This document shows, one piece after another, positions 1 to 64,000 of a DNA stretch of 64,000 nucleotides (position 1 is the first letter of the stretch; each line of letters begins with the position of its first letter). The notes beneath the pieces were generated by a model. The model did no database searches, was not told where the DNA came from, and worked only from the letters and a program-made list of their open reading frames with translations. Source of the stretch: Sphingopyxis terrae subsp. terrae NBRC 15098 (GTDB lineage Bacteria; Pseudomonadota; Alphaproteobacteria; Sphingomonadales; Sphingomonadaceae); the NCBI RefSeq assembly GCF_001610975.1, contig NZ_CP013342.1, positions 3,109,001 through 3,173,000 of the forward strand. The letters run 5' to 3'. The position numbers were made by a program, and so were the translations under genes.

Positions 1-1
1 C

Positions 2-970
2 CTGCCTTTCGCGCCCGCCGACGGCAAGCGCATCTGGACCTATCGCCATGCGATGACCCCGGCCGAAATGCCCAAGAAGCTGCTCGTCATCGGATCGGGC
101 GCGATCGGGATCGAATTCGCGAGCTTCTACAACGATATGGGCGCCGAGGTGACGGTCGTCGAAATGCTCGACCGCATCGTCCCTGTCGAGGATGCCGACG
201 TGTCGAGCTTCCTCGAAAAATCGCTCAAGAAACAGGGAATGACGATCCTGACCGGCGCCGGTGTCGAGGAGTTGAAAGCAACCGCGAGCGGCGTTTCGGC
301 GAAGATCAAGACGAAGGACGGCAAGGTTCAGGCGGGCGACTACAGCCATGCGATCGTCGCCATCGGCATCGTTCCCAACACCGAAAATATCGGCCTCGAA
401 GCGCTCGGCGTCAAAACGACGAAGGGGCATATCGACACCGATCCCTATTGCCGCACCAATGTGAAGGGCCTGTGGGCGATCGGCGATGTCACCGCGCCGC
501 CGTGGCTCGCGCACAAGGCCAGCCACGAAGGCGTGATCGCGGCCGAGGCGATTGCGAAGGAACTGGGCAACAAGGACGCGCACCCGCATCCGATGGATGC
601 GAAGAACATCCCCGGCTGCACCTATTGCCACCCGCAGATCGCGAGCGTCGGGCTGACCGAGGCGAAGGCCAGGGAAGCGGGCTATGACGTCAAGGTCGGC
701 AATTTCCCCTTCATCGGCAACGGCAAGGCGATCGCGCTTGGCGAGGTCGAAGGGTTCGTGAAGACCGTGTTCGACGCCAAGACCGGCGAACTGCTCGGCG
801 CGCATATGGTCGGCGCCGAAGTGACCGAGATGATCCAGGGCTATACCGTCGGCAAGACCGCCGAACTGGTCGAACAGGATTTCATGCACACCGTCTATCC
901 GCACCCGACGATCAGCGAGACGATGCACGAAGCGGTGCTCGGCGCCTATGGGCGGGCGCTGCATATCTGA
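2..970 (+). CDS. lpdA: Dihydrolipoamide dehydrogenase (E3), 3' part
   Basis: This is the C-terminal two thirds of a flavoprotein disulfide reductase; the reading frame is open to the window edge, so the N-terminal FAD site and redox CxxxxC lie upstream. Visible are the NAD-binding Rossmann motif GSGAIGIEFASFY, the second FAD motif ending WAIGDVT, and the C-terminal dimerisation domain with the catalytic His-Glu pair in HPTISE. E3 reoxidises the dihydrolipoyl groups of pyruvate and 2-oxoglutarate dehydrogenase complexes and passes electrons to NAD+ in the cytoplasm. Which complex it serves cannot be told, because upstream genes are outside the window. The in-frame ATG at 53 is an internal methionine, not the true start. 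Confidence 0.95.
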   Translation: MPFAPADGKRIWTYRHAMTPAEMPKKLLVIGSGAIGIEFASFYNDMGAEVTVVEMLDRIVPVEDADVSSFLEKSLKKQGMTILTGAGVEELKATASGVSAKIKTKDGKVQAGDYSHAIVAIGIVPNTENIGLEALGVKTTKGHIDTDPYCRTNVKGLWAIGDVTAPPWLAHKASHEGVIAAEAIAKELGNKDAHPHPMDAKNIPGCTYCHPQIASVGLTEAKAREAGYDVKVGNFPFIGNGKAIALGEVEGFVKTVFDAKTGELLGAHMVGAEVTEMIQGYTVGKTAELVEQDFMHTVYPHPTISETMHEAVLGAYGRALHI

Positions 971-976
971 TCGCGC

Positions 977-1542
977 TTGAACCCGTCGATCCTTCACTAT
1001 TCGCGCGGCGGCAATAGCGGGAAGGCCTTGCTCTTCCTTGCCTTTGCGGTCGTGGCTTTCGTTGTGGCCGGGTTGATGTACGACGACGCCCACGCCCCGC
1101 CGCCGCCGCCAGTGCCTCTCGCCGGCGGCTTGTGGCCCGCGCCGGCGCCACGGCGCGATCCGCTGGCACCGTTGCATATGATCGTGCTGATCGGGGCCGG
1201 ATGCGGCTGCCTCTTCTATGCGGCGTTGCGGCCAGGATCGAGAACGGGCGCCTCTATTCCGATCTGCTGCACGATGCGGGTATCGGGTCGCTCGATGCGC
1301 GCGACATCACGCAGCTTCTCGTCGACCGCGCCGATCGCCTTCCGGGCGACCTCTCCGTATCGGTTGGATTGGGGGCGCGTTTCCGGCACGGACTCTATCT
1401 CGCCTATCGCACCGATCAGGGACCGGGCGTGCTGCGGTTGATGGACAATGATGTCGACGGCGGCACCGAACAATTGCGCCGCTTCGCCACCTATCTTGAG
1501 GCATGGCGAAAGCCCGCCGACGATCGGGCGAGGCAAGCCTGA
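977..1542 (+). pseudogene. Hypothetical membrane-anchored protein with apparent frameshift
   Basis: Two frames look like one interrupted gene. The first, from a TTG at 977, encodes a short basic leader, a hydrophobic segment (LLFLAFAVVAFVVAGLM), a proline run and a second hydrophobic stretch ending near LFYAAL. Beyond about 1235 this frame loses typical codon use, while the frame one base back becomes normal (ARIENGRLYSDLL onward, rich in Asp, Ala, Leu, GC-ending codons) up to the stop at 1540-1542. A single-base deletion near 1225-1245 would join them into about 188 aa. It may be a genuine pseudogene, a sequencing error or programmed slippage. I recognise no family. The start is uncertain, as no clear ribosome site precedes 977. 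Confidence 0.55.
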
Positions 1543-1544
1543 TC

Positions 1545-2180
1545 GTGGCGCAACCACCGGCGCGTTTGCGGAACAGGGCGGTCATGGTCGTGATGCTTGC
1601 TGTCGCGGTGCTGGCGCTCGGCCTGTTGACTCGCGCCGATCATGTCACGGCCCTTGACGCCGCGATCGCGCGGCATCTTACCTGGCCCGATGGCGCCGGT
1701 CCCCCGCCGCTGATTGCCTTCATGCAGGCGATAAGCTGGATCGGCGGCGGTACGCCGCGCTGGGTGCTGGTCGGCCTGATCGCGGCGGCGGTGCGCTATT
1801 GGGGCGGGCGGCGTCCGGCGCTGGCGATCGTGGCTGCGGTGTTGTTCGCCAACATCGCATCGAGCCTGCTCAAGGCCGCCTTCGATCGCCCGCGCCCCGA
1901 CCTGATCGCGCATCTCGATCATGTCAGCAGCGCCTCCTACCCCAGCGGCCACGCCACCAGCGCGGCGGCGCTCTACCTGACGCTGGCACTGCTCGTGCCG
2001 CCGCGATGGCGGCGACAAGCATGGACCCTCGCGGTGCTGATGATCGGCCTCACCGGCCTCTCGCGCATCATGCTCGGCGTGCATTGGCCGAGCGATATCG
2101 TCGGCGGCACGCTGCTCGGCGCGGCTTTCGCGCTGGCGGCCGCGTGGTGGGCGCGTTCGGAGCCCGCCGGGCCGGCATGA
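1545..2180 (+). CDS. PAP2-family membrane phosphatase
   Basis: This is a multi-pass membrane phosphatase of the PAP2/phosphatidic acid phosphatase superfamily, probably acting on lipid phosphates or undecaprenyl pyrophosphate at the periplasmic face. All three signature motifs are present in order: KAAFDRPRP (K-x6-RP), YPSGHAT (PSGH) and SRIMLGVHWPSD (SR-x5-H-x3-D). About five hydrophobic helices are evident. I chose the GTG at 1545, just after the stop of the preceding gene; ATG at 1584 (MVVMLAVAVL) and an overlapping ATG at 1503 are alternatives. The substrate is not deducible. Confidence 0.85.
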   Translation: MAQPPARLRNRAVMVVMLAVAVLALGLLTRADHVTALDAAIARHLTWPDGAGPPPLIAFMQAISWIGGGTPRWVLVGLIAAAVRYWGGRRPALAIVAAVLFANIASSLLKAAFDRPRPDLIAHLDHVSSASYPSGHATSAAALYLTLALLVPPRWRRQAWTLAVLMIGLTGLSRIMLGVHWPSDIVGGTLLGAAFALAAAWWARSEPAGPA

Positions 2181-2215
2181 CCGCTCGACAGCGCCGTCCA
2201 AGCGGCTAGGTTGGA

Positions 2216-3139
2216 ATGATGGCACAAGGCACGCACGACTTCGTCCCCGATCCGCGCAACGACGCGATCCTCATCAACGTCAACGGCGCGCTCGTTCCGC
2301 GCGCCGAAGCCAGCGTGTCGGTGTTCGACAGCGGCTTCATGCTTGGCGACGGAGTGTGGGAGGGGATCCGCGTTCACCGCGGCCGCATGGCGTTTCTCGA
2401 CCAGCATCTCGATCGGTTGTGGGAGGGCGCAAAGGCGATCGCGATGGACATCGGGATTTCGCGCGAAGCGCTCGAACGGCGGCTCTACGACACGATCGAT
2501 GCCAACCGGATGGACGCGTGCCATATCCGCCTGATGGTGACGCGGGGGATCCGCTCGACCCCCTATCAGGATCCGCGCGTGATCGTTTCGCCCGCGACGA
2601 TCGTCATCATTGCCGAACATAAGGACCCACTGCCCGCGACGGTCGAAAAGGGGCTGTCGCTCTTTACCGTCCATGTCCGCCGCGGCGATCCCGCGGTGCA
2701 GGACCCGAAGCTCAATTCGCATTCCAAGCTCAACTGCATCACCGCCTGCATCCAGGCGGCGCAGGCCGGCGCCGACGAGGGGCTGATGCTCGATCCGCAC
2801 GGCTTCGTCGCGACCTGCAATTCGACCCATTTCTTCATCGTCCGCAAGGGCGAGGTGTGGACGTCGACCGGCGATTATTGCCTGGGCGGGATCACGCGCG
2901 GCAACGTCATCCGCATCTGCCGCGACAACGAAATAGCGGTCCATGAACGGAATTTTTCGCTGACCGATGTCTATGGCGCCGACGAGGCGTTCGTGACCGG
3001 CACCTTTGCGGGCGTCGTTCCCGCGCACACGATCGACGGGCGCAAGCTGACCGATGGGCGCGGGCCGATGGTCGAACGCCTGCAGGGCCTCTATCGCGCG
3101 CTGATCGAGGCCGATATCGCGGCGCGGGGACGACCGTGA
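2216..3139 (+). CDS. Class IV (fold-type IV) PLP aminotransferase
   Basis: A 307-aa member of the branched-chain/D-amino acid aminotransferase superfamily. FDSGFMLGDGVWEG near residue 40 is the typical N-terminal signature, DPKLNSHSKLN carries the probable Schiff-base lysine, and the phosphate-binding GGITRGNVI lies at about residue 225. The usual glutamate-bearing motif (V-x-E-x-x-x-x-N) reads VATCNSTHFF here, so Glu is Thr and Asn is His; substrate choice may differ from classical IlvE. The following sulfotransferase-like gene overlaps its stop by 4 bp, so the two are probably cotranslated. A tandem ATG starts the gene (2216 and 2219). Confidence 0.85.
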   Translation: MMAQGTHDFVPDPRNDAILINVNGALVPRAEASVSVFDSGFMLGDGVWEGIRVHRGRMAFLDQHLDRLWEGAKAIAMDIGISREALERRLYDTIDANRMDACHIRLMVTRGIRSTPYQDPRVIVSPATIVIIAEHKDPLPATVEKGLSLFTVHVRRGDPAVQDPKLNSHSKLNCITACIQAAQAGADEGLMLDPHGFVATCNSTHFFIVRKGEVWTSTGDYCLGGITRGNVIRICRDNEIAVHERNFSLTDVYGADEAFVTGTFAGVVPAHTIDGRKLTDGRGPMVERLQGLYRALIEADIAARGRP

Positions 3140-3870
3140 CCGATTGCGTCCGCATCGCCATGTGGTCGGGGCCGCGAAACCTGTCGACCGCGATGATGCG
3201 CAGTTTCGGCAGCCGAGCCGACAGCTTCGTCACCGACGAACCCTTTTACGGCGCCTATCTGCGGCAAACCGGCGACCCGCAGCCGATGATGGAGCAGGTC
3301 ATGGCGTCGATGGACTGCGACTGGTACAGCGTGGCGCGCACCCTGACGGGGCCGAATCCCGCCGCCACGCCGATCTGGTATCAGAAGCATATGGCGCACC
3401 ATATGGTCGGCCCGATCGCGCATCACGATCTGCCCGGGCTTCGCCACGCCTTCCTGATCCGCGACCCGGCGCGCGTCGTCGCGAGCTATGCGGCCAAGCG
3501 CGTGATGGTCCGCCCCGACCATCTCGGCACTGCGCGCCAAGTCGAGTTTTTCGACCGCGAGGCCGACCGGCTCGGCCATGCGCCGCCGGTGATCGACAGC
3601 GCCGACATATTGCGCGACCCGCCGGCGATGCTGCAGAAATTGTGCGCAGCGCTCGGCATCAGATGGGACCCCGCCATGTTGCAGTGGCAACCCGGAATCC
3701 ACGCCACCGACGGCATATGGGCGTCGCACTGGTATGATGCGGTTGCGGCCAGCACGGGCTTCGGTGCGCCCGACAAGGCTGCAGTGCCGCTATCGCCCGA
3801 GGCGCAGGCCGTCGCGGATGCGTGCCGCACCGACTATGCCTATCTTGCGCACCATAAAATCGCCGCCTGA
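3136..3870 (+). CDS. Sulfotransferase-like P-loop protein
   Basis: A 244-aa protein with sulfotransferase features: an N-terminal loop IAMWSGPRNLSTAMMRSF, equivalent to the 5'-phosphosulfate binding loop, and FLIRDPARVVASY, equivalent to the 3'-phosphate binding motif of PAPS-dependent enzymes. It starts with GTG at 3136, which overlaps the TGA of the aminotransferase gene (GTGA). The coupling suggests both act on one substrate, but whether it transfers sulfate or has been repurposed cannot be shown from sequence. No signal peptide is visible, so it should be cytoplasmic. Confidence 0.7.
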   Translation: MTDCVRIAMWSGPRNLSTAMMRSFGSRADSFVTDEPFYGAYLRQTGDPQPMMEQVMASMDCDWYSVARTLTGPNPAATPIWYQKHMAHHMVGPIAHHDLPGLRHAFLIRDPARVVASYAAKRVMVRPDHLGTARQVEFFDREADRLGHAPPVIDSADILRDPPAMLQKLCAALGIRWDPAMLQWQPGIHATDGIWASHWYDAVAASTGFGAPDKAAVPLSPEAQAVADACRTDYAYLAHHKIAA

Positions 3871-3943
3871 CACAAATTTCGCTGTCCTACAGGGGCGCCT
3901 TTTGCCATCAAGTCTGCGGGCAGCAACAGAGGGTGGACGCGCG

Positions 3944-5263
3944 ATGCAATCCAGTGTGAAGTTCGGCAGTTTTCTGCGAGGAATCGCGATCGGTGCGGCG
4001 GCGATTTTTGCCGTTGGGACAGCATCGGCGCAGGACGTGGCGGCGCCGCAGAAGACGGTGATCACCGCGGCACGCTATCTCGACGTGCTGACCGGCAAGA
4101 CCGTCGAGCATCCCGCTATCTTCGTCGGGCCAGACGGGCGCATCACTGGCATCGCCGATGCGCGCACCGTGCGCTGGGGCTCCGACGTCCGGCAGATCGA
4201 CCTCGGCGACCGCACGCTGTTGCCGGGCTTCATCGACATGCACGTCCACCTGACGTCGCTCGCCGAAGTCGGCGGCTATCAGGGGCTGCGCTACACCGAC
4301 AGCTTCTGGACCGTCGTCGGCGTCGCCAATGCGAAGAAGGTACTCGACGCGGGCTTTACCACCGTGCGCAATGTCGGGTCGGCCGATTTTGAGGATGTCG
4401 GGCTGAAGCAGGCGATCGAGGGCGGTTTCATTCAGGGACCGCGCATCATTCCGGCGGGGTGGGCGATCGGCGCGACCGGCGGCCATTGCGACAGCGGCGG
4501 GCTGCCGCCGTCTATGGACCGCAAGGAGGCGTCGGTGATCGACAGCCCCGAAGAGGCGCGCGCGAAGGTACGCTGGCTGCACAAATATGGCGCGCGCGTC
4601 ATCAAGATCTGCGCGACCGGCGGCGTCTTTTCGCTCGGCGACAGCGTCGGCGCGCAGCAACTGACCTTCGACGAGATGAAGGCGATTGCCGACGAGGCGC
4701 ATATGCTGGGGCTGAAGGTCGCGGCGCACGCGCATGGCGACGACGGGATCAAGACGGCGATCCTTGCCGGCATCGATACGATCGAACATGCCAGCCTTGC
4801 GAGCGATGCGGCGATCAAGCTCGCCATCGAACACAAGACCTGGTTCGACATGGATATCTATAACGACGATTATATCCTCGCGACCGGGACCGCCAACGGC
4901 ACCGAACAGGAAAGCCTCGACAAGGAAAAGGCGATCGGCCTTGCCCAGCGCCAGACCTTCCAGCGCGCTGTGAAGGCGGGGGTGCGGATGCTGTTCGGCA
5001 CCGACGCCGGCGTCTATCCGCACGGCGATAATGGCAAGCAGTTCGCAAAGATGGTCGAGTGGGGGATGACCCCGCTCCAGGCGATCCGCGCCGCGACGGT
5101 CAGCGGCGCCGAAGCGCTCGACATGACGAACGACCTCGGCGCGATCGCGGTCGGTCGCTACGCCGACATCATCGCGGTCGATGGCGACCCGCTCACCGAT
5201 GTGACTCGGCTTGAGCATGTGGCCGCGGTCGTGAAGGGCGGCGTGCTGGTGAAGGGCGAATAA
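3944..5263 (+). CDS. Exported amidohydrolase-family metal hydrolase
   Basis: A 439-aa metal-dependent hydrolase of the amidohydrolase superfamily (imidazolonepropionase/Xaa-Pro dipeptidase-like branch). The N-terminal leader with hydrophobic IAIGAAAIFAVGTASA before QD is a Sec signal peptide, so the enzyme is periplasmic. Metal ligands are visible: HVHLT near residue 95, a lysine in ARVIKICATGG, AAHAHGD, TIEHAS and the aspartate of LFGTDAGVYPHG. The ATG at 3944 was chosen because the signal peptide begins there and a purine-rich GAGGGTGGA precedes it; the frame is open to 3734 but overlaps the previous gene. Members cleave small amides or dipeptides; the substrate is unknown. Confidence 0.88.
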   Translation: MQSSVKFGSFLRGIAIGAAAIFAVGTASAQDVAAPQKTVITAARYLDVLTGKTVEHPAIFVGPDGRITGIADARTVRWGSDVRQIDLGDRTLLPGFIDMHVHLTSLAEVGGYQGLRYTDSFWTVVGVANAKKVLDAGFTTVRNVGSADFEDVGLKQAIEGGFIQGPRIIPAGWAIGATGGHCDSGGLPPSMDRKEASVIDSPEEARAKVRWLHKYGARVIKICATGGVFSLGDSVGAQQLTFDEMKAIADEAHMLGLKVAAHAHGDDGIKTAILAGIDTIEHASLASDAAIKLAIEHKTWFDMDIYNDDYILATGTANGTEQESLDKEKAIGLAQRQTFQRAVKAGVRMLFGTDAGVYPHGDNGKQFAKMVEWGMTPLQAIRAATVSGAEALDMTNDLGAIAVGRYADIIAVDGDPLTDVTRLEHVAAVVKGGVLVKGE

Positions 5264-5283
5264 TCCGCCCTTGGGGAAAGGGA

Positions 5284-6063
5284 CTATACGACCAGCTTGT
5301 CGATCAGGGCTTCGCGCATCGCGGGGGTGAAATTCAGCACCGCCTCGGCATAGCTCGGAATATCGCCATGATCGCGGCGCACCGTCGCCAGCGCGGCGTC
5401 GAGATAGGCGGGATTGACCGACATCAGCGCGCGCACCGCCTCGTCCTTGATCTCGGCGCCATAGCGGGCACGGATGTGTGCGGCACCCTGCGCGATGCGT
5501 TCCTCGATCTTACCCGCCGTGTTGGTAAGCAGATAGTCGTGCATCAGGTCATCCTCGTGCACACCGACGAGCCGGTGGACGATCGCGACTGCAAAGCCGG
5601 TGCGGTCCTTGCCGGCGACGCAGTGCACCAGGCTGGGCGCGTCATATTCGGCGAGCGCCGCCAGATAGAGGCGCAGCGTCGCGACGAGCGCCGAGCGATA
5701 GGGCATGCCGGCATAGGTGTCGATCATTCGCGCCCGTGCCGTCTCGACATCGATCGCGCCGCCCGCCGCCTGAAGATGCGGTGCCAGGCCGGCGGTGACG
5801 CCGCCCGCAAACAGGACGCGCGCCGAAAAATTGTCGGAGCGGCGACAGGGATGCATTTCGCGCTCGTCGTCGCCGCGCAGGTCGATCACGGTTTCGAGGC
5901 CCAGCGCATCGACTGCGCCCAGATCCTCGTCGGTCGCCTGTTCATGGTGCGCCGAACGCCAGAGCAGGCCCTGCCGCAGCCGCCCGCCATCCTCGACCGC
6001 ATAGCCGCCATAGTCACGGAAATTATGGATGCCCGAAAGCGGCAGGACGCGGTCGGCGATCAT
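5284..6063 (-). CDS. Tyrosine phosphatase-like protein (Y_phosphatase3 family)
   Basis: A 259-aa protein of the bacterial MptpB-like family. The catalytic loop is HCVAGKDRTG (HCx5R with the lysine typical of this family), an N-terminal NFRDYGGY matches the conserved family start, and VIDLRGDDER lies in between. Members remove phosphate from tyrosine or phosphoinositides. It begins at ATG 6063, two bases after the stop of the upstream crotonase gene, so the two form an operon. No signal peptide is seen. The physiological substrate is unknown. Confidence 0.85.
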   Translation of the reverse strand: MIADRVLPLSGIHNFRDYGGYAVEDGGRLRQGLLWRSAHHEQATDEDLGAVDALGLETVIDLRGDDEREMHPCRRSDNFSARVLFAGGVTAGLAPHLQAAGGAIDVETARARMIDTYAGMPYRSALVATLRLYLAALAEYDAPSLVHCVAGKDRTGFAVAIVHRLVGVHEDDLMHDYLLTNTAGKIEERIAQGAAHIRARYGAEIKDEAVRALMSVNPAYLDAALATVRRDHGDIPSYAEAVLNFTPAMREALIDKLVV

Positions 6064-6065
6064 GG

Positions 6066-6872
6066 CTATTCTCCGGTAAAGACGGGTGCGCGCTTTTCGA
6101 CGAAGGCGTTGATCGCCTCGCGGTTGTCGGCTGTTTCGTGGACGATCGCCTGATAGGCGGCGCTGAGTTCGAGGATGTCGCTCATCCGGCTGTGTTGCGC
6201 CTCGCGGAGCAGCCGCTTGGTGAGCCGCAGCGCGCGCGGCGGGTTGCACACGATGCGCTCGGCGATCGCCACCGCACGGTCGAGCAGTTCGGCATCGGGG
6301 ACGACTTCGGTGACAAGCCCATAGTCCTTCGCCGTCTGCGCGTCGAAGCGGTCGCCGGTCAGGAAGAGTTCGGCCGCGCGCGGATAGCCGAGGACGCGCT
6401 GAAGCAGCCAGGCGCCGCCGTCGCCGGGAACGATGCCGACCTTGATGAAGCTGCAGGCGAACTTGGCGCTCTCCGCCGCGATACGGATGTCGCAAGTGCA
6501 GGCAAGGTCACAGCCGAGGCCGACAGCATGGCCGTTGACCGCAGCGATCATCGGGATTTCGCAATCCATCAGCGCGCGGATCACCGCCTGCACGCCGCGG
6601 CGATAATTGGCGCGGGTCGAATCAGGCTGATCGAGCACGCCGATCCCCTTGCGATCCTGCATCGACTTGAGATTGCCGCCCGCGCTGAACGCCTTGCCGC
6701 TGCCCGTAAGGATGATCGCGCTGACGCTGCGATCCTCGCCCAGCGCGCGGAGCGTGTCGACGATATCGTCGCAGTCGGCATGGGTGCCGATGGCGTTCAT
6801 GCTCTCGGGCTTGATCATCGTCAGGATGGCGATCTTTCCCCGCCGCTCGACACTCAGAAATTCGCCCATCAT
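6066..6872 (-). CDS. Crotonase (enoyl-CoA hydratase/isomerase) family protein
   Basis: A 268-aa crotonase fold protein. The oxyanion-hole segments AFSAGGNLKSM and GHAVGLGCDLA are present. The two glutamates used by classical enoyl-CoA hydratase are not: the first position is Asp (GCDLA instead of GCELA) and the second is Phe (ACSFIKVG instead of xQPExxxG). It may therefore be an isomerase, hydrolase or another crotonase activity rather than a hydratase. The ATG at 6872 was chosen because AGGAG lies five bases before it; the frame extends to 6893. It heads the operon with the tyrosine phosphatase. Confidence 0.85.
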   Translation of the reverse strand: MMGEFLSVERRGKIAILTMIKPESMNAIGTHADCDDIVDTLRALGEDRSVSAIILTGSGKAFSAGGNLKSMQDRKGIGVLDQPDSTRANYRRGVQAVIRALMDCEIPMIAAVNGHAVGLGCDLACTCDIRIAAESAKFACSFIKVGIVPGDGGAWLLQRVLGYPRAAELFLTGDRFDAQTAKDYGLVTEVVPDAELLDRAVAIAERIVCNPPRALRLTKRLLREAQHSRMSDILELSAAYQAIVHETADNREAINAFVEKRAPVFTGE

Positions 6873-6973
6873 CACGTCTCCTGTACCGCGCACAGGCTAC
6901 GCCCCGCGGTCTGTTCTGGCAAGTTGCAGATGGCGTCGCCGGGCGCGGATCGGCGCCCGGTCGCCGCATCGGT

Positions 6974-8104
6974 TCAGCGGACCGCGCCTCCGCTGCGCAG
7001 CGCGGCGATCCGCTCGGCATCATAGCCGAGTGCGGCAAGCACCGCGTCGCCGTCGGCGCCCACCGCCGGGGCGGGACGCGGCGTGTCGGCCTTCGTCGCC
7101 GAATAGCGCGGGGCAGGGGCGGGCTGGGTGGCGCCGCCGACCGAGAGGAAGGTTTCGCGCTCGACATTGTGCGGATGCTGCGGCGCCTCTGCGAGCGAGA
7201 GGACGGGAGCAAAGCACACGTCGGTCATTTCCATCAGCGCGCACCATTCGTCGCGCGTCTTGGTCGCGAACAGCGCTGTCAGCTTGTCCTTGAGCGGTTC
7301 CCACTGCGACGGGTCCATCTGCGCATCGAAGGCGGGATCGGCGTCGAGCCCGGTCTTTTCGCGCAGCAAGGCATAGAATTGCGGCTCGATCGAGCCGATC
7401 GAGATGAACTTGCCGTCGGCGCACGCATAGGTGTCGTAGAAATGGGCGCCGGTATCGAGCATGTTGACCCCCGGCTCGTCGCGCAGCCGGCCCATGGCAT
7501 AGAAGCCCCAACTCATCCCCGCCAGCAGCGCCGACCCGTCGGTCATCGCGCAGTCGATGACCTGACCTTCGCCGCTCTTCGCGGCGTGGAGCAGCGCGCT
7601 TGCCATGCCGAAGGCCAGCATCATGCCGCCGCCGCCGAAATCGCCGACGTAGTTGACCGGCGGCACCGGCTTTTCCCCCGCGCGCCCAACGGTGTGGAGG
7701 ACGCCCGACAGTGCGATATAGTTGATGTCGTGTCCCGCCGCCTGCGAATAGGGGCCATATTGGCCCCAGCCGGTCATGCGTCCGTAGACGAGCCTGGGAT
7801 TGTCGGCGAGCAGCACATCGGGGCCGAGCCCCAGCCGCTCCATGACGCCGGGACGATAGCCTTCGATGATGCCGTCGGCGCTCTTGCACAGATCGCGCGC
7901 GATCGCGACCGCCTCGGGATTTTTCATGTCGAGCGCGATCGAGGTGCGGTTGCGCGACAGCGGATCGCGCGGGTCCATGAAACCGCCGGGACGATCGATG
8001 CGGATCACCTCCGCACCATGGTCGGCGAGCATCATCCCGCAATAGGGGCCGGGACCGATCCCCGCAAATTCGATGATCCTGATGCCCTTGAGGGGTCCGG
8101 CCAT
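6974..8104 (-). CDS. CaiB/BaiF family CoA-transferase, alpha-methylacyl-CoA racemase-like
   Basis: A 376-aa type III CoA-transferase family protein. The N-terminus (LKGIRIIEFAGIGPGPYCG) and ADHGAEVIRIDRPGG are characteristic of alpha-methylacyl-CoA racemases, which interconvert 2R and 2S methylacyl-CoA so that branched chains can enter beta-oxidation; a catalytic-type Asp lies in the DINYIALSG segment. GGAGA precedes the ATG by about eight bases. The gene is followed downstream by a gap and the crotonase operon, and preceded by a palindromic repeat and the thiolase gene, fitting a role in branched-chain acid catabolism. Confidence 0.88.
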   Translation of the reverse strand: MAGPLKGIRIIEFAGIGPGPYCGMMLADHGAEVIRIDRPGGFMDPRDPLSRNRTSIALDMKNPEAVAIARDLCKSADGIIEGYRPGVMERLGLGPDVLLADNPRLVYGRMTGWGQYGPYSQAAGHDINYIALSGVLHTVGRAGEKPVPPVNYVGDFGGGGMMLAFGMASALLHAAKSGEGQVIDCAMTDGSALLAGMSWGFYAMGRLRDEPGVNMLDTGAHFYDTYACADGKFISIGSIEPQFYALLREKTGLDADPAFDAQMDPSQWEPLKDKLTALFATKTRDEWCALMEMTDVCFAPVLSLAEAPQHPHNVERETFLSVGGATQPAPAPRYSATKADTPRPAPAVGADGDAVLAALGYDAERIAALRSGGAVR

Positions 8105-8123
8105 GTCGTGTCTCCCATGCCTG

Positions 8124-8235
8124 CATCGTCATTGCGAGGATCCCGGACTTGATCCGGGGGACGCTGCAATCCAGGGGGGCGTAAACTCCCTGGGTTGCTT
8201 CCCCCAGCTTTCGCTGGGGGATCGCATTGACGATG
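8124..8235. repeat. MITE-like palindromic intergenic repeat
   Basis: A 112-bp element fills the gap between the thiolase and racemase genes. Its ends are 14-bp inverted repeats (CATCGTCATTGCGA and its complement, one mismatch). Inside are three hairpins: CCCGGA/TCCGGG, CCAGGG/CCCTGG and CCCCCAGC/GCTGGGGG. It has no coding capacity. The pattern matches the dispersed palindromic elements common in sphingomonad genomes; related but not identical elements occur later in this window. Confidence 0.7.
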
Positions 8236-8241
8236 ATTGTC

Positions 8242-9492
8242 TTAGATGCGTTCGATGATGATGGCCGGTGCCATGCCGCCCGCGGCGCACATGGTGACGA
8301 GGCCATAGCGACCGCCCGAGCGTTCGAGTTCGTCGAGGGCGGTGCCGATCAGGATCGAACCGGTCGCGCCGATCGGGTGGCCGAGCGCCATCGCGCCGCC
8401 GTTGATGTTCACCTTTTCGCGATCGAGGTCGAGGTCGCGGATGAACTTTTCGGCGACCACCGAAAAGGCTTCGTTGATTTCCCAGACGTCGATGTCGTCC
8501 TTGGTCAGCCCGGCCTTTTCCAGAACCTTCTTGGCCGCCGGAACGGGGGCGTTGAGCATCAGCGTGGGATCGTCGCCAATATTGGCATAGGCGACGACGC
8601 GGGCGCGGGGCTTCAGGCCATGCTTGTCGGCATAGTCCTTGGACGTCAGCAAGATCGCGGCGGCGCCGTCGACCACGCCCGACGAGTTGCCGGCATGATG
8701 GAAATGCTGGATTTCAAGGTCGGGATAGCGGCGGTTGATCTGCTTGCGGAAGGTGAAGCCGCCGCCCATGTCAAAATCGGCGAGCGCGGCAAAGCTGGGC
8801 TTGAGCGACGCAAGGCCCTCCGCGGTGGTTTCGGGGCGCGGGAACTCTTCATGGTCCAGCGCAACGCTGCCGTCCGGGTTCAGGACGGGCACGACCGACT
8901 TGTTGAAGCGGCCTTCCTTGATCGCCCTGTCGGCGCGCTGTTGGCTGACGAGCGCGAGCGCATCGAGCGCTTCGCGGCTGATGCCTTCGATCGTCGCGAT
9001 CGCGTCGCCGCAGATGCCCTGGTGCGACTGCGGGTGGATGTCGTCGAGCGCTTCGTGGCCCGATCCCATCAGGCGCGGCGGCAGTCCCGCGTTCGCCTGC
9101 TCGGCGGCAAAGGCGGTGGTGTAGCTCATCATTTCGGTGCCGCCGGCGATGACGCAGTCTTCCATTCCGCTCATCACGCTCGCCGCGGCGAAATTGACCG
9201 AGCTGATGCCGCCGCCGCAGAAGCGGTCGAGCGTCGTTCCGCTGGCCTTGGTGTCGTATCCCGCCGACAGCGCCGCCATGCGGCCAAGGTCGCCGCCCTG
9301 CTTGCCGTTCTGCGACGAGGTCGACCAGACGATATCGTCGACCGTTGCGGTGTCGAGATGATTGCGGTCGCGGATCGCGGCGAGGACGGTCGCGGCGAGA
9401 TGCTGTGGGTGAAGATGCGACAGCGCGCCCTTGCCGGGCTTGCCGATCCCGCGCGGGGTGCGGACGGCGTCGATGATATAGGCTTCGGCCAT
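8242..9492 (-). CDS. Acetyl-CoA C-acyltransferase (thiolase)
   Basis: A 416-aa thiolase that cleaves 3-ketoacyl-CoA to acetyl-CoA plus a shortened acyl-CoA in beta-oxidation. The nucleophilic cysteine is in LDRFCGGGISS, the histidine in GHPIGATGS and the second cysteine in MCAAGGMAP. The ATG at 9492 (MAEAYIIDAVRTPRG) is preceded by AAGGAAGGAA; the frame continues to 9531 but that extension is not family-like. It is the distal gene of the block with SDR and acyl-CoA dehydrogenases. Chain-length preference is not deducible. Confidence 0.92.
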   Translation of the reverse strand: MAEAYIIDAVRTPRGIGKPGKGALSHLHPQHLAATVLAAIRDRNHLDTATVDDIVWSTSSQNGKQGGDLGRMAALSAGYDTKASGTTLDRFCGGGISSVNFAAASVMSGMEDCVIAGGTEMMSYTTAFAAEQANAGLPPRLMGSGHEALDDIHPQSHQGICGDAIATIEGISREALDALALVSQQRADRAIKEGRFNKSVVPVLNPDGSVALDHEEFPRPETTAEGLASLKPSFAALADFDMGGGFTFRKQINRRYPDLEIQHFHHAGNSSGVVDGAAAILLTSKDYADKHGLKPRARVVAYANIGDDPTLMLNAPVPAAKKVLEKAGLTKDDIDVWEINEAFSVVAEKFIRDLDLDREKVNINGGAMALGHPIGATGSILIGTALDELERSGGRYGLVTMCAAGGMAPAIIIERI

Positions 9493-9547
9493 GATGATGT
9501 TCCTTCCTTGAAAGTCTTGACGCGGGGCCATGCGGCCATCCCGAGGT

Positions 9548-10330
9548 TTACCGGGGCGCCATGCGGATGGCGCCGTCGAGGCGGACGGCCTGGCCGTTGA
9601 AATAGGTGTTGCGGATCATTTCCATCGCCAGGCTGGCATATTCCTCGGCCTTGCCGAGCCGCTTGGGGAAGGGGACCGACGCTTCGAGGCTTTCCTTGAC
9701 CTTGGGGTTCATATTGCCGAGCAACGGCGTACCGAACACGCCGGGCATGATCGAATTGACCCGGATGCCGAGGTCCATCAGATCGCGCGCCATCGGCAGG
9801 ACGAGGCCGTTTACCCCGGCCTTGGCCGACCCGTAGATGACCTGACCGATCTGCGCGTCCTGCGCCGCGACCGAGGCGGTGAAGATGATTGCGCCACGTT
9901 CGCCGTCTTCCAGTTCGGGCAATGTCGCCATGCCTTCGGCCGCGATCGATCCGATCCGGTAGCTGGCGGTCAATATGCCCGCGACGCCATATTCATAATC
10001 GGCGGTCGGGGTCCGGCGAAATTTGCCCGTTTCCTTGTCATAGGCGAGCGTCTTGCCGCGGCGCGACGTCATCGCGCAGTGGACCGCGATGCGTTCCTGA
10101 CCATGAGCGGCGCGCGCCTTGGCAAAGCCGTCGAGAACCGACTGTTCGTCGGTGATATCGACATGGACGAACAGGCAGCCGATCGAATGCGCCACCTCTT
10201 CGCCCAGCGCGTCGTTGATATCGAAGATCGCGACCTTCACGCCTGCGGCGGCAAGCGCTTCGGCGGTTGCGCGGCCAAGACCGGACGCGCCGCCCGTGAC
10301 GACGGCCGCGGTCGAGGAATCGAGTTTCAT
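9548..10330 (-). CDS. SDR-family 3-hydroxyacyl-CoA dehydrogenase (type II-like)
   Basis: A 260-aa short-chain dehydrogenase. The cofactor motif TGGASGLGRATAEAL, an Asp after strand 2 (VAIFDIND) that favours NAD(H), and the catalytic YGSAK with an upstream serine in FTASVAAQD are all present. Sequence features and setting between thiolase and acyl-CoA dehydrogenase genes suggest oxidation of 3-hydroxyacyl-CoA, like human HSD17B10. I chose ATG 10330 because the Rossmann fold begins ten residues later; the frame continues to 10492 inside the upstream gene. Confidence 0.88.
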   Translation of the reverse strand: MKLDSSTAAVVTGGASGLGRATAEALAAAGVKVAIFDINDALGEEVAHSIGCLFVHVDITDEQSVLDGFAKARAAHGQERIAVHCAMTSRRGKTLAYDKETGKFRRTPTADYEYGVAGILTASYRIGSIAAEGMATLPELEDGERGAIIFTASVAAQDAQIGQVIYGSAKAGVNGLVLPMARDLMDLGIRVNSIMPGVFGTPLLGNMNPKVKESLEASVPFPKRLGKAEEYASLAMEMIRNTYFNGQAVRLDGAIRMAPR

Positions 10331-10341
10331 GGGGAGGCTCC

Positions 10342-11547
10342 TCAGGCTGGAATCTGGTTGAAGGGGACGCCCTTGTCGGGGCGATGGTCTTGCGGCAGGC
10401 CGAGGATGCGCTCGGCGATGGTGTTGAGCAGCGTTTCGTCCGATCCGCCGGCGATGCGGCCGGTCGGCGCGTTGATCCAGCTCGATGCCCAATCGTCCTT
10501 GGGCGAGGCATGCTCGTCGAAGTGGAAGCCGCCGACGCCCTGCAGGTCGATCGCGAGTTCGGACAGCTTCTGGCGCGAGCGAACCGCAACCAGCTTGTTG
10601 AGCGAGCCTTCGGGCCCCGGCGTCATACCCGCCTGCATCATCAATCGTGCGCGGACATTGATCGAATCGAGTCCCGAACGCATCGCATAGTTGCGGGCGA
10701 TCTGCTGCCGGATGCGGCCATCCTCGATCGCCGGTCGGCCATTGATCATCAGGTCTTTCGCCAGATCGACGAACAGGTCGAGGTGCGGGCCGAATCCGGC
10801 GCTGTCGGTCGCGACATAGCGTTCGATCATCAGGGTCGCGAGCGCGACCGAGAAGCCGCCGCCGACCGGAGACATGCGGTGGTCGTCGCTGATCTTCACA
10901 TCATCGAAGAAGACTTCGTTGACGTGACTGTCGCCGCCGGCGAGTTTGATCGGGCGCACGGTGACGCCGGGCGCCTTCATGTCGACCCAGAAATAGGTAA
11001 GGCCCTTGTGCTTGGCGACGGTCGGGTCGGTGCGCACGACGATGACGCCATAGTCGCTATATTGCGCCCAGCTCGTCCAGACTTTCTGGCCGTTAATCTT
11101 CCATCCGTTGCCATCGGTTTCGGCGCGCGTGCGCAGGCCGGCAAGATCGGTGCCGCCCGATGGTTCGGAGAAGAGCTGGCACCAGATTTCTTCGCCCTGC
11201 AGCGCCTTGAGCACGCGCTCCTTCACGAAATCGCGGTCAGAGCCGAACTGCATCAGCACCGGCACCGGCATGCCGAGCGAGATGCCGAAATAGACGTTCG
11301 GGAAGCCGTGCTTCATCTCCTCGGCTTCGAAGGTGATCTTCTCGATATGGCCAAGGCCCTGTCCGCCGAGGTCGGTAGGCCAGTTGATGCCCGCGAAGCC
11401 CGCATCGAATTTCGCCTTTTGATAGCGGCGTCCGAGCGCGAGATCCTCTTCGACGCTCAGGCCCTTGCGGGCCGCCTTGCCGAACGTGGGCGCGACGGAT
11501 TCGCACCAGGCTGCGGCCTTCGCGCGATAGGCTTCGAGATCGCTCAT
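10342..11547 (-). CDS. Acyl-CoA dehydrogenase, beta-type subunit of a pair
   Basis: A 401-aa acyl-CoA dehydrogenase fold protein with the FAD/substrate segment CQLFSEPSGGTDLAGLRT and KVWTSWAQYSDY, and the C-terminal GRIAGGSDETLLNTIAERILGL. This ending is typical of one partner in heteromeric acyl-CoA dehydrogenases such as the FadE28/FadE29 type. Its ATG overlaps the stop of the upstream dehydrogenase by 4 bp (ATGA), and AGGAGAAG precedes it, which supports stoichiometric coexpression. It introduces a 2,3 double bond into an acyl-CoA; the acyl group is unknown. Confidence 0.88.
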   Translation of the reverse strand: MSDLEAYRAKAAAWCESVAPTFGKAARKGLSVEEDLALGRRYQKAKFDAGFAGINWPTDLGGQGLGHIEKITFEAEEMKHGFPNVYFGISLGMPVPVLMQFGSDRDFVKERVLKALQGEEIWCQLFSEPSGGTDLAGLRTRAETDGNGWKINGQKVWTSWAQYSDYGVIVVRTDPTVAKHKGLTYFWVDMKAPGVTVRPIKLAGGDSHVNEVFFDDVKISDDHRMSPVGGGFSVALATLMIERYVATDSAGFGPHLDLFVDLAKDLMINGRPAIEDGRIRQQIARNYAMRSGLDSINVRARLMMQAGMTPGPEGSLNKLVAVRSRQKLSELAIDLQGVGGFHFDEHASPKDDWASSWINAPTGRIAGGSDETLLNTIAERILGLPQDHRPDKGVPFNQIPA

Positions 11548-12638
11548 GCTGCTTCTCCTGCCAGGCGGTCGACCAATATATCTTCCCAGAACAGGCTGCT
11601 TCCCTGTTCAAGCGCCAGCGTGCGGGCGCGGCGCATATGAAGGTGCAGGCCGATTTCCCAGGTCACGCCGATGCCGCCGTGGATCTGCACGCAATCGCGC
11701 GCCGCGGTGTCATAGGCTTCGGTCGCCGAAAGCCGCGCCGCGGCGGCCGCCGTCACGAAGTCGCTCTGCCCCTCGCGCGAGGCCGCGTGGATGCAATTGG
11801 CGCGCGCGAGTTCGACGAGGCCGTAGAGTTCGGCGATGCGGTGCTTGATCGACTGGAAGGCGCCGATCGGTTGCCCGAACGCCTTGCGCGTCACGGCATA
11901 GTCGCGCGCGATTTCCATCAGCGCCTCGGCTCCGCCCGTCTGTTCGTGCGCGGTGATGACGGCCTGCAATGCCAGAATGTGCAGCGCCGCCGCGCGCGCG
12001 GCGCTTCCGCTGACGAGCGTCTCGGCGGGCGTATCGGCAAAATGCAGGTCGGCGAGGCAGCGGCTGTTGTCGAAGCTGTCGATCGCCGTCTTTTCGACCT
12101 TGGCAAGATCGACCAACGCGAGGACCGGCATACCCGGGCCATTGGCGAAGACAATGGCGACGTCGGCATGTAATGCGCCCGAAACGCCGTCCTTCACCCC
12201 ATCGAGGCGATCATTGGTCAGCGTGACTTTGGGATGGGCGGGCAGGGCGTCAGGCCCCGATGCAATCGCGACCGCCCCGATGACGTCACCGCTTGCCAGT
12301 CCAGGTAGCCAGCGCTGTTTCTGATCATCGCTGCCGTTTAGCTCGATCGCTTTTGCCGCACCGAAATTCGAGGTCAGAAAGGGTGCGCCGCTGAGCGTGC
12401 GACCCGCCTGGTGCGCAATCAGCCCGAGTTCGACGAGGCCCAGCGCCAGGCCGCCATAGGCTTCCGGCAAGGCCAGCGCGGTCCAGCCTTGTTCTTTCGC
12501 GGTGGCCCAGAAGGCTTCGTGATAGCGCCCGCTTGTCTGGAGCAGCGGGAGCAGATCGTCCTTGTGCACGCGCGCTTCCAATATGCGGCGCGATTCGGTG
12601 GCGATCGCCTGTTGTCCTTCGTCGTGCAAAATCGACAT
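11544..12638 (-). CDS. Acyl-CoA dehydrogenase, alpha-type subunit of a pair
   Basis: A 364-aa acyl-CoA dehydrogenase family protein shorter than the classic ~390 aa. The middle beta domain is divergent, while the C-terminal helical domain has RKAFGQPIGAFQSIKHRIAE and the FAD/partner motif QIHGGIGVTWEIGLHLHMRR. I take the ATG at 12638 (MSILHDEGQQ) with AGAGGA upstream; the open frame to 12800 runs across the regulatory palindrome and is unlikely to be translated. Coupling to the next dehydrogenase suggests an alpha2beta2 enzyme. A MerR-type palindrome lies 47 bp upstream. Confidence 0.85.
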   Translation of the reverse strand: MSILHDEGQQAIATESRRILEARVHKDDLLPLLQTSGRYHEAFWATAKEQGWTALALPEAYGGLALGLVELGLIAHQAGRTLSGAPFLTSNFGAAKAIELNGSDDQKQRWLPGLASGDVIGAVAIASGPDALPAHPKVTLTNDRLDGVKDGVSGALHADVAIVFANGPGMPVLALVDLAKVEKTAIDSFDNSRCLADLHFADTPAETLVSGSAARAAALHILALQAVITAHEQTGGAEALMEIARDYAVTRKAFGQPIGAFQSIKHRIAELYGLVELARANCIHAASREGQSDFVTAAAAARLSATEAYDTAARDCVQIHGGIGVTWEIGLHLHMRRARTLALEQGSSLFWEDILVDRLAGEAA

Positions 12639-12684
12639 CGGTCCGAGTCCTCTACCCTTTATGTTTTCACCCATCATCCGGACG

Positions 12685-12700
12685 TTAACGTAAACGTCAA
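12685..12700. promoter_or_regulatory. LiuR/MerR-type operator
   Basis: The 16-bp imperfect palindrome TTAACGTAAACGTCAA (TTGACGTTTACGTTAA on the minus strand) lies upstream of the paired acyl-CoA dehydrogenase genes. It matches two other sites in this window (13987-14002 and 31020-31035) to the shared form TTGACGT-N2-RCGTYAA. Its MerR-type assignment rests on the copy directly in front of the MerR gene at 31055. Confidence 0.65.
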
Positions 12701-12756
12701 GTCGTTTTGACGCTACGGCTGGAGGATCGGGCGGCAAAGCGCAACTGACAGGGGCA

Positions 12757-13941
12757 TCAGGTGCGTCCGGCCTTCCAGTCGCGGCGGATCTTCTTGGCAA
12801 GGCTCCATTTGTGGACCTCGGTCGGACCGTCGTAGATGCGGAAGGCGCGCACCTCGCGGAACACCTGTTCGACGATCGTGCGATCGGTGACGCCGGTCCC
12901 GCCCATCACCTGAACGCAGCGGTCGGCGATCCGCATCAGCGCTTCGGAGACCGCAACCTTTGCCATCGAGCTTTCGACCGTGCCGAGCGATCCGGTGTCG
13001 AGAACGCCGGCGCACCAGTCGATCATCAGTTCGGCCTGCTTCAGATCGATCATATTCTCGGCGAGCATGAAGCCGACGCCTTCATGCTCGATCAGCGGCT
13101 TGCCAAAGGCTTCACGCCGGTTGGCATAGTCGGTCGCGATTTCGTGCGCGCGAATGCAGCAGCCGAGCCAACGCATGCAGTGTGACAGCCGGGCGGGGGA
13201 CAGGCGGACCTGCGCGTAGCGAAAGCCTTCGCCGGCCTCACCCAGCATCTGGTCGGCGGGGATACGCAGATTGTCGATGGTCAGCGTCGCGTGCCCGCCA
13301 GGCATCGAACTGTCGATCGTGTTCGGAATCTCGTCGATGCGGATCGCCGGATCGGGCAGGTCGACGAGGAACATGCATGCGCCTTCTTCGGCCTTCGCCA
13401 TGACGATGCCGACGCGCGCGCCCTCCGCGCCGGTGATGAAGGTCTTGCGGCCGTTCACGACCCAATGATTGCCGTCGGGGCGGCAGGTCGTTTTCATCAT
13501 CGACGGATCGGACCCCGCACCGCCGTCTTCGGCGGGTTCGGTCATGAAAAAGGCCGATCGGACGCGGCCCTCGACCATCGGCTTGAGGAACCGTTCCTTG
13601 AGCTCGGGGCTGCCTTCCTTGCCGAGCAGATACATATTGCCTTCGTCGGGCGCCATCGTGTTGCAGGCGAGCGGACCGAGCGGCGACAGACCTGACTTTA
13701 TGAGGACGACCGCCGTCTCGCGCTGATTGAGGTGGCTGCCGTCGGACAGGATGTGCGGCGTCAGCACGCCCGCCGCGCGGGCATGGTCGCGCATTTCCAT
13801 CACCAGCTCGTCGGTCGGTGCGCCATGATGGTCGCGGCGCGGGTCTTTCTCATAGGGGACCACCGTCTCGCGGACGAAGGCCTCGACCTTGGCTGCGATC
13901 GCCAGCGCCCGATCCGATATGCCTTGGTGCGTCGCCGCCAT
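12757..13941 (-). CDS. Acyl-CoA dehydrogenase (ACAD10/11-like)
   Basis: A 394-aa acyl-CoA dehydrogenase with all three family domains: N-terminal helices, the FAD-binding segment FFMTEPAEDGGAGSDP followed by WVVNGRKTFITGAEGA, and the C-terminal helical domain with RREAFGKPLIEHEGV, QVMGGTGVTDRT and the terminal YDGPTEVHKWSLAKKI. The last motif resembles ACAD10/11-type enzymes. It oxidises an unidentified acyl-CoA and passes electrons to ETF. A MerR-type palindrome lies 46 bp upstream of its ATG, in the gap shared with the divergent nitronate monooxygenase gene. Confidence 0.9.
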   Translation of the reverse strand: MAATHQGISDRALAIAAKVEAFVRETVVPYEKDPRRDHHGAPTDELVMEMRDHARAAGVLTPHILSDGSHLNQRETAVVLIKSGLSPLGPLACNTMAPDEGNMYLLGKEGSPELKERFLKPMVEGRVRSAFFMTEPAEDGGAGSDPSMMKTTCRPDGNHWVVNGRKTFITGAEGARVGIVMAKAEEGACMFLVDLPDPAIRIDEIPNTIDSSMPGGHATLTIDNLRIPADQMLGEAGEGFRYAQVRLSPARLSHCMRWLGCCIRAHEIATDYANRREAFGKPLIEHEGVGFMLAENMIDLKQAELMIDWCAGVLDTGSLGTVESSMAKVAVSEALMRIADRCVQVMGGTGVTDRTIVEQVFREVRAFRIYDGPTEVHKWSLAKKIRRDWKAGRT

Positions 13942-13986
13942 TCCGATTCCCTTCGCTGTCTAACTATATCGTCTCTCAACCCGACG

Positions 13987-14002
13987 TTGACGTAAGCGTC
14001 AA
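13987..14002. promoter_or_regulatory. LiuR/MerR-type operator in divergent promoter region
   Basis: TTGACGTAAGCGTCAA is a near-perfect 16-bp palindrome located between the acyl-CoA dehydrogenase gene (minus) and the nitronate monooxygenase gene (plus). Arms TTGACG/CGTCAA are perfect. It could control either or both genes. The match with the site in front of the MerR gene suggests the same regulator. Confidence 0.7.
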
Positions 14003-14062
14003 GTTAATTCAAGGGAGAAGCAACGGTGCCGTAACGGCAGAGACAGAAGGGAAGGATGGACC

Positions 14063-15043
14063 ATGGCTTTCAAGACGCGCATCACCGAAATGCTGGGTAT
14101 CGAGCATCCGATCGTGCAGGGCGGCATGCAGAGCGTCGGCTATGCCGAACTGGCGAGCGCTGTGTCGAACGCCGGCGGCCTTGGTATCATAACCGCGCTG
14201 ACCCAGCCGAGCCCCGATGCACTGCGTGAGGAAATCGAACGCTGCCGGTCGATGACCGCCAAACCCTTTGGCGTGAACATGACCGTGTTCCCGACGATCA
14301 ACGCGCCCGATTACAAGGCCTATGCGCAGGCGATCATCGACGGCGGCGTCAAGATCGTCGAAACGGCGGGCACCCAAGCGGTGCGCGAGATTTGGGAAAT
14401 GCTCAAGCCCCATGGCGTCACCATCCTGCACAAATGCACCGCCGTGCGTCATGCGCTGTCGGCCGAAAAGGCGGGCTGCGATATAATTTCGATCGACGGC
14501 TTCGAATGTGCAGGCCATCCCGGCGAGGACGATATTCCGGGGCTGATCCTGATCCCGGCCGCCGCCGACAAGGTGAAGATCCCGATGCTGGCCTCGGGCG
14601 GCTTCGGCGACGGTCGCGGGCTGGTCGCAGCGCTGTCGCTCGGTGCCGAAGGCATCAACATGGGGACGCGCTTCTGCGCGACCAAGGAAGCGCCGATCCA
14701 CGACAATGTGAAGCAGGCCTATGTCGATAATGACGAGCGCGGCAGCTTCCTGATCTTCCGCAGCCTCAAGAACACCGCGCGCGTCGGCAAGAGCGCAGTG
14801 TCGGAGGAGGTGGTGCGCCGCCTTGCGCAGCCCGATGCGACCTTTGCCGACGTCGCCGAACTGGTCAACGGCAAGGCCGGCCGCGAACTCCTCGAAACGG
14901 GAGATCTGACGAAGGGGGTATTCTGGGCCGGGATGGTCCAGGGCCTTATCCATGATATTCCGAGCTGCCAGGAATTGATCGACCGCATCATAGCCGAGGC
15001 GGAGGCTGTCCTCGATCAGCGACTGGCCGGGTTTCGCGCCTGA
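14063..15043 (+). CDS. Nitronate monooxygenase family protein
   Basis: A 326-aa FMN-dependent TIM-barrel enzyme of the 2-nitropropane dioxygenase family. Typical elements are HPIVQGGMQSVGYAELASAVSNAGGLG at the N-terminus, KPFGVNMTV, IDGFECAGHPGE and ASGGFGDGRGLVAAL near the FMN phosphate, and NMGTRFCATKEAP. The ATG at 14063 follows GGAAGGATGGACC. It oxidises alkyl nitronates in tested relatives, but many members sit in acyl-CoA gene clusters with unknown substrates, as here beside acyl-CoA dehydrogenases. Confidence 0.87.
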   Translation: MAFKTRITEMLGIEHPIVQGGMQSVGYAELASAVSNAGGLGIITALTQPSPDALREEIERCRSMTAKPFGVNMTVFPTINAPDYKAYAQAIIDGGVKIVETAGTQAVREIWEMLKPHGVTILHKCTAVRHALSAEKAGCDIISIDGFECAGHPGEDDIPGLILIPAAADKVKIPMLASGGFGDGRGLVAALSLGAEGINMGTRFCATKEAPIHDNVKQAYVDNDERGSFLIFRSLKNTARVGKSAVSEEVVRRLAQPDATFADVAELVNGKAGRELLETGDLTKGVFWAGMVQGLIHDIPSCQELIDRIIAEAEAVLDQRLAGFRA

Positions 15044-15061
15044 ACGGCCTTCCCAAAGAAA

Positions 15062-15090
15062 TGCCCCGCCGGTGGGACGCCGGCAGGGCA
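15062..15090. terminator. Hairpin after the nitronate monooxygenase gene
   Basis: An 11-bp stem (TGCCCCGCCGG with its complement, one mismatch) and a 7-base loop begins 19 bp after the stop codon. No T-tract follows, so it is at best a weak intrinsic terminator. The rest of the 232-bp gap up to 15275 shows no gene. Confidence 0.4.
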
Positions 15091-15275
15091 GTTGGGGGAG
15101 GTGATCTGGGTGGCAACTGGTGCAGGGTTGCCGTGAACGCAGGTTCGATCACCGGAACCTGCCATCCGCTTTTGGCAAGGGTGCGGTTCCCCGACTTTGA
15201 CTTGCATCAACAAGCGAAAATAATCATGCCCGACCGGTCGCCGCCGCGGCACCGGACGAAAGAGATTTTCACGGC

Positions 15276-16502
15276 ATGAGCATCGTTCATTATCAGGGCT
15301 TCGCAGGAACCCGCCTCGAAGCGGACGTCATCGGATCGGATAATGACCCGGCGGTGCTGCTGCTTCACGGTGCGGGCCAGACGCGCGCGATCTGGTCGAA
15401 TGTCGCCGACGCGCTCGAACAGGCCGGCCGCCGCGTCATCAGCCTCGACCTTCGGGGACATGGCGGAAGCGAGTGGCCCGAGGATGGGCGCTATGACTTC
15501 GATGCGTTGGTCGGCGATCTGCGCGCGGTGCTGGCACAGCTCGGCACGCGGCCGGTCGTCGTCGCCTCGACCCTCGGAGGATGGATCGCCGCTGCCGCGC
15601 TCGAACGCGACGCGGCGGTGCTCGCCTCGGGGCTGGTGCTCGTCGACCTGCCGGTCAGTGACGATGTAACGATGGCGCAGCGCATCGGTGACCGCCTGCG
15701 CGAAGCGGCCAACCGGGCGCCTGGTCAGGCGGCATGGGACGCCCGGCTGTTCGAAGCCTTCGACGCCGCTACCGTGACCGAGCGGCTTTCGGGGATCGCC
15801 CCCAATATAGCCTTGCCGACGCTCTATGTCCGCGGCGCGATGAGCGAACTTGTCTCGCGCGCCTCGGCGGCGGCGTTCGTCGGCCAGCTCCCCGATGGCG
15901 AACTGGTCGAGGTGGAGGACGCCGCGCTGGTCGTCACCGAAGACCGGATCGATGCGCTCGGCGCGCATCTGATCGACTTTCTCGAGCGCCGCGCACCGCG
16001 CGGCTGGCCCGAATATCGCGCTGGGTCCGATGCGCGGACCTTTCGCGACGCACTCGGCTGTTTCGCGACCGGCGTCACCGTCGTCACAGCCATCGATGCG
16101 GCGGGCCAGCCGATCGGCCTCACCGCCAACAGCTTCACCTCGGTATCGCTCGACCCGCCGCTCCTCCTCGTTTGCATCGCCAACAATGCCGGCAGCGCGG
16201 CGGTGCTGCGCGAAGCGGAGCATTTCGCGGTCAATGTGCTCCAGATCGGCCAGCAGCCGACGTCGAATCGCTTTGCGGGCAAGGGCGAGGACCGCTTCGC
16301 GGCAACCGGGTGGGAGATCGGCGAGTTCGGTACGCCGGTGCTGTCGGGATCGCTCAGCAGTTTCGAATGCGCGCGCGAGGCAGTGCATCCGGGCGGCGAT
16401 CATTTCATTCTTGTCGGCCGCGTCCTGAAAGCGATCTTCGAACCGCGCCGCGATCCCTTGCTCTACTTCCGCGGCAAATATCGCAAGCTGCACTTCGCCT
16501 GA
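15276..16502 (+). CDS. Alpha/beta hydrolase (triad-less) fused to flavin reductase domain
   Basis: A 408-aa two-domain protein. Residues ~1-245 follow the alpha/beta hydrolase fold: LLLHGAGQTRAIW oxyanion strand, LDLRGHGGS, and a nucleophile elbow. The elbow reads VVASTLGG, putting Thr where the nucleophile Ser should be; the usual GHxV histidine region reads EDAALVV (no His) and the acid strand ends VRGAMSELV. Residues ~255-405 are an FMN-binding flavin reductase domain (FRDALGCFATGVTVVTA, LTANSFTSVSLDPPLLLVCI, AVNVLQIGQQPTSNRFAG, HFILVGRV). The flavin domain would supply reduced flavin to a monooxygenase, while the hydrolase half looks non-catalytic. The frame is continuous without internal stop, so it is a true fusion. 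No monooxygenase gene is adjacent. Confidence 0.85.
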   Translation: MSIVHYQGFAGTRLEADVIGSDNDPAVLLLHGAGQTRAIWSNVADALEQAGRRVISLDLRGHGGSEWPEDGRYDFDALVGDLRAVLAQLGTRPVVVASTLGGWIAAAALERDAAVLASGLVLVDLPVSDDVTMAQRIGDRLREAANRAPGQAAWDARLFEAFDAATVTERLSGIAPNIALPTLYVRGAMSELVSRASAAAFVGQLPDGELVEVEDAALVVTEDRIDALGAHLIDFLERRAPRGWPEYRAGSDARTFRDALGCFATGVTVVTAIDAAGQPIGLTANSFTSVSLDPPLLLVCIANNAGSAAVLREAEHFAVNVLQIGQQPTSNRFAGKGEDRFAATGWEIGEFGTPVLSGSLSSFECAREAVHPGGDHFILVGRVLKAIFEPRRDPLLYFRGKYRKLHFA

Positions 16503-16527
16503 GGTAAGGCGCCAATTTCGGCGGTTA

Positions 16528-16603
16528 TGGTGAGCCCTGCTGGGTTCGAACCAGCGACCTACTGATTAAAAGTCAGTTGCTCTACCGACTGAGCTAAGGG
16601 CCC
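16528..16603 (-). tRNA. tRNA-Lys (TTT anticodon)
   Basis: Read on the minus strand the segment folds as a cloverleaf: acceptor GGGCCCT pairs with AGGGCTC (one G-U), D-arm AGCTCAGTCGGTAGAGC, anticodon stem CTGAC/GTCAG with loop CTTTTAA giving anticodon TTT, and T-arm GCTGGTTCGAACCCAGC. CCA is encoded at the 3' end (16528-16530). It lies between the hydrolase/flavin reductase fusion and folK. Confidence 0.97.
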
Positions 16604-16647
16604 ATCGCGGACCGCGCGGGGGCGGTGTGCGAAAGCGAGCCGTCGCC

Positions 16648-17175
16648 CTAGTGCGCCGAAGCGCCGTGGTCAACCGGCTTTGCCCGCGAAAGACGCGCGG
16701 CGAGTTGGCGGACGCTTTGGCCGCTGAGCGGATGGCGCCAGGCGGGTGCGATCATGCGGAGCGGGCCGAGCACGAAATCGCGCACGGTCATTGCCGCGTG
16801 CGGCACGGTGAGCGCCGCATCGCTCCATGCGCCCTCCGACCACAGCAATATGTCGAGGTCGAGCGTGCGTGCGCCCCAGCGCTGGCCGCGCCGCCGTCCG
16901 AAAGCAGCTTCGATGGCTTTCAGCCGATCGAGCATCTCGGGCGGGCTGAGCGGCGAGGCGACGAGCGCGACGGCATTGGCGTAGCGGCGGCGCGAAGGGC
17001 CGATCGGCGCACTCGCGACGATCGGGCTCGCATCGACGGGTTCGATATCGTCGCTTTCGAGCGCGGCGAGTGCTGCGAGCAACACGCGCCGCGGATCACC
17101 GAAACGGACGTGGCAGCGGTTCGAACCAAGGCCGATGGCATAGAGGGGGAGGGGCGTTGCGCTGGTCATGCCCAT
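16648..17175 (-). CDS. folK: 2-amino-4-hydroxy-6-hydroxymethyldihydropteridine diphosphokinase
   Basis: A 175-aa HPPK that transfers pyrophosphate from ATP to hydroxymethyldihydropterin in folate synthesis. IGLGSN near the start, the signature RWGARTLDLDILL and VPHAAMTVRDFVLGPL are present. It starts at 17175 or at the ATG at 17169 two codons in. The gene is divergent from the uracil-DNA glycosylase gene, with only about 17 bp between starts, so their promoters must overlap coding sequence. Confidence 0.93.
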   Translation of the reverse strand: MGMTSATPLPLYAIGLGSNRCHVRFGDPRRVLLAALAALESDDIEPVDASPIVASAPIGPSRRRYANAVALVASPLSPPEMLDRLKAIEAAFGRRRGQRWGARTLDLDILLWSEGAWSDAALTVPHAAMTVRDFVLGPLRMIAPAWRHPLSGQSVRQLAARLSRAKPVDHGASAH

Positions 17176-17192
17176 GCGCCTATCGCAGCGGG

Positions 17193-17882
17193 GTGAAGAT
17201 TGACAGCCCCTTGCCCGGTACCGAGCCGCCGCGCGATTGCCGACGTTGCCCGCGCCTTGTCGGGTTGCGTGCCGCCTGTCGCGTTGAGCATCCCGATTGG
17301 TGGAATGCCCCCGTCTATGCTTTCGGCGACCCCGATGCGTGGCTTGCCATCGCCGGGCTCGCGCCGGGAAAGCACGGCGCCAACCGCACCGGGCGGCCGT
17401 TTACCGGAGATTATGCGGGCGACCTGTTGTTCGAAACGCTCGCCGCCTTCGGGCTCAGCCGCGGCGTCTATGACGGGCAGATCGACGACGGGCTGCGCCT
17501 GGACGGAACGATCATCGTCAACAGCGTCAAATGCCTGCCGCCGCAGAACAAGCCGACGCCCGCCGAAATCGCCGCCTGCCGACCCTATTTCGAGGGACAG
17601 CTCGCGGCGCTGCCACAGGTCAGGGTGCTGATCGCACTCGGCCGAATTGCGCATGACGCGGCGGTTCGCGCTGCGGGCGGACGGCTCGCCGCCTATCGGT
17701 TTGCGCATGGCGCGGTGCATCGCCTGCCCGACGGGCGCCATCTGGTCGATAGCTATCACTGCTCGCGCTACAACACGAACACCGGGCGACTGACGCCGGC
17801 GATGTTCGCCGACGTCTTTCGCACCGCCGTCGCATTGCGCGATCAGACCAGTGGGCGGAATTCGTCGACGACGGCGCGGTAA
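17193..17882 (+). CDS. Type 5 (UDGb) uracil-DNA glycosylase
   Basis: A 229-aa Fe-S uracil-DNA glycosylase of family 5. Motif A is GLAPGKHGANRTGRPFTGD and the C-terminal motif DSYHCSRYNTNTGRLTP corresponds to the family HCSxxNTxTGRLT. Likely 4Fe-4S ligands are the CRRC pair near the start plus cysteines in VKCLPPQNK and AACRPYF. It removes uracil and some deaminated purines from DNA. I take GTG at 17193 as start because the cysteine motif follows closely; the frame is open to 17070 inside folK. Its last 40 bp overlap the convergent rppH gene. Confidence 0.92.
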   Translation: MKIDSPLPGTEPPRDCRRCPRLVGLRAACRVEHPDWWNAPVYAFGDPDAWLAIAGLAPGKHGANRTGRPFTGDYAGDLLFETLAAFGLSRGVYDGQIDDGLRLDGTIIVNSVKCLPPQNKPTPAEIAACRPYFEGQLAALPQVRVLIALGRIAHDAAVRAAGGRLAAYRFAHGAVHRLPDGRHLVDSYHCSRYNTNTGRLTPAMFADVFRTAVALRDQTSGRNSSTTAR

Positions 17883-18319
17883 AGCTGGCGCTTGAACGGG
17901 ACGATCAGCCGTTCGAGCTCGTCGAGTTCGGCCCAGCGCCAGGCGCGAAATTCCTGATGCTGGGTCGCGATATCGACATCGCTATCCTCGCCCATGAAGC
18001 GCATCAGGAACCACGACTGGCGCTGACCGCGATATTTCCCGCCCCACATCTTGCCCATCAGATGGTCGGGCAGGTCGTAGAAATGCTCGGTCTTGCTGCG
18101 CGCGATGATATCGACCAGTCCGGCATGGACGCCGGTTTCCTCGCTGAGTTCGCGGATTGCGGCATCTTCGGCATCCTCGCCGGGATCGATGCCACCTTGC
18201 GGCATCTGCCACGCGTCCTCGGCCGAATCGAGTCGCTGGCCGACAAAGACACGGCCATGACGATTGGCGAGCATCACCCCGGCGCAGGGGCGATAGGGAA
18301 GGGCGCTGGCGTCGATCAT
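17843..18319 (-). CDS. rppH: RNA pyrophosphohydrolase (Nudix)
   Basis: A 158-aa Nudix hydrolase with RPCAGVML, WQMPQGGIDPGED and the Nudix box reading through REL-x-EETGV, as in RppH/NudH. It converts 5'-triphosphate RNA ends to monophosphate and triggers decay, or cleaves dinucleoside polyphosphates. Its ATG at 18319 overlaps the stop of the upstream esterase gene by 4 bp (ATGA). The 3' end overlaps the convergent glycosylase gene by 40 bp. Confidence 0.93.
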   Translation of the reverse strand: MIDASALPYRPCAGVMLANRHGRVFVGQRLDSAEDAWQMPQGGIDPGEDAEDAAIRELSEETGVHAGLVDIIARSKTEHFYDLPDHLMGKMWGGKYRGQRQSWFLMRFMGEDSDVDIATQHQEFRAWRWAELDELERLIVPFKRQLYRAVVDEFRPLV

Positions 18320-19257
18320 GCGGTCGCTTCGGCGACCATCGCCTTGAGGACGGTCAGATTGCCGCGGATGTCGTCCTTGGCACTCGGGATGCCCTGCGCC
18401 AGACAGATATAGCCGTGGATGGTGCCCGCGGCCTCGCGGTAGGTCGTCGGCACCCCGGCGGCGATCAGCTTGCCGGCATAAGCGCGGCCCTGATCGCGCA
18501 GGGGATCGAGCCCCGCGGTCACAAGCAGGGTCGGCGGCAGGCCGGCGGCGTCGAAATCGATCGGCGATGCGCGGCGATCGGCGGGATCGGCGGCATAATG
18601 ATCGCCGAACCAGGTCATGCCGCCTTCGGTGAGCAGATAGCCATCCTTGAAATCGCGATAGCTTTGCCAGTCCTGATGCGTCGTGACCGCCGGATAGATC
18701 GGATGGATCGCGACCACCGGCTTCGCGGCTGGCGTATCGCGCAGCGCGAGCGCGGTCGCGATGGTCAGATTGCCGCCCGCGCTGTCGCCCGACAGGACCA
18801 GCCCGGTGCAAGGAATATCGTCGGCGACCCAGCGCGTCGCCGCTTCGCAATCCTCGGGCGCCGCAGGGAAGGGGTGTTCGGGTGCGAGGCGATAGTCGAC
18901 GGCGATCACCGGCATGTCGAGCTGACGCGCCGCTTCGGCGCAATAGGGATCGTGCGTGTCGAGATCGCCGATCACCCAGCCGCCGCCATGGTAGAAGACC
19001 ATGACCGGGCCGGGCTCGCGATCGGGACGGTTGTCATAGATGCGGATCGGAATCTCACCGGCGGGTCCGGGAATGGTGCGATCCTCGACCTTCGCGATCG
19101 CGCCGCGCGGCACGTCGGCCATCTGGCCCATCACGCGCATCATCTCGCGCCCCGCCTCGGGCGGCATCTCTTCCATCTTGGGGCCTTCCTGGGCGTTGAG
19201 GAAGGCAAGAAAGGCCGCCACATCGGGGCGAACATAAGGAGTCGTGCCGTCGGTCAT
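18316..19257 (-). CDS. Alpha/beta hydrolase, hormone-sensitive lipase family
   Basis: A 313-aa esterase. The oxyanion motif is YHGGGWVIGD, the nucleophile elbow GDSAGGN, followed by DPLRD and the histidine in IHGY, giving a complete triad of family IV (HSL) esterases. Members hydrolyse short acyl esters in the cytoplasm. It precedes and overlaps rppH; the pairing may be incidental. No signal peptide is visible. The ATG at 19257 starts just before a conserved-looking N-terminal cap region. Confidence 0.9.
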   Translation of the reverse strand: MTDGTTPYVRPDVAAFLAFLNAQEGPKMEEMPPEAGREMMRVMGQMADVPRGAIAKVEDRTIPGPAGEIPIRIYDNRPDREPGPVMVFYHGGGWVIGDLDTHDPYCAEAARQLDMPVIAVDYRLAPEHPFPAAPEDCEAATRWVADDIPCTGLVLSGDSAGGNLTIATALALRDTPAAKPVVAIHPIYPAVTTHQDWQSYRDFKDGYLLTEGGMTWFGDHYAADPADRRASPIDFDAAGLPPTLLVTAGLDPLRDQGRAYAGKLIAAGVPTTYREAAGTIHGYICLAQGIPSAKDDIRGNLTVLKAMVAEATA

Positions 19258-19454
19258 CCGTCATATCCCTTTGCTATGTTGTTGCCGCTGCTATTCGCCA
19301 TCGGGTGGCATAATTCAATGGCAATTGGAAACTGATTGCGGCAGGCGCGCGCCGATCCGCTTTGCAGCGCACAAATTTTTCTGAATTGCGGGCGGCGTAA
19401 GACGGGCCTAGGCCCATTCCGGTAATTCGCAGGACTCTAAAGGCAGAACAGAAA

Positions 19455-21317
19455 ATGGCGACAGTGGTCGAGGACCGGGCCGAAGATCGGCAGTCCCCCC
19501 TTTCCGACGCAGTGGTGGTTCGTTTCGCGGGCGACAGCGGCGACGGGATGCAGCTGACCGGTGGTCAGTTCACGCTTTCGACGGCGCTCGCGGGCAATGA
19601 CCTGGCGACTTTCCCTGATTTTCCGGCCGAAATCCGCGCGCCGCAGGGCACGCTGTTCGGTGTTTCGGCGTTCCAGATCAATTTCGGGTCGAGCGAGATC
19701 ACGACCGCGGGCGACGCCCCCGACGTGCTCGTCGCGATGAACCCCGCGGCGCTCAAGACCAATGTCGGCGTACTCAAGCTGGGCGGCCTGATCATCGCCG
19801 ACGAAGGCGAATTCAACGACCGCAATCTCGCCAAGGCGAAATATGACGCCAACCCGCTCGAGGATGGCAGCCTTGCGAAATGGCAGCTTCTGAAGCTCAA
19901 CATCAGTCAGGCGACGATGGATGCGGTCAAGCCGTTCGGGCTCGGCAACAAGGAAGCGCTGCGCTGCAAGAATATGTGGACGCTCGGCCTTGCGCTGTGG
20001 ATGTTCGACCGCGACCGCCAGCCGCTGATCGAGTGGCTGAAGGCGAAATTCGCCAAGGATCCCAATCTTGCCGAAGCGAATATCGCGGCGCTCAATGCGG
20101 GCCATGCCTATGGCGAAACCGCCGAACTCGCGGGACCGCTCAAGCAGCATCATGTCGCGCCGGCGCCCGCCGAACCCGGCCTCTATCGTACGCTGACCGG
20201 CGCCGAGGGCATCGCGCTCGGCCTTGTCGCCGGGGCGCAGCTTGCGCATCTGCCGATGTTCTTCGGCGGCTATCCGATCACGCCCGCATCGGCAATCCTC
20301 CACCATCTGTCGCGGCTCAAGGAATATGACGTCACGACCTTTCAGGCCGAGGATGAAATCGCCGCCATCTGTTCGGCAATCGGTGCGAGCTACGCAGGGT
20401 CGCTGGGCGTCACCAGCTCGTCGGGACCGGGTATCGCGCTGAAGGGCGAGGCAATGGGCCTCGCGATCATGACCGAACTGCCGCTCGTCATCGTCAATTC
20501 GCAGCGTGGCGGCCCGTCGACGGGCCTGCCGACCAAGACCGAACAGTCGGATCTCTATCAGGCTGTCTATGGCCGCAACGGCGATGCGCCGATGCCGGTG
20601 ATCGCCGCGCGCTCGCCTGGTGACGCGTTCGAATGCGCGATCGAGGCGTGCCGGATCGCGGTCCAATATATGACGCCGGTGATGTTGCTGACCGACGGCT
20701 ATATCGCCAACGCGGCCGAGCCGTGGAAAGTCCCCGACCTGACCGCCTATGAAGCCTTCCCGGTCGAATTTCTGACCCAGGTACCGGAAGGCGGCTTCAA
20801 ACCCTATGGCCGCGACGAAAAGCTCGCGCGCCCGTGGGTGAAGCCGGGTACGCCCGACCTGTTGCACCGGATCGGCGGGATCGAGAAAGAGATCGACACC
20901 GGTCACATCAATTATGCGCCCGAAAATCACCAGGCGATGACCGACATTCGCAAGGCGAAGATCGACGGGGTCAAGGTTCCCGACCAGATCGTCGAACTCG
21001 GCGCCGAGGGCGGCAAGCTTGCGATCGTCGGCTGGGGATCGACCTATGGCCCGATCCATCAGGCGGTGCGCCGCAAGCGCGCCGAAGGGAAGGACGTCAG
21101 CCAGATTCACCTGCGCCATATCTGGCCGCTCCCCGCCAATCTGGGCGAATTGCTCAAAAGCTATGACAAGGTGATCGTGCCCGAAATGAACACGGGCCAG
21201 CTCAAGACGGTGCTGCGCGACCAGTATCTGGTCGATGCCAAGCCGCTCAACAAGGTGTCGGGCCAGCCCTTCCGGATTGCCGAAATCGAAGCTGCCATCG
21301 AGGAGGCGCTCCAGTGA
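19455..21317 (+). CDS. korA: 2-oxoglutarate:ferredoxin oxidoreductase, alpha subunit (gamma-alpha fusion)
   Basis: A 620-aa subunit in which the gamma domain comes first (residues ~20-190, VVRFAGDSGDGMQLTGGQF) and the alpha pyrimidine-binding domain second (TGAEGIALG, FFGGYPITPASAIL, TSSSGPGIALKGEA, NSQRGGPSTGLPTKTEQSD). The C-terminal part has VGWGSTYGPIHQAV. With the beta subunit it interconverts 2-oxoacids plus CoA and acyl-CoA plus CO2, reducing ferredoxin. The order gamma-alpha then beta and lengths fit KorAB-type enzymes found also in aerobes. The next gene overlaps by 4 bp. Its promoter is not clear; a GGGCCTAGGCCC palindrome lies at 19404-19415. Confidence 0.92.
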   Translation: MATVVEDRAEDRQSPLSDAVVVRFAGDSGDGMQLTGGQFTLSTALAGNDLATFPDFPAEIRAPQGTLFGVSAFQINFGSSEITTAGDAPDVLVAMNPAALKTNVGVLKLGGLIIADEGEFNDRNLAKAKYDANPLEDGSLAKWQLLKLNISQATMDAVKPFGLGNKEALRCKNMWTLGLALWMFDRDRQPLIEWLKAKFAKDPNLAEANIAALNAGHAYGETAELAGPLKQHHVAPAPAEPGLYRTLTGAEGIALGLVAGAQLAHLPMFFGGYPITPASAILHHLSRLKEYDVTTFQAEDEIAAICSAIGASYAGSLGVTSSSGPGIALKGEAMGLAIMTELPLVIVNSQRGGPSTGLPTKTEQSDLYQAVYGRNGDAPMPVIAARSPGDAFECAIEACRIAVQYMTPVMLLTDGYIANAAEPWKVPDLTAYEAFPVEFLTQVPEGGFKPYGRDEKLARPWVKPGTPDLLHRIGGIEKEIDTGHINYAPENHQAMTDIRKAKIDGVKVPDQIVELGAEGGKLAIVGWGSTYGPIHQAVRRKRAEGKDVSQIHLRHIWPLPANLGELLKSYDKVIVPEMNTGQLKTVLRDQYLVDAKPLNKVSGQPFRIAEIEAAIEEALQ

Positions 21318-22351
21318 ACGAGATGACGACCATCGCCCGCACGACGACGCTCAAGGATTGGGAAACCGATCAGGAAGTGCGCTGGTGCCCCGGCTGCGGC
21401 GACTATGCGATCCTGAAGGCGGTGCAGCGCACCCTGCCCGAAATTGGCGCAGTGCCCGAAAGCACCGTGTTCATCAGCGGGATCGGCTGCTCGTCGCGCT
21501 TTCCCTATTATGTCGAAAGCTACGGCTTCCATACGATCCATGGCCGTGCGCCGGCGTTCGCGACGGGGCTGAAGCTTGCCAATCCCGAACTCGACGTGTG
21601 GATCGTCACCGGCGACGGCGATGGTCTGTCGATCGGCGGCAATCACACGATGCACCTCATCCGGCGGAACCTCGATTGCCAGATCATGCTGTTCAACAAC
21701 GAGATTTACGGGCTGACCAAGGGCCAATATTCGCCTACCAGCCGCGTCGGCACCAACAGCCCGTCGACCCCGTTCGGCTCGGTCGACCGCCCGGCGCAGC
21801 CCTGCGCCTTCGCACTCGGCGCGGGCGCCCGCTTCGTTGCGCGCGGCTTCGATGTGTCGAAGGAACTGCCGAATGTTCTGAAAGCGGCCCATGCGCACAA
21901 GGGCGCGGCCTTTATCGAAATCTTCCAGAACTGCATCGTCTATAACAAGGACGTGTTCCAGGATTTCGCCGCGCCGAAGGGCGCTGAAGACCGCCAGCTC
22001 TGGCTCCAGAACGGGGAACCGATGCTGTTTGCCAAGGGCGCGAAGGGCATCGCGCTCGATCAGGAGGCGCTGACGCTCAAGGTCGTCGATGTCGTCGATG
22101 GCGACTGGCAGGCAGCGGGCGTGATCGTCCACGACGTCACCAACCGCAGCGTCGCGCACATGCTCGTGGAAATGCGCTTCGGCGAATTCCCGATGGCGCT
22201 CGGTGTCCTCTACGACGATCCGCGTCCGACTTTCGAAGCCGACGTATGGCGCCAGAACAAGGCGGCGGCTGAGGGCAAGAAGGCCGATCTGCAGAGCCTG
22301 CTCAAGAAAGGGCAGACCTGGACGGTCAGCGAAGGCGGGCCCGATCTCTGA
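21314..22351 (+). CDS. korB: 2-oxoglutarate:ferredoxin oxidoreductase, beta subunit
   Basis: A 345-aa thiamine diphosphate-binding subunit. RWCPGCGDYAIL carries the Fe-S cysteine pair, GIGCSSRFPYY a third cysteine, and TGDGDGLSIGGNH is the thiamine diphosphate/Mg site; NNEIYGLTKGQYSPTS is typical of KorB. Start GTG at 21314 overlaps the korA stop (GTGA), with ATG at 21323 as alternative. It pairs with KorA. No ferredoxin gene is next to it. Confidence 0.93.
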   Translation: MNEMTTIARTTTLKDWETDQEVRWCPGCGDYAILKAVQRTLPEIGAVPESTVFISGIGCSSRFPYYVESYGFHTIHGRAPAFATGLKLANPELDVWIVTGDGDGLSIGGNHTMHLIRRNLDCQIMLFNNEIYGLTKGQYSPTSRVGTNSPSTPFGSVDRPAQPCAFALGAGARFVARGFDVSKELPNVLKAAHAHKGAAFIEIFQNCIVYNKDVFQDFAAPKGAEDRQLWLQNGEPMLFAKGAKGIALDQEALTLKVVDVVDGDWQAAGVIVHDVTNRSVAHMLVEMRFGEFPMALGVLYDDPRPTFEADVWRQNKAAAEGKKADLQSLLKKGQTWTVSEGGPDL

Positions 22352-22391
22352 TCGCTTGCGGTCGATGCGCGCGTCGGCTTTATAGGGGCGC

Positions 22392-23339
22392 ATGGACAAT
22401 CTGACCCACAGCCTCGTCGGCGCGGTTCTTGGGCAAATGGGGCTCAAGAAAAAGACCGCGCTGGCGATGCCGACGCTGATCCTCGCCGCGAACCTGCCCG
22501 ACATCGATGCAAGCTGCGCCTTTTATGGCGTCGAATCGCTCGCGATGCGCCGCGGGATCACCCATGGGCCGATCGCGCTGCTTTTGCTGCCGGTCCTGCT
22601 CTGGGCGGCGATGATCGCCTTCGACCGCTGGCAGACGCGGCGGGGAACGCGGCCCGCTACAAGGCCGCCCTTGCATCGCGGCTGGTTGCTCGCGCTCGCC
22701 TATATCGGGTGCCTCAGCCACCCGGCGCTCGACTGGCTCAACAACTATGGCGTGCGGCTGCTCGAACCGTTCAGCCACCGTTGGTTCTATGGCGATACGC
22801 TGTTCATCATCGACCTGTGGATATGGCTGGCGCTCGGCCTGTCGGTCTGGCTGTCGCTGCGACGCGAACGGCGCGGGGCGCCTGACTGGCGACGTCCGGC
22901 TTGGATCGGTTTCACTGCCGTTTGCGCTTATATCTTCGCCAACGGTGTCATGACGGGGCAGGCCGAGGCGCAGGCGGCCGACCTGCTGCGCCGGAGCGGA
23001 CAAGGCGGCGCGCTGGTCGTCGCGAGCCCGCCGCCGATCGCCTTCTGGCGGCGCGATATCTTTTGGCGCGGGGGCGGGCGCTATGGCAGCGGCGCCTATG
23101 CGCTGGGGCAGGGGAGCACGGTGGAGCCGGGGGTTCCGTCGGGCATGGACGACATGCGCCTCCGCGCGTGGTTGAAGTCCGATCCGCCCGCGCGCGCCTT
23201 CCTTTTCTGGGCACGGATGCCGGTCGCGACGCGCGACGGCGATGCGATCGTCCTGCACGATCAGCGCTATATGCAGCCGCTGGCGCGCGACCAGTTCACG
23301 GTGCGCGTGACCGCACCCGATACCGCCAGCTATCCCTGA
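22392..23339 (+). CDS. Membrane-bound metal-dependent hydrolase, YdjM/DUF457-like
   Basis: A 315-aa inner-membrane protein. The N-terminus DNLTHSLVGAVLG with ANLPDID and RRGITHGPIALL matches the conserved His/Asp residues of the YdjM family, and at least four hydrophobic helices follow. The stop overlaps the photolyase ATG by one base (TGATG), suggesting coupled translation. Relatives are DNA-damage induced in enterobacteria, but the biochemical role is unknown. The C-terminal ~110 residues are soluble. Confidence 0.8.
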   Translation: MDNLTHSLVGAVLGQMGLKKKTALAMPTLILAANLPDIDASCAFYGVESLAMRRGITHGPIALLLLPVLLWAAMIAFDRWQTRRGTRPATRPPLHRGWLLALAYIGCLSHPALDWLNNYGVRLLEPFSHRWFYGDTLFIIDLWIWLALGLSVWLSLRRERRGAPDWRRPAWIGFTAVCAYIFANGVMTGQAEAQAADLLRRSGQGGALVVASPPPIAFWRRDIFWRGGGRYGSGAYALGQGSTVEPGVPSGMDDMRLRAWLKSDPPARAFLFWARMPVATRDGDAIVLHDQRYMQPLARDQFTVRVTAPDTASYP

Positions 23340-24727
23340 TGGCGCCGCCGACGATCCTGTGGTTTCGCCGCGATCTGCGGCTCGCCGATCAGGCGGCGCT
23401 TGTCGCTGCGGCGACGTCGGGTCCGGTCATTCCCGTCTATATTCTCGACGACGAAACGCCGCGGCACCGCGCGATGGGCGGCGCGTCGCGTTGGTGGCTG
23501 CATCACAGCCTCGCGCGACTCGACGAAAGCCTGCGCGCGCGCGGTTCGCGGTTGATCCTGCGGCGCGGCAAGTGCGAGGACGAACTGGCGAAGATTGCCG
23601 AGGAGAGCGGGGCCGGCGCCGTGCATTGCCTCCGTCATTACGAGCCGTGGTGGCGCAATGCCGAGCGCGCGGTCGCGAAGCGCCTCGATCTCGTTTGTCA
23701 CGACGGCAATTACCTCGCGCCGCCGGGATCGGTGAAGACTGGCAGCGGCGGCCTCTATAAAATCTACACCCCCTTCTGGCGCGCGCTGCGCGATCATATG
23801 CCGCCGCCTGCGCCCGTGGATGCCCCCGAAGGCCTCGATGCGCCCGACCGCTGGCCGGCGTCGGACCGACTCGACGATTGGGAACTGCTGCCGTCACGCC
23901 CCAATTGGGCGACGGGGTTCGAAGGCGAATGGACGCCGGGCGAACCGGGCGCGCACGCGCGGCTCGGCGCGTTCGCGGGCATCGCGGCACGCTATGATGA
24001 GCAGCGGAACCTGCCCGCGATCGTAGGCAGTTCGCGCCTGTCGCCGCATCTTCACTTCGGCGAGATTTCGCCCGCCGCGATCTGGCATGCCGTTGCAGAC
24101 GCAGGGGGATCGGTCGATGTGTTCTTGGCCGAGATCGGGTGGCGCGACTATGCGCAGACGGTGATCTTGCAATATCCCGATTACGGCGCCCGCAGTGCCC
24201 GCGAAGCCTTCGATACCGCGCTGTCCTGGCGGAGCGGCGAGGAGGCCGACGCCGATTTCGCCGCCTGGCAACAGGGACGCACGGGCTATCCGATCGTCGA
24301 TGCCGGCATACGGCAGCTCTGGGCAACCGGCTGGATGCACAATCGCGTCCGCATGATCGCCGCGAGTTTCCTCATCAAGCATCTGCTCATCGACTGGCGG
24401 CGCGGCGAACAATGGTTTTGGGATACGCTGGTCGATGCCGATTACGCGTCCAATGCGGTGAATTGGCAGTGGGTCGCGGGGTCGGGTGTCGACTCGAACA
24501 TGTTTCCGCGCATCATGGCACCGCTTACCCAGTCGGAGAAATTCGATGCCGCCGCCTATATCCGCCAATGGGTGCCCGAACTGGCCGATATCGGCGATGC
24601 CGCAATCCACGATCCCGATGAATTCGGTCGCCGTCCGCGAAGCTATCCCCCGAAAATCATTGGGCATCGCGAAGCCCGCGCGCGGGCGCTGGCGGCTTAT
24701 GACGTCATGAAGGCCGACGACAACTGA
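23339..24727 (+). CDS. phrB: Deoxyribodipyrimidine photolyase
   Basis: A 462-aa class I cyclobutane pyrimidine dimer photolyase that uses light and FADH- to split dimers. LWFRRDLRLADQAAL begins the antenna-binding domain; the FAD-binding part includes GSSRLSPHLHFGEISP, GRTGYPIVDAGIRQL, TGWMHNRVRMI, and DYASNAVNWQWVAGSG. The ATG at 23339 overlaps the preceding stop. The neighbouring cyclopropane fatty acid synthase gene suggests a light or singlet-oxygen stress cluster. Confidence 0.95.
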   Translation: MAPPTILWFRRDLRLADQAALVAAATSGPVIPVYILDDETPRHRAMGGASRWWLHHSLARLDESLRARGSRLILRRGKCEDELAKIAEESGAGAVHCLRHYEPWWRNAERAVAKRLDLVCHDGNYLAPPGSVKTGSGGLYKIYTPFWRALRDHMPPPAPVDAPEGLDAPDRWPASDRLDDWELLPSRPNWATGFEGEWTPGEPGAHARLGAFAGIAARYDEQRNLPAIVGSSRLSPHLHFGEISPAAIWHAVADAGGSVDVFLAEIGWRDYAQTVILQYPDYGARSAREAFDTALSWRSGEEADADFAAWQQGRTGYPIVDAGIRQLWATGWMHNRVRMIAASFLIKHLLIDWRRGEQWFWDTLVDADYASNAVNWQWVAGSGVDSNMFPRIMAPLTQSEKFDAAAYIRQWVPELADIGDAAIHDPDEFGRRPRSYPPKIIGHREARARALAAYDVMKADDN

Positions 24728-24762
24728 TTGTCATGGCGCAGGTTTTGCGGCAGGGAATGCTA

Positions 24763-26046
24763 ATGAACACCCATGTCAGCCCCCGTCGCGGCAAAGCGCT
24801 TCTTCGCGCCGACAGGGCTTTTCGGTCGGGTGGTTTCATCGCGCGCCTCGTCGGCCGCGCCCCGTCGGCGCTGTTTCATCGCCTGCTCGACCGCATCGAT
24901 GCGGGGCTGGGCAAGGGGACGCTGGAGGGACATCTGCCCGACGGCAGCGTGCGCATCCTGGGCGGACGGGGCAAGGGGCCGACCGCGATCGTTCATCTGA
25001 AAAGCTGGTCGGCGCTGGTGCGGCTCGCGATGTCGGGATCGGTCGGTTGGTACCTGGCCTGGGATCTGGGCGAATGGAGTTCGCCCGATCCGGTCCCGCT
25101 GTTCGATCTGTTCATGCGCAATGGCGAAACGCTGGGCAATGTCGCGCGCTCGCGCGGGCCGCTGCACTGGATCAATCGCGCCGCCCATATCGTCAATCGC
25201 AACAGCCGCCGCGGTTCGAAGCGCAATATTCTGGCGCATTATGATCTGGGCAATGATTTCTACCGGCTGTGGCTCGACAGCGGACTTAATTATTCGAGTG
25301 CCTTGTTCACCGACCTTAGCATGACGCTGGAAGAGGCGCAGGAGGTCAAGGTCGATGCGATCCTCGACAGGCTCGACCTGCGGTCGGGGACGCGGCTGCT
25401 CGAAATCGGCTGCGGCTGGGGCGCACTCGCCGAACGCGCGGTCGAGCGCCACGATGTTCTCTACACCGGTATCACCCTGTCGCCGTCGCAGGCGGAGGTG
25501 GCCGAGGCGCGATTGCAGGCGGTTGATCTTTCGGGGCGTTCGCGTGTCGAAATCTGCGATTATCGGGACGCCAAGGGCCCCTATGACGCGATTGCGAGCG
25601 TCGAAATGGTCGAGGCGGTGGGGCAGGCCTATTGGCCGGCCTATCTCGACGCGATCGCGCGGCTGCTCCGCCCCGGCGGCAAGGCGGCGATCCAGTATAT
25701 CGCGATCAACGACGCGCTGTTCGAACGCTATGCGGCGAGCAGCGACTTCATTCAGGCCTATATTTTCCCCGGCGGTTGCCTGATTTCCGAAAGTCGCTTC
25801 CGGGCCTTGGCCGAAGCGCGCGGGCTGGCATGGGGCAATGTGCGCCACTTCGGCGGCGGCTATGCCGAGACGCTGCGCCAGTGGCGCGAACGTTTCGACG
25901 AGGCGGTGTCGGCGGGGCAACTCCCGTCGGGCTTTGACGAACGCTTCATCCGTCTGTGGCGCTATTATCTGCAATATTGCGAAGGCGGCTTTCGCGGCGG
26001 CGGGATCGACGTCGCGCAGGTCACGCTGGAAAAGATCGACGGATAG
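24763..26046 (+). CDS. cfa: Cyclopropane-fatty-acyl-phospholipid synthase
   Basis: A 427-aa SAM-dependent methyltransferase that adds a methylene group across double bonds of membrane phospholipids. NILAHYDLGNDFY, SGLNYSSALF, and LEIGCGWGALAE (SAM site) are diagnostic, followed by TLSPSQAE-like and VEMVEAVG segments. The ATG at 24763 is preceded by CAGGGA about eight bases away; an in-frame ATG at 24733 gives ten extra residues. It follows the photolyase gene by 35 bp and is probably cotranscribed. Confidence 0.92.
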   Translation: MNTHVSPRRGKALLRADRAFRSGGFIARLVGRAPSALFHRLLDRIDAGLGKGTLEGHLPDGSVRILGGRGKGPTAIVHLKSWSALVRLAMSGSVGWYLAWDLGEWSSPDPVPLFDLFMRNGETLGNVARSRGPLHWINRAAHIVNRNSRRGSKRNILAHYDLGNDFYRLWLDSGLNYSSALFTDLSMTLEEAQEVKVDAILDRLDLRSGTRLLEIGCGWGALAERAVERHDVLYTGITLSPSQAEVAEARLQAVDLSGRSRVEICDYRDAKGPYDAIASVEMVEAVGQAYWPAYLDAIARLLRPGGKAAIQYIAINDALFERYAASSDFIQAYIFPGGCLISESRFRALAEARGLAWGNVRHFGGGYAETLRQWRERFDEAVSAGQLPSGFDERFIRLWRYYLQYCEGGFRGGGIDVAQVTLEKIDG

Positions 26047-26076
26047 TCGACTGTAATCGAGAAGAGGGAGAGGGGA

Positions 26077-27252
26077 ATGCGACGACGATTGGCCGCCTTG
26101 CTATTGCCCGTGGCGCTGGCCGGCCTTGCCGGAACAGCCGCGACACAGACCACCGACGCCATGCCAAAGGATCAGAATGTGCTGTTTTGGAGCCAGGATC
26201 AACGCGACGCCGCTTTCCGTACGATGGAATCGGTGCCCAAGGTCGTCGTGCACACCATTGCGGCGGGCGGCCCGGTCTATCCGCTGCCCGAAGGACAGCC
26301 GCTCGATGTCGGGGTCGACATCGACGCGCATATGGCGCGCCAGCGCAATGCGGGGCTGATCATCGTTCAGGATGGCAAGATCCGGCTCGAAAAATATGCG
26401 CTCGGCTATGGCCCTGCAGGGCGCTGGACGAGCTTTTCGGTCGCGAAGAGCTTTACCTCGACGCTCGTCGGCGCGGCGGTGAAGGACGGCTATATCAAGA
26501 GCCTCGACGACAAGGTGACGCAATATATCCCTGGACTTCGCGGTTCGGCCTATGACGACGTCAGCGTGCGCCAGCTTCTCACGATGACCTCGGGCGTGCG
26601 CTGGAATGAGGATTATACCGATCCCAAATCGGACGTGGCGCAGTTCAATCTGCAAAAGCCCATCGCGGGCGAGGATATTACCGTCAGCTATATGAAGACC
26701 TTGCCGCGCGAGGCGCCCGCGGGGTCGAAATGGGTCTACAAGACCGGCGAGACCAATTTGATCGGCGTCCTCGTGTCGAGTGCGACGGGCAAGACGCTGT
26801 CGGCCTATCTGTCCGAAAAGATATGGAAGCCGTTCGGCATGGATCAGGACGCCGTCTGGATGCTCGGCCCGACGGGGCACGAGATCAGCGGTTGCTGCGT
26901 ATCGGCCAGCCTGCGCGATTATGCCCGTTTCGGTCTGTTCATTCTCGGCGGCGGCGTGGCTGGTGGGGAGAAAGTTCTGCCCGATGACTGGCTCGCCGCC
27001 GCGACGACCAAGCAGGCCGCGATCGATCAGCCGGGACGTGGCTATGGTTATCAATGGTGGACCAACGACGACGGCAGCTTCGCCGCGCAGGGCATCTTCG
27101 GGCAGGGCATCTTCATCGACCCCAAACGACGGCTGGTCATCGCATCGAACGGCAACTGGCCGACCGCGACCGACCCCGAAGGCGTGGGCGCGGCGCGCGA
27201 GGCCTTTTACAAGGCGATGCAGGCTGCGGTCGACCGGGAAAGCAGCCGCTGA
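26077..27252 (+). CDS. Exported beta-lactamase-family serine hydrolase
   Basis: A 391-aa class C beta-lactamase/penicillin-binding-type hydrolase. The N-terminus (RRRLAALLLPVALAGLAG) is a signal peptide, so the enzyme is periplasmic. The catalytic SxxK is SVAK in WTSFSVAKSF, the second motif is the tyrosine in WVYKTGETN, and YGYQWWTNDDG lies in the C-terminal part. GAGGGAGAGGGG precedes the ATG. Relatives are mostly esterases or peptidases; lactamase activity is not implied. The gene follows cfa by 30 bp. Confidence 0.85.
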   Translation: MRRRLAALLLPVALAGLAGTAATQTTDAMPKDQNVLFWSQDQRDAAFRTMESVPKVVVHTIAAGGPVYPLPEGQPLDVGVDIDAHMARQRNAGLIIVQDGKIRLEKYALGYGPAGRWTSFSVAKSFTSTLVGAAVKDGYIKSLDDKVTQYIPGLRGSAYDDVSVRQLLTMTSGVRWNEDYTDPKSDVAQFNLQKPIAGEDITVSYMKTLPREAPAGSKWVYKTGETNLIGVLVSSATGKTLSAYLSEKIWKPFGMDQDAVWMLGPTGHEISGCCVSASLRDYARFGLFILGGGVAGGEKVLPDDWLAAATTKQAAIDQPGRGYGYQWWTNDDGSFAAQGIFGQGIFIDPKRRLVIASNGNWPTATDPEGVGAAREAFYKAMQAAVDRESSR

Positions 27253-27283
27253 TTTTTTGATGCGTCTAGCGCCACAGTGCCGT

Positions 27284-27676
27284 TCAGACGACCGGCGTAG
27301 CGGTAGCGCGCTGAGCGAGCCAGGCGGCTACAACCGGGATCAGGACGCCCAGCGCCATCACCCACCAGGCATCAGCCAAGGTGATCGAACGATAGATGGC
27401 TGCGCCCAGAATCGCTCCGGCAACAACCCAGCCGGCGCCCGTGCCGTCCGAAATGCGCATCGCGAGCCAGCTTCCGGCGAAGGTGCCGACGAACCAGCCG
27501 ACGAGCAACGCAATTGTCGCGCCGAGCGGGATCAGGATTTCGCCGGTGTCGAGGTCATAGACTTCGGGAGCGAATTCGCCGCCCGCATATTGGGCGATCC
27601 ACAACAGGCCGAAGGCAACCGCAATGCCGATAACCGCCGCGACCGCGGAACGTAGAATATTGCCGCCCATTTTCAT
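27284..27676 (-). CDS. Small integral membrane protein, unknown function
   Basis: A 130-aa protein with about four hydrophobic helices (AVAAVIGIAVAFGLLWIA, ATIALLVGWFVGTFAGS, GWVVAGAILGAAIY, WVMALGVLIPVVAAWLA) and a short acidic loop after the first. No catalytic motif is visible and I do not recognise a named family. It stands alone, convergent with the serine hydrolase gene. Confidence 0.75.
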   Translation of the reverse strand: MKMGGNILRSAVAAVIGIAVAFGLLWIAQYAGGEFAPEVYDLDTGEILIPLGATIALLVGWFVGTFAGSWLAMRISDGTGAGWVVAGAILGAAIYRSITLADAWWVMALGVLIPVVAAWLAQRATATPVV

Positions 27677-27734
27677 GCCCTTGCTTCTCGAAACGCTTGA
27701 GAGCGCGTGATAGCCCGGGAAAGCAAATATCGCG

Positions 27735-28469
27735 TTAAGCCTCTGCCATCACCTTCGGCAGCGCGTGATAGGCGGTGCTGTCGAAGCCATCGACCATCAT
27801 CCGGGCGACGAATTCGCCGACGACTGCCGGATCCTTGATGCTCTGCGGGTCTTCGCCGGGATAGGCGCGTGCGCGCATCTGGGTGCGCGTGCCGCCGGGG
27901 TCGAGAATTGCGGTGCGGACGTTCGAGATATTGCGCATTTCGGCGCCATAGCTCGACACCAGCACCTCAAACGCCGCCTTCGACGCGGCGTAGGCGCCCC
28001 AATAGGCGCGCGGCGTTCGTGCAACGCCGGTCGATAGCGCGACGAGGCGCCCTGCGGGCGCGCGGCGCAGCAGCGGATCGAAATTGGCGATCAGCGCCTG
28101 CTGCGCGACAAGATTGAGCGTCAGCAGCTTGTTGAATTCCTTGCTGTCGATCGCGCCAACCGGGGTCAGCGTGCCGAGCATCGCGGCATTGAGCACGAGC
28201 ATGTCGAGTTGCTGCCACCGTTCGGCGATCGCGCTCGCCAGCCGGGCGATGCTGTCGCCGTCGGTCAGGTCGAGCGGCGCAATGGTCGCGCTGCCGCCCG
28301 CATCGTGGATGCGGTCTTCCAGTTCCTCGAGCCCGCCCGCGGTGCGGGCGGTGATCACGACATGCGCGCCGCGCCGGGCGAGCGATTCGGCGATCGCAGC
28401 GCCGATGCCGCGGCTCGCGCCGGTGACGAGCGCCGTCTGTCCCGCCAGTTCTTCAGAATTCATCGTCAT
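27735..28469 (-). CDS. SDR-family oxidoreductase
   Basis: A 244-aa short-chain dehydrogenase with the cofactor motif TGASRGIGAAIAESL, an NAAMLG segment (NNAG equivalent), a serine in VALSTGVART and the catalytic YAASKAAF. The substrate is unknown. The start is ATG 28469 (MTMNSEEL) or 28463; the first lies five bases after the purF stop, which indicates cotranscription with purF. The arginine-rich region after strand 2 (TARTAGG) suggests NADP(H) use. Confidence 0.88.
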   Translation of the reverse strand: MTMNSEELAGQTALVTGASRGIGAAIAESLARRGAHVVITARTAGGLEELEDRIHDAGGSATIAPLDLTDGDSIARLASAIAERWQQLDMLVLNAAMLGTLTPVGAIDSKEFNKLLTLNLVAQQALIANFDPLLRRAPAGRLVALSTGVARTPRAYWGAYAASKAAFEVLVSSYGAEMRNISNVRTAILDPGGTRTQMRARAYPGEDPQSIKDPAVVGEFVARMMVDGFDSTAYHALPKVMAEA

Positions 28470-28473
28470 TTCG

Positions 28474-29931
28474 TCAGACAACCCGTTCGGCAAGCAGCGA
28501 AAACTGATCTTCCAGGCTGTTCTCGTCGAAATCGGTCAGCGTGGTCGGATAATCGCCCGTGAAGCAGGCGTCGCAATATTGCGGACAATCATCGGTGCGC
28601 CGCGCCTCGCCCAGCGCGCGGTACAGGCCGTCGATGGTCAGGAAGGACAGGCTGTCGGCATTAATGAAATTGGCCATCTGGCCGACCGTCATCTGCGCCG
28701 CGAGCAGCTTGGCGCGTTCGGGCGTATCGACGCCGTAGAAGCAGCTATGCGACGTCGGCGGGCTGGCGATGCGCATATGCACTTCGGCGGCCCCCGCGTC
28801 GCGCATCATCTGCACGATCTTGAGGCTGGTCGTGCCGCGCACGATCGAATCGTCGATCAGCACGATCCGCTTGCCGGCGATCAGCGCGCGATTGGCATTG
28901 TGCTTCAGCTTGACGCCGAGATGGCGAACCTTGTCGCCCGGCTGAATGAAGGTACGGCCGACATAGTGCGAACGGATGATACCGAGCTCGAAGGGAATGC
29001 CCGATTCCTGCGCATAGCCGATCGCCGCGGGGGTTCCCGAATCGGGGACCGGGATGACGAGATCGGCATCGACCGGATTTTCGCGCGCCAGTTCGGCGCC
29101 GATCGCCTTGCGCACCGAATAGACGCTGGTGCCGTCGACGATCGAATCGGGGCGCGAGAAATAGACATATTCGAAGATGCACGGCCGCGCCGCACGATCG
29201 GCGAAGGGGCGGTGCGACGAAAGCTGGCCGTCGCGGATGATGACGAGTTCGCCGGGATCGACCGAGCGGACGAATTCGGCCCCGACGACGTCGAGCGCTA
29301 CAGTTTCGGACGCGAGGATGTACGCATCGCCCAGCTTGCCGATGACCAGCGGACGAATGCCGAGCGGATCGCGGCAGCCGATCATGCCTTCCGCGGTCAG
29401 GCAGATCAGCGAATAGGCGCCCTCGACCTGTTTCAGCGCGTCGATGAAGCGATCGAGCAGGGTGCGATAGTTGGACGTGGCGACGAGGTGGATGATGACC
29501 TCGGTATCGCTCGTCGACTGAAAGATCGATCCGCGGCGCACCAATATCTTGCGCAGCGCCATCGCGTTGGAAATATTGCCGTTATGCGCGACTGCAAAGC
29601 CGCCGGTGGCCAGGTCGGCGAACAGCGGCTGGACATTGCGCAGCGCCGTCTCGCCGGTGGTTGAGTAGCGGACATGGCCGATCGCCGACGCGCCCGCGAG
29701 CTGGCGGATGATGTCGTCGCGGTCGAAATTGCCCGCAACATGCCCCATCGCGCGGTGGGTATGGAAATCCTTGCCATCGAAGGCGGTGATGCCCGCGGCT
29801 TCCTGACCGCGGTGCTGCAGGGCGTGAAGCCCCAGCGCCGCGACCGCAGCGGCACTTTCGGCGCCGTGAATACCAAAGACGCCGCACTCCTCGCGGAGCT
29901 TGTCGTCGTCAAAAGGATGGGTCGTCAGCAT
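28474..29931 (-). CDS. purF: Amidophosphoribosyltransferase
   Basis: A 485-aa enzyme making phosphoribosylamine from PRPP and glutamine, the first step of purine synthesis. The N-terminal nucleophile cysteine is in EECGVFGIHG, exposed after removal of a short propeptide; AHNGNISN and GCRDPLGIRPL belong to the glutaminase domain, and VLIDDSIVRGTTS is the PRPP-binding loop. C-terminal cysteines in DDCPQYCDACF are present. The ATG at 29931 places the cysteine at about residue 16. The SDR gene follows downstream. Confidence 0.97.
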   Translation of the reverse strand: MLTTHPFDDDKLREECGVFGIHGAESAAAVAALGLHALQHRGQEAAGITAFDGKDFHTHRAMGHVAGNFDRDDIIRQLAGASAIGHVRYSTTGETALRNVQPLFADLATGGFAVAHNGNISNAMALRKILVRRGSIFQSTSDTEVIIHLVATSNYRTLLDRFIDALKQVEGAYSLICLTAEGMIGCRDPLGIRPLVIGKLGDAYILASETVALDVVGAEFVRSVDPGELVIIRDGQLSSHRPFADRAARPCIFEYVYFSRPDSIVDGTSVYSVRKAIGAELARENPVDADLVIPVPDSGTPAAIGYAQESGIPFELGIIRSHYVGRTFIQPGDKVRHLGVKLKHNANRALIAGKRIVLIDDSIVRGTTSLKIVQMMRDAGAAEVHMRIASPPTSHSCFYGVDTPERAKLLAAQMTVGQMANFINADSLSFLTIDGLYRALGEARRTDDCPQYCDACFTGDYPTTLTDFDENSLEDQFSLLAERVV

Positions 29932-30003
29932 GTCAATCCAGGGGCAGGGGGCTGGGACTGCCGCGCATATAGGAGTGCCGAACCCAAATGTCGCCCCCCA
30001 TAT

Positions 30004-30021
30004 TTGACCTTTTGATGTCAA
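30004..30021. promoter_or_regulatory. Inverted repeat between purF and hisI
   Basis: TTGAC-N8-GTCAA forms a short inverted repeat in the 144-bp divergent gap between purF (minus) and hisI (plus). It differs in spacing and core from the MerR-type sites elsewhere in the window. It could be an operator for either gene, but arms of five bases can occur by chance. Confidence 0.25.
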
Positions 30022-30075
30022 CCGGACCCGCGCGGGGGGTGACAGCCGCTCTCGACCTGCTCTAAGGCGCGGACC

Positions 30076-30450
30076 ATGGATGCTTCGCGCGACACCACCG
30101 ACCGTTTCCTGCCGCGTTTCGACGCCGCCGGGCTGGTGACCGCCATCGTGACCGACGTCGACAGCGGCGTGCTGCTGATGGTCGCGCATATGAATGCCGA
30201 CGCGATCGCGCTGACGCAGGAGACGGGGCAGGCGCATTTCTGGTCGCGGTCGCGGGCCGCGCTGTGGCGCAAAGGCGAAACCTCGGGCAACGGACTGGCG
30301 GTCGTCGAAATGCGCGTCGATTGTGATCAGGATGCGCTGCTCTTGCGCGTGAAGCCCGCCGGTCCGGCCTGTCACACAGGTCGCCGATCCTGCTTTTATC
30401 GCCGGATCGAGCGGGACGGCAGCCTGACCTTCCTCGATACCGATGCCTAG
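30076..30450 (+). CDS. hisI: Phosphoribosyl-AMP cyclohydrolase
   Basis: A 124-aa enzyme of histidine biosynthesis that opens the purine ring of phosphoribosyl-AMP. [20 protein letters not shown] and the zinc/metal motifs CDQDALLL and [14 protein letters not shown] are all present. It is the monofunctional form, without the HisE domain. Its 3' end overlaps the following lipoprotein gene by 8 bp. No other his gene is in the window. Confidence 0.96.
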
Positions 30451-30991
30451 CCCACGCGTCGCGGGCCTACTCGTCGCGGTTCTGCTGCTCGTCGGCGGCT
30501 GCGACCGGGCGAAGCGCGAGGGCGCCGATGCTGCGATCGATACACGCAATCCGTTGGAAATCGCCGCGCGCGAACGCGGAGTGGTACGCGCCGATGCAAG
30601 CGATCCGACCGGCCTGTTCGAACGCACGCACGAGCTTGGCCGCGATGCGATGTGCGTTGTCCCCGATGGCGCCGGGCAGTGGCGCTTTGCGGTGAGCGCG
30701 TCGTTCGGTCCCGGCCTGTCGTGCAATGCGCGCGGCACCATCGTCCGCGACGGGGATGACTGGCGGATGCGCTTCGCCGGGGTCGAGGGATGCGAGGCAC
30801 TTGTCCACGAAGAGGAAGACGAACTGCGCCTGCCCGGACGCCTGCCGTCGCAATGCGACAGCCTGTGCCCGTCGCGCGCGTCGCTCTCGGGCCTGCGCCT
30901 GCCGCGCGCGAGCTGGTCGGCGGACGATGCAAAGGGCTTGCAGTTGCGCGATGGACGCGGCAATATGGTCCGGCCTTGCGGATCGCCGTAA
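30443..30991 (+). CDS. Putative lipoprotein, unknown function
   Basis: A 182-aa protein with an N-terminal hydrophobic segment ending in the lipobox LVGGC, so it is probably lipid-anchored in the cell envelope. Six further cysteines in the mature part (for example [27 protein letters not shown]) suggest disulfide bonds. No known domain is recognised. The start overlaps hisI, suggesting cotranscription. Confidence 0.7.
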
Positions 30992-31019
30992 GCGGCGCTT
31001 TTCCTTATCTCCGACGGCC

Positions 31020-31035
31020 TTGACGTTCACGTCAA
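31020..31035. promoter_or_regulatory. LiuR/MerR-type operator upstream of the MerR gene
   Basis: TTGACGTTCACGTCAA is a 16-bp palindrome with perfect 7-base arms around TC, ending 19 bp before the MerR ATG. The position fits autoregulation by a MerR protein. The form agrees with known LiuR-type sites and with the two other copies in the window. Confidence 0.8.
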
Positions 31036-31054
31036 CGGAAACTAGTCTTTCGGG

Positions 31055-31486
31055 ATGACCGAAGAATACGGCCACGCCCATATCGACACGCCCGATCATC
31101 TGGGGCGCGAGCAATATAGCATCACCGATCTGTCGACCGAATTCGGCGTCACCGCGCGCGCGCTTCGGTTCTACGAGGACGAAGGGCTGATCAGCCCCTC
31201 GCGCAAGGGGCTGTCGCGTATCTATTCGAAACGCGACCGCGCCCGGCTGGCCTGGATTCTGCGTGCCAAGCGCACCGGATTTAGCCTGGCCGACATTCGC
31301 GAGATGATCGACCTTTACGACGTCGGCGATGGCCGCAAGCTCCAGCGCCAGGTCACGGTCGAAAAATGCGAGGAGCGCATCGCGCTGCTCCAGCGTCAGC
31401 GCGATGACATCGACAGCGCCGTCGAGGAACTGACACGTTTCATCGATATGGTGAAAAAGGTCGACGCTGGCGAAAAAGTCGGCTGA
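31055..31486 (+). CDS. MerR-family regulator, LiuR-like
   Basis: A 143-aa MerR transcription factor. The winged helix spans YSITDLSTEFGVTARALRFY and EDEGLISPSRKG, followed by RIYSKRDRARLAWILRAKRTGFSLADIREMIDLYD, the segment characteristic of the LiuR group that controls leucine and branched-chain/fatty acid degradation in proteobacteria. The C-terminus is a coiled dimerisation helix with no metal-binding cysteine cluster, so an acyl-CoA-type effector is more likely than a metal. It is followed by an acyl-CoA dehydrogenase gene and carries its own palindrome upstream. Confidence 0.88.
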   Translation: MTEEYGHAHIDTPDHLGREQYSITDLSTEFGVTARALRFYEDEGLISPSRKGLSRIYSKRDRARLAWILRAKRTGFSLADIREMIDLYDVGDGRKLQRQVTVEKCEERIALLQRQRDDIDSAVEELTRFIDMVKKVDAGEKVG

Positions 31487-31554
31487 GCTTCGGCAACCAG
31501 AACCTCCCCGGGCAAGTTTGATTGCCAACACCTGATTTATCGGAAAGATTTCGC

Positions 31555-33357
31555 ATGCCTGTCTACCGCGCCCCGATCCAAGATACGCTGTTCCAGCTCA
31601 ACGATGTCCTCGGCATCGATCGCTACGCCGACCTGCCGGGCTTCGCCAATGCGTCGCCCGATATGGTCGAGGCGGTGCTAACCGAGGCCGGCAAATTCTG
31701 CGAAGAGGTGCTGTTCCCGATCAACCGATCGGGCGACCTCGAAGGCTGCACGCGTCATGAAGACGGTTCGGTCACCACGCCCGAGGGGTTCAAGGAAGCG
31801 TATAAGGCCTATTGCGAGGCGGGCTGGACGCTGCTCAACCAGCCCGAAGAATTCGGCGGCCAGGGATTGCCCCATGTCCTCGGCTTTCCGGTCGAGGAAT
31901 ATCGCATGGCGGCGAACCAGGCCTTTGCCATGTATCCGGGGCTGACGCAGGCGGCGGTCTCGGCGTTGCTGGTCAAGGGGTCGGACGAGCAGAAGAGGCT
32001 CTATGTCCCCAAGATGGTGTCGGGCGAATGGGGCGGCACGATGAACCTGACCGAACCGCAGTGCGGCACCGATCTTGGCCTGATCCGTACCCGCGCGGTG
32101 CCGAACGGCGACGGCAGCTATTCGATCACGGGGACGAAGATTTTCATCTCGTCGGGTGAGCATGACCTCACCGACAATATTATCCATCTCGTGCTGGCAA
32201 AGACCCCTGACGCACCCGACAGCGTCAAGGGAATTTCGCTGTTCATCGTCCCCAAATATCTGGTGAACGACGACGGTTCGCTCGGTGAGCGCAACACGCT
32301 GTCGTGCGGGTCGATCGAGCACAAGATGGGCATCCACGCCAATGCGACCTGCGTCATGAACTATGACGGCGCAAAAGGCTGGATGGTTGGCGAGGAGAAC
32401 AAGGGCCTTGCCGCGATGTTCGTGATGATGAACGCCGCGCGGCTCGGCGTCGGCATACAGGGGTTGGGTCAGGCCGACATAGCCTATCAGAATGCCGTCC
32501 AATATGCGCAGGACCGCCGGCAGGGCCGGGCGCTGACCGGGCCGCAGGATCCCGCCCAGAAGGCCGACCCGCTGTTCGTCCATCCAGACGTGCGCCGCAT
32601 GCTGATGGATGCCAAGGCGGTGGTTGAGGGGCTGCGCGGCCTGTGTCTCTGGGGCGCGCTGCAGGTCGATCTGGCGCATGGCGCCGCGTCCGAAGAGGAG
32701 CGGCAGCAGGCCGACGATCTCGTCAGCCTGCTGACCCCGGTGATCAAGGGCTATGGCACCGACAAGGGCTATGACGTCGCGACCAACGCGCAGCAGGTGT
32801 TCGGCGGCCACGGTTACATCGAAGAGCAGGGCATGAGCCAATATGTCCGCGATGCCCGCATCACGATGATCTACGAAGGCGCCAACGGCATACAGGCGAT
32901 GGACCTCGTCGGCCGCAAGCTCGCGCAGAATGGCGGCCGTGCCATCCAGGCCTTTTTCGCGATCGTCGACGCCGAATGTGCGGCGGCGAAGGACAAGCCG
33001 GCCTTCGCCGATTTTGCGGGGCAACTCGAAAAGGCCAATGGCGAACTCAAGGCCGCGACGATGTGGTTCATGGCCAATGGCATGACCAACCCCAATAATG
33101 TCGGCGCGGGCGCGCATCATTACATGCACATCATGGGTATCGTCGCGCTGGGCCTCATGTGGCTGCGCATGGCCGAAGCGGCACAGAAGGCGCTCGACGA
33201 AGGGCGCGGGAACAAGGCGTTCCTCGAAGCCAAGCTTGTTACCGCGCGTCATTTCGGCGAACGCTTCATCCCCGATGCGGGCGCGTTGCGCCGCAAGATC
33301 GAGGCCGGCAGCGAAGCGATGATGGCGCTGACGCCCGATCAATTCTTCGCCGCCTGA
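31555..33357 (+). CDS. Long-form acyl-CoA dehydrogenase (~600 aa, DmdC/FadE-like)
   Basis: A 600-aa acyl-CoA dehydrogenase with an extra C-terminal domain, as in DmdC-type and similar enzymes. Visible are MNLTEPQCGTDLGLIRTRA, KIFISSGEHDL, GAKGWMVGEENKGLAAMF, and QVFGGHGYIEEQGMSQYVRDARI with the catalytic-site segment IYEGANGIQAMDLVGRKL. The last ~120 residues form the additional helical domain. The ATG at 31555 follows GGAAAG; the TTG at 31522 would add eleven unlikely residues. It lies 68 bp after the MerR gene and may be a regulon member. Confidence 0.92.
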   Translation: MPVYRAPIQDTLFQLNDVLGIDRYADLPGFANASPDMVEAVLTEAGKFCEEVLFPINRSGDLEGCTRHEDGSVTTPEGFKEAYKAYCEAGWTLLNQPEEFGGQGLPHVLGFPVEEYRMAANQAFAMYPGLTQAAVSALLVKGSDEQKRLYVPKMVSGEWGGTMNLTEPQCGTDLGLIRTRAVPNGDGSYSITGTKIFISSGEHDLTDNIIHLVLAKTPDAPDSVKGISLFIVPKYLVNDDGSLGERNTLSCGSIEHKMGIHANATCVMNYDGAKGWMVGEENKGLAAMFVMMNAARLGVGIQGLGQADIAYQNAVQYAQDRRQGRALTGPQDPAQKADPLFVHPDVRRMLMDAKAVVEGLRGLCLWGALQVDLAHGAASEEERQQADDLVSLLTPVIKGYGTDKGYDVATNAQQVFGGHGYIEEQGMSQYVRDARITMIYEGANGIQAMDLVGRKLAQNGGRAIQAFFAIVDAECAAAKDKPAFADFAGQLEKANGELKAATMWFMANGMTNPNNVGAGAHHYMHIMGIVALGLMWLRMAEAAQKALDEGRGNKAFLEAKLVTARHFGERFIPDAGALRRKIEAGSEAMMALTPDQFFAA

Positions 33358-33403
33358 CGTGCAGGCTCGCAACCATCGCCGCCGCCCGTGCGTGTAGGCG
33401 GCG

Positions 33404-34897
33404 ATGAGCGAGGATGCGCTGACCCCGATCGTTGAGGAAGGCCGCAATTGCTGGCGGATCGAACGCGCCAACAAGGCGCGGATGATCGTCGATGCGGCCG
33501 ACTATTACGCGCTGCTCGTCCGGCTGATGGAGCGCGCGAAAGAGCGCATCCTGCTGATCGGCTGGGATTTCGACCCGCGGATTGCCCTGACGCCCGACGA
33601 TGCGGGCAAGGGCGAATCGCTGGGGCATTTTCTGCTGCGTCTGGCCCATGCGAAACCCGACCGCGATATCGACATTCTTCGCTGGAATTTCGGCGGTCTG
33701 AAACAGTTTCTCATGCCGCGCATCGTCTCGATGGTGCTGCGCTGGAAGGTGACGCGCTCGATCAGCTTCCGGCTCGACAGCGCGCACCCCACTGGATGCA
33801 GCCACCACCAGAAGGTCGCGGTGTTCGACGATCATCTGGCGGTGTGCGGCGGTATCGACGTGTCCTCGTCGCGCTGGGATACGCGGGGCCACCGCGACGG
33901 TGATCCGCGGCGCACCAATCCCGACGGCCAGCCCTATATGCCGTGGCACGATTCGACGATGATCCTGGCCGGGCCGGTGGGCGAAGCGCTTGCCGATCTG
34001 GGCAACGAACGCTGGCAGCGCGCAACGAACAAGCAATTGCGCGACGTAAAGGGCGACGGCGAAAACTGGCCCGAAAATCTCGAACCCGATTTTACGAACG
34101 TCGATGTCGCAATATCGCGCACGCGCGCCGAATATGACGGCTATCCCGAAATTCGCGAGATTGAGCAGCTCTATCTCGACATGATCGCCGCGGCGAAGCG
34201 CTTCATCTATTTCGAAAATCAATATTTTACCTCGGCCAAGATCGCAGCGGCGATTGCTGAGCGGCTGGACGAGGACGATCCGCCCGAAGTCGTCATGGTG
34301 ATGCCGCGTACCGCCGACGGTTGGCTCGAACAGATGGCGATGGACGCGGCGCGCGTGAAGCTGGTGCGCGCGATCGCCAAGGCGCGGCACGGCGACCGCC
34401 TGCGCGTATATGTCCCGCACACCGCGGGCGGCGATCCGATCTATGTTCATGCAAAGACTGCGGTCGTCGACGATCGCCTGCTGCGTATCGGATCGTCGAA
34501 CATGAACAATCGATCGCTGGGGCTCGACAGCGAATGCGATGTGACGATCGATGCCGCTTTGCCCGCGAACCGCGGCGTGGAGCCGACGATCCGGGCGCTG
34601 CGCGAATCGCTGATTGGCGAGCATCTGGACGTCGATCCGGCCGATGTCGGCCGCCTTTATGAAACTACGGGGTCGCTCATCGATGCCATCGAGGCGCTGC
34701 GCGGGCCGGGCCGCTCGCTCGCGTTGCTCGACCTCGTCGAGCCCGGACCGTTCGACGATTATATCGCCGAGCATGAACTGCTCGATCCCGAAAATCCCGA
34801 CGCGATGTTCGAAGGGATCGCCGAGCGCGGGCTGCGCCGCAACTGGCACCGCGGCAAAGCCTGGATGAAGCGTCACCGCCCGTTCCGGCGGAGATGA
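33404..34897 (+). CDS. Phospholipase D-family protein (two HKD motifs)
   Basis: A 497-aa PLD-superfamily enzyme. Both catalytic motifs are intact: HHQKVAVFDD (about residue 130) and VHAKTAVVDDRLLRIGSSNMNNRS (about residue 350). It may be a phospholipase D or cardiolipin synthase-like phosphatidyltransferase acting on membrane phospholipids; no transmembrane helices or signal peptide are evident. It stands 46 bp after the acyl-CoA dehydrogenase gene and converges on the CitE-like gene. Confidence 0.87.
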   Translation: MSEDALTPIVEEGRNCWRIERANKARMIVDAADYYALLVRLMERAKERILLIGWDFDPRIALTPDDAGKGESLGHFLLRLAHAKPDRDIDILRWNFGGLKQFLMPRIVSMVLRWKVTRSISFRLDSAHPTGCSHHQKVAVFDDHLAVCGGIDVSSSRWDTRGHRDGDPRRTNPDGQPYMPWHDSTMILAGPVGEALADLGNERWQRATNKQLRDVKGDGENWPENLEPDFTNVDVAISRTRAEYDGYPEIREIEQLYLDMIAAAKRFIYFENQYFTSAKIAAAIAERLDEDDPPEVVMVMPRTADGWLEQMAMDAARVKLVRAIAKARHGDRLRVYVPHTAGGDPIYVHAKTAVVDDRLLRIGSSNMNNRSLGLDSECDVTIDAALPANRGVEPTIRALRESLIGEHLDVDPADVGRLYETTGSLIDAIEALRGPGRSLALLDLVEPGPFDDYIAEHELLDPENPDAMFEGIAERGLRRNWHRGKAWMKRHRPFRRR

Positions 34898-34907
34898 TAG
34901 CGCGGCG

Positions 34908-35759
34908 TCAGTCCGCCAGCGACAGGATATGCCGCGCCTGTTTGAGGTGCGGGGCATCGACCATTTTGCCGTCCACCTGAAGCACCCCCGAGCCCGGATT
35001 GGCGGCGAAGGCATCGACGATCGCCTGCGCACGCTGAACCTCGTCAGCCGACGGCGTGAAGGCGGCGTTGATCGGCGCGACCTGCGATGGGTGGATCGCC
35101 ATCATGCCGGTAAAGCCATCGCGCCGCGCGCGCGCCGCATAGGCGGCAAGGCCCGCCTCGTCCTTGATCGCAGGAAACACCGTATCGATCGCAGCGACGC
35201 CCGCACCATGCGCGGCGAACAATGTCAGCGCGCGGGCGATCTGATAGGGTTCGGTGTAGCGCCCGTCGGCCTCGCGGCTCGTCGCCGCGCCGATGGCGGC
35301 GGGCAGATCCTCGGCGCCCCAAGTGAGGCCGACCAGCCGGGCCTTCGCCTCGCGATAGCCACCCAGCGTGAAGATCGCTGCCGGGGTTTCGGTCGCGATC
35401 GGGAGCACCGGCGGCAGCGACGCATCGGCGGCCCCCTCGCTACGAAGGATCGTATCGAGCTGAGCGATGCTCGGCGCGCCTTCGGCCTTGGGCAGCATGA
35501 TCGCATCGGGGCGCCCGCCGACAATGGCAGCAACGTCGGCGGCGGTCATATGCCCGTCGAGCGGATTGACACGGACCAGCGTGAACACCTCGCGCGTTCC
35601 GGCGAGATAGGCGGCAACCGCTTCGCGCGCAGCCTCCTTGTTGGCGGGCGACACCGAATCTTCGAGGTCGAGGATGATCGCATCGGCGCCCGACGCCGCT
35701 GCTTTCGCAAAGCGTTCGGCACGGTCGCCGGGGACAAAGAGAAGGGATCGGAGGCGCAT
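34908..35759 (-). CDS. HpcH/HpaI (CitE-like) CoA-ester lyase
   Basis: A 283-aa TIM-barrel lyase of the CitE family. LRSLLFVPGDRAERFAKA, DAIILDLEDSVSP (metal-binding acidic motif), VRVNPLDG, LPKAEG and the final FTGMMAIHPSQV segment are family-typical. Relatives cleave malyl-, methylmalyl- or citramalyl-CoA. The ATG at 35759 is preceded by AGGAAG and overlaps the MaoC gene stop by one base. It is last in the carboxylase operon, where a hydroxymethylglutaryl-CoA lyase would be expected for leucine breakdown. Confidence 0.88.
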   Translation of the reverse strand: MRLRSLLFVPGDRAERFAKAAASGADAIILDLEDSVSPANKEAAREAVAAYLAGTREVFTLVRVNPLDGHMTAADVAAIVGGRPDAIMLPKAEGAPSIAQLDTILRSEGAADASLPPVLPIATETPAAIFTLGGYREAKARLVGLTWGAEDLPAAIGAATSREADGRYTEPYQIARALTLFAAHGAGVAAIDTVFPAIKDEAGLAAYAARARRDGFTGMMAIHPSQVAPINAAFTPSADEVQRAQAIVDAFAANPGSGVLQVDGKMVDAPHLKQARHILSLAD

Positions 35760-36211
35760 CAGACGTTCTTCCTGTTGATCAGCGCTGACCGTTCGCACTG
35801 GCAGACGATTTCGTCGCGCTGGTTGATGCAGCGATGGAGGAATGTCACGATACCCGCATTCGGTCGCGATTTCGATTCCTTGAGGCCGATCACCTCGCTC
35901 GTCGCGCGCAGCGTGTCGCCGATGAAGACCGGCTTGGGCATCACCAATTTATCATAGCCGAGGTTGGCGACGAGCGTGCCGAGCGTCGTGTCGCCGACCG
36001 ACAGCCCGACCATCAGGCTGAAGGTGAAGGTGCCGTTGACGAGGATCTGCCCGAATTCCGATGCTTTTGCAGCCTCGATGTCGAGATGCAGCGGCTGCGG
36101 ATTGTGCGTCATCGTCGTGAACAGCAGATTGTCCGTCTCGGTCACGGTGCGGCGGATCTCGTGCACGATCGCATCGCCGATCTGCCATTCGTCGAAAAAC
36201 TTGCCTGCCAT
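35759..36211 (-). CDS. MaoC-family hydratase
   Basis: A 150-aa hot-dog fold enoyl-CoA hydratase with [23 protein letters not shown], the hydratase 2 type motif carrying Asp-His equivalents, and [22 protein letters not shown]. Mesaconyl-CoA hydratase-like proteins share this start. The frame extends to 36358, but the ATG at 36211 directly follows the GNAT stop and begins the conserved part. Together with the CitE-like lyase it would hydrate then cleave an unsaturated CoA ester. Confidence 0.85.
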
Positions 36212-36213
36212 CG

Positions 36214-36672
36214 TCAGTCCCTCAAATGCAATTTCATGCCGACATGACTCTGCACGAAGCCGAGCCGGGCGTAGAAGCGGTGCGCGGCAGTCCGTGTCGC
36301 CGACGATGTGAGTTGGACGAGTTTGCAATCGCGCGCGCGGCACTGTTCCACCGCCCACAAGATCATCTGCTCGCCCAGCCTTTGGCCGCGCAGGTCGGCG
36401 GCAATGCGCACCGCCTCGATCAAGCCGCGCCAGCTTCCGATAAAGGAAAGCCCCGGGAGGAAACTGAGTTGCATCGTCCCGATAACGCGGCCATCGAGTT
36501 CCGCTGCAATCAGCCGCTGGTTCGGGTCGGCGTCGATTGCATCGAACGCGGCAAGGTAACGCGGGTCCGAGGGATCGGCCTCACGCGCCGGCGGAATCGT
36601 GTCCTCCGCAAGCATGCCGAGGATGGCAGGAAGATCCGCCGCCGTCGCATCGCGAAGGATCAGGCCGCTCAC
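36214..36672 (-). CDS. GNAT-family N-acetyltransferase
   Basis: A 152-aa acetyltransferase with the acetyl-CoA pyrophosphate loop [16 protein letters not shown] (R/Q-x-x-G-x-G/A form) and the C-terminal [21 protein letters not shown]. The substrate is unknown. Its ATG overlaps the stop of the carboxylase alpha gene by 4 bp (ATGA), so it is translationally coupled to it. It may act on amino acid-derived or protein amines. Confidence 0.85.
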
Positions 36673-38507
36673 TCGGCGGCCTCGATCTTCGCGAGCAGTG
36701 CCTCGACCTGCACCTGCGCCCCGGCCGCAGCGTTGAGTTCGGCAACGATGCCGTCGAACGGCGCGGTCAGGCTATGCTCCATCTTCATCGCTTCGAGCGT
36801 CAGCAGCTTCTGACCCTTGGTCACCTTGTCGCCCGCGGCGACGTCGACCGCTATGATCTTGCCGGGCATCGGCGACAGGATCGCCCCGTCGCCCGCTGCG
36901 CCGCCGGCACCGCCCGCGGCGCGCCAAGGCGTAAGCTGCCACACCGCGCCGCTTTCGGCGACGAGCATGGCGGGGGCGGGCTCCTCGGCGCCGGGGCCGT
37001 GCAGCGTCACATCGACGCGCTTGCCGTCGAGCAGAAAGGGCGCGATGCGCACATCGGGCGCGTTGAGACGGAAACCCGACTGCAGCGAGCGGGGAACCAT
37101 CGCCATCGCGGCATTGGTCAGCGCCTGATCCGAGGGCATCGGCTCGGCCGTCATGCTGTCGCCATCGCGGCCGATCAGCCCGGTATCGACCGTGCCTGCG
37201 ACGAAATCGGAGTGATTGAGGGCGGCAATCAGGAAGGCCGAATTGGTCTTCACCGGCCAGATCGCGCTGTCCTCCAGCATTTCGGCCAGCATTTCACGGG
37301 CTTCGCTACGATCGTCGCCGTAAGCGATGACTTTGGCGATCATCGGATCGTAGAAGGGCGACACCTCCGCACCTTCGTAGACGCCGGTGTCGATGCGGCC
37401 GAGATGTTCGGGAAGCTGGAACAGTTCGAGCGTGCCGATGCTGGGCAGGAAACCCCTGGCCGGGTCTTCGGCATAGAGCCGTGCTTCCATCGCCCAACCG
37501 TTGATCGCGAGCTTGTCCTGTGCCAGCGGGATCGGTTCGCCCGACGCGACACGGAGCTGCCATTCGACCAGATCGACCCCGGTAATCTCTTCGGTTACCG
37601 GATGCTCGACCTGCAGGCGCGTGTTCATTTCCATGAACCAGATGCGGTCGGCGCGCAGGCCTTCGCTGGCGTCCGCGATGAATTCGATCGTCCCCGCACC
37701 GACGTAGTCGACGGCCTTTGCGGCGCGCACTGCGGCGGCGCACAGCTCGGCGCGCGTCGCTTCGTCCATGCCCGGGGCCGGGGCTTCCTCGATCACCTTC
37801 TGGTGGCGGCGCTGGAGCGAGCAGTCGCGCTCGAACAGATGGACGACATTGCCGTGCGTATCGCCGAACACCTGCACCTCGATATGGCGCGGGGTGAGGA
37901 TATATTTCTCGATCAGCACATGATCATTGCCGAACGACGCCGCCGCCTCGCGCTGGCACGAGGCGAGCGCATCGGCGAAGTCCGCCGCAGCATCGACCTT
38001 GCGCATCCCCTTGCCGCCGCCGCCGGCGACGGCCTTGATCAGGACGGGATAGCCGATCTGCGCGGCCTGTTCGGCGAGGAAGGTCGGATCCTGATTTTCG
38101 CCCATATAGCCCGGCGTCACGGGCACGCCCGCCTCGGCCATCAGCTTCTTGGCGGCGTCTTTCAGGCCCATCGCGGTAATCGACGAAGGCTTCGGCCCTA
38201 CCCAGACGAGTCCGGCATCGGCGACCGCCTGTGCGAACTCGGCGTTCTCCGAGAGGAAGCCGTAACCGGGATGGATCGCCTCGGCGCCGGTCGCTTTCGC
38301 GGCGGCGATGATCTTCTCGCCTATCAGATAGGATTCGCGCGCCGGCGACGGCCCGATATGCACGGCCTCGTCGGCCTCGCGTACATGCAAAGCCTTGGCG
38401 TCAGCGTCCGAATAGACCGCAACGGTCCGGATGCCCATTTCGCGCGCGGTGCGGATGATACGGCAGGCGATTTCGCCGCGATTGGCGATGAGGAGGGATT
38501 TGATCAA
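36669..38507 (-). CDS. liuD: Methylcrotonyl-CoA-type carboxylase alpha subunit (biotin carboxylase + BCCP)
   Basis: A 612-aa biotin-dependent acyl-CoA carboxylase subunit. The biotin carboxylase domain has KSLLIANRGEIACRIIRT at the start, AVAGGGGKGMR (ATP-binding glycine loop), EKYILTPRHIEVQVFGD and EMNTRLQVEHPVTE; the biotinyl domain carries EAMKMEH at the C-terminus. With the beta subunit it carboxylates 3-methylcrotonyl-CoA, with related acyl-CoAs possible. The only credible start is TTG at 38507, with GGGAGGA six bases upstream, lying inside the flanking inverted repeat. The frame is open upstream to 38612 only through repeat-derived sequence. The gene overlaps the DUF559 stop (TTGA). Confidence 0.9.
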   Translation of the reverse strand: MIKSLLIANRGEIACRIIRTAREMGIRTVAVYSDADAKALHVREADEAVHIGPSPARESYLIGEKIIAAAKATGAEAIHPGYGFLSENAEFAQAVADAGLVWVGPKPSSITAMGLKDAAKKLMAEAGVPVTPGYMGENQDPTFLAEQAAQIGYPVLIKAVAGGGGKGMRKVDAAADFADALASCQREAAASFGNDHVLIEKYILTPRHIEVQVFGDTHGNVVHLFERDCSLQRRHQKVIEEAPAPGMDEATRAELCAAAVRAAKAVDYVGAGTIEFIADASEGLRADRIWFMEMNTRLQVEHPVTEEITGVDLVEWQLRVASGEPIPLAQDKLAINGWAMEARLYAEDPARGFLPSIGTLELFQLPEHLGRIDTGVYEGAEVSPFYDPMIAKVIAYGDDRSEAREMLAEMLEDSAIWPVKTNSAFLIAALNHSDFVAGTVDTGLIGRDGDSMTAEPMPSDQALTNAAMAMVPRSLQSGFRLNAPDVRIAPFLLDGKRVDVTLHGPGAEEPAPAMLVAESGAVWQLTPWRAAGGAGGAAGDGAILSPMPGKIIAVDVAAGDKVTKGQKLLTLEAMKMEHSLTAPFDGIVAELNAAAGAQVQVEALLAKIEAAE

Positions 38508-38950
38508 AGCCGGTCCTCCCCGAAACGGGGAGGGGGACCATCCGCGGGATGGTGGAGGGGCACAGGCGATTTGCCTTGCCGTTCTTTGATCTTCATCGCC
38601 CGTTCCTTGCAAACGTCTACTATCCGCGCCATCGCGCTCTCCAGACTCGTCATGATCACCGTTGCCGGCACGCGCAGCGTAGCGACATGCTGCGACTTCA
38701 GGAAATCCGATCGGGCGGCGTCACTCCGCGCCGCCTTCTCGCCGTCATGGGCCCGCCCATCAACCTCGATCGCCAGGCGCACCGCCGGACAATAGAAGTC
38801 CAGAATATAAATACCCGCTGGATGCTGGCGCCGAATCTTGAAGCCACCGGGTCGTTCCCGCAAAACCCGCCAGAGCATCCGTTCGGGAAGGCTCATCTCG
38901 CTGCGCAGTTTGCGGGCACGTTTCAGCGTGTCTCGGGGGCCAGTGATCAC
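38504..38950 (-). CDS. DUF559 endonuclease-like protein
   Basis: A 148-aa DUF559 protein of the Vsr/PD-(D/E)XK nuclease group. The core shows SLPERMLWRVLRERPGGFKIRRQHP, ILDFYCPAVRLAIEVDGRAHD and RSDAARSDFL, with conserved Glu, Asp and Glu-Val-Asp-Gly. I place the start at GTG 38950, which has GGAGGGG eight bases upstream, inside the inverted repeat; the frame is open to 39064 but overlaps the carboxylase beta gene. The C-terminal tail (PLHHPADGPPPRFGEDR) is translated from the other repeat copy. The gene is inserted between carboxylase beta and alpha. Function is unknown. Confidence 0.78.
   Translation of the reverse strand: MITGPRDTLKRARKLRSEMSLPERMLWRVLRERPGGFKIRRQHPAGIYILDFYCPAVRLAIEVDGRAHDGEKAARSDAARSDFLKSQHVATLRVPATVIMTSLESAMARIVDVCKERAMKIKERQGKSPVPLHHPADGPPPRFGEDRL
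38512..38563. repeat. Inverted repeat A of DUF559 element
   Basis: A 52-bp repeat built of two hairpins: CCTCCCC/GGGGAGG and CCACCATCC/GGATGGTGG types. It matches the reverse complement of 38956-39007 at 49 of 52 positions. Its outer edge carries TCCTCC, which on the minus strand is the Shine-Dalgarno sequence for the downstream carboxylase gene. Confidence 0.9.
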
Positions 38951-38955
38951 CGGGA

Positions 38956-39007
38956 GTGCCCCTCCACCATCCTGCGGATGGTCCCCCTCCCCGTGTCGGG
39001 GAGGATC
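38956..39007. repeat. Inverted repeat B of DUF559 element
   Basis: The second 52-bp copy, inverted relative to the first. Its inner edge carries CCCCTCC, which on the minus strand gives GGAGGGG, the Shine-Dalgarno sequence for the nuclease GTG at 38950. Differences from copy A are at three positions. Confidence 0.9.
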
Positions 39008-39029
39008 ACTATGATCCGTCGGCCCATCA

Positions 39030-40628
39030 TCACATCCTGAACACGCCGAAGCCGCGGTCTTCAACCGGGGCGTTCAGCGTTGCAGCAAAGGCCAGCCCCA
39101 GCACATCGCGCGTCTGCGCGGGGTCGATGATGCCATCGTCCCACAGGCGCGCGGTGGCGTGATAGGGATTGCCTTCGTCCTCATATTTCTGGCGGATCGG
39201 TGCCTTGAAGGCTTCGGCCTCTTCGGGCGTCCATTTGTCGGCGTCGCGGTGGACCGTCGCCAGCACCGACGCCGCCTGTTCGCCGCCCATCACGCTGATC
39301 CGACTGTTGGGCCAGCTAAACAGGAAGCGCGGGCTATAGGCCCGCCCGCACATGCCGTAATTGCCCGCACCGAAGCTGCCGCCGATCAGCACCGTGATCT
39401 TGGGTACGGTCGCGGTCGCGACGGCCGTCACCAGCTTCGCGCCATGCTTGGCGATCCCCTCGGCCTCGTACTTCCCACCGACCATGAAGCCCGAGATATT
39501 CTGGAGGAAGAGCAGGGGGATGCGCCGCTGCTGCGCCAGCTCGATGAAATGCGCGCCCTTGACTGCGCTCTCGCTGAATAGCACGCCATTGTTGGCGAGG
39601 ATCGCGACCGGAATGCCCCAGATATGCGCGAAGCCGCAGACGAGCGTGGTGCCGTAATTCGCCTTGAACTCGTGGAACTCGCTGGCATCGACGATGCGCG
39701 CAATTACCTCGTGCACATCATAGGGCGCGCGGACATCCTCGGGGATGATGCCGTAGAGCTCTTCGGCATCATATTTGGGCGGACGCGGGTCTTTCATCGC
39801 GACGTCGAAGCCATCGTCGGCCCCGAAGGTCGACACGATATCGCGCACGATGGTCAGCGCATGTTCGTCATTCTCGGCCAGATGATCGACCACGCCCGAC
39901 TTCTTCGCGTGCAGGTCGCCGCCGCCCAGATCCTCGGCGCTGATCTCTTCGCCCGTCGCGGCCTTCACCAGCGGCGGGCCGGCGAGGAAGATCGTACCCT
40001 GGTTGCGCACGATCACCGTCTCGTCGGACATCGCGGGAACATAAGCACCGCCCGCGGTGCAGCTGCCCATCACGCAGGCGATCTGTGGGATGCGTTTCGC
40101 CGACATATTCGCCTGGTTGAAGAAGATGCGCCCGAAATGGTCGCGGTCGGGAAAGACCTGATCCTGATGCGGCAGGTTCGCGCCGCCGCTGTCGACAAGG
40201 TAGATGCAGGGCAGGCGGTTCGCCTCGGCAATCTCCTGCGCGCGAAGATGTTTCTTCACCGTCATCGGATAGTAGGTGCCGCCCTTCACCGTGGCGTCGT
40301 TGCACACGATCATCGTCTGCTTGCCCGACACACGGCCGATGCCGGCGATCATCCCGGCGCCCGGAACCTCGCCCTCATACATATCGCCCGCCGCGAGCTG
40401 GCCGATCTCGAGGAAGGGCGAACCCGGATCGAGCAGCCGCTCGACGCGCTCGCGCGGCAGCAGCTTGCCGCGGCTGGTATGCCGCTCGCGCGACTTTTCG
40501 TTGCCGCCGAGCGCCGCTTCGGCGACGCGGGCATAGAGCGCGTCGCGCAGGCCGCGGTTGTGCGCGGCGCGTGCCTGGGTCTGCGGATCGTCGGGATTAT
40601 ATTGCGTCGAAAGGACGGGGGCGCTCAC
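39030..40628 (-). CDS. liuB: Methylcrotonyl-CoA carboxylase beta subunit
   Basis: A 532-aa carboxyltransferase. [57 protein letters not shown], and [18 protein letters not shown] are hallmarks of methylcrotonyl- and geranyl-CoA carboxylase beta subunits. It transfers CO2 from carboxybiotin to 3-methylcrotonyl-CoA in leucine or isoprenoid breakdown. It is first in the operon followed by the DUF559 element, alpha subunit, GNAT, MaoC and lyase genes. Geranyl-CoA carboxylase (AtuC) remains a possible alternative. Confidence 0.93.
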
Positions 40629-40711
40629 GGTTCACTCTCTCCCTGAAACTGTCTGCGCCCTAGCCGGTCGCTCGTCGATTGGAAAGCACCGCAGGCCGAA
40701 AATGGTTGGTA

Positions 40712-40740
40712 TTGAAACGGGATTGTCACAGGCGTATCGC
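40712..40740 (+). promoter_or_regulatory. Candidate promoter of M13 peptidase gene
   Basis: TTGAAA and TATCGC are separated by 17 bp, and the -10 box ends 33 bp before the ATG. The position and spacing fit a sigma-70 promoter, though the -10 is weak. The match is by eye. Confidence 0.35.
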
Positions 40741-40773
40741 CGTCCGACACCCCCCAGAAAGCAAGGCAACGCC

Positions 40774-42858
40774 ATGAAAAAGACCGTCCTCGCCATCCTC
40801 CTGTCCACCGCGACGATCGTCGCCGGGCCGATCGCCTGCACCAGCGCCAACGGCGACAAGGCTGCTTACACGCTCGGCACCGACCTTGGCATCAGCAAGG
40901 AAGCGATGGACACCAGCGTCAAGCCGGGCGACGATTTTTACGCCTATGCGAACGGCAATTGGCAAAAGGCGACCCAGATCCCCGCCGACCGCTCGTCGAT
41001 CGGCGCCTTCTACACCGCCTTCCTTGAAACAGAGAAGCGGACACGCGAACTCGTCGATGCGATCGTCAAGAGCGGCGGCGATGCGGGCACTGACGACGGC
41101 CGCATTGCTGCCTTCTACAACGCCTATATGAACACCAAGGCGATCGACGCCGCCGGGATGAAACCGGTCGAGGCCGATCTGGCGCGCTTCGACACCATTG
41201 CCGACAAGGCGGCGCTGTCGACCATCCTGGGCGAACAGACGCGCGCCGACGTCGATCCGCTCAACGCCACCGACTTCAACACCGAGAATCTCTTCGGCAT
41301 CTTCGTTTCGCAGGGACTGGCGACGCCGGGCGAGGTTATTCCCTATATGCTGCAGGGCGGGCTCGGTCTTCCCGAGCGCGAATATTATCTGTCGGCCGAC
41401 CCGAAGATGGCGAGCATCCGTGACGCCTACAAAGCCTATATCGCCAAGCTGCTGACTCAGGCGGGGATCGCCGATGCCGATGCAAAGGCGCAGCGTATCT
41501 TCGATCTCGAAACGAAGATCGCCCGCGCGCATGCGACGCGCGAGGAGAGTGAGGATTTCACCAAATCGGCCGATGTCTGGACCAAGGCCGACTTTGCCAA
41601 AAAGGCACCCGGGATCGACTGGGACGCCTATTTTGCCGCTGCCGGGCTCGACAAGGCGGCGAAGTTCGGCGCCTATCATGCGCGGGCGATCACGGGCCTG
41701 TCGGCGCTCGTCGCATCGCAGCCGCTCGAGGCGTGGAAGGACTGGCTCGTCTTCCATCAGATCAACAGTCATACCGATGTGCTGCCCACCGCGCTCGATG
41801 ACGCGCATTTCGCCTTTTACGGCACCACCCTCTCGGGCACGCCGCAGCAGCGCAGCCGAGACAAGCGCGCGCTCGACGCGCTCAACACCAATCTCGGCGA
41901 TGCGGTCGGCCGCGTCTATGCCGAGAAATATTTCCCGGCGTCGGCCAAGGCCGAAGTCGGTGACATGGTGAAGGGGATCAAGGCCGCCTTTGCGAAGCGC
42001 GTCAATACGATCGACTGGATGGCGCCCGAAACGAAGAAGGAAGCGATCAAGAAGGTCGAAACCATCGTCGTCGGCGTCGGCTATCCCGAAAACTGGCGCG
42101 ACTATGGCAGCTACACGATCAGCGCCGACGACGCCTATGCGAACGAAGTCGCCGGCGAGAAGGCCGAATATGCGCACCAGCTCGCCAAGATCGGCAAGCC
42201 CTTCGACAAGGGCGAATGGTGGATGACCCCGCAGACGGTCAACGCCGTCAATCTGCCGGTGCAGAATGCGCTGAATTTCCCCGCCGCGATCCTGCAGCCG
42301 CCCTTCTTCGACGCCAAGGCCGATCCCGCCTATAATTATGGGGCGATCGGCGCCGTCATCGGCCACGAAATCAGCCACAGCTTCGACAATAATGGCGCCG
42401 CCTTCGATTCGACCGGCGCGCTGCGCAACTGGTGGACGGCCGAGGATCTCAAGAAGTTCGAGGCGGCGGGGGCGGCGCTGGCCGCGCAATATGACAGCTA
42501 CAAGCCGTTCCCCGATCTTGCGGTCAACGGCAAGCTGACGCTGGGAGAGAATATCGCCGACGTCGCGGGCCTGCAGGCGGCTTATGACGCCTATCGCGCT
42601 TCGCTGAACGGCAAGGAAGCGCCGGTGATCGACGGCTTCACGGGCGATCAGCGTTTCTTCATCGCCTATGCGCAGACCTGGGCCACCAAGATGCGTGACG
42701 AGGCGCTGCGCGCGCGGATCGCGACCGACGGCCATGCGCCGGGTAACTACCGCGCACTCACCGTCCGCAACCTCGACGCGTGGTACAAGGCGTTCAACGT
42801 TCAGCCGACCGACAAGCTGTATCTCGCCCCCGATCAGCGCGTCCGCGTCTGGGGGTGA
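40774..42858 (+). CDS. M13-family zinc metallopeptidase (neprilysin/PepO-like)
   Basis: A 694-aa endopeptidase. An N-terminal hydrophobic leader (TVLAILLSTATIVAGPIACTS) marks export; the cysteine might be lipidated, but the lipobox is atypical. Zinc ligands are HEISH in VIGHEISHSFDNNG and the glutamate of GENIADVAGL; NALNFPAAILQPPFFD and the C-terminal PTDKLYLAPDQRVRVWG are typical of the family. It degrades peptides in the periplasm. It is divergent from the carboxylase operon. Confidence 0.93.
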   Translation: MKKTVLAILLSTATIVAGPIACTSANGDKAAYTLGTDLGISKEAMDTSVKPGDDFYAYANGNWQKATQIPADRSSIGAFYTAFLETEKRTRELVDAIVKSGGDAGTDDGRIAAFYNAYMNTKAIDAAGMKPVEADLARFDTIADKAALSTILGEQTRADVDPLNATDFNTENLFGIFVSQGLATPGEVIPYMLQGGLGLPEREYYLSADPKMASIRDAYKAYIAKLLTQAGIADADAKAQRIFDLETKIARAHATREESEDFTKSADVWTKADFAKKAPGIDWDAYFAAAGLDKAAKFGAYHARAITGLSALVASQPLEAWKDWLVFHQINSHTDVLPTALDDAHFAFYGTTLSGTPQQRSRDKRALDALNTNLGDAVGRVYAEKYFPASAKAEVGDMVKGIKAAFAKRVNTIDWMAPETKKEAIKKVETIVVGVGYPENWRDYGSYTISADDAYANEVAGEKAEYAHQLAKIGKPFDKGEWWMTPQTVNAVNLPVQNALNFPAAILQPPFFDAKADPAYNYGAIGAVIGHEISHSFDNNGAAFDSTGALRNWWTAEDLKKFEAAGAALAAQYDSYKPFPDLAVNGKLTLGENIADVAGLQAAYDAYRASLNGKEAPVIDGFTGDQRFFIAYAQTWATKMRDEALRARIATDGHAPGNYRALTVRNLDAWYKAFNVQPTDKLYLAPDQRVRVWG

Positions 42859-42893
42859 TGTCCGCTTCTCCTCGTCGCGAGGAGCGGAGCGAC

Positions 42894-42948
42894 GAAGCAA
42901 TCTCCAGTCATCGGCCCGAGGTTAACTCGGGACGCTGGAGATTGCTTC
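42894..42948. repeat. Palindromic intergenic repeat
   Basis: Perfect 14-bp arms GAAGCAATCTCCAG/CTGGAGATTGCTTC enclose an inner CCCGAG/CTCGGG hairpin. It occupies the gap between two convergent genes and may stop transcription from both sides. Its design resembles the sphingomonad dispersed repeats. Confidence 0.7.
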
Positions 42949-42966
42949 GCTGCGCTCGCGAAGACG

Positions 42967-43248
42967 CTATTTTTCTGATGCCTGCGGCGCCCCCGGCTTT
43001 TCCTTGAGGATCAAGTACCGGTAAACGCCGACGCAGTTGATGCACAGCAGCGCGATATTCTGCCAGCCGATGCCTTCGCTGTCGCTTTGCAGAAAGCCCC
43101 ACGCGACGAGCGCGATGCTGCTGGTCACGAAAATGACGAAGGCCCAGCCGGTCGGGCGCCGCCCGAGATTGAGCGATACGATCAGCGCCGCGAGCGTTCC
43201 GGCCCCGGCGCCATAATATTGCAGCGCGTCGAGCAGCGTATCGCTCAT
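42967..43248 (-). CDS. Small membrane protein, unknown function
   Basis: A 93-aa protein with three predicted helices (AGAGTLAALIVSLNLG, WAFVIFVTSSIALVAWGFL, NIALLCINCVGVYRYLIL). No named family is recognised. Its ATG overlaps the stop of the VOC gene by 4 bp (ATGA). It is last in the isovaleryl-CoA dehydrogenase operon. Confidence 0.7.
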   Translation of the reverse strand: MSDTLLDALQYYGAGAGTLAALIVSLNLGRRPTGWAFVIFVTSSIALVAWGFLQSDSEGIGWQNIALLCINCVGVYRYLILKEKPGAPQASEK

Positions 43249-43664
43249 CCGCCGGTCGCCCCGAACACGAACTCGAGCTTCAACCCGTCAGGGTCGGCAA
43301 AGAAGAGCGCATAATAGGTCGGTCCGTAGCGCGGATAATCGGCGGGGGCATCGAGGATCGTCGCGCCTATGCTGCGCAGCAAATCATGCAGCGCATCGAC
43401 GTCGGCGCGGCTTTCGGCAGTCCAGGCAAGATGATGCAGTCCGGGCGAAAAGCGGTCGTGGCTCCGTAATGCGCCGGCCCCCTGCGCTTCGACGATCCCG
43501 ATCGAATGGAACGGTTCGCCGTCGCGGTCCCAATCGCTGCCATGATCATAATCGGCGGCGCGCCGGTAGCCGAGAAAGCCCAGCACCGCATCATAGAAAA
43601 TCCGCGACCGCGCCGCGTCGCGAACCGTCAGGTCGATATGATGGACAAGGCCGCGCGCGCTCAT
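43245..43664 (-). CDS. VOC-superfamily (glyoxalase-like) protein
   Basis: A 139-aa vicinal oxygen chelate protein: VHHIDLTVRDAARSRIFYDAVLGFLGY starts the first beta-alpha-beta unit with a metal-ligand His, and GLHHLAWTAES plus FFADPDGLKLEFVF give the second His and Glu. Members include lyases, isomerases and dioxygenases; the reaction here is unknown. It is coupled by ATGA to genes on either side. Confidence 0.85.
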   Translation of the reverse strand: MSARGLVHHIDLTVRDAARSRIFYDAVLGFLGYRRAADYDHGSDWDRDGEPFHSIGIVEAQGAGALRSHDRFSPGLHHLAWTAESRADVDALHDLLRSIGATILDAPADYPRYGPTYYALFFADPDGLKLEFVFGATGG

Positions 43665-44008
43665 AAGGCCCCGGCAATCGCGAGCAGTCCGGATGCAGTC
43701 AAAAACGGCCAGCCGATGTGTCGGCCGCGCGTATATACGGCATCGAACAGACCGGTCGCCGTCCACGAGGCCCCGATCAGCAGGATCAGACCGCGCGGCG
43801 TTCCGGGCCACAGGACCGACGCGGCGGACACCAGCATCAGGAGCGAGAGCGCATGCCATGCCAGACGAAACACCCGGCGCGCCAAGTCGATCCCCATGAT
43901 TCCGCTGTCGAGCGACATCAACGGCCTGACAAGTCGTCTTTCGCCCAGCAAGCCGTGCACCAGGGCGGTCGCCACCATGAAGGTGGCCGACAGCCCCAGC
44001 CAGATCAC
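43661..44008 (-). CDS. Small integral membrane protein, unknown function
   Basis: A 115-aa protein of about four helices ([53 protein letters not shown], and a short final helix). The start GTG at 44008 overlaps the isovaleryl-CoA dehydrogenase stop (GTGA). No family is recognised. Confidence 0.75.
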
Positions 44009-45174
44009 GCGCCTGCGCCAATCAGTTCGCGGCCGATCAGCATGCGGCGGATTTCGTTGGTGCCCGCCCCGATGTCGAGCAGTTTGGCATCGCGCCAATA
44101 GCGCTCCACCGGCCAGTCCTTGGTGTAGCCCGCGCCGCCAAGCGCCTGGATCGCTTCGCCCGCGACCCTCACCGCGCTTTCGCTGGCCAGCAGGATGGCG
44201 CCCGCGGCGTCGAACCGCGTCGTCAGCCCGGCGTCGCATGCCTTGGCGACATTATAGACATAGGAGCGCGCCGACTGGAGCGCGACATACATATCGGCGA
44301 CCTTGGCCTGCATAAGCTGGAACGAGCCGATCGGCTTGCCGAACTGCTTGCGCTCGCGAAGATAGGGGATGACCGTGTCGAGGCAGCCCTGCATGATGCC
44401 GAGCTGGAGCCCGGCGAGCACGACGCGCTCATAGTCGAGGCCCGACATCAGCACGCCGACGCCGCCGTTGACCGGCCCCATCACCTGGTCCTCGCTAACC
44501 TCGCAGTCGGTGAAGACGAGTTCGGCGGTCGGGGATCCGCGCATGCCGACCTTGTCGATCTTCTGACCGATGCTGAAGCCCGGCATATCCTTTTCGATCA
44601 GGAAGGCGGTGATGCCGCGTGACCCCGCTTCGGGCGTCGTCTTGGCATAGACGACCAGCGTGTCCGCACAGGTGGCGTTGGTGATCCAGAATTTGGTCCC
44701 GTTGAGGACATAGCCGCCCTGAACCGGCTCGGCCTTCAGTTTCATCGAGACGACGTCGCTCCCGGCGCCGGCTTCCGACATCGCAAGGCTGCCGACATGC
44801 TCGCCCGAGATCAGCTTCGGCAGATATTTCGCCTTCTGCTCTTCATTGCCCCAGCGGCGGATCTGGTTGACGCACAGATTCGAATGGGCGCCATAGGACA
44901 GGCCGATCGCGCCGCTCGCGCGGCTGACTTCCTCGACCGCGAGAACATGTTCGAGGTAGCCGAGACCGAGGCCGCCCCATTCCTCCTCGACCGTGATGCC
45001 GTGCAGGCCCAGCGCGCCCATCTGCGTCCACAGCTCGTCGCGAGGGAACCAATCCTCGCGGTCGGCCCTGTCGGCCAGCGGCGCAATCTGCTCGTCGGCG
45101 AAGCGGGCCGTGGTGTCGCGGATCATCTCGGCGGTCTCGCCAAGGGCAAAATCGAAATCGGGTGTGGCGCGCAT
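44005..45174 (-). CDS. ivd: Isovaleryl-CoA dehydrogenase
   Basis: A 389-aa acyl-CoA dehydrogenase. [32 protein letters not shown] and the catalytic glutamate in [12 protein letters not shown] are diagnostic of isovaleryl-CoA dehydrogenase, which converts isovaleryl-CoA to 3-methylcrotonyl-CoA, the substrate for the nearby carboxylase. [23 protein letters not shown] lies at the C-terminus. It opens an operon with a membrane protein, a VOC protein and another membrane protein. No LiuR-type palindrome was found upstream. Confidence 0.94.
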
Positions 45175-45310
45175 ATCGTCCTCTGTTTCTGGTTTCGGAT
45201 GCGACTAGCAGGAAGCGGGCGCGGTTTGAAGCGCAGCGGACAAGTCTGGCTTGCAAGGCGAAAAGGCCATACAGCTTGCGTGCCGCCATGGGGGTCGGCA
45301 AGGGCGGGGC

Positions 45311-46216
45311 ATGATCGACACGCTTACCCATCTGGACCGTCTCGAGGCCGAGAGCATCCACATCATGCGCGAAGTGATGGCCGACGCCGTCAACCCCGTG
45401 ATGCTCTATTCGGTCGGCAAGGACAGCGCGGTGATGCTGCATCTCGCGCGCAAGGCTTTCTATCCCTCGCCGCCGCCCTTTCCGCTGCTCCACGTCGATA
45501 CCACGTGGAAGTTCCGCGCGATGTACGAACTGCGCGACCGCATGGCCGCGGAATCGGGCATGGACCTGATCGTCCATCAGAACCCCGAGGCGAAGGCGCG
45601 CGGGATCAATCCGTTCGACCATGGGCCGCTGCATACCGACATGTGGAAGACCGAAGGGCTCAAGCAGGCGCTCGACCTTCACGGATTCGACGTGGCCTTC
45701 GGCGGTGCGCGGCGCGACGAGGAAAAGAGCCGCGCGAAGGAGCGCATCTTTTCCTTCCGCACGGCGAGTCACGGCTGGGATCCCAAGCAGCAGCGCCCCG
45801 AGCTGTGGAATCTCTACAATGCGCGCAAGGCGAAGGGGGAAAGCATCCGGGTCTTTCCGATCTCCAACTGGACCGAACTCGACATCTGGCAATATATCGC
45901 GCGCGAGAATATCCCGATCGTGCCGCTCTATTTCGCCGCGCCCCGACCGACGGTGATACGCGACGGGCTGTTGCTGATGGTCGATGACGACCGCTTCCCG
46001 CTACGCGACGGTGAAGAGCCGGTGATGCGCTCGGTGCGTTTCCGCACCCTCGGCTGCTATCCGCTCACCGGGGCGGTCGAAAGCGAGGCGACGACGCTCA
46101 GCCAAGTCATCCAGGAAATGCTGTTGGCGACGACCAGCGAACGGCAGGGACGCATCATCGACAAGGATGGCGGCGATGCGTCGATGGAGAAGAAGAAGCA
46201 GGAGGGGTATTTTTGA
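45311..46216 (+). CDS. cysD: Sulfate adenylyltransferase subunit 2
   Basis: A 301-aa ATP sulfurylase catalytic subunit. [12 protein letters not shown] is the PP-loop, [16 protein letters not shown] and [20 protein letters not shown] are family-typical, and the protein ends KKQEGYF. It forms adenosine 5'-phosphosulfate from ATP and sulfate, with CysN hydrolysing GTP. ATG 45311 is chosen from the conserved start ([16 protein letters not shown]). It is followed by cysNC after a repeat-filled 117-bp gap. Confidence 0.96.
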
Positions 46217-46222
46217 CCCGCC

Positions 46223-46318
46223 GCGTCAATCTTCAGATTGACGAAGGGTCAACCCCCGCGAAGGCGGGGGCCTCTTTCTGTATCAACGGACGAAGCGGGA
46301 TTCCCGCTGTCGCGGGAA
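46223..46318. repeat. Three-hairpin palindromic repeat between cysD and cysNC
   Basis: Three hairpins in a row: CGTCAATCT/AGATTGACG, CCCCCGC/GCGGGGG and ATTCCCGC/GCGGGAAT, all with perfect arms. The middle one is followed by a T-rich CCTCTTTCTGT. It fills the cysD-cysNC gap and may attenuate or stabilise the message. Confidence 0.7.
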
Positions 46319-46333
46319 TGACGAAGTAAGAAT

Positions 46334-48235
46334 ATGACCGACCCCATCTATGTCACCGACGCTCTGATCGCCGAGGATATCGACGCCTATCTCGCGAGTC
46401 ACGAGCGGAAGTCGCTGCTCCGCTTCATCACCTGCGGCAGCGTCGATGACGGCAAATCGACGCTGATCGGACGCCTGCTCTACGACAGCAAGATGATCTT
46501 CGAGGATCAACTCGCCGCGCTCGAGGCCGACAGCAAGCGCGTCGGTACGCAGGGCGGTGAGATCGATTTCGCGCTGCTCGTCGATGGGCTTGCCGCCGAG
46601 CGCGAGCAGGGCATCACGATCGACGTCGCCTATCGTTTTTTCACGACCGAAAAGCGCAAGTTCATCGTCGCCGACACGCCGGGGCACGAGCAATATACGC
46701 GCAACATGGTCACCGGCGCGTCGACCGCCGACCTTGCCGTGATCCTCGTCGATGCGCGCAAGGGCGTGCTGACGCAGACGCGCCGCCACAGCTTCCTCGC
46801 GCACCTGCTCGGCATCCGGCATATCGTGCTTGCGGTGAACAAGATGGACCTTGTCGGCTATGACAAGGCGGTCTTCGATCGCATCACGCTCGCCTATCGT
46901 GCCTTTGCGAGCGAGATCGGTATCACCAATTTCACCGCCATTCCCATCTCGGGCTTTAAGGGCGACAATATCACCGCGCTATCGGCGAACACGCCCTGGT
47001 TCAAGGGGCCGGCGCTGGTCGACCATCTTGAAACGGTCGAGATCGGCGGCACCGCCGACCAAGCCAAGCCTTTCCGGATGCCCGTTCAATGGGTCAACCG
47101 CCCGAATCTGGATTTCCGGGGCTTTTCGGGCCAGCTTGCAAGCGGCAAGGTCAAGCCGGGCGACGCCGTCCGTATCCTGCCGAGCGGGAAGACGACGACG
47201 ATCGACCGGATCGTTACGCTTGATGGCGATCTGAATGAAGCAGTCGCGGGCCAGTCGGTGACGCTGACGCTGGCGGACGACGTCGATTGTTCGCGCGGCG
47301 ATGTCATCGCGACCGCAGATGCGCCCCCCGAAACCGCCGACCAGTTCGAAGCGACGCTCGTCTGGATGGCCGACGAGGCGATGATACCCGGCCGCGCCTA
47401 TTGGCTGAAGCTCGCGACGCAGAGCGTTTCGGCGACCGTCCAGGCGCCGAAGTACGAGATCAACGTCAACACGCTCGACCGGCTGGCGGCAAAGACGCTC
47501 GACTTGAACGGGATCGGGGTGGTCGAGGTGTCGACCGACAAGCCCATCACCTTCGAAGCCTATGCCGACAACAAGACGCTCGGCGGCTTCATCCTAATAG
47601 ACAAGCTGACCAACGCGACGGTGGCCGCCGGGATGCTGCACTTCAGCTTGCGCCGGGCACAGAATGTCCATTGGCAGGCCGGCGACATCGATCGCGACAT
47701 GCGCGCGAACCTCAAGAACCAGCGGCCGGCGCTGCTGTGGTTTACCGGCTTGTCGGGGTCGGGCAAATCGACGATCGCGAACCTTGTCGAGAAGAAGCTG
47801 CACCGGATGAACCGGCACAGCTTCCTGCTCGACGGCGACAACGTCCGCCACGGGCTCAACAAGGATCTGGGCTTCACCGAAGCCGACCGGATCGAGAATA
47901 TCCGCCGCGTCGGCGAGGTTGCCAAGCTGATGACCGACGCCGGGCTGATCGTCATCACCGCCTTCATCTCGCCCTTCCGCGCCGAGCGCGAAATGGTGCG
48001 CGCGATGCTGCCCGAGGGCGAGTTTCTTGAAATATTCATCGACACCCCGCTGGCCGAGGCGGAACGGCGCGACGTCAAGGGCCTCTACAAGAAGGCACGG
48101 GCGGGTCAGCTCAAGAATTTCACCGGCATCGACAGCCCTTACGAGGCGCCCGAGGCGCCGGAGGTTCGCATCGACACGACCGCGATGACGGCAGAGGAGG
48201 CCGCCGACCTCATCGTCGAACGGCTGCTGGGCTAA
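46334..48235 (+). CDS. cysNC: Sulfate adenylyltransferase subunit 1 / APS kinase fusion
   Basis: A 633-aa bifunctional protein. The CysN GTPase part has [18 protein letters not shown] (P-loop), [12 protein letters not shown] and NKMD; the CysC part begins near residue 460 with [14 protein letters not shown] and has [16 protein letters not shown] and [19 protein letters not shown]. It activates sulfate to APS and then phosphorylates it to PAPS. It follows cysD and precedes DUF2061 and cysQ in a sulfate assimilation operon. Confidence 0.97.
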
Positions 48236-48238
48236 CCG

Positions 48239-48526
48239 GTGCTGCTGTTCCGGGGCCGCGAGGCGCACAGCCGATCTTTCGCCAAGGCGGTCAGCTGGCG
48301 CGCTCTGGGCAGCATCGACACCTTCATCCTCAGCTACATCTTCACCGCCAATGTGAAGGCCGCCGGCGCAATTGCGAGCACCGAAGTGCTGACCAAGATG
48401 CTGCTCTATTATGTCCACGAACGCGCGTGGAGCCGGGTAACCTGGGGCATGGACAAGACGCCGCGCGATACGGGAACCGAAGGGCTTGACGAACGCGGCG
48501 GCGAGGGCTCTGGCACGCAGCCATGA
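48239..48526 (+). CDS. DUF2061 membrane protein
   Basis: A 95-aa protein with the DUF2061 core SWRALGSIDTFILSYIFTANVKAAG and TKMLLYYVHERAW. One or two membrane helices are likely. It starts with GTG at 48239, three bases after cysNC, and its end overlaps cysQ by 4 bp (ATGA). The family is often found in sulfate assimilation operons, but its role is unknown; a sulfate-related membrane function is only inferred from position. Confidence 0.85.
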   Translation: MLLFRGREAHSRSFAKAVSWRALGSIDTFILSYIFTANVKAAGAIASTEVLTKMLLYYVHERAWSRVTWGMDKTPRDTGTEGLDERGGEGSGTQP

Positions 48527-49266
48527 CCGAGAATGACGAACAATTGGCGACGCGGCTCGCCGATGCCGCCGGCCGCATCCTGCTCGACCTGCGCGCAGCG
48601 GGCGACCTCACGGGCAAGGCGCTGGGGCAGGCGGGTGACGAGGCTGCGAACGCGATGCTCTGCCGCGAGCTTCGCGCGGCGCGTCCCGACGACGCGCTTT
48701 TGTCCGAAGAGGAAAAGGACAATCCGGTGCGCCTCGCCAGCCGCCGGGTTTGGATCGTCGATCCGCTCGACGGCACGCGCGAATATGGCGAGGGCCGGTC
48801 CGACTGGGCGGTGCACGTCGCGCTTGCGGTCGATGGCGTCGCCAGCGTCGGCGCGGTCGCGTTGCCAGGGCTCGGGCTGACGCTGACCTCGGGCGTACCC
48901 GCCGAATTGGCGCCTGCCAACGAGCCGCTGCGGATGCTTGTCAGCCGCACCCGCCCTGCTGCGGAGGCGGTTCAGGTCGCCGAACGGATGGGCGCGGAAC
49001 TGCTTGCGATGGGCTCGGCCGGAGCGAAGGCCATGGCCGTGGTGCGCGGCGAGGCCGACATCTATCTGCACACCGGCGGCCAATATGAATGGGACAATTG
49101 CGCGCCCGTTGCGGTTGCGCAGGCTGCGGGGCTGCACGTCAGCCGCGTCGATGGCTCGCCGCTGCGCTACAACAATGCCGATACCTATCTGCCCGACCTG
49201 CTCATCTGCCGCCGCGAACTGGCAGACGAGGTGCTGCGCCTCGCGTCGGAATATTCGTCCGGCTGA
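48523..49266 (+). CDS. cysQ: 3'(2'),5'-bisphosphate nucleotidase
   Basis: A 247-aa inositol monophosphatase-family enzyme. Metal-binding motifs are LLSEEEKD, VDPLDGTREYGEG and EWDNCAPVAVAQAAG. CysQ removes the 3'-phosphate from PAP, recycling the product of sulfate reduction or sulfonation. It is the final gene of the sulfate assimilation operon, coupled to DUF2061. Confidence 0.93.
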   Translation: MTENDEQLATRLADAAGRILLDLRAAGDLTGKALGQAGDEAANAMLCRELRAARPDDALLSEEEKDNPVRLASRRVWIVDPLDGTREYGEGRSDWAVHVALAVDGVASVGAVALPGLGLTLTSGVPAELAPANEPLRMLVSRTRPAAEAVQVAERMGAELLAMGSAGAKAMAVVRGEADIYLHTGGQYEWDNCAPVAVAQAAGLHVSRVDGSPLRYNNADTYLPDLLICRRELADEVLRLASEYSSG

Positions 49267-49346
49267 TCCGGGCGGCATTGCCAGCGGGCGCCCTTCGCCC
49301 TAACCCGTTGCATCGAGAAACCAAATTACGCCAAGGGAGACGTGCG

Positions 49347-50483
49347 ATGACCGATTTGCCCGAAACCAATCTGACGATGCTGACGCTCGCCAAGCCGGAG
49401 GGCGAACTCGAAGTCTATTTCGAACGCCGCCCGATGCCCGAGCCCAAGCCGCACGAGGTGCTGGTGAAGGTTCTCACCACCCCGATCAATCCGTCCGATC
49501 TCGGCCTGCTGTTCGGCGGTGCCGACATGAGCAGCGCGCGCGCCGGCACCCGCAACGACTTGCCGATGATCACGGCCGATATTCCGCCGCCCGGCATGCG
49601 CGCGATGGCGAGCCGGATCGGCGATGCGCTCCCGATCGGCAACGAAGGGTGCGGCGTCGTCGTCAAGGCGGGGTCCTCGCCCGAGGCGCAGGCGCTGATG
49701 GGCAAGACCGTCGCGCTGCTTGGCGGCGAGATGTATGCCGAATATCGCTGCCTTCCAATTCAGATGACGATGCCGCTGCCCGACGGCACCGATCCGGTCG
49801 ATGGGGCCTCCTGCTTCGTCAATCCGCTCACCAGCCTTGCTTTCACCGAAACGATGCGGATGGAGGGGCATAGCGCGATCGTCCACACCGCCGCGGCGTC
49901 GAACCTCGGCCAGATGCTCGTCAAGATCTGCGCCAAGGACAATATCCCGCTGGTCAATATCGTGCGCAGCGCGGCGCAGGTCGAATTGCTGAAGGGCATC
50001 GGTGCGACGCATATCGTGAATAGCAGCGACGATGATTTCGTCGACCAACTCGTCGCCGCGATCACCGAAACCGGCGCCACGATCGGCTTCGATGCGATCG
50101 GCGGCGGCAAGCTTGCGGGCCAGATTCTCGCCGCGATGGAAGCGGCGGCGGTCAAGCGCATGACGAGCTACAGCCGCTATGGCTCGGACACTTTCAAACA
50201 GGTCTATATCTACGGCGCGCTCGACCTCGGCCCGACGCTGCTCAACCGCAGCTTCGGCTTCAGCTGGTCGCTCTCGGGCTTCCTGCTCACGCCCTTCCTG
50301 CAAAAGGCGGGGATGGAGACGGCGATGCGAATGCGTCAGCGTGTCGTCGACGAGCTGACGACGACCTTCAAGAGCCATTACAGCCACCAGATTTCGCTGG
50401 CCGATGCGCTCAACCTCGACGTCGCGAACGCCTATAATGCCAAGCGCACGGGCGAGAAATATCTGATCCGCCCGCATGGTTGA
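49347..50483 (+). CDS. MDR-superfamily oxidoreductase (enoyl reductase/quinone oxidoreductase-like)
   Basis: A 378-aa medium-chain dehydrogenase/reductase. NPSDLGLLFGG and GNEGCGVVVKAGSS fit the N-terminal catalytic domain of zinc-less enoyl-thioester or quinone reductases, and HTAAASNLGQMLVKICAKD is the nucleotide-binding segment, followed by FDAIGGGKLAGQIL. The catalytic substrate is unknown. ATG 49347 follows AAGGGAGACG. It follows cysQ by 80 bp and converges on the cell wall hydrolase. Confidence 0.85.
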   Translation: MTDLPETNLTMLTLAKPEGELEVYFERRPMPEPKPHEVLVKVLTTPINPSDLGLLFGGADMSSARAGTRNDLPMITADIPPPGMRAMASRIGDALPIGNEGCGVVVKAGSSPEAQALMGKTVALLGGEMYAEYRCLPIQMTMPLPDGTDPVDGASCFVNPLTSLAFTETMRMEGHSAIVHTAAASNLGQMLVKICAKDNIPLVNIVRSAAQVELLKGIGATHIVNSSDDDFVDQLVAAITETGATIGFDAIGGGKLAGQILAAMEAAAVKRMTSYSRYGSDTFKQVYIYGALDLGPTLLNRSFGFSWSLSGFLLTPFLQKAGMETAMRMRQRVVDELTTTFKSHYSHQISLADALNLDVANAYNAKRTGEKYLIRPHG

Positions 50484-50517
50484 GCGCTGGAGCCTTCAAA
50501 CGGGCTGCAGCACTGCG

Positions 50518-50563
50518 AGCGAAGTGATCCGGGGTTGATTGAAGCAGGCTGGATCGCTTCGCT
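50518..50563. repeat. Imperfect inverted repeat between convergent genes
   Basis: AGCGAAGTGATCC and GGATCGCTTCGCT form 13-bp arms with one mismatch. The right arm reaches the stop codon of the cell wall hydrolase gene. It probably works as a bidirectional terminator. Confidence 0.5.
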
Positions 50564-51705
50564 CAACGCTTCATGCACTGCCGCGTGTCGTCGCGCGCAT
50601 ATTCGCTGCAGTTCCACAGCGCCTTTTCAAAGCCCGATTTTTCGTCGCGCAGATAGGAAAAGCTCATCGCCGCGCGCTGCATATCGTTCATCGCATCGCT
50701 GTCGGGCTTCATTACCGGGTTGGTCCAGCCCATGAACTTGCAATAGGGGCGTTCGCCGCAAAGACGCAGCGCGAGCGTGACGAAACTTTCGGGTGTCGCG
50801 CGGCGGTCGAGCTGGACATAGATGGTATCGCGCCCGACCGCGTCTCCGGCGCCCGTTACCAACTTGACCGGGCCAATGCTGGCGGCGGCGTCGGCAAGAT
50901 CGCTTGGCGGCGCGAGGGCAAGCGCATGGGCGGGGGACAGGCCCGCCATCTTCGCAATCGGCGCGTCGTTCGCCGACACCGCGCCGCGGAACGCGCCGGG
51001 CGTTCCCCAGAAACCGGGCCAGCGGAAAAAGAGGTGCGTGCCTTCGCTCGCGATCTTTTCCAGACTGTCGCTCCAATAGGGGCGCACCCAGTCGGTGTGA
51101 TAATGCGTCGCCAGCCCGACTTTCGGATCGATCAGTCCGGCGAGCATGCGATCGGCATTGCTGCGTGCGCGCGCCCATGCGGCATCCGGATAGCGGCGAT
51201 TGAGCGCGCCGTCGCAGGTGAAGGTGAACTGACAGCCCGTGGTGCGCTCCGATCCCTGGAATACGACGCCGCAGATCGTCTTGGGGAAGGCGGGATGGCG
51301 GACGCGGTTGATGACAACCTGACCGACCGCAAGCTGTCCCTTGCTATCGTCGCCGGCCTCGTAAAGCATCGCCGCTGCCATGCAGTCGCGGGCGCGGTCG
51401 CGTGCCTTGCTCGCGCCGGGATAGACGAATGGGCGCGCTGCAACGAAGCCCTTGGTCACAAATGCTATGCGCGCATTTTCGGCACGCGCGTCCTGCTCGG
51501 TAACCGGGGCGAACTCCATCGGCTGGACGTCGGGCACGACGTTGGCGGGCGGCGCAACGGGGTGCGGCATCACCGGCAGCGGGCGGCTCGTCTGTCCGCT
51601 GAAATGCAGCACCGCCGCAATCGCCGCAAAGCTCAAAAGCGCGAACAGCCAGCCGCGCCATTCGCGCGGGTTCTGCGTCGTATCCGGATGCTCCATTGGG
51701 AGCAT
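50563..51705 (-). CDS. SleB-like cell wall hydrolase, membrane-anchored
   Basis: A 380-aa protein with an N-terminal transmembrane or uncleaved signal segment (WLFALLSFAAIAAVLHF), a proline-rich linker and a Hydrolase_2/SleB domain near residues 105-220: AAAMLYEAGDDSKGQLAVGQVVINRV with the catalytic glutamate, then TICGVVFQG and GCQFTFTCDG. It probably cleaves peptidoglycan in the periplasm. The start could be ATG 51705 or 51696. It lies 9 bp after cysK on the same strand. Confidence 0.85.
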   Translation of the reverse strand: MLPMEHPDTTQNPREWRGWLFALLSFAAIAAVLHFSGQTSRPLPVMPHPVAPPANVVPDVQPMEFAPVTEQDARAENARIAFVTKGFVAARPFVYPGASKARDRARDCMAAAMLYEAGDDSKGQLAVGQVVINRVRHPAFPKTICGVVFQGSERTTGCQFTFTCDGALNRRYPDAAWARARSNADRMLAGLIDPKVGLATHYHTDWVRPYWSDSLEKIASEGTHLFFRWPGFWGTPGAFRGAVSANDAPIAKMAGLSPAHALALAPPSDLADAAASIGPVKLVTGAGDAVGRDTIYVQLDRRATPESFVTLALRLCGERPYCKFMGWTNPVMKPDSDAMNDMQRAAMSFSYLRDEKSGFEKALWNCSEYARDDTRQCMKR

Positions 51706-51714
51706 GGCTGCTGC

Positions 51715-52635
51715 TCAGATCTCCGGCAGGAAGTCGGGCACCGACAGATAGCGCTCGCCGGTGTCATAGTTGAAGCCGAGGACGCGGCTGCCCGCCGGAA
51801 GCTCGGCGAGCTTCTGCTTGATCGCCGCCAGCGTCGCGCCCGACGAGATGCCGACGAGCATCCCTTCCTCGGTCGCCGAGCGCCGCGCCATCTCCTTCGC
51901 ATCGGCGGCATCGACCTGGATCACGCCGTCGAGCAGATCGGTATGCAGGTTACGCGGGATGAAGCCGGCACCGATGCCCTGGATCGGATGCGGAGCAGGC
52001 TGGCCGCCCGAGATGACCGGCGAAGCAACGGGTTCGACGGCATAGACCTTCAGATTGGGCCAATGCTGTTTCAAGAATTGCGCAACGCCGGTAATGTGTC
52101 CGCCGGTGCCGACGCCGGTAATCAGCGCGTCGATCGGCGTGTCCTTGAAATCGTTCAGGATTTCGGGGCCGGTGGTCCGGACATGGACGTCGATGTTCGC
52201 CTCGTTCTCAAACTGCTGCGGCATCCAGGCACCGGGGGTGGTCTCGACCAGTTCGATCGCCCGCTCGATGGCGCCCTTCATGCCCTTTTCGCGCGGCGTC
52301 AGATCGAAGGTCGCGCCATAGGCCAGCATGAGGCGCCGGCGTTCGAGCGACATGCTTTCGGGCATGACGAGGATCAGCTTGTACCCCTTGACCGCGGCGG
52401 CCATCGCCAGGCCGATGCCGGTGTTGCCCGATGTCGGCTCGACGATGACGCCGCCCGGTTTCAGGCTGCCGTCGCGCTCGGCCGCTTCGATCATCGCCAG
52501 CCCGATGCGATCCTTGATCGACCCGCCCGGATTGGCGCGTTCGGACTTCACCCAGACTTCGGCGTCGGGAAACAGCTTCGCGACGCGAATGTGCGGCGTG
52601 TTGCCGATGGTTTCGAGGATAGAATTGGCTTTCAT
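51715..52635 (-). CDS. cysK: Cysteine synthase A
   Basis: A 306-aa PLP enzyme making cysteine from O-acetylserine and sulfide. [18 protein letters not shown] carries the PLP lysine, [14 protein letters not shown] binds substrate and [16 protein letters not shown] is the phosphate loop. The ATG at 52635 fits the canonical start ([10 protein letters not shown]); the frame extends to 52851 in the preceding gene. It completes the sulfur assimilation function of the window, though it is separated from the cys operon by two genes. Confidence 0.96.
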
Positions 52636-52640
52636 CGTCT

Positions 52641-53300
52641 CTATGCACTTTCCTTGAAGTCGAAGCGCGGATCGCGGCGCACCCGGTTCGGCCAGTCTCC
52701 GGCGCGGACCCACAGCCTTTCGTCGGCCAGGGCGGGCGTCGGAGCGGGTTGTAACGACGCCAGCAGATACTGTCCATAAGGCCAGTCGCCGATCGCCGAG
52801 TCGGCGTTGATATGCCCGAAGGGGCCGGCATTGACGAAGCGCGCGTCCCACTTGCGCGACAGGCGCCAGACATGCGCGGATTTGGCGTAGGGATCATTGT
52901 CGCTTGCAACCACGATCATCGGAGTTCGAGCCGAAAAGGCCGGGGTATCATCGAATCCGATGATGCGATTGCTACGGCGCAGCAAAGCGAGGTCGGGCGG
53001 CGCAACGAGCAGCGCGCCGACAATCCGCGTCCGCGCGAAAGCGCTGGCGCCGGCGAACCAGTGGGCGAAGGCATGGCATCCCAGGCTATGCGCCGCGACA
53101 AGCACGGGGGCGTCCTCGGTCGCGATCGTGTCGGCGATGCGGCGGACCCATTCGCCGTTGGTCGGCGCGTTCCAATTGCCAAGGTCGATGCGTTCGCAAT
53201 CGGGGAATTTCTGTTCCCACAGGCTTTGCCAGTGACCCGGCCCGCTGTTGTCGAGGCCCGGGATGGTCAGAATTTTGTGGCGGATTGTCGAGCTGTGCAT
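52641..53300 (-). CDS. RBBP9/YdeN-family alpha/beta hydrolase
   Basis: A 219-aa serine hydrolase. [19 protein letters not shown] opens the RBBP9 family fold, [13 protein letters not shown] is the nucleophile elbow, ASDNDPYAK carries the acid and [14 protein letters not shown] the histidine, so the triad is complete. The substrate is not known. It lies five bases upstream of cysK on the same strand. Confidence 0.88.
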
Positions 53301-53360
53301 GGCGGTCGTTCCATCGAGAGAGGGAAGGGAAGCCGCGGTGACGGGTGCGTCCGTTTTAAC

Positions 53361-53377
53361 TCAATTAAATAAATTGA
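53361..53377. promoter_or_regulatory. AT-rich inverted repeat upstream of RBBP9-like hydrolase
   Basis: TCAATT-AAATA-AATTGA has perfect six-base arms and stands out as AT-rich in a GC-rich window. On the minus strand it overlaps TTGTCA, a possible -35 box for the hydrolase gene starting at 53300. It may be an operator. Confidence 0.35.
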
Positions 53378-53432
53378 CAATAGGTGCTGGACAAAGCGGG
53401 GCGATTTTGCGCCGAAACGCCATCAACAGCGC

Positions 53433-54722
53433 TCAATCATTCGCCGGATCGAACCGCGCCTCGAAAGTCCGGGCGTGCCTCAGTTCGGGGAATATCCTGG
53501 CCCACAGCGCAGTAACACCGATCGCCGCGACGCCGCCTACGACCACCGCACTCACCGGGCCAAGCACCGCCGCCATTGCGCCGGCGCGCATTTCGCCCAA
53601 TTCGTTCGACGCGGAGATGGCGAGCCCCGACGCCGCGCTGACGCGGCCGCGCATATGGTCGGGCGTGTTGAGCTGAATCAGCGTCCCGCGCACGAAGACC
53701 GAGAACATGTCCGCGGCGCCCATGACCACGAGCAGCGCGAGCGACAGCAGGAAGTTGGTCGACAAGCCGAAAGCGACCGTCCCGGCGCCGAATGCCGCGA
53801 CAGCCCACAGCATCTTGACCCCGACATTGCGCTCGATCGGCCGCCACGCGAGGCCCAATGCGATGATCGCGGCGCCGACCGCGGGGGCCGCGCGCAGAAA
53901 ACCCAACCCTTCGGACCCCGTGTGCAATATGTCGCGGGCATAGACGGGCAGCATCGCCGTCGCGCCCGACAGGATCACCGCGAACAGGTCGAGCGTGATG
54001 GTGCCCAGCAGAAAGCGCTCGGTCCAGACGAACTGCAGCCCGTCGACCATCTCGCGCAGCGGGTGCCGGCGCACTTCAGCGGGCGGCGGTAGCACCGGGC
54101 GGACCCTGCTGACCGTGAAGGCCGAAAGGACGAGCAAGGCGGCTGCGAAGATATACACCGATGTGGGATGGACGGCATAGATCAGGCCGCCCGCCGCCGG
54201 TCCGACGACCGACGCCGATTGCCAGGCGATGCTGCTCATCGCGATCGCGCGCGGCAGCACTGCCGGCGGCACGATATTCGGCGCGATCGCGCTCATCGCC
54301 GGTCCCGAAAAAACGCGGGCGACGCCGTGCAGCGCCGCGAGGGTGAAAAGCAGCGGAAGCGTCAGCCCGTCGGTCCAGGTGAACCAGCCGAGCGACGCGG
54401 CGATCGTCAGGTCGATCATGTTGGAAAAGATCGCGACGCGCCGCCGCTCGAACCGGTCGGCGGCCCAACCTGCGACGGGGGTCAGCACGGCAAGCGGAAT
54501 GAACTGGACGAGGCCGAGCAAGCCGAGCTGGAACGACGCTTCCTTGATCGACATGCCATAGCTGGAGCGCGCCGTATCATAGAGCTGATAGCCGATGACG
54601 ACGACCATCGCGATCGTCGCCATGACCGCGGTGAAGCGCGCGAACCAGTAATAGCGATAATCGGCGAAGCTGAGCGGGGAGGGGGGCTTCGACGGGCCGT
54701 CGATGGAGGAGGAGGAGGCCAT
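53433..54722 (-). CDS. MFS transporter
   Basis: A 429-aa major facilitator with about twelve hydrophobic segments. FADYRYYWFARFTAVMATIAMVVVIGYQLYD at the start, PVAGWAADRFERRRVAIFSN in the first intracellular loop (motif A-like), and MRGRVSAASGLAISASNELGEMRAG resemble the EntS-like exporters. The substrate is unknown. It is divergent from the DUF885 peptidase. Confidence 0.88.
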   Translation of the reverse strand: MASSSSIDGPSKPPSPLSFADYRYYWFARFTAVMATIAMVVVIGYQLYDTARSSYGMSIKEASFQLGLLGLVQFIPLAVLTPVAGWAADRFERRRVAIFSNMIDLTIAASLGWFTWTDGLTLPLLFTLAALHGVARVFSGPAMSAIAPNIVPPAVLPRAIAMSSIAWQSASVVGPAAGGLIYAVHPTSVYIFAAALLVLSAFTVSRVRPVLPPPAEVRRHPLREMVDGLQFVWTERFLLGTITLDLFAVILSGATAMLPVYARDILHTGSEGLGFLRAAPAVGAAIIALGLAWRPIERNVGVKMLWAVAAFGAGTVAFGLSTNFLLSLALLVVMGAADMFSVFVRGTLIQLNTPDHMRGRVSAASGLAISASNELGEMRAGAMAAVLGPVSAVVVGGVAAIGVTALWARIFPELRHARTFEARFDPAND

Positions 54723-54850
54723 TGCGATTTGCCCTAACCGTCTTTTGGCGCCTGTCCAGCATGCTTTGTCGCCGCCGTTCGTCGATTATCGGGTGCAGCC
54801 CGTTGGACGCGGTGGCAGACAGTCGCCATAGATCAAGGGAGACGCATCGA

Positions 54851-56569
54851 ATGACACGTAAATTTGCCCGCTTCGGCGGCGCGGCGATGGCCGGCGCGCT
54901 GCTCGTGCTTGCCGCATGCAGCGCCGAAAAGACGCCGCAGTCCGCCGGATCTGCCGCCAATTGGACCGAATTTCGCGACCAGTTTCTTGCTGGCTATTTC
55001 CCGTTGAATCCCAATTTCGCGGTCTATCAGGGCAAGCATGAGTTCGACGGTCAGCTTCCCGACTGGTCGGCAGCGGGATTGCAGAAGCAGATCGCTTTCC
55101 TCGAAAAGACGATTGCCGATGCCCAGGCATTCGATGGCAAGATGAGCGATGCCGAGAAATTCGAGCGCGACTATCTCGTCCATGTTGCCCAGGGGCAGCT
55201 CTTCTTTTTGAAGGACGCCGATTTCCCGCATAAAAACCCGGCCTTCTACGTCGGGCAGCTCGACCCCAACGTCTATATCTCGCGCCCCTATGCCGATCCG
55301 GCGACGCGCATGAAGGCGTTCATTTCCTACGCCGAAAAGGTTCCGGCCGCCGCTGCCCAAATCAAGGCCAATCTAAAACTGCCGATGCCCGCAACCTTCG
55401 TCAAATATGGCAGCGCCGGCTTCGGTGGCTTTGCCGACTATTACACCGGGGATGCCAAGGCCGCCTTTGCCGATGTGAAGGACCCGGCGCTGCAAAAGCA
55501 GTTCGACGAAGTTGCGGCCAAGGCGGCCGCGGCGATGAAGGATCTTGCCGCCTATGTGGCGTCGCAGCCGGGCAGCGCCGACGGCTGGGCGCTCGGCGCC
55601 GACAAATTTTCGAAGATGCTGCTCACGAACGAAGCGGTGGACACGCCGCTCGACGAACTCGAGCGAATCGGCCAGGCCGACCTCAAGCGCAATCAGGATG
55701 CGTTGAAGGCCGCGTGCGCGACCTATGCCGCGGGCATGACGATCGCCGATTGCATGAAGAAGATGGGGTCCGACAAGCCCGCCGATGGTCCGGTGGCCGA
55801 GGCGCGGCGCCAGCTTCCGATGCTGCGCGCCTTCCTCGTCGAAAAGGATCTGGTATCGATCCCGGGCACCGAACAGGCGCAGGTGGAGGAATCGCCGCCC
55901 TACAACCGGCAGAACAGCGCCTATATCGACATCCCCGGACCCTATGAGAAGGGCCTGCCGTCGGTCTATTACATCTCGCCGCCCGACCCGAGCTGGGACA
56001 AGCAGACGCAGCTCGACTTCGTGCCGGGCAAGAAGGATCTGCTCTTCACCTCAGTCCATGAAGTCTGGCCGGGTCACTTCCTCAATTTCCTGCACTCGAA
56101 CCGCGCGGAGAGCATCTTCGGCAAGCTGTTCGTCGGCTATGCCTTCGCCGAGGGCTGGGCGCATTATACCGAGGAAATGATGTGGGACGCAGGGCTCGGC
56201 GATGGCGACCCCGAAACGCACATCGGCCAGCTGTCGAACGCGCTTTTGCGTAACTGCCGCTACCTGTCGGCGATCGGTCTCCACACCAAGGGGATGACGG
56301 TCGCGGATTCGGAAAAGCTGTTCAAGGAGCAATGCTATCAGGACGAGGGCAACGCGCGGCAGCAAGCGGCGCGCGGTACTTATGATCCGCTCTATCTCAA
56401 CTACACGATGGGCAAGCTCATGATCCGCAAGCTGCGCGAGGATTGGACCAAGGGGGACAAGACGAAGTGGAAGGCCTTCCACGACGAATTCCTTTCCTAC
56501 GGCGGTCCGCCGATCCCGATGGTGCGCGCAGCGATGATGAAGGAAGCAAGCCCGAAGGCGGTTTTCTGA
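54851..56569 (+). CDS. DUF885-family metallopeptidase-like lipoprotein
   Basis: A 572-aa protein with a lipoprotein signal (GALLVLAACS) and a DUF885 domain. The zinc-type motif is HEVWPGHFLN (HExxPGH) and the third acidic ligand is in EGWAHYTEEMMWD; NYTMGKLMIRKLRED lies near the end. ATG 54851 follows AAGGGAGACG. It probably hydrolyses peptides in the periplasm; the substrate is unknown. It is a separate transcription unit with a strong hairpin downstream. Confidence 0.87.
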   Translation: MTRKFARFGGAAMAGALLVLAACSAEKTPQSAGSAANWTEFRDQFLAGYFPLNPNFAVYQGKHEFDGQLPDWSAAGLQKQIAFLEKTIADAQAFDGKMSDAEKFERDYLVHVAQGQLFFLKDADFPHKNPAFYVGQLDPNVYISRPYADPATRMKAFISYAEKVPAAAAQIKANLKLPMPATFVKYGSAGFGGFADYYTGDAKAAFADVKDPALQKQFDEVAAKAAAAMKDLAAYVASQPGSADGWALGADKFSKMLLTNEAVDTPLDELERIGQADLKRNQDALKAACATYAAGMTIADCMKKMGSDKPADGPVAEARRQLPMLRAFLVEKDLVSIPGTEQAQVEESPPYNRQNSAYIDIPGPYEKGLPSVYYISPPDPSWDKQTQLDFVPGKKDLLFTSVHEVWPGHFLNFLHSNRAESIFGKLFVGYAFAEGWAHYTEEMMWDAGLGDGDPETHIGQLSNALLRNCRYLSAIGLHTKGMTVADSEKLFKEQCYQDEGNARQQAARGTYDPLYLNYTMGKLMIRKLREDWTKGDKTKWKAFHDEFLSYGGPPIPMVRAAMMKEASPKAVF

Positions 56570-56586
56570 TCGCATTCAGCGCGCAA

Positions 56587-56617
56587 GGTGCCGGCCGACC
56601 GTTGGTTGGCCGGCACC
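56587..56617. terminator. Hairpin after DUF885 gene
   Basis: A perfect 10-bp stem GGTGCCGGCC/GGCCGGCACC with an 11-base loop lies 18 bp after the stop. No T-tract follows, so termination is likely but may need other factors. Confidence 0.6.
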
Positions 56618-56752
56618 GACCTGCCCCAATTTGGGGCTGCCGGGACATGGTTAAGCCAAATTGACGGCCCTGCCGGGCGCGGATAATGGCGAATCGATAT
56701 CGTCCCAGCAGTTGCCCCAATCAGCTGACTGGCTTTTTGAAAGTCGGTCCAC

Positions 56753-57748
56753 ATGTCTGCATCGCGGCTCAGCGTCGTCATGCCCATGTATAATGCGGCA
56801 CGCTTCGTCGAAGCGGCGATCGACAGCATTTTGGCCCAGACGATGGGCGATTTTATCTTTTACATCGTCGATGACGGTTCGACCGACGCGTCGGGGGACA
56901 TCGCCGCGCGCAAGGCGGCGACCGATCGGCGGATCAGACTGATTCGCCAGTCCAATCAGGGCATCGTTGCGAGCATGAACCGGATGCTTGGGCTGGTCGA
57001 AACGCCCTTCGTCGCGCGTATGGATGCCGACGACATCTCGCTGCCCGACCGTTTCGCGCTGCAGCTGGCGCATTTCGATCGCACGCCGACACTCGGTGCG
57101 CTCGGTGGGCAATATGTCGAGATCGACAATGGCGGGCGCCGACGGAGCGGTCATTTCCGGCAACCGGTGGGCTGCGATGACGTGCGCGCCGAACTCGAAC
57201 TGCGGCCTGCGGTCGCCAATCCGACCGTGATGTTCCGCACCGATGCGCTGCGAAAGGCCGGGCTCTATCGCCCGGCGTTCGGCTATTGCGAGGATTACGA
57301 CCTCTTTCTGCGGCTCTCCGAGATCGCTGATATCGACAATCTGCCGGACACGCTGCTGCTCTATCGCCGGTCGCCCGAACAGATGAGCGTCGCCAACAAC
57401 GCGCAGCAGACCGAACAGGCCGCCTATGCCCGGCTCGCGCATCTGGTGCGCAAGACGGGCGCCCCCGATCCCTTCCGCGACATGGCGCGGCTGCCGGCGC
57501 TCGCCGATCTCGATGCGCTGCTCAAAAAGCCCGGCATCGGACGGATGGTGGAGACCGATATCATCGCCGCGCGCCGCTATGCTGTCGCCAGCATGGCCGA
57601 CAGTGAGTTCGTCGACTATTGCAAGCGGCTGGCGAGCGGCGTGCGGCTGGAGGCCGCGACGCGTACGGTGGTGCGCTGCCTCGTCAATCGGCGCGTCGAT
57701 CGGGCGTTCCGGCTGGCGAGTTCGCTCGTCGCCGGGGTTTTCGTCTGA
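56753..57748 (+). CDS. Family 2 glycosyltransferase
   Basis: A 331-aa GT2 enzyme. SVVMPMYNAARFVEAAIDSIL begins the GT-A fold, VDDGSTDASGD binds the nucleotide sugar, ARMDADDIS is the metal-binding DxD region and FGYCEDYDLFLRLSE includes the catalytic ED motif. The sugar and acceptor are unknown and no polysaccharide locus surrounds it. The gene stands alone, convergent with rsmB. Confidence 0.9.
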   Translation: MSASRLSVVMPMYNAARFVEAAIDSILAQTMGDFIFYIVDDGSTDASGDIAARKAATDRRIRLIRQSNQGIVASMNRMLGLVETPFVARMDADDISLPDRFALQLAHFDRTPTLGALGGQYVEIDNGGRRRSGHFRQPVGCDDVRAELELRPAVANPTVMFRTDALRKAGLYRPAFGYCEDYDLFLRLSEIADIDNLPDTLLLYRRSPEQMSVANNAQQTEQAAYARLAHLVRKTGAPDPFRDMARLPALADLDALLKKPGIGRMVETDIIAARRYAVASMADSEFVDYCKRLASGVRLEAATRTVVRCLVNRRVDRAFRLASSLVAGVFV

Positions 57749-57754
57749 CGCGCG

Positions 57755-59083
57755 TCAAGCCTGCGGAGCGCGCAGCCGCGCCACGAAAAAGCCGTCGAGC
57801 CCGCCCACATCGGCCAGCATCCCCGGCAAGGTTCTGACGCAGCCCATTGCATCCGGCGTTACGCCCTGCGGCAGTTCGTCAGGCCGTACGGGGTCGATCT
57901 GCCATTGCGAATTGTTGCCCAGAAACGCCTTGATCTGCTCCTCCCCCTCGGCGCGCTCCAGCGAGCAGGTCGCATATACGAGCGACCCGCCCGGCTTGAC
58001 CCAACCGGCGGCGCGGGCGAGCAACTCGCCTTGCAGCGCCGCAAGCTCGTCGATCTGCCGGTCTTCGACGCGGTGCAGCACATCGGGATGGCGCCGGAAA
58101 ATGCCGGTTGCCGAACAGGGGGCGTCGAGCAGCACGGCATCGGCCTGTGCGTCCGGCTCCCAGCGCCGGATGTCAGCCTGAATGATCTCCGCGGTCTGCT
58201 GCGTCCGGCGCAAATTGTCGGTCAGTCGTTCGAGCCGGCGCGCGCTGGTGTCGACAGCCGTCACCGCCCAGCCCGCCGCCGCGAGCTGCATCGTCTTTCC
58301 GCCCGGCGCGGCGCACAGGTCGAACACCGATCGGCCATTGCCCTGACCAAGCAGGCGGGCCGGGATGCTGGCGGCAAGATCCTGCACCCACCAGCCGCCA
58401 TCGCGGAAGCCGGGCAGGTCTTCGACCGCGCTGCCCCGCGGCAGGCGATAGTGCCGCGGTGCGAGCGATCGGGCTTCGGCCCATCCCGCGGCGTCGGGCT
58501 CGGCTGCAAAGCTCAGGTCGATCGGCGGCGGTGCGCTCCAGCCATGTTCGGCCGCGGCAACCGTCTCGGCGCCCCAGGCATCGTGCCAGCGCGCCGCCGT
58601 CGCGGGCGGCAGGCTCGCGCGCTCGGGTAGTTTCCACGCGTCTTGTTGTGCGCGCGACAGAAGCGCGTGAACCAGTCGCCGCGGCCCACCCGCTACGAGC
58701 GGCAGCGCGGTGGCAACCACCGCATGCGGCGGACTGCCGAGCGCGAGCAATTGGGCGAGCGCGAGCCGCAGCACGGCGCGCGACTTCACGTCCTCGGGTA
58801 GCGGCTGGGGCGTTGCGCTATCGATCAGCGCATCGAGGTCGACCATCCAGCGCAGCGTTTCCGACGCGATGGCAATGGCAAAGGCCCGATCGGACGGCGG
58901 GAGGCCCTGCGTGGCGGCATGCGCCGCAATGTCGAGCGCCTCGCCGCGGCGCAGCACTGCGTCGAGCAGGCGCAGGGCGGCGCGGCGCGGCGCGGTGCCG
59001 GCGGGCTCACTTTCGCCGCCTCGTGGCCGGCGTCCGCGGCGCTCGGGCATTTTCGGTCGGCTATCATTGGCGTTCTTCATCAT
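57755..59083 (-). CDS. rsmB: RsmB-like rRNA cytosine-C5 methyltransferase
   Basis: A 442-aa NOL1/NOP2/Sun family enzyme. Residues ~30-150 form an NusB-like RNA-binding domain, then FDLCAAPGGKTMQLAAAG binds SAM. The two catalytic cysteines are in LLDAPCSATGIFRRHPDV (motif IV) and YATCSLERAEGEEQ (motif VI). It methylates cytosine in 16S rRNA, most likely C967 in E. coli numbering. It is divergent from the SDHAF4 gene. Confidence 0.92.
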   Translation of the reverse strand: MMKNANDSRPKMPERRGRRPRGGESEPAGTAPRRAALRLLDAVLRRGEALDIAAHAATQGLPPSDRAFAIAIASETLRWMVDLDALIDSATPQPLPEDVKSRAVLRLALAQLLALGSPPHAVVATALPLVAGGPRRLVHALLSRAQQDAWKLPERASLPPATAARWHDAWGAETVAAAEHGWSAPPPIDLSFAAEPDAAGWAEARSLAPRHYRLPRGSAVEDLPGFRDGGWWVQDLAASIPARLLGQGNGRSVFDLCAAPGGKTMQLAAAGWAVTAVDTSARRLERLTDNLRRTQQTAEIIQADIRRWEPDAQADAVLLDAPCSATGIFRRHPDVLHRVEDRQIDELAALQGELLARAAGWVKPGGSLVYATCSLERAEGEEQIKAFLGNNSQWQIDPVRPDELPQGVTPDAMGCVRTLPGMLADVGGLDGFFVARLRAPQA

Positions 59084-59105
59084 AACGTCCTATATCGGAT
59101 CCATC

Positions 59106-59315
59106 ATGGCGCACGATCCTCAATCCGACCACATCGGCGGCACGCCCCGAGCGACCAAGCGTCCCGGCGATGTCAGACCGCCCGCAAACTGGACCAACGA
59201 ACCGCTGCCCAAGCCGCAGCCGATTATCGAAGACGCCGCGGAGGCGCAGCCCGGCGGCCGCAACCCGGTACGCTATGGCGACTGGGAATTGAAGGGTCTG
59301 GCGATCGACTTCTGA
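59106..59315 (+). CDS. DUF1674 / SDHAF4-family succinate dehydrogenase assembly factor
   Basis: A 69-aa protein ending NPVRYGDWELKGLAIDF, the DUF1674 signature. The family assists SdhA flavinylation or assembly in mitochondria and proteobacteria. The start is ATG 59106, after the divergent rsmB start; the frame is open well upstream only as antisense of rsmB. Small size makes the call rest on the C-terminal motif. Confidence 0.88.
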   Translation: MAHDPQSDHIGGTPRATKRPGDVRPPANWTNEPLPKPQPIIEDAAEAQPGGRNPVRYGDWELKGLAIDF

Positions 59316-59333
59316 TCGGCCGCCGTGCGCAGG

Positions 59334-59888
59334 TCAGAAGGGGTTCATCCGGCCCATCAGGCGCGTACGGTCGACATATTGATGCTTCAGCACCGCCAAT
59401 ATGTGGATGACGACGAGCACGAGCATGGTGATGCCCAAAAGTTCGTGCCGTTCGTGCAGCGTGTCGGCGAGCGCTTTTGACGGCGCGGCGATCGACGGCA
59501 CGGTGAACAATCCGAAGAAGTCGATCGGCCGATCGGCGGCGGACATCCAGACCCAGCCCGACAGCGGCAGCAGGATCAGCAGCAGATAGAACAGGAAATG
59601 CAGGATCTTGCTGACCGGACGCTGCCATGCGGGCGTTCCGGCGGGCAGCGGCGGGGGCTTGTGGCCGAGGCGCCACAATATGCGCAGCGCGGTCAGCACG
59701 AGGATCGTTATCCCCAGCGCCTTGTGGACGTTCATCGCTTCGCGGTGCGCTTCGCGCGGCAGACCTTCGGTCAGCATCGCAAGGCCGATATTGACGATGA
59801 CCGAAAGGCCGATCAGCCAATGCAGCCATATGGCCACCTTCGTATAGCGCGGGTCGGCGGTCGATCCGGCATCGGCGAGGGTGGCCAT
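59334..59888 (-). CDS. Cytochrome b561-family protein
   Basis: A 184-aa four-helix membrane di-heme protein. Heme-ligand histidines are in AIWLHWLIGLSV, NVHKALGITIL, the RHELLGIT helix and VIHILAVLKHQYVDR. It moves electrons between membrane quinones and periplasmic partners, or relieves superoxide, as in CybB. It is 11 bp downstream of the SapC gene on the same strand. Confidence 0.9.
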   Translation of the reverse strand: MATLADAGSTADPRYTKVAIWLHWLIGLSVIVNIGLAMLTEGLPREAHREAMNVHKALGITILVLTALRILWRLGHKPPPLPAGTPAWQRPVSKILHFLFYLLLILLPLSGWVWMSAADRPIDFFGLFTVPSIAAPSKALADTLHERHELLGITMLVLVVIHILAVLKHQYVDRTRLMGRMNPF

Positions 59889-59899
59889 ATCGGTTCTCC

Positions 59900-60676
59900 T
59901 TAGGCGACGGGGGCGTCCGTCATTGCCGGCACCTTGCCAGCTTTTACCTGTTCGGCAAAGATGTCGCGCATCAGCTGGAGCGAAAGCAGGTGCGCATAGA
60001 TGAGCGGCAACGTGCCGTTCTGCATCAGCTTGCGCAGCACATCGCCGCGCAGTTCGCGCAGCTTGTTTTCGTCGACCATCTGGAAACCGCGATAGACGAA
60101 GGGCTTGTCCGAACCGTCGGGCTGGATGGCGACTTCGCCGTCCATCAGCAGGTCGGCCTTCTTGAGTTCGTCGACCAACATGCCGGTGCGCTGCCCGGCT
60201 TCTTCGAAGTTGCGGCAGAAATCGAGCACGGCTTTGGTCTGCTCGCTCGGCTGGCCGTCAACGAACAGGGCGTCGCCCTCGTCGAACTTGCCGACCGCGC
60301 CAGAGGTCGGGTCGAAGCAGAGCGACAATTCTTCGCTGCCCGGGTTGAGGCGCGCGAGAAGGAAGGGGTAGCGGCGAATATAGGCCGGAACATAAACCGG
60401 ATTCTTCAGCTTGCCTTCGTCGTCAACGAAGACGTTGACGCCTTCGTTGAGGCCCATGAGCGCCAGCGGAACCGGATTGTCGCCAGCCGAAAAGATGATC
60501 GGAAAGAAGCGGCAAGCCGAGGTGAATTCGTCGGCGGTCAGCGGAATCGCATGCTGGCCGACGAGAAACTTCGCTTCGGCGAGTGGACGGGCGTGGAAAT
60601 CGACGTGATCGACGCTCGAAAGCGGAACGAGGTCGCCATAGAAAAGCGGCAGGTTGTTGGCGGGCGCAGTGGCCAT
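59900..60676 (-). CDS. SapC-family protein
   Basis: A 258-aa SapC family protein: LPLFYGDLVPLSSVDHVDF, ADEFTSACRFFPIIFSAGDN and PAYIRRYPFLL are conserved family stretches. No signal peptide is visible. The family is named from Campylobacter S-layer loci, but its function in sphingomonads is unknown. I take ATG 60676 with GGAG upstream; the frame opens to 60703. Cotranscription with cytochrome b561 is likely. Confidence 0.88.
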   Translation of the reverse strand: MATAPANNLPLFYGDLVPLSSVDHVDFHARPLAEAKFLVGQHAIPLTADEFTSACRFFPIIFSAGDNPVPLALMGLNEGVNVFVDDEGKLKNPVYVPAYIRRYPFLLARLNPGSEELSLCFDPTSGAVGKFDEGDALFVDGQPSEQTKAVLDFCRNFEEAGQRTGMLVDELKKADLLMDGEVAIQPDGSDKPFVYRGFQMVDENKLRELRGDVLRKLMQNGTLPLIYAHLLSLQLMRDIFAEQVKAGKVPAMTDAPVA

Positions 60677-60768
60677 GATGAAACTCCGGATTGGCGCCCC
60701 CAAAGGGATCGAGGGCGAAAGGAATAATCGCGCGCCTTATTGGCAGGCGCGGCGCGGCGCAAGGGGCG

Positions 60769-62211
60769 TTAGGCCAAGGGCGCCTTCTGGGCGACCAACT
60801 TGCCGGGATTGAATAGCCCCCGCGGATCGAGTCCGTCTTTCACCGCACGCAGCGCGGCGAGGCGGGCGGGGCTGTCGAGTTCGGCGAGCATGTCGCGCTT
60901 CATCTGCCCGATACCATGTTCGGCCGAGATCGAGCCGCCGAGTTCGAGTACGTGGGTGTAGACGATCCGGCTTGCGTCCTCACCATGCGCCGCGAGCCAT
61001 GCACGACCGTCGACGCTCGCTGGCGGTTGAACATGATGGTGGACGTTTCCGTCGCCAAGATGGCCGAAGGACAGCGCCCGGGTACCCGGAAATGCGGCAT
61101 CGAGGCGCGCGGGGTTTTCCGCAATGAACTGCGGCATCCGATCGACTGGAACGCTGACGTCATGCTGGAGGGCGGGGCCTTCGGCGCGCTCGGCCTCCGA
61201 GATCGAATCGCGCAGGCGCCAGAATTGCTCGCTTTCGCTTTCGCTCTTGGCAATCGCGACGTCACGGATCAGCCCGTCCTCGAGTGCCTTTGCCAGCGAT
61301 GATTCCAGCGCTTCGGTCAACGCATCACCATCGTCACCGGCCAGCTCGACGAGCGCATACCAGGGATCGGAGGCAGCGAGCGGCGCGCGGGTCTGCGGAA
61401 TATGGCGCAGCACGGCCTGCAGGCAGGCGTCGGGGATGAGTTCGAAGCCTTCGAGCGTGCGACCGAGCGCGGCGTCGAGCCGGCGCAGGAGGCGCAGCGC
61501 ATCGTCGGGCGAAGCAAGGCCGATCCACGCCGTGCAGCGCGCGGCGGCAGCGAGGACGAGGCGCAGCGTCGCGGCGGTGACGACGCCGATCGTGCCCTCG
61601 GCGCCGCAGAACAAATGCCGCAGGTCATAGCCGCGATTATCCTTCTTGAGCGGGGCCATCGCGTCGAGAATCTCGCCGTCGGGCAGAACCGCCTCAACGC
61701 CTTCGACCAGCGCCCGCATCGTTCCGAACCGTAACACCTGCGTTCCGCCGGCATTGGTCGAAACCAGCCCGCCGACCGTCGCTGACCCCTTGCCACCGAG
61801 GGTCAAGGGAAAGCGCAGTCCGTGCGCAAGGGCTGCACCATGCAGATGTTCGAGCACGACCCCCGCTTCGACTATCGCCAATCCGGCGGCGACGTCGATA
61901 TCACGGATCCGGTTCATGCGCCGCAGGCTGAGCAGAAGCTGGTTGCCCGTCGCGTCGGGTGTTGCGCCGCCGACCATGCCGCTGTTTCCGCCTTGCGGGA
62001 CGATGGCAACCTGCTCCGCGGCGCAGAGCCTGACGACTGCGGCGACTTCGTCACGATTGACCGGGGAAAGCATGGCGGCCGCTTGGCCTCGATAACGGCC
62101 GCGCCAATCCGTGAGCCAGGGTGCCATATCATTGGGATCGCGGGTGAACCCCTTGGGGCCCAGCAGATCGGCGAGGTGGTTGAGCAGGTCGGCGGAGGGC
62201 GGTTGGGTCAT
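60769..62211 (-). CDS. FAD-binding hydroxyacid dehydrogenase (GlcD/D2HGDH family)
   Basis: A 480-aa flavoprotein. VPQGGNSGMVGGATPD is the FAD-binding PP-loop region, LTLGGKGSATVGGLVSTNAGG continues it, and the C-terminal metal/substrate motifs are FGHLGDGNVHHH and SAEHGIGQMKRD. Members oxidise D-2-hydroxy acids such as D-lactate or D-2-hydroxyglutarate, with D-2-hydroxyglutarate most common in this branch. ATG 62211 begins the conserved protein; the frame is open to 62259. Confidence 0.9.
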   Translation of the reverse strand: MTQPPSADLLNHLADLLGPKGFTRDPNDMAPWLTDWRGRYRGQAAAMLSPVNRDEVAAVVRLCAAEQVAIVPQGGNSGMVGGATPDATGNQLLLSLRRMNRIRDIDVAAGLAIVEAGVVLEHLHGAALAHGLRFPLTLGGKGSATVGGLVSTNAGGTQVLRFGTMRALVEGVEAVLPDGEILDAMAPLKKDNRGYDLRHLFCGAEGTIGVVTAATLRLVLAAAARCTAWIGLASPDDALRLLRRLDAALGRTLEGFELIPDACLQAVLRHIPQTRAPLAASDPWYALVELAGDDGDALTEALESSLAKALEDGLIRDVAIAKSESESEQFWRLRDSISEAERAEGPALQHDVSVPVDRMPQFIAENPARLDAAFPGTRALSFGHLGDGNVHHHVQPPASVDGRAWLAAHGEDASRIVYTHVLELGGSISAEHGIGQMKRDMLAELDSPARLAALRAVKDGLDPRGLFNPGKLVAQKAPLA

Positions 62212-62388
62212 GCAGTGCGTCTCGTTGGGGCGCGGGCGCGCAATAGGGGTCGACATCAATTCATTTGCTGTTCAATCATGGTCGTTAGAGGGTTGGCAGA
62301 TGAATTGCCACCTTGTGGGGCTTTGCAGCGAACGGGAGTATCGGGTGAACGCCATGGCCTGGCACAGTGATGCGGAGCGGGCGCATCC

Positions 62389-62919
62389 ATGGTGACGGCG
62401 CTGGCCCTACTGGTCGCGGCGGCTGCGCCCGCGTCGGACGTGCCCATTGCGGCAACGCTGCCGCCGGTGGAGGCGTCCATGCCCGCCATTGTTCCCCCTG
62501 ATGTCGGCTTTTTCCAGGTCGTGATCGAGCAGCAGATCATCATCCGTGTTCCGGCACAGCGTAGTCCGATCAATAATTTCTCAGCCCCCGCGCCGCCGCC
62601 ACCGCCCGTTCGTCCGCGCGAAGCGCAGGTGGTCTGGAAGGAAAAGAAGGGGCCGCGCTGCGTCGCGATGAAGAACATCGTGCGGATGGAGGCGGTGCAG
62701 CGCGACAGCATCGACCTCATCACCCGCCAGAAGCAGTTGCTGCGTGCCCAGTTGAACCGTGGCTGCCGGGCGCTCGACTTCTATGCCGGCTTCTACATGA
62801 AGGGAAACAAGGACGGGCAGCTGTGCAAAGGCCGTGACGAAATTCATGCGCGGACCGGCGCAAAGTGCGAGGTAGACGAGTTTCGCTTGCTCGTCCCGGT
62901 GGCGCGCGACGACGACTGA
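62389..62919 (+). CDS. Secreted proline-rich hypothetical protein
   Basis: A 176-aa protein with a short N-terminal signal-like segment (TALALLVAAAAPAS), a proline-rich linker (SAPAPPPPPPVRPRE) and a C-terminal ~90-residue region with four cysteines (RCVAM, RGCRAL, LCKGRD, KCEVDEF). I recognise no named domain, though similar proteins are usual in sphingomonads. It precedes the DEAD-box helicase gene. Confidence 0.7.
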   Translation: MVTALALLVAAAAPASDVPIAATLPPVEASMPAIVPPDVGFFQVVIEQQIIIRVPAQRSPINNFSAPAPPPPPVRPREAQVVWKEKKGPRCVAMKNIVRMEAVQRDSIDLITRQKQLLRAQLNRGCRALDFYAGFYMKGNKDGQLCKGRDEIHARTGAKCEVDEFRLLVPVARDDD

Positions 62920-62962
62920 GCGGGGCGGCGCGCGATTTTTCGGCCAGATCGGTCGGCTTTTC

Positions 62963-62991
62963 TTGACTTTTCACCGCCACTTCCCCTAGGG
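62963..62991 (+). promoter_or_regulatory. Candidate promoter of DEAD-box helicase gene
   Basis: TTGACT and CTAGGG are separated by 17 bp in the gap before the helicase gene. The -35 matches well; the -10 fits the GC-rich style of sphingomonad promoters only loosely. The leader would be about 60 bp. Confidence 0.4.
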
Positions 62992-63054
62992 GCGCGGCAG
63001 CAACGGCTGGCGTGGGAAGCCGTGCTACAACATTTTTCCGGACATGATGACCTT

Positions 63055-64000
63055 ATGAAATTTGCCGACATCGGCCTTTCCGACGAACTTTTGCGCGCTG
63101 TGACCGAAGCGGGCTATGACGAACCGACACCGATCCAAGCGGGCGCCATCCCTTCGGTTCTGATGATGCGCGACATTATCGGCATCGCGCAAACGGGCAC
63201 CGGCAAGACAGCATCCTTTGTGCTGCCGATGATCGACATTCTGGCGCATGGCCGCGCCCGCGCGCTGATGCCGCGCTCGCTGATCCTCGAACCGACGCGC
63301 GAACTTGCGGCGCAGGTGGCCGAGAATTTCGAAAAATACGGCAAATATCACAAGCTTTCGATGGCGTTGCTCATCGGCGGCGTCCAGATGGGCGATCAGA
63401 TCAAGGCGCTCGAAAGGGGCGTCGATGTGCTGATCGCGACGCCCGGCCGCCTGATGGACCTGTTCGAGCGCGGCAAAATATTGCTCACCGGCTGCGAACT
63501 CCTCGTCATCGACGAGGCGGACCGGATGCTCGACATGGGGTTCATTCCGGACATCGAGAATATCTGCACCAAGCTGCCGGCGAATCGCCAGACCTTGCTC
63601 TTTTCGGCGACGATGCCGCCGCCGATCAAGAAGCTCGCCGACAAATTCCTGTCGAATCCCAAGACGATCGAAGTCGCGCGGCCAGCGAGCACCAACGTCA
63701 ATATTACCGAGTTCCTGGTCAAGACCAGCGAGCGCGGCAAGCGCGAAACGCTGCGCGGGCTGCTCGAGGAAGAGGATATCAGCACCGCGATCATCTTCTG
63801 CAATCGCAAGACGACCGTGCGTGAGCTCGCCAAATCGCTCCAACGCTACCGCTATCGCGCGGGCGAGATCCATGGCGACATGGATCAGTCGAGCCGCATT
63901 GCCGAACTCGATCGCTTCAAAAAGGGCGATATCAACATCCTCGTCGCGTCCGACGTCGCGGCCCGGGGTCTCGATGTGAAGGGCGTCAGCCACGTCTTCA
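63055..64000 (+). CDS. DEAD-box ATP-dependent RNA helicase (RhlE-like), 5' part
   Basis: The open frame begins at ATG 63055 and runs off the window edge with 315 complete codons. Helicase motifs appear in order: a Q-motif in EPTPIQAGAI, AQTGTGKTASF (I), PTRELA (Ia), TPGRLMDLF (Ib), IDEADRMLDMGF (II, DEAD), SATMP (III), IIFCNRKT (IV) and the ARGLD of motif V just before the cut. It unwinds RNA in ribosome assembly or decay, with RhlE the closest named type. The missing C-terminus prevents a firmer choice among RhlE-type proteins. Confidence 0.95.
   Translation, partial: MKFADIGLSDELLRAVTEAGYDEPTPIQAGAIPSVLMMRDIIGIAQTGTGKTASFVLPMIDILAHGRARALMPRSLILEPTRELAAQVAENFEKYGKYHKLSMALLIGGVQMGDQIKALERGVDVLIATPGRLMDLFERGKILLTGCELLVIDEADRMLDMGFIPDIENICTKLPANRQTLLFSATMPPPIKKLADKFLSNPKTIEVARPASTNVNITEFLVKTSERGKRETLRGLLEEEDISTAIIFCNRKTTVRELAKSLQRYRYRAGEIHGDMDQSSRIAELDRFKKGDINILVASDVAARGLDVKGVSHVF

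Follow-up and report, generated by a model that had tools for sequence, protein, structure and literature searches.

HpaC-like short-chain flavin reductases are defined by two motifs, (S/T/C)xxPP and GDH (PMC11795597). The members HsaB, FerA, BorF, ThdF and the C1 component of p-hydroxyphenylacetate hydroxylase (HPAH) belong to Pfam family PF01613, carry both motifs and have the same fold as the reductase part of the fusion protein described here; unlike it, none of the solved relatives listed has an N-terminal hydrolase-fold domain. The closest solved reductase domains, C1 and 3rh7 (SMa0793), likewise combine a reductase with an added domain, but the extra part is C-terminal there (chains of 315-321 amino acids matched at residues 15-166) and N-terminal in the fusion. 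The extra domain of C1 is not a hydrolase fold. A hydrolase and an HpaC-like reductase also accompany a luciferase-like monooxygenase in the Rut system (RutD and RutF with RutA), in parallel to a rhizobial operon described below. Among alpha/beta-hydrolase pseudoenzymes, GID1 and neuroligin have kept the fold after loss of the catalytic triad and bind hormones or partner proteins; the fusion shares with them the fold without the triad, whereas hormone or partner binding is theirs and is not demonstrated for the fusion. Among the open-licence papers searched, we found none describing this hydrolase-flavin reductase fusion.

The window, a 64,000-nucleotide stretch of the genome of Sphingopyxis terrae subsp. 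terrae NBRC 15098 (contig NZ_CP013342.1, positions 3,109,001 to 3,173,000), encodes this protein of 408 amino acids at 15276-16502 on the plus strand, where a single unbroken frame of 408 codons runs from an ATG at 15276 to a stop ending at 16502. Pfam matches cover both halves: Abhydrolase_1 at residues 25-125 (6e-19), Abhydrolase_6 at 27-231 (1.5e-15) and Flavin_Reduct at 261-405 (1.2e-41), with both hydrolase profiles above their cut-offs (PF00561, 69 bits; PF12697, 58.9 bits). Full-length orthologues occur in Sphingopyxis, Sphingorhabdus, Novosphingobium, Hyphomonas and on an Agrobacterium vitis plasmid, with a more distant one on a Cupriavidus plasmid. Their presence in many independent assemblies rules out a frameshift, assembly or annotation artefact, and the fused frame is therefore real. 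The stretch around the domain junction (residues 221-260) has no in-frame ATG, GTG or TTG, which makes it unlikely that the reductase is also produced on its own from a start at that point.

The hydrolase-fold domain spans residues 1-240 (15276-15995, plus strand). Its assignment comes from Pfam, from the secondary structure of an AlphaFold2 model and from Foldseek, which pairs it with esterase 4uhc and thioesterase 3qit. Within it, the cap region occupies residues 121-180 (15636-15815), and the last helix, residues 222-239 (15939-15992), ends in DFLERR; both conservation and model secondary structure mark this helix, which is kept even in the short and shrunken fusions discussed below. The AlphaFold2 model has a mean pLDDT of 81.6 and a modest pTM of 0.60, so that the model is no reliable guide to how the two domains sit relative to each other.

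The flavin reductase domain follows at residues 249-408 (16020-16499, plus strand). It scores 142.8 bits against PF01613 (curated cut-off 27) and contains SLDPP, an (S/T/C)xxPP motif, at residues 291-295 (16146-16160) and GDH at residues 374-376 (16395-16403). The split beta-barrel reductase fold is present in the model, with Foldseek matches to 3rh7, C1 of HPAH, SgcE6, CtcQ, BorF and FerA. The domain is also recognised by HsaB, FerA and C1-HPAH models below their cut-offs; since the NCBIfam equivalog cut-offs are not reached (HsaB, 160.2 versus 230; FerA, 157 versus 260; HpaC, 83.7 versus 205.95), we claim no specific named reductase, and the predicted activity is NAD(P)H-dependent reduction of free flavin. 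A first-pass annotation made from the letters alone had proposed a fused frame joining an N-terminal half with hydrolase-fold landmarks to a complete-looking flavin reductase; the orthologues, profiles, motifs and fold matches agree with it on all three points.

The triad of catalytic serine hydrolases is absent from the N-terminal half. With the intact Hyphomonas protein L058 as reference, Ser99, Asp189 and His216 align with Thr99 (15570-15572, in VVASTLGG), Glu191 (15846-15848) and Leu218 (15927-15929, in EDAALVV, a low-confidence loop in the model) of the window protein, all on the plus strand. The threonine at the nucleophile position and the missing histidine had been read correctly from the sequence; of the reported changed acid strand, what stands is that the aspartate is replaced, and the change is only from Asp to Glu. 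Glutamate can act as the catalytic acid in some hydrolases, and on this alignment the decisive losses are those of nucleophile and histidine rather than of the acid. A displaced triad is ruled out, as Ser98 is not conserved in orthologues and the only histidines of the domain are His5 and those of the HG and GHG structural motifs. The earlier view of a non-catalytic hydrolase half is thus supported: the triad is neither intact nor displaced, and it is lost in all sampled Sphingopyxis and Novosphingobium orthologues. The domain might still be an enzyme without a classical triad, for example one using Thr99 or carrying out cofactor-free lyase or oxygenase chemistry, and Thr99, Glu191 and an oxyanion-type HGAG loop are indeed retained in most Sphingopyxis sequences. 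We consider this very improbable, however, given the shortage of histidines, the freedom of position 218 to vary (L, F, M, R, P) and the methionine at position 99 in a Sphingorhabdus relative; to our knowledge, the alternative chemistries of the alpha/beta-hydrolase fold keep the histidine. In the same genome, the free-standing protein most closely related to the dead domain (L002; L193:6981-7856) keeps Ser, Asp and His. Its gene directly abuts a small gene that by appearance resembles a thioesterase.

Whether the triad is always lost in such fusions had been raised as a question, and a family-wide alignment answers it in the negative. Hyphomonas fusions retain it: 14 of 88 non-redundant fusions, all on the Hyphomonas branch, have an intact Ser-(Asp/Glu)-His triad (ten Ser-Asp-His and four Ser-Glu-His), compared with none of the sampled Sphingomonadaceae fusions. 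Other states among the 88 are S-R-H, T-E-H, S-E-Q, S-Q-L, T-W-L and R/G-A/P-L, and this retention of different triad subsets in different lineages is the pattern expected for repeated decay from an intact ancestor. On a FastTree phylogeny built without the three triad columns, and with only losses allowed, the serine was lost about nine times and the histidine about seven times. Counts of acid loss and of full-triad loss are rough because the acid column is poorly aligned in distant rows (the Mesorhizobium fusion L173, for instance, is scored as Arg although an Asp sits one residue off). The contig search for fusions used one query protein (P0001), and distant fusions are therefore under-sampled.

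Decay appears to have gone beyond the catalytic residues. In one Sphingopyxis sub-clade the cap is mostly missing (residues about 131-172), a second group of Sphingomonadaceae fusions has a hydrolase domain that has shrunk further, and three groups of stand-alone reductases, which start just upstream of the reductase domain, are nested within the fusion clade in a tree of the C-terminal domain. That tree has several open forks and some long branches, which makes the number of whole-domain losses approximate, and some of the nested stand-alone genes could be due to gene transfer. Judged from these sequences, the relatives represent all stages, namely an intact hydrolase, a lost triad, a deleted cap and a domain that is gone altogether, and the reductase is intact throughout.

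Pairwise dN/dS values, given here for the hydrolase half and the reductase half, respectively, are 0.096/0.050 in intact Hyphomonas fusions, 0.062/0.032 in Hyphomonas fusions of the S-E-Q type, 0.187/0.080 in Novosphingobium, 0.195/0.077 in Sphingopyxis, 0.231/0.055 in cap-deleted fusions and 0.467/0.133 in shrunken fusions. The low values of the S-E-Q group indicate that loss of the histidine alone was not accompanied by relaxation. In Sphingopyxis, sliding pN/pS is loosest in the cap (0.37-0.54), the region mostly absent from the short forms, intermediate in the former acid and histidine segments (about 0.32) and tight (0.12-0.16) at residues 61-120, a segment that contains the former nucleophile elbow and is about as constrained as the reductase. 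The hydrolase half in Sphingopyxis is thus relaxed yet far from neutral and still under selection; with a dN/dS of about 0.2 overall and the tight segment within it, this half is clearly constrained and not a mere passenger.

This constraint, maintained despite triad loss, would fit a working pseudoenzyme that regulates or channels the supply of reduced flavin, either by ligand binding or by serving as the docking site of a flavin-using monooxygenase or halogenase. There is a precedent in C1 of HPAH, where a non-catalytic appended domain regulates the flavin reductase, and the A. vitis fusion shares a cluster with an HsaA-like oxygenase. Such a role is a possibility, though not a likely one: the cap and the former acid and histidine loops are under relaxed constraint, one Sphingopyxis sub-clade has deleted the cap, the entire domain is missing from nested relatives, and the neighbours vary by lineage with no oxygenase consistently adjacent. 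Nested whole-domain loss, cap deletion and relaxed selection together argue that a ligand-binding or docking role is not needed across the family, while, given the constraint on residues 61-120, the domain may have some lineage-specific role in Sphingopyxis. On balance, the protein is probably a general NADH:flavin reductase that carries a dead, partly retained hydrolase remnant of a once bifunctional enzyme. Its N-terminal domain would descend from an active serine hydrolase of that bifunctional ancestor; in Sphingopyxis it would be catalytically dead and retained mainly as a folded structural part. It would be decaying in steps that begin with the catalytic residues and go on to the cap and most of the domain, with complete loss reached in other lineages.

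A bifunctional ancestor is plausible because hydrolase/reductase gene pairs in the same clusters suggest shared pathways. On Rhizobiaceae and Roseobacteraceae plasmids, an operon for AA_synth, an alpha/beta hydrolase, a flavin reductase, a luciferase-like (LLM) monooxygenase and an aldehyde dehydrogenase is conserved (L174:7211-9998, L175:7168-9982, L176:7246-10006 and L177:7226-10010). In Shinella, Rhizobium and Leisingera the hydrolase and reductase are separate adjacent genes in this operon with the LLM monooxygenase, whereas the Sphingopyxis gene has no LLM gene adjacent; unlike the Sphingopyxis fusion, the hydrolases of the rhizobial operon retain GHSMG and a histidine. A plasmid of Mesorhizobium sp. 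WSM1497 (L173:7386-9185) encodes a hydrolase-flavin reductase fusion of 599 amino acids with a GHSMG nucleophile motif and an LLM monooxygenase directly after it; according to the tree, this fusion arose separately from the Sphingopyxis type.

We also compared the neighbourhoods of the fusion gene. In the window it is preceded by an NMO-family gene (PF03060; 14063-15043, plus strand) and by three acyl-CoA dehydrogenase genes that lie on the other strand, and SDR, thiolase and CoA-transferase genes are also present. The NMO gene lies beside the fusion in several Sphingopyxis genomes, and the acyl-CoA dehydrogenase/thiolase/SDR/NMO context is common to several relatives. A conserved NMO-reductase operon was nevertheless rejected: only some members of the genus have the NMO gene next to the fusion, and the two genes are separated by 232 bp in which a hairpin and a promoter-like site lie. 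The hairpin (15062-15090) is strong and G+C-rich, with a T-rich tail on the minus strand only. The promoter-like site, TTGACT-16-AATAAT at 15197-15224 on the plus strand upstream of the ATG, weakly suggests that the fusion gene has its own transcription (the consensus scan of 13900-16700 on both strands found two sites, with 0.5 expected). Elsewhere in the window, at 16648-17882, a minus-strand HPPK gene and a plus-strand UDG-family gene share about 100 bases, provided that the UDG-family gene really starts at its upstream GTG, and two overlapping genes at 19455-22351 resemble, by appearance, the alpha and beta subunits of 2-oxoacid:ferredoxin oxidoreductase.

Other Sphingopyxis genomes have a different neighbourhood, with GntR, SCP2-type thiolase, OB_ChsH2, CoA-transferase, APH and SDR genes around the fusion; in one such cluster a neighbouring gene (L105:4029-6230) encodes a single protein of 734 amino acids in which a CoA-transferase family III stretch occurs twice. 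The A. vitis fusion is part of a ring-cleavage cluster that includes the HsaA-like oxygenase (245 bits, below the cut-off of 450). This stretch of plasmid pAt (L172:1233-9194) also contains genes for an amidohydrolase, an aldo/keto reductase, an FAH-family hydrolase and two members of the VOC family, of which one scores as an extradiol dioxygenase, and looks like an uncharacterised aromatic ring-cleavage pathway. The acyl-CoA dehydrogenase context of the window, the thiolase/OB_ChsH2 context of other relatives and the extradiol cluster of A. vitis could all mean that the fusion is a dedicated pathway enzyme of CoA-ester or aromatic catabolism and not a general reductase. We regard this as quite unlikely, because two unrelated neighbourhoods occur within one genus, many relatives have neither, a promoter-like site and a gap precede the window gene, and nearly all genomes sampled from the genus contain the fusion. 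These same features suggest a general role, in which an HpaC-like, short-chain, NADH-dependent reductase would provide free reduced flavin to any flavin-using oxygenases in the cell.

The fusion is the only PF01613 protein in the genome ("sole" refers here to this family alone). At least one PF01613 protein is present in each of 60 Sphingopyxis genomes and exactly one in 35 of them; in 34 of these 35 the match lies in an open frame of at least 369 codons, as expected for the fusion, and by this length they are putative fusions. Of the monooxygenase partner that the first-pass annotation suggested looking for, the genome offers two candidates away from the gene, one MsnO8-type LLM protein and a halogenase that scores 633 bits against PF04820 and contains GEATIP and WQWRIP; no oxygenase or other acceptor gene adjoins the window gene or, in the neighbourhood comparison, consistently adjoins the fusion, and an HpaB_N search of the genome scored under the cut-off. 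The gene of this single PF04820 halogenase (L192:8954-10486) adjoins a TonB-type receptor gene and genes that by appearance are amylase-like. A steroid HsaA/HsaB partnership was considered and rejected, as the top PF08028 proteins examined are, by their scores, ordinary acyl-CoA dehydrogenases; a search of the genome run without a positive control gave no HsaA-like match. As no acceptor enzyme lies next to the gene, we infer rather than observe the flow of reduced flavin to acceptors. That the hydrolase domain took on a new function in Sphingomonadaceae, as a module for docking or sensing that steers reduced flavin from the only HpaC-like reductase to these acceptors, is in our estimate unlikely.

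A 2025 study of Caenibius tardaugens reported that the genome has just one flavin reductase and that the monooxygenase gene has no evident partner next to it (PMC12239570). This is the same partner question, and we claim no homology between that reductase and the fusion. For many Sphingopyxis species, the fusion is identified here as the sole HpaC-like flavin reductase, and it is a likely missing partner of their flavin-dependent halogenases and monooxygenases. If the docking or sensing reading were true, it would represent a hydrolase-derived regulator of flavin supply, new to description. The family provides a well-sampled natural series that starts with an apparently intact bifunctional enzyme, passes through loss of the triad and deletion of the cap, and ends with the hydrolase domain gone and its partner domain still unchanged. 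It is thus well suited to studying why dead domains are kept.
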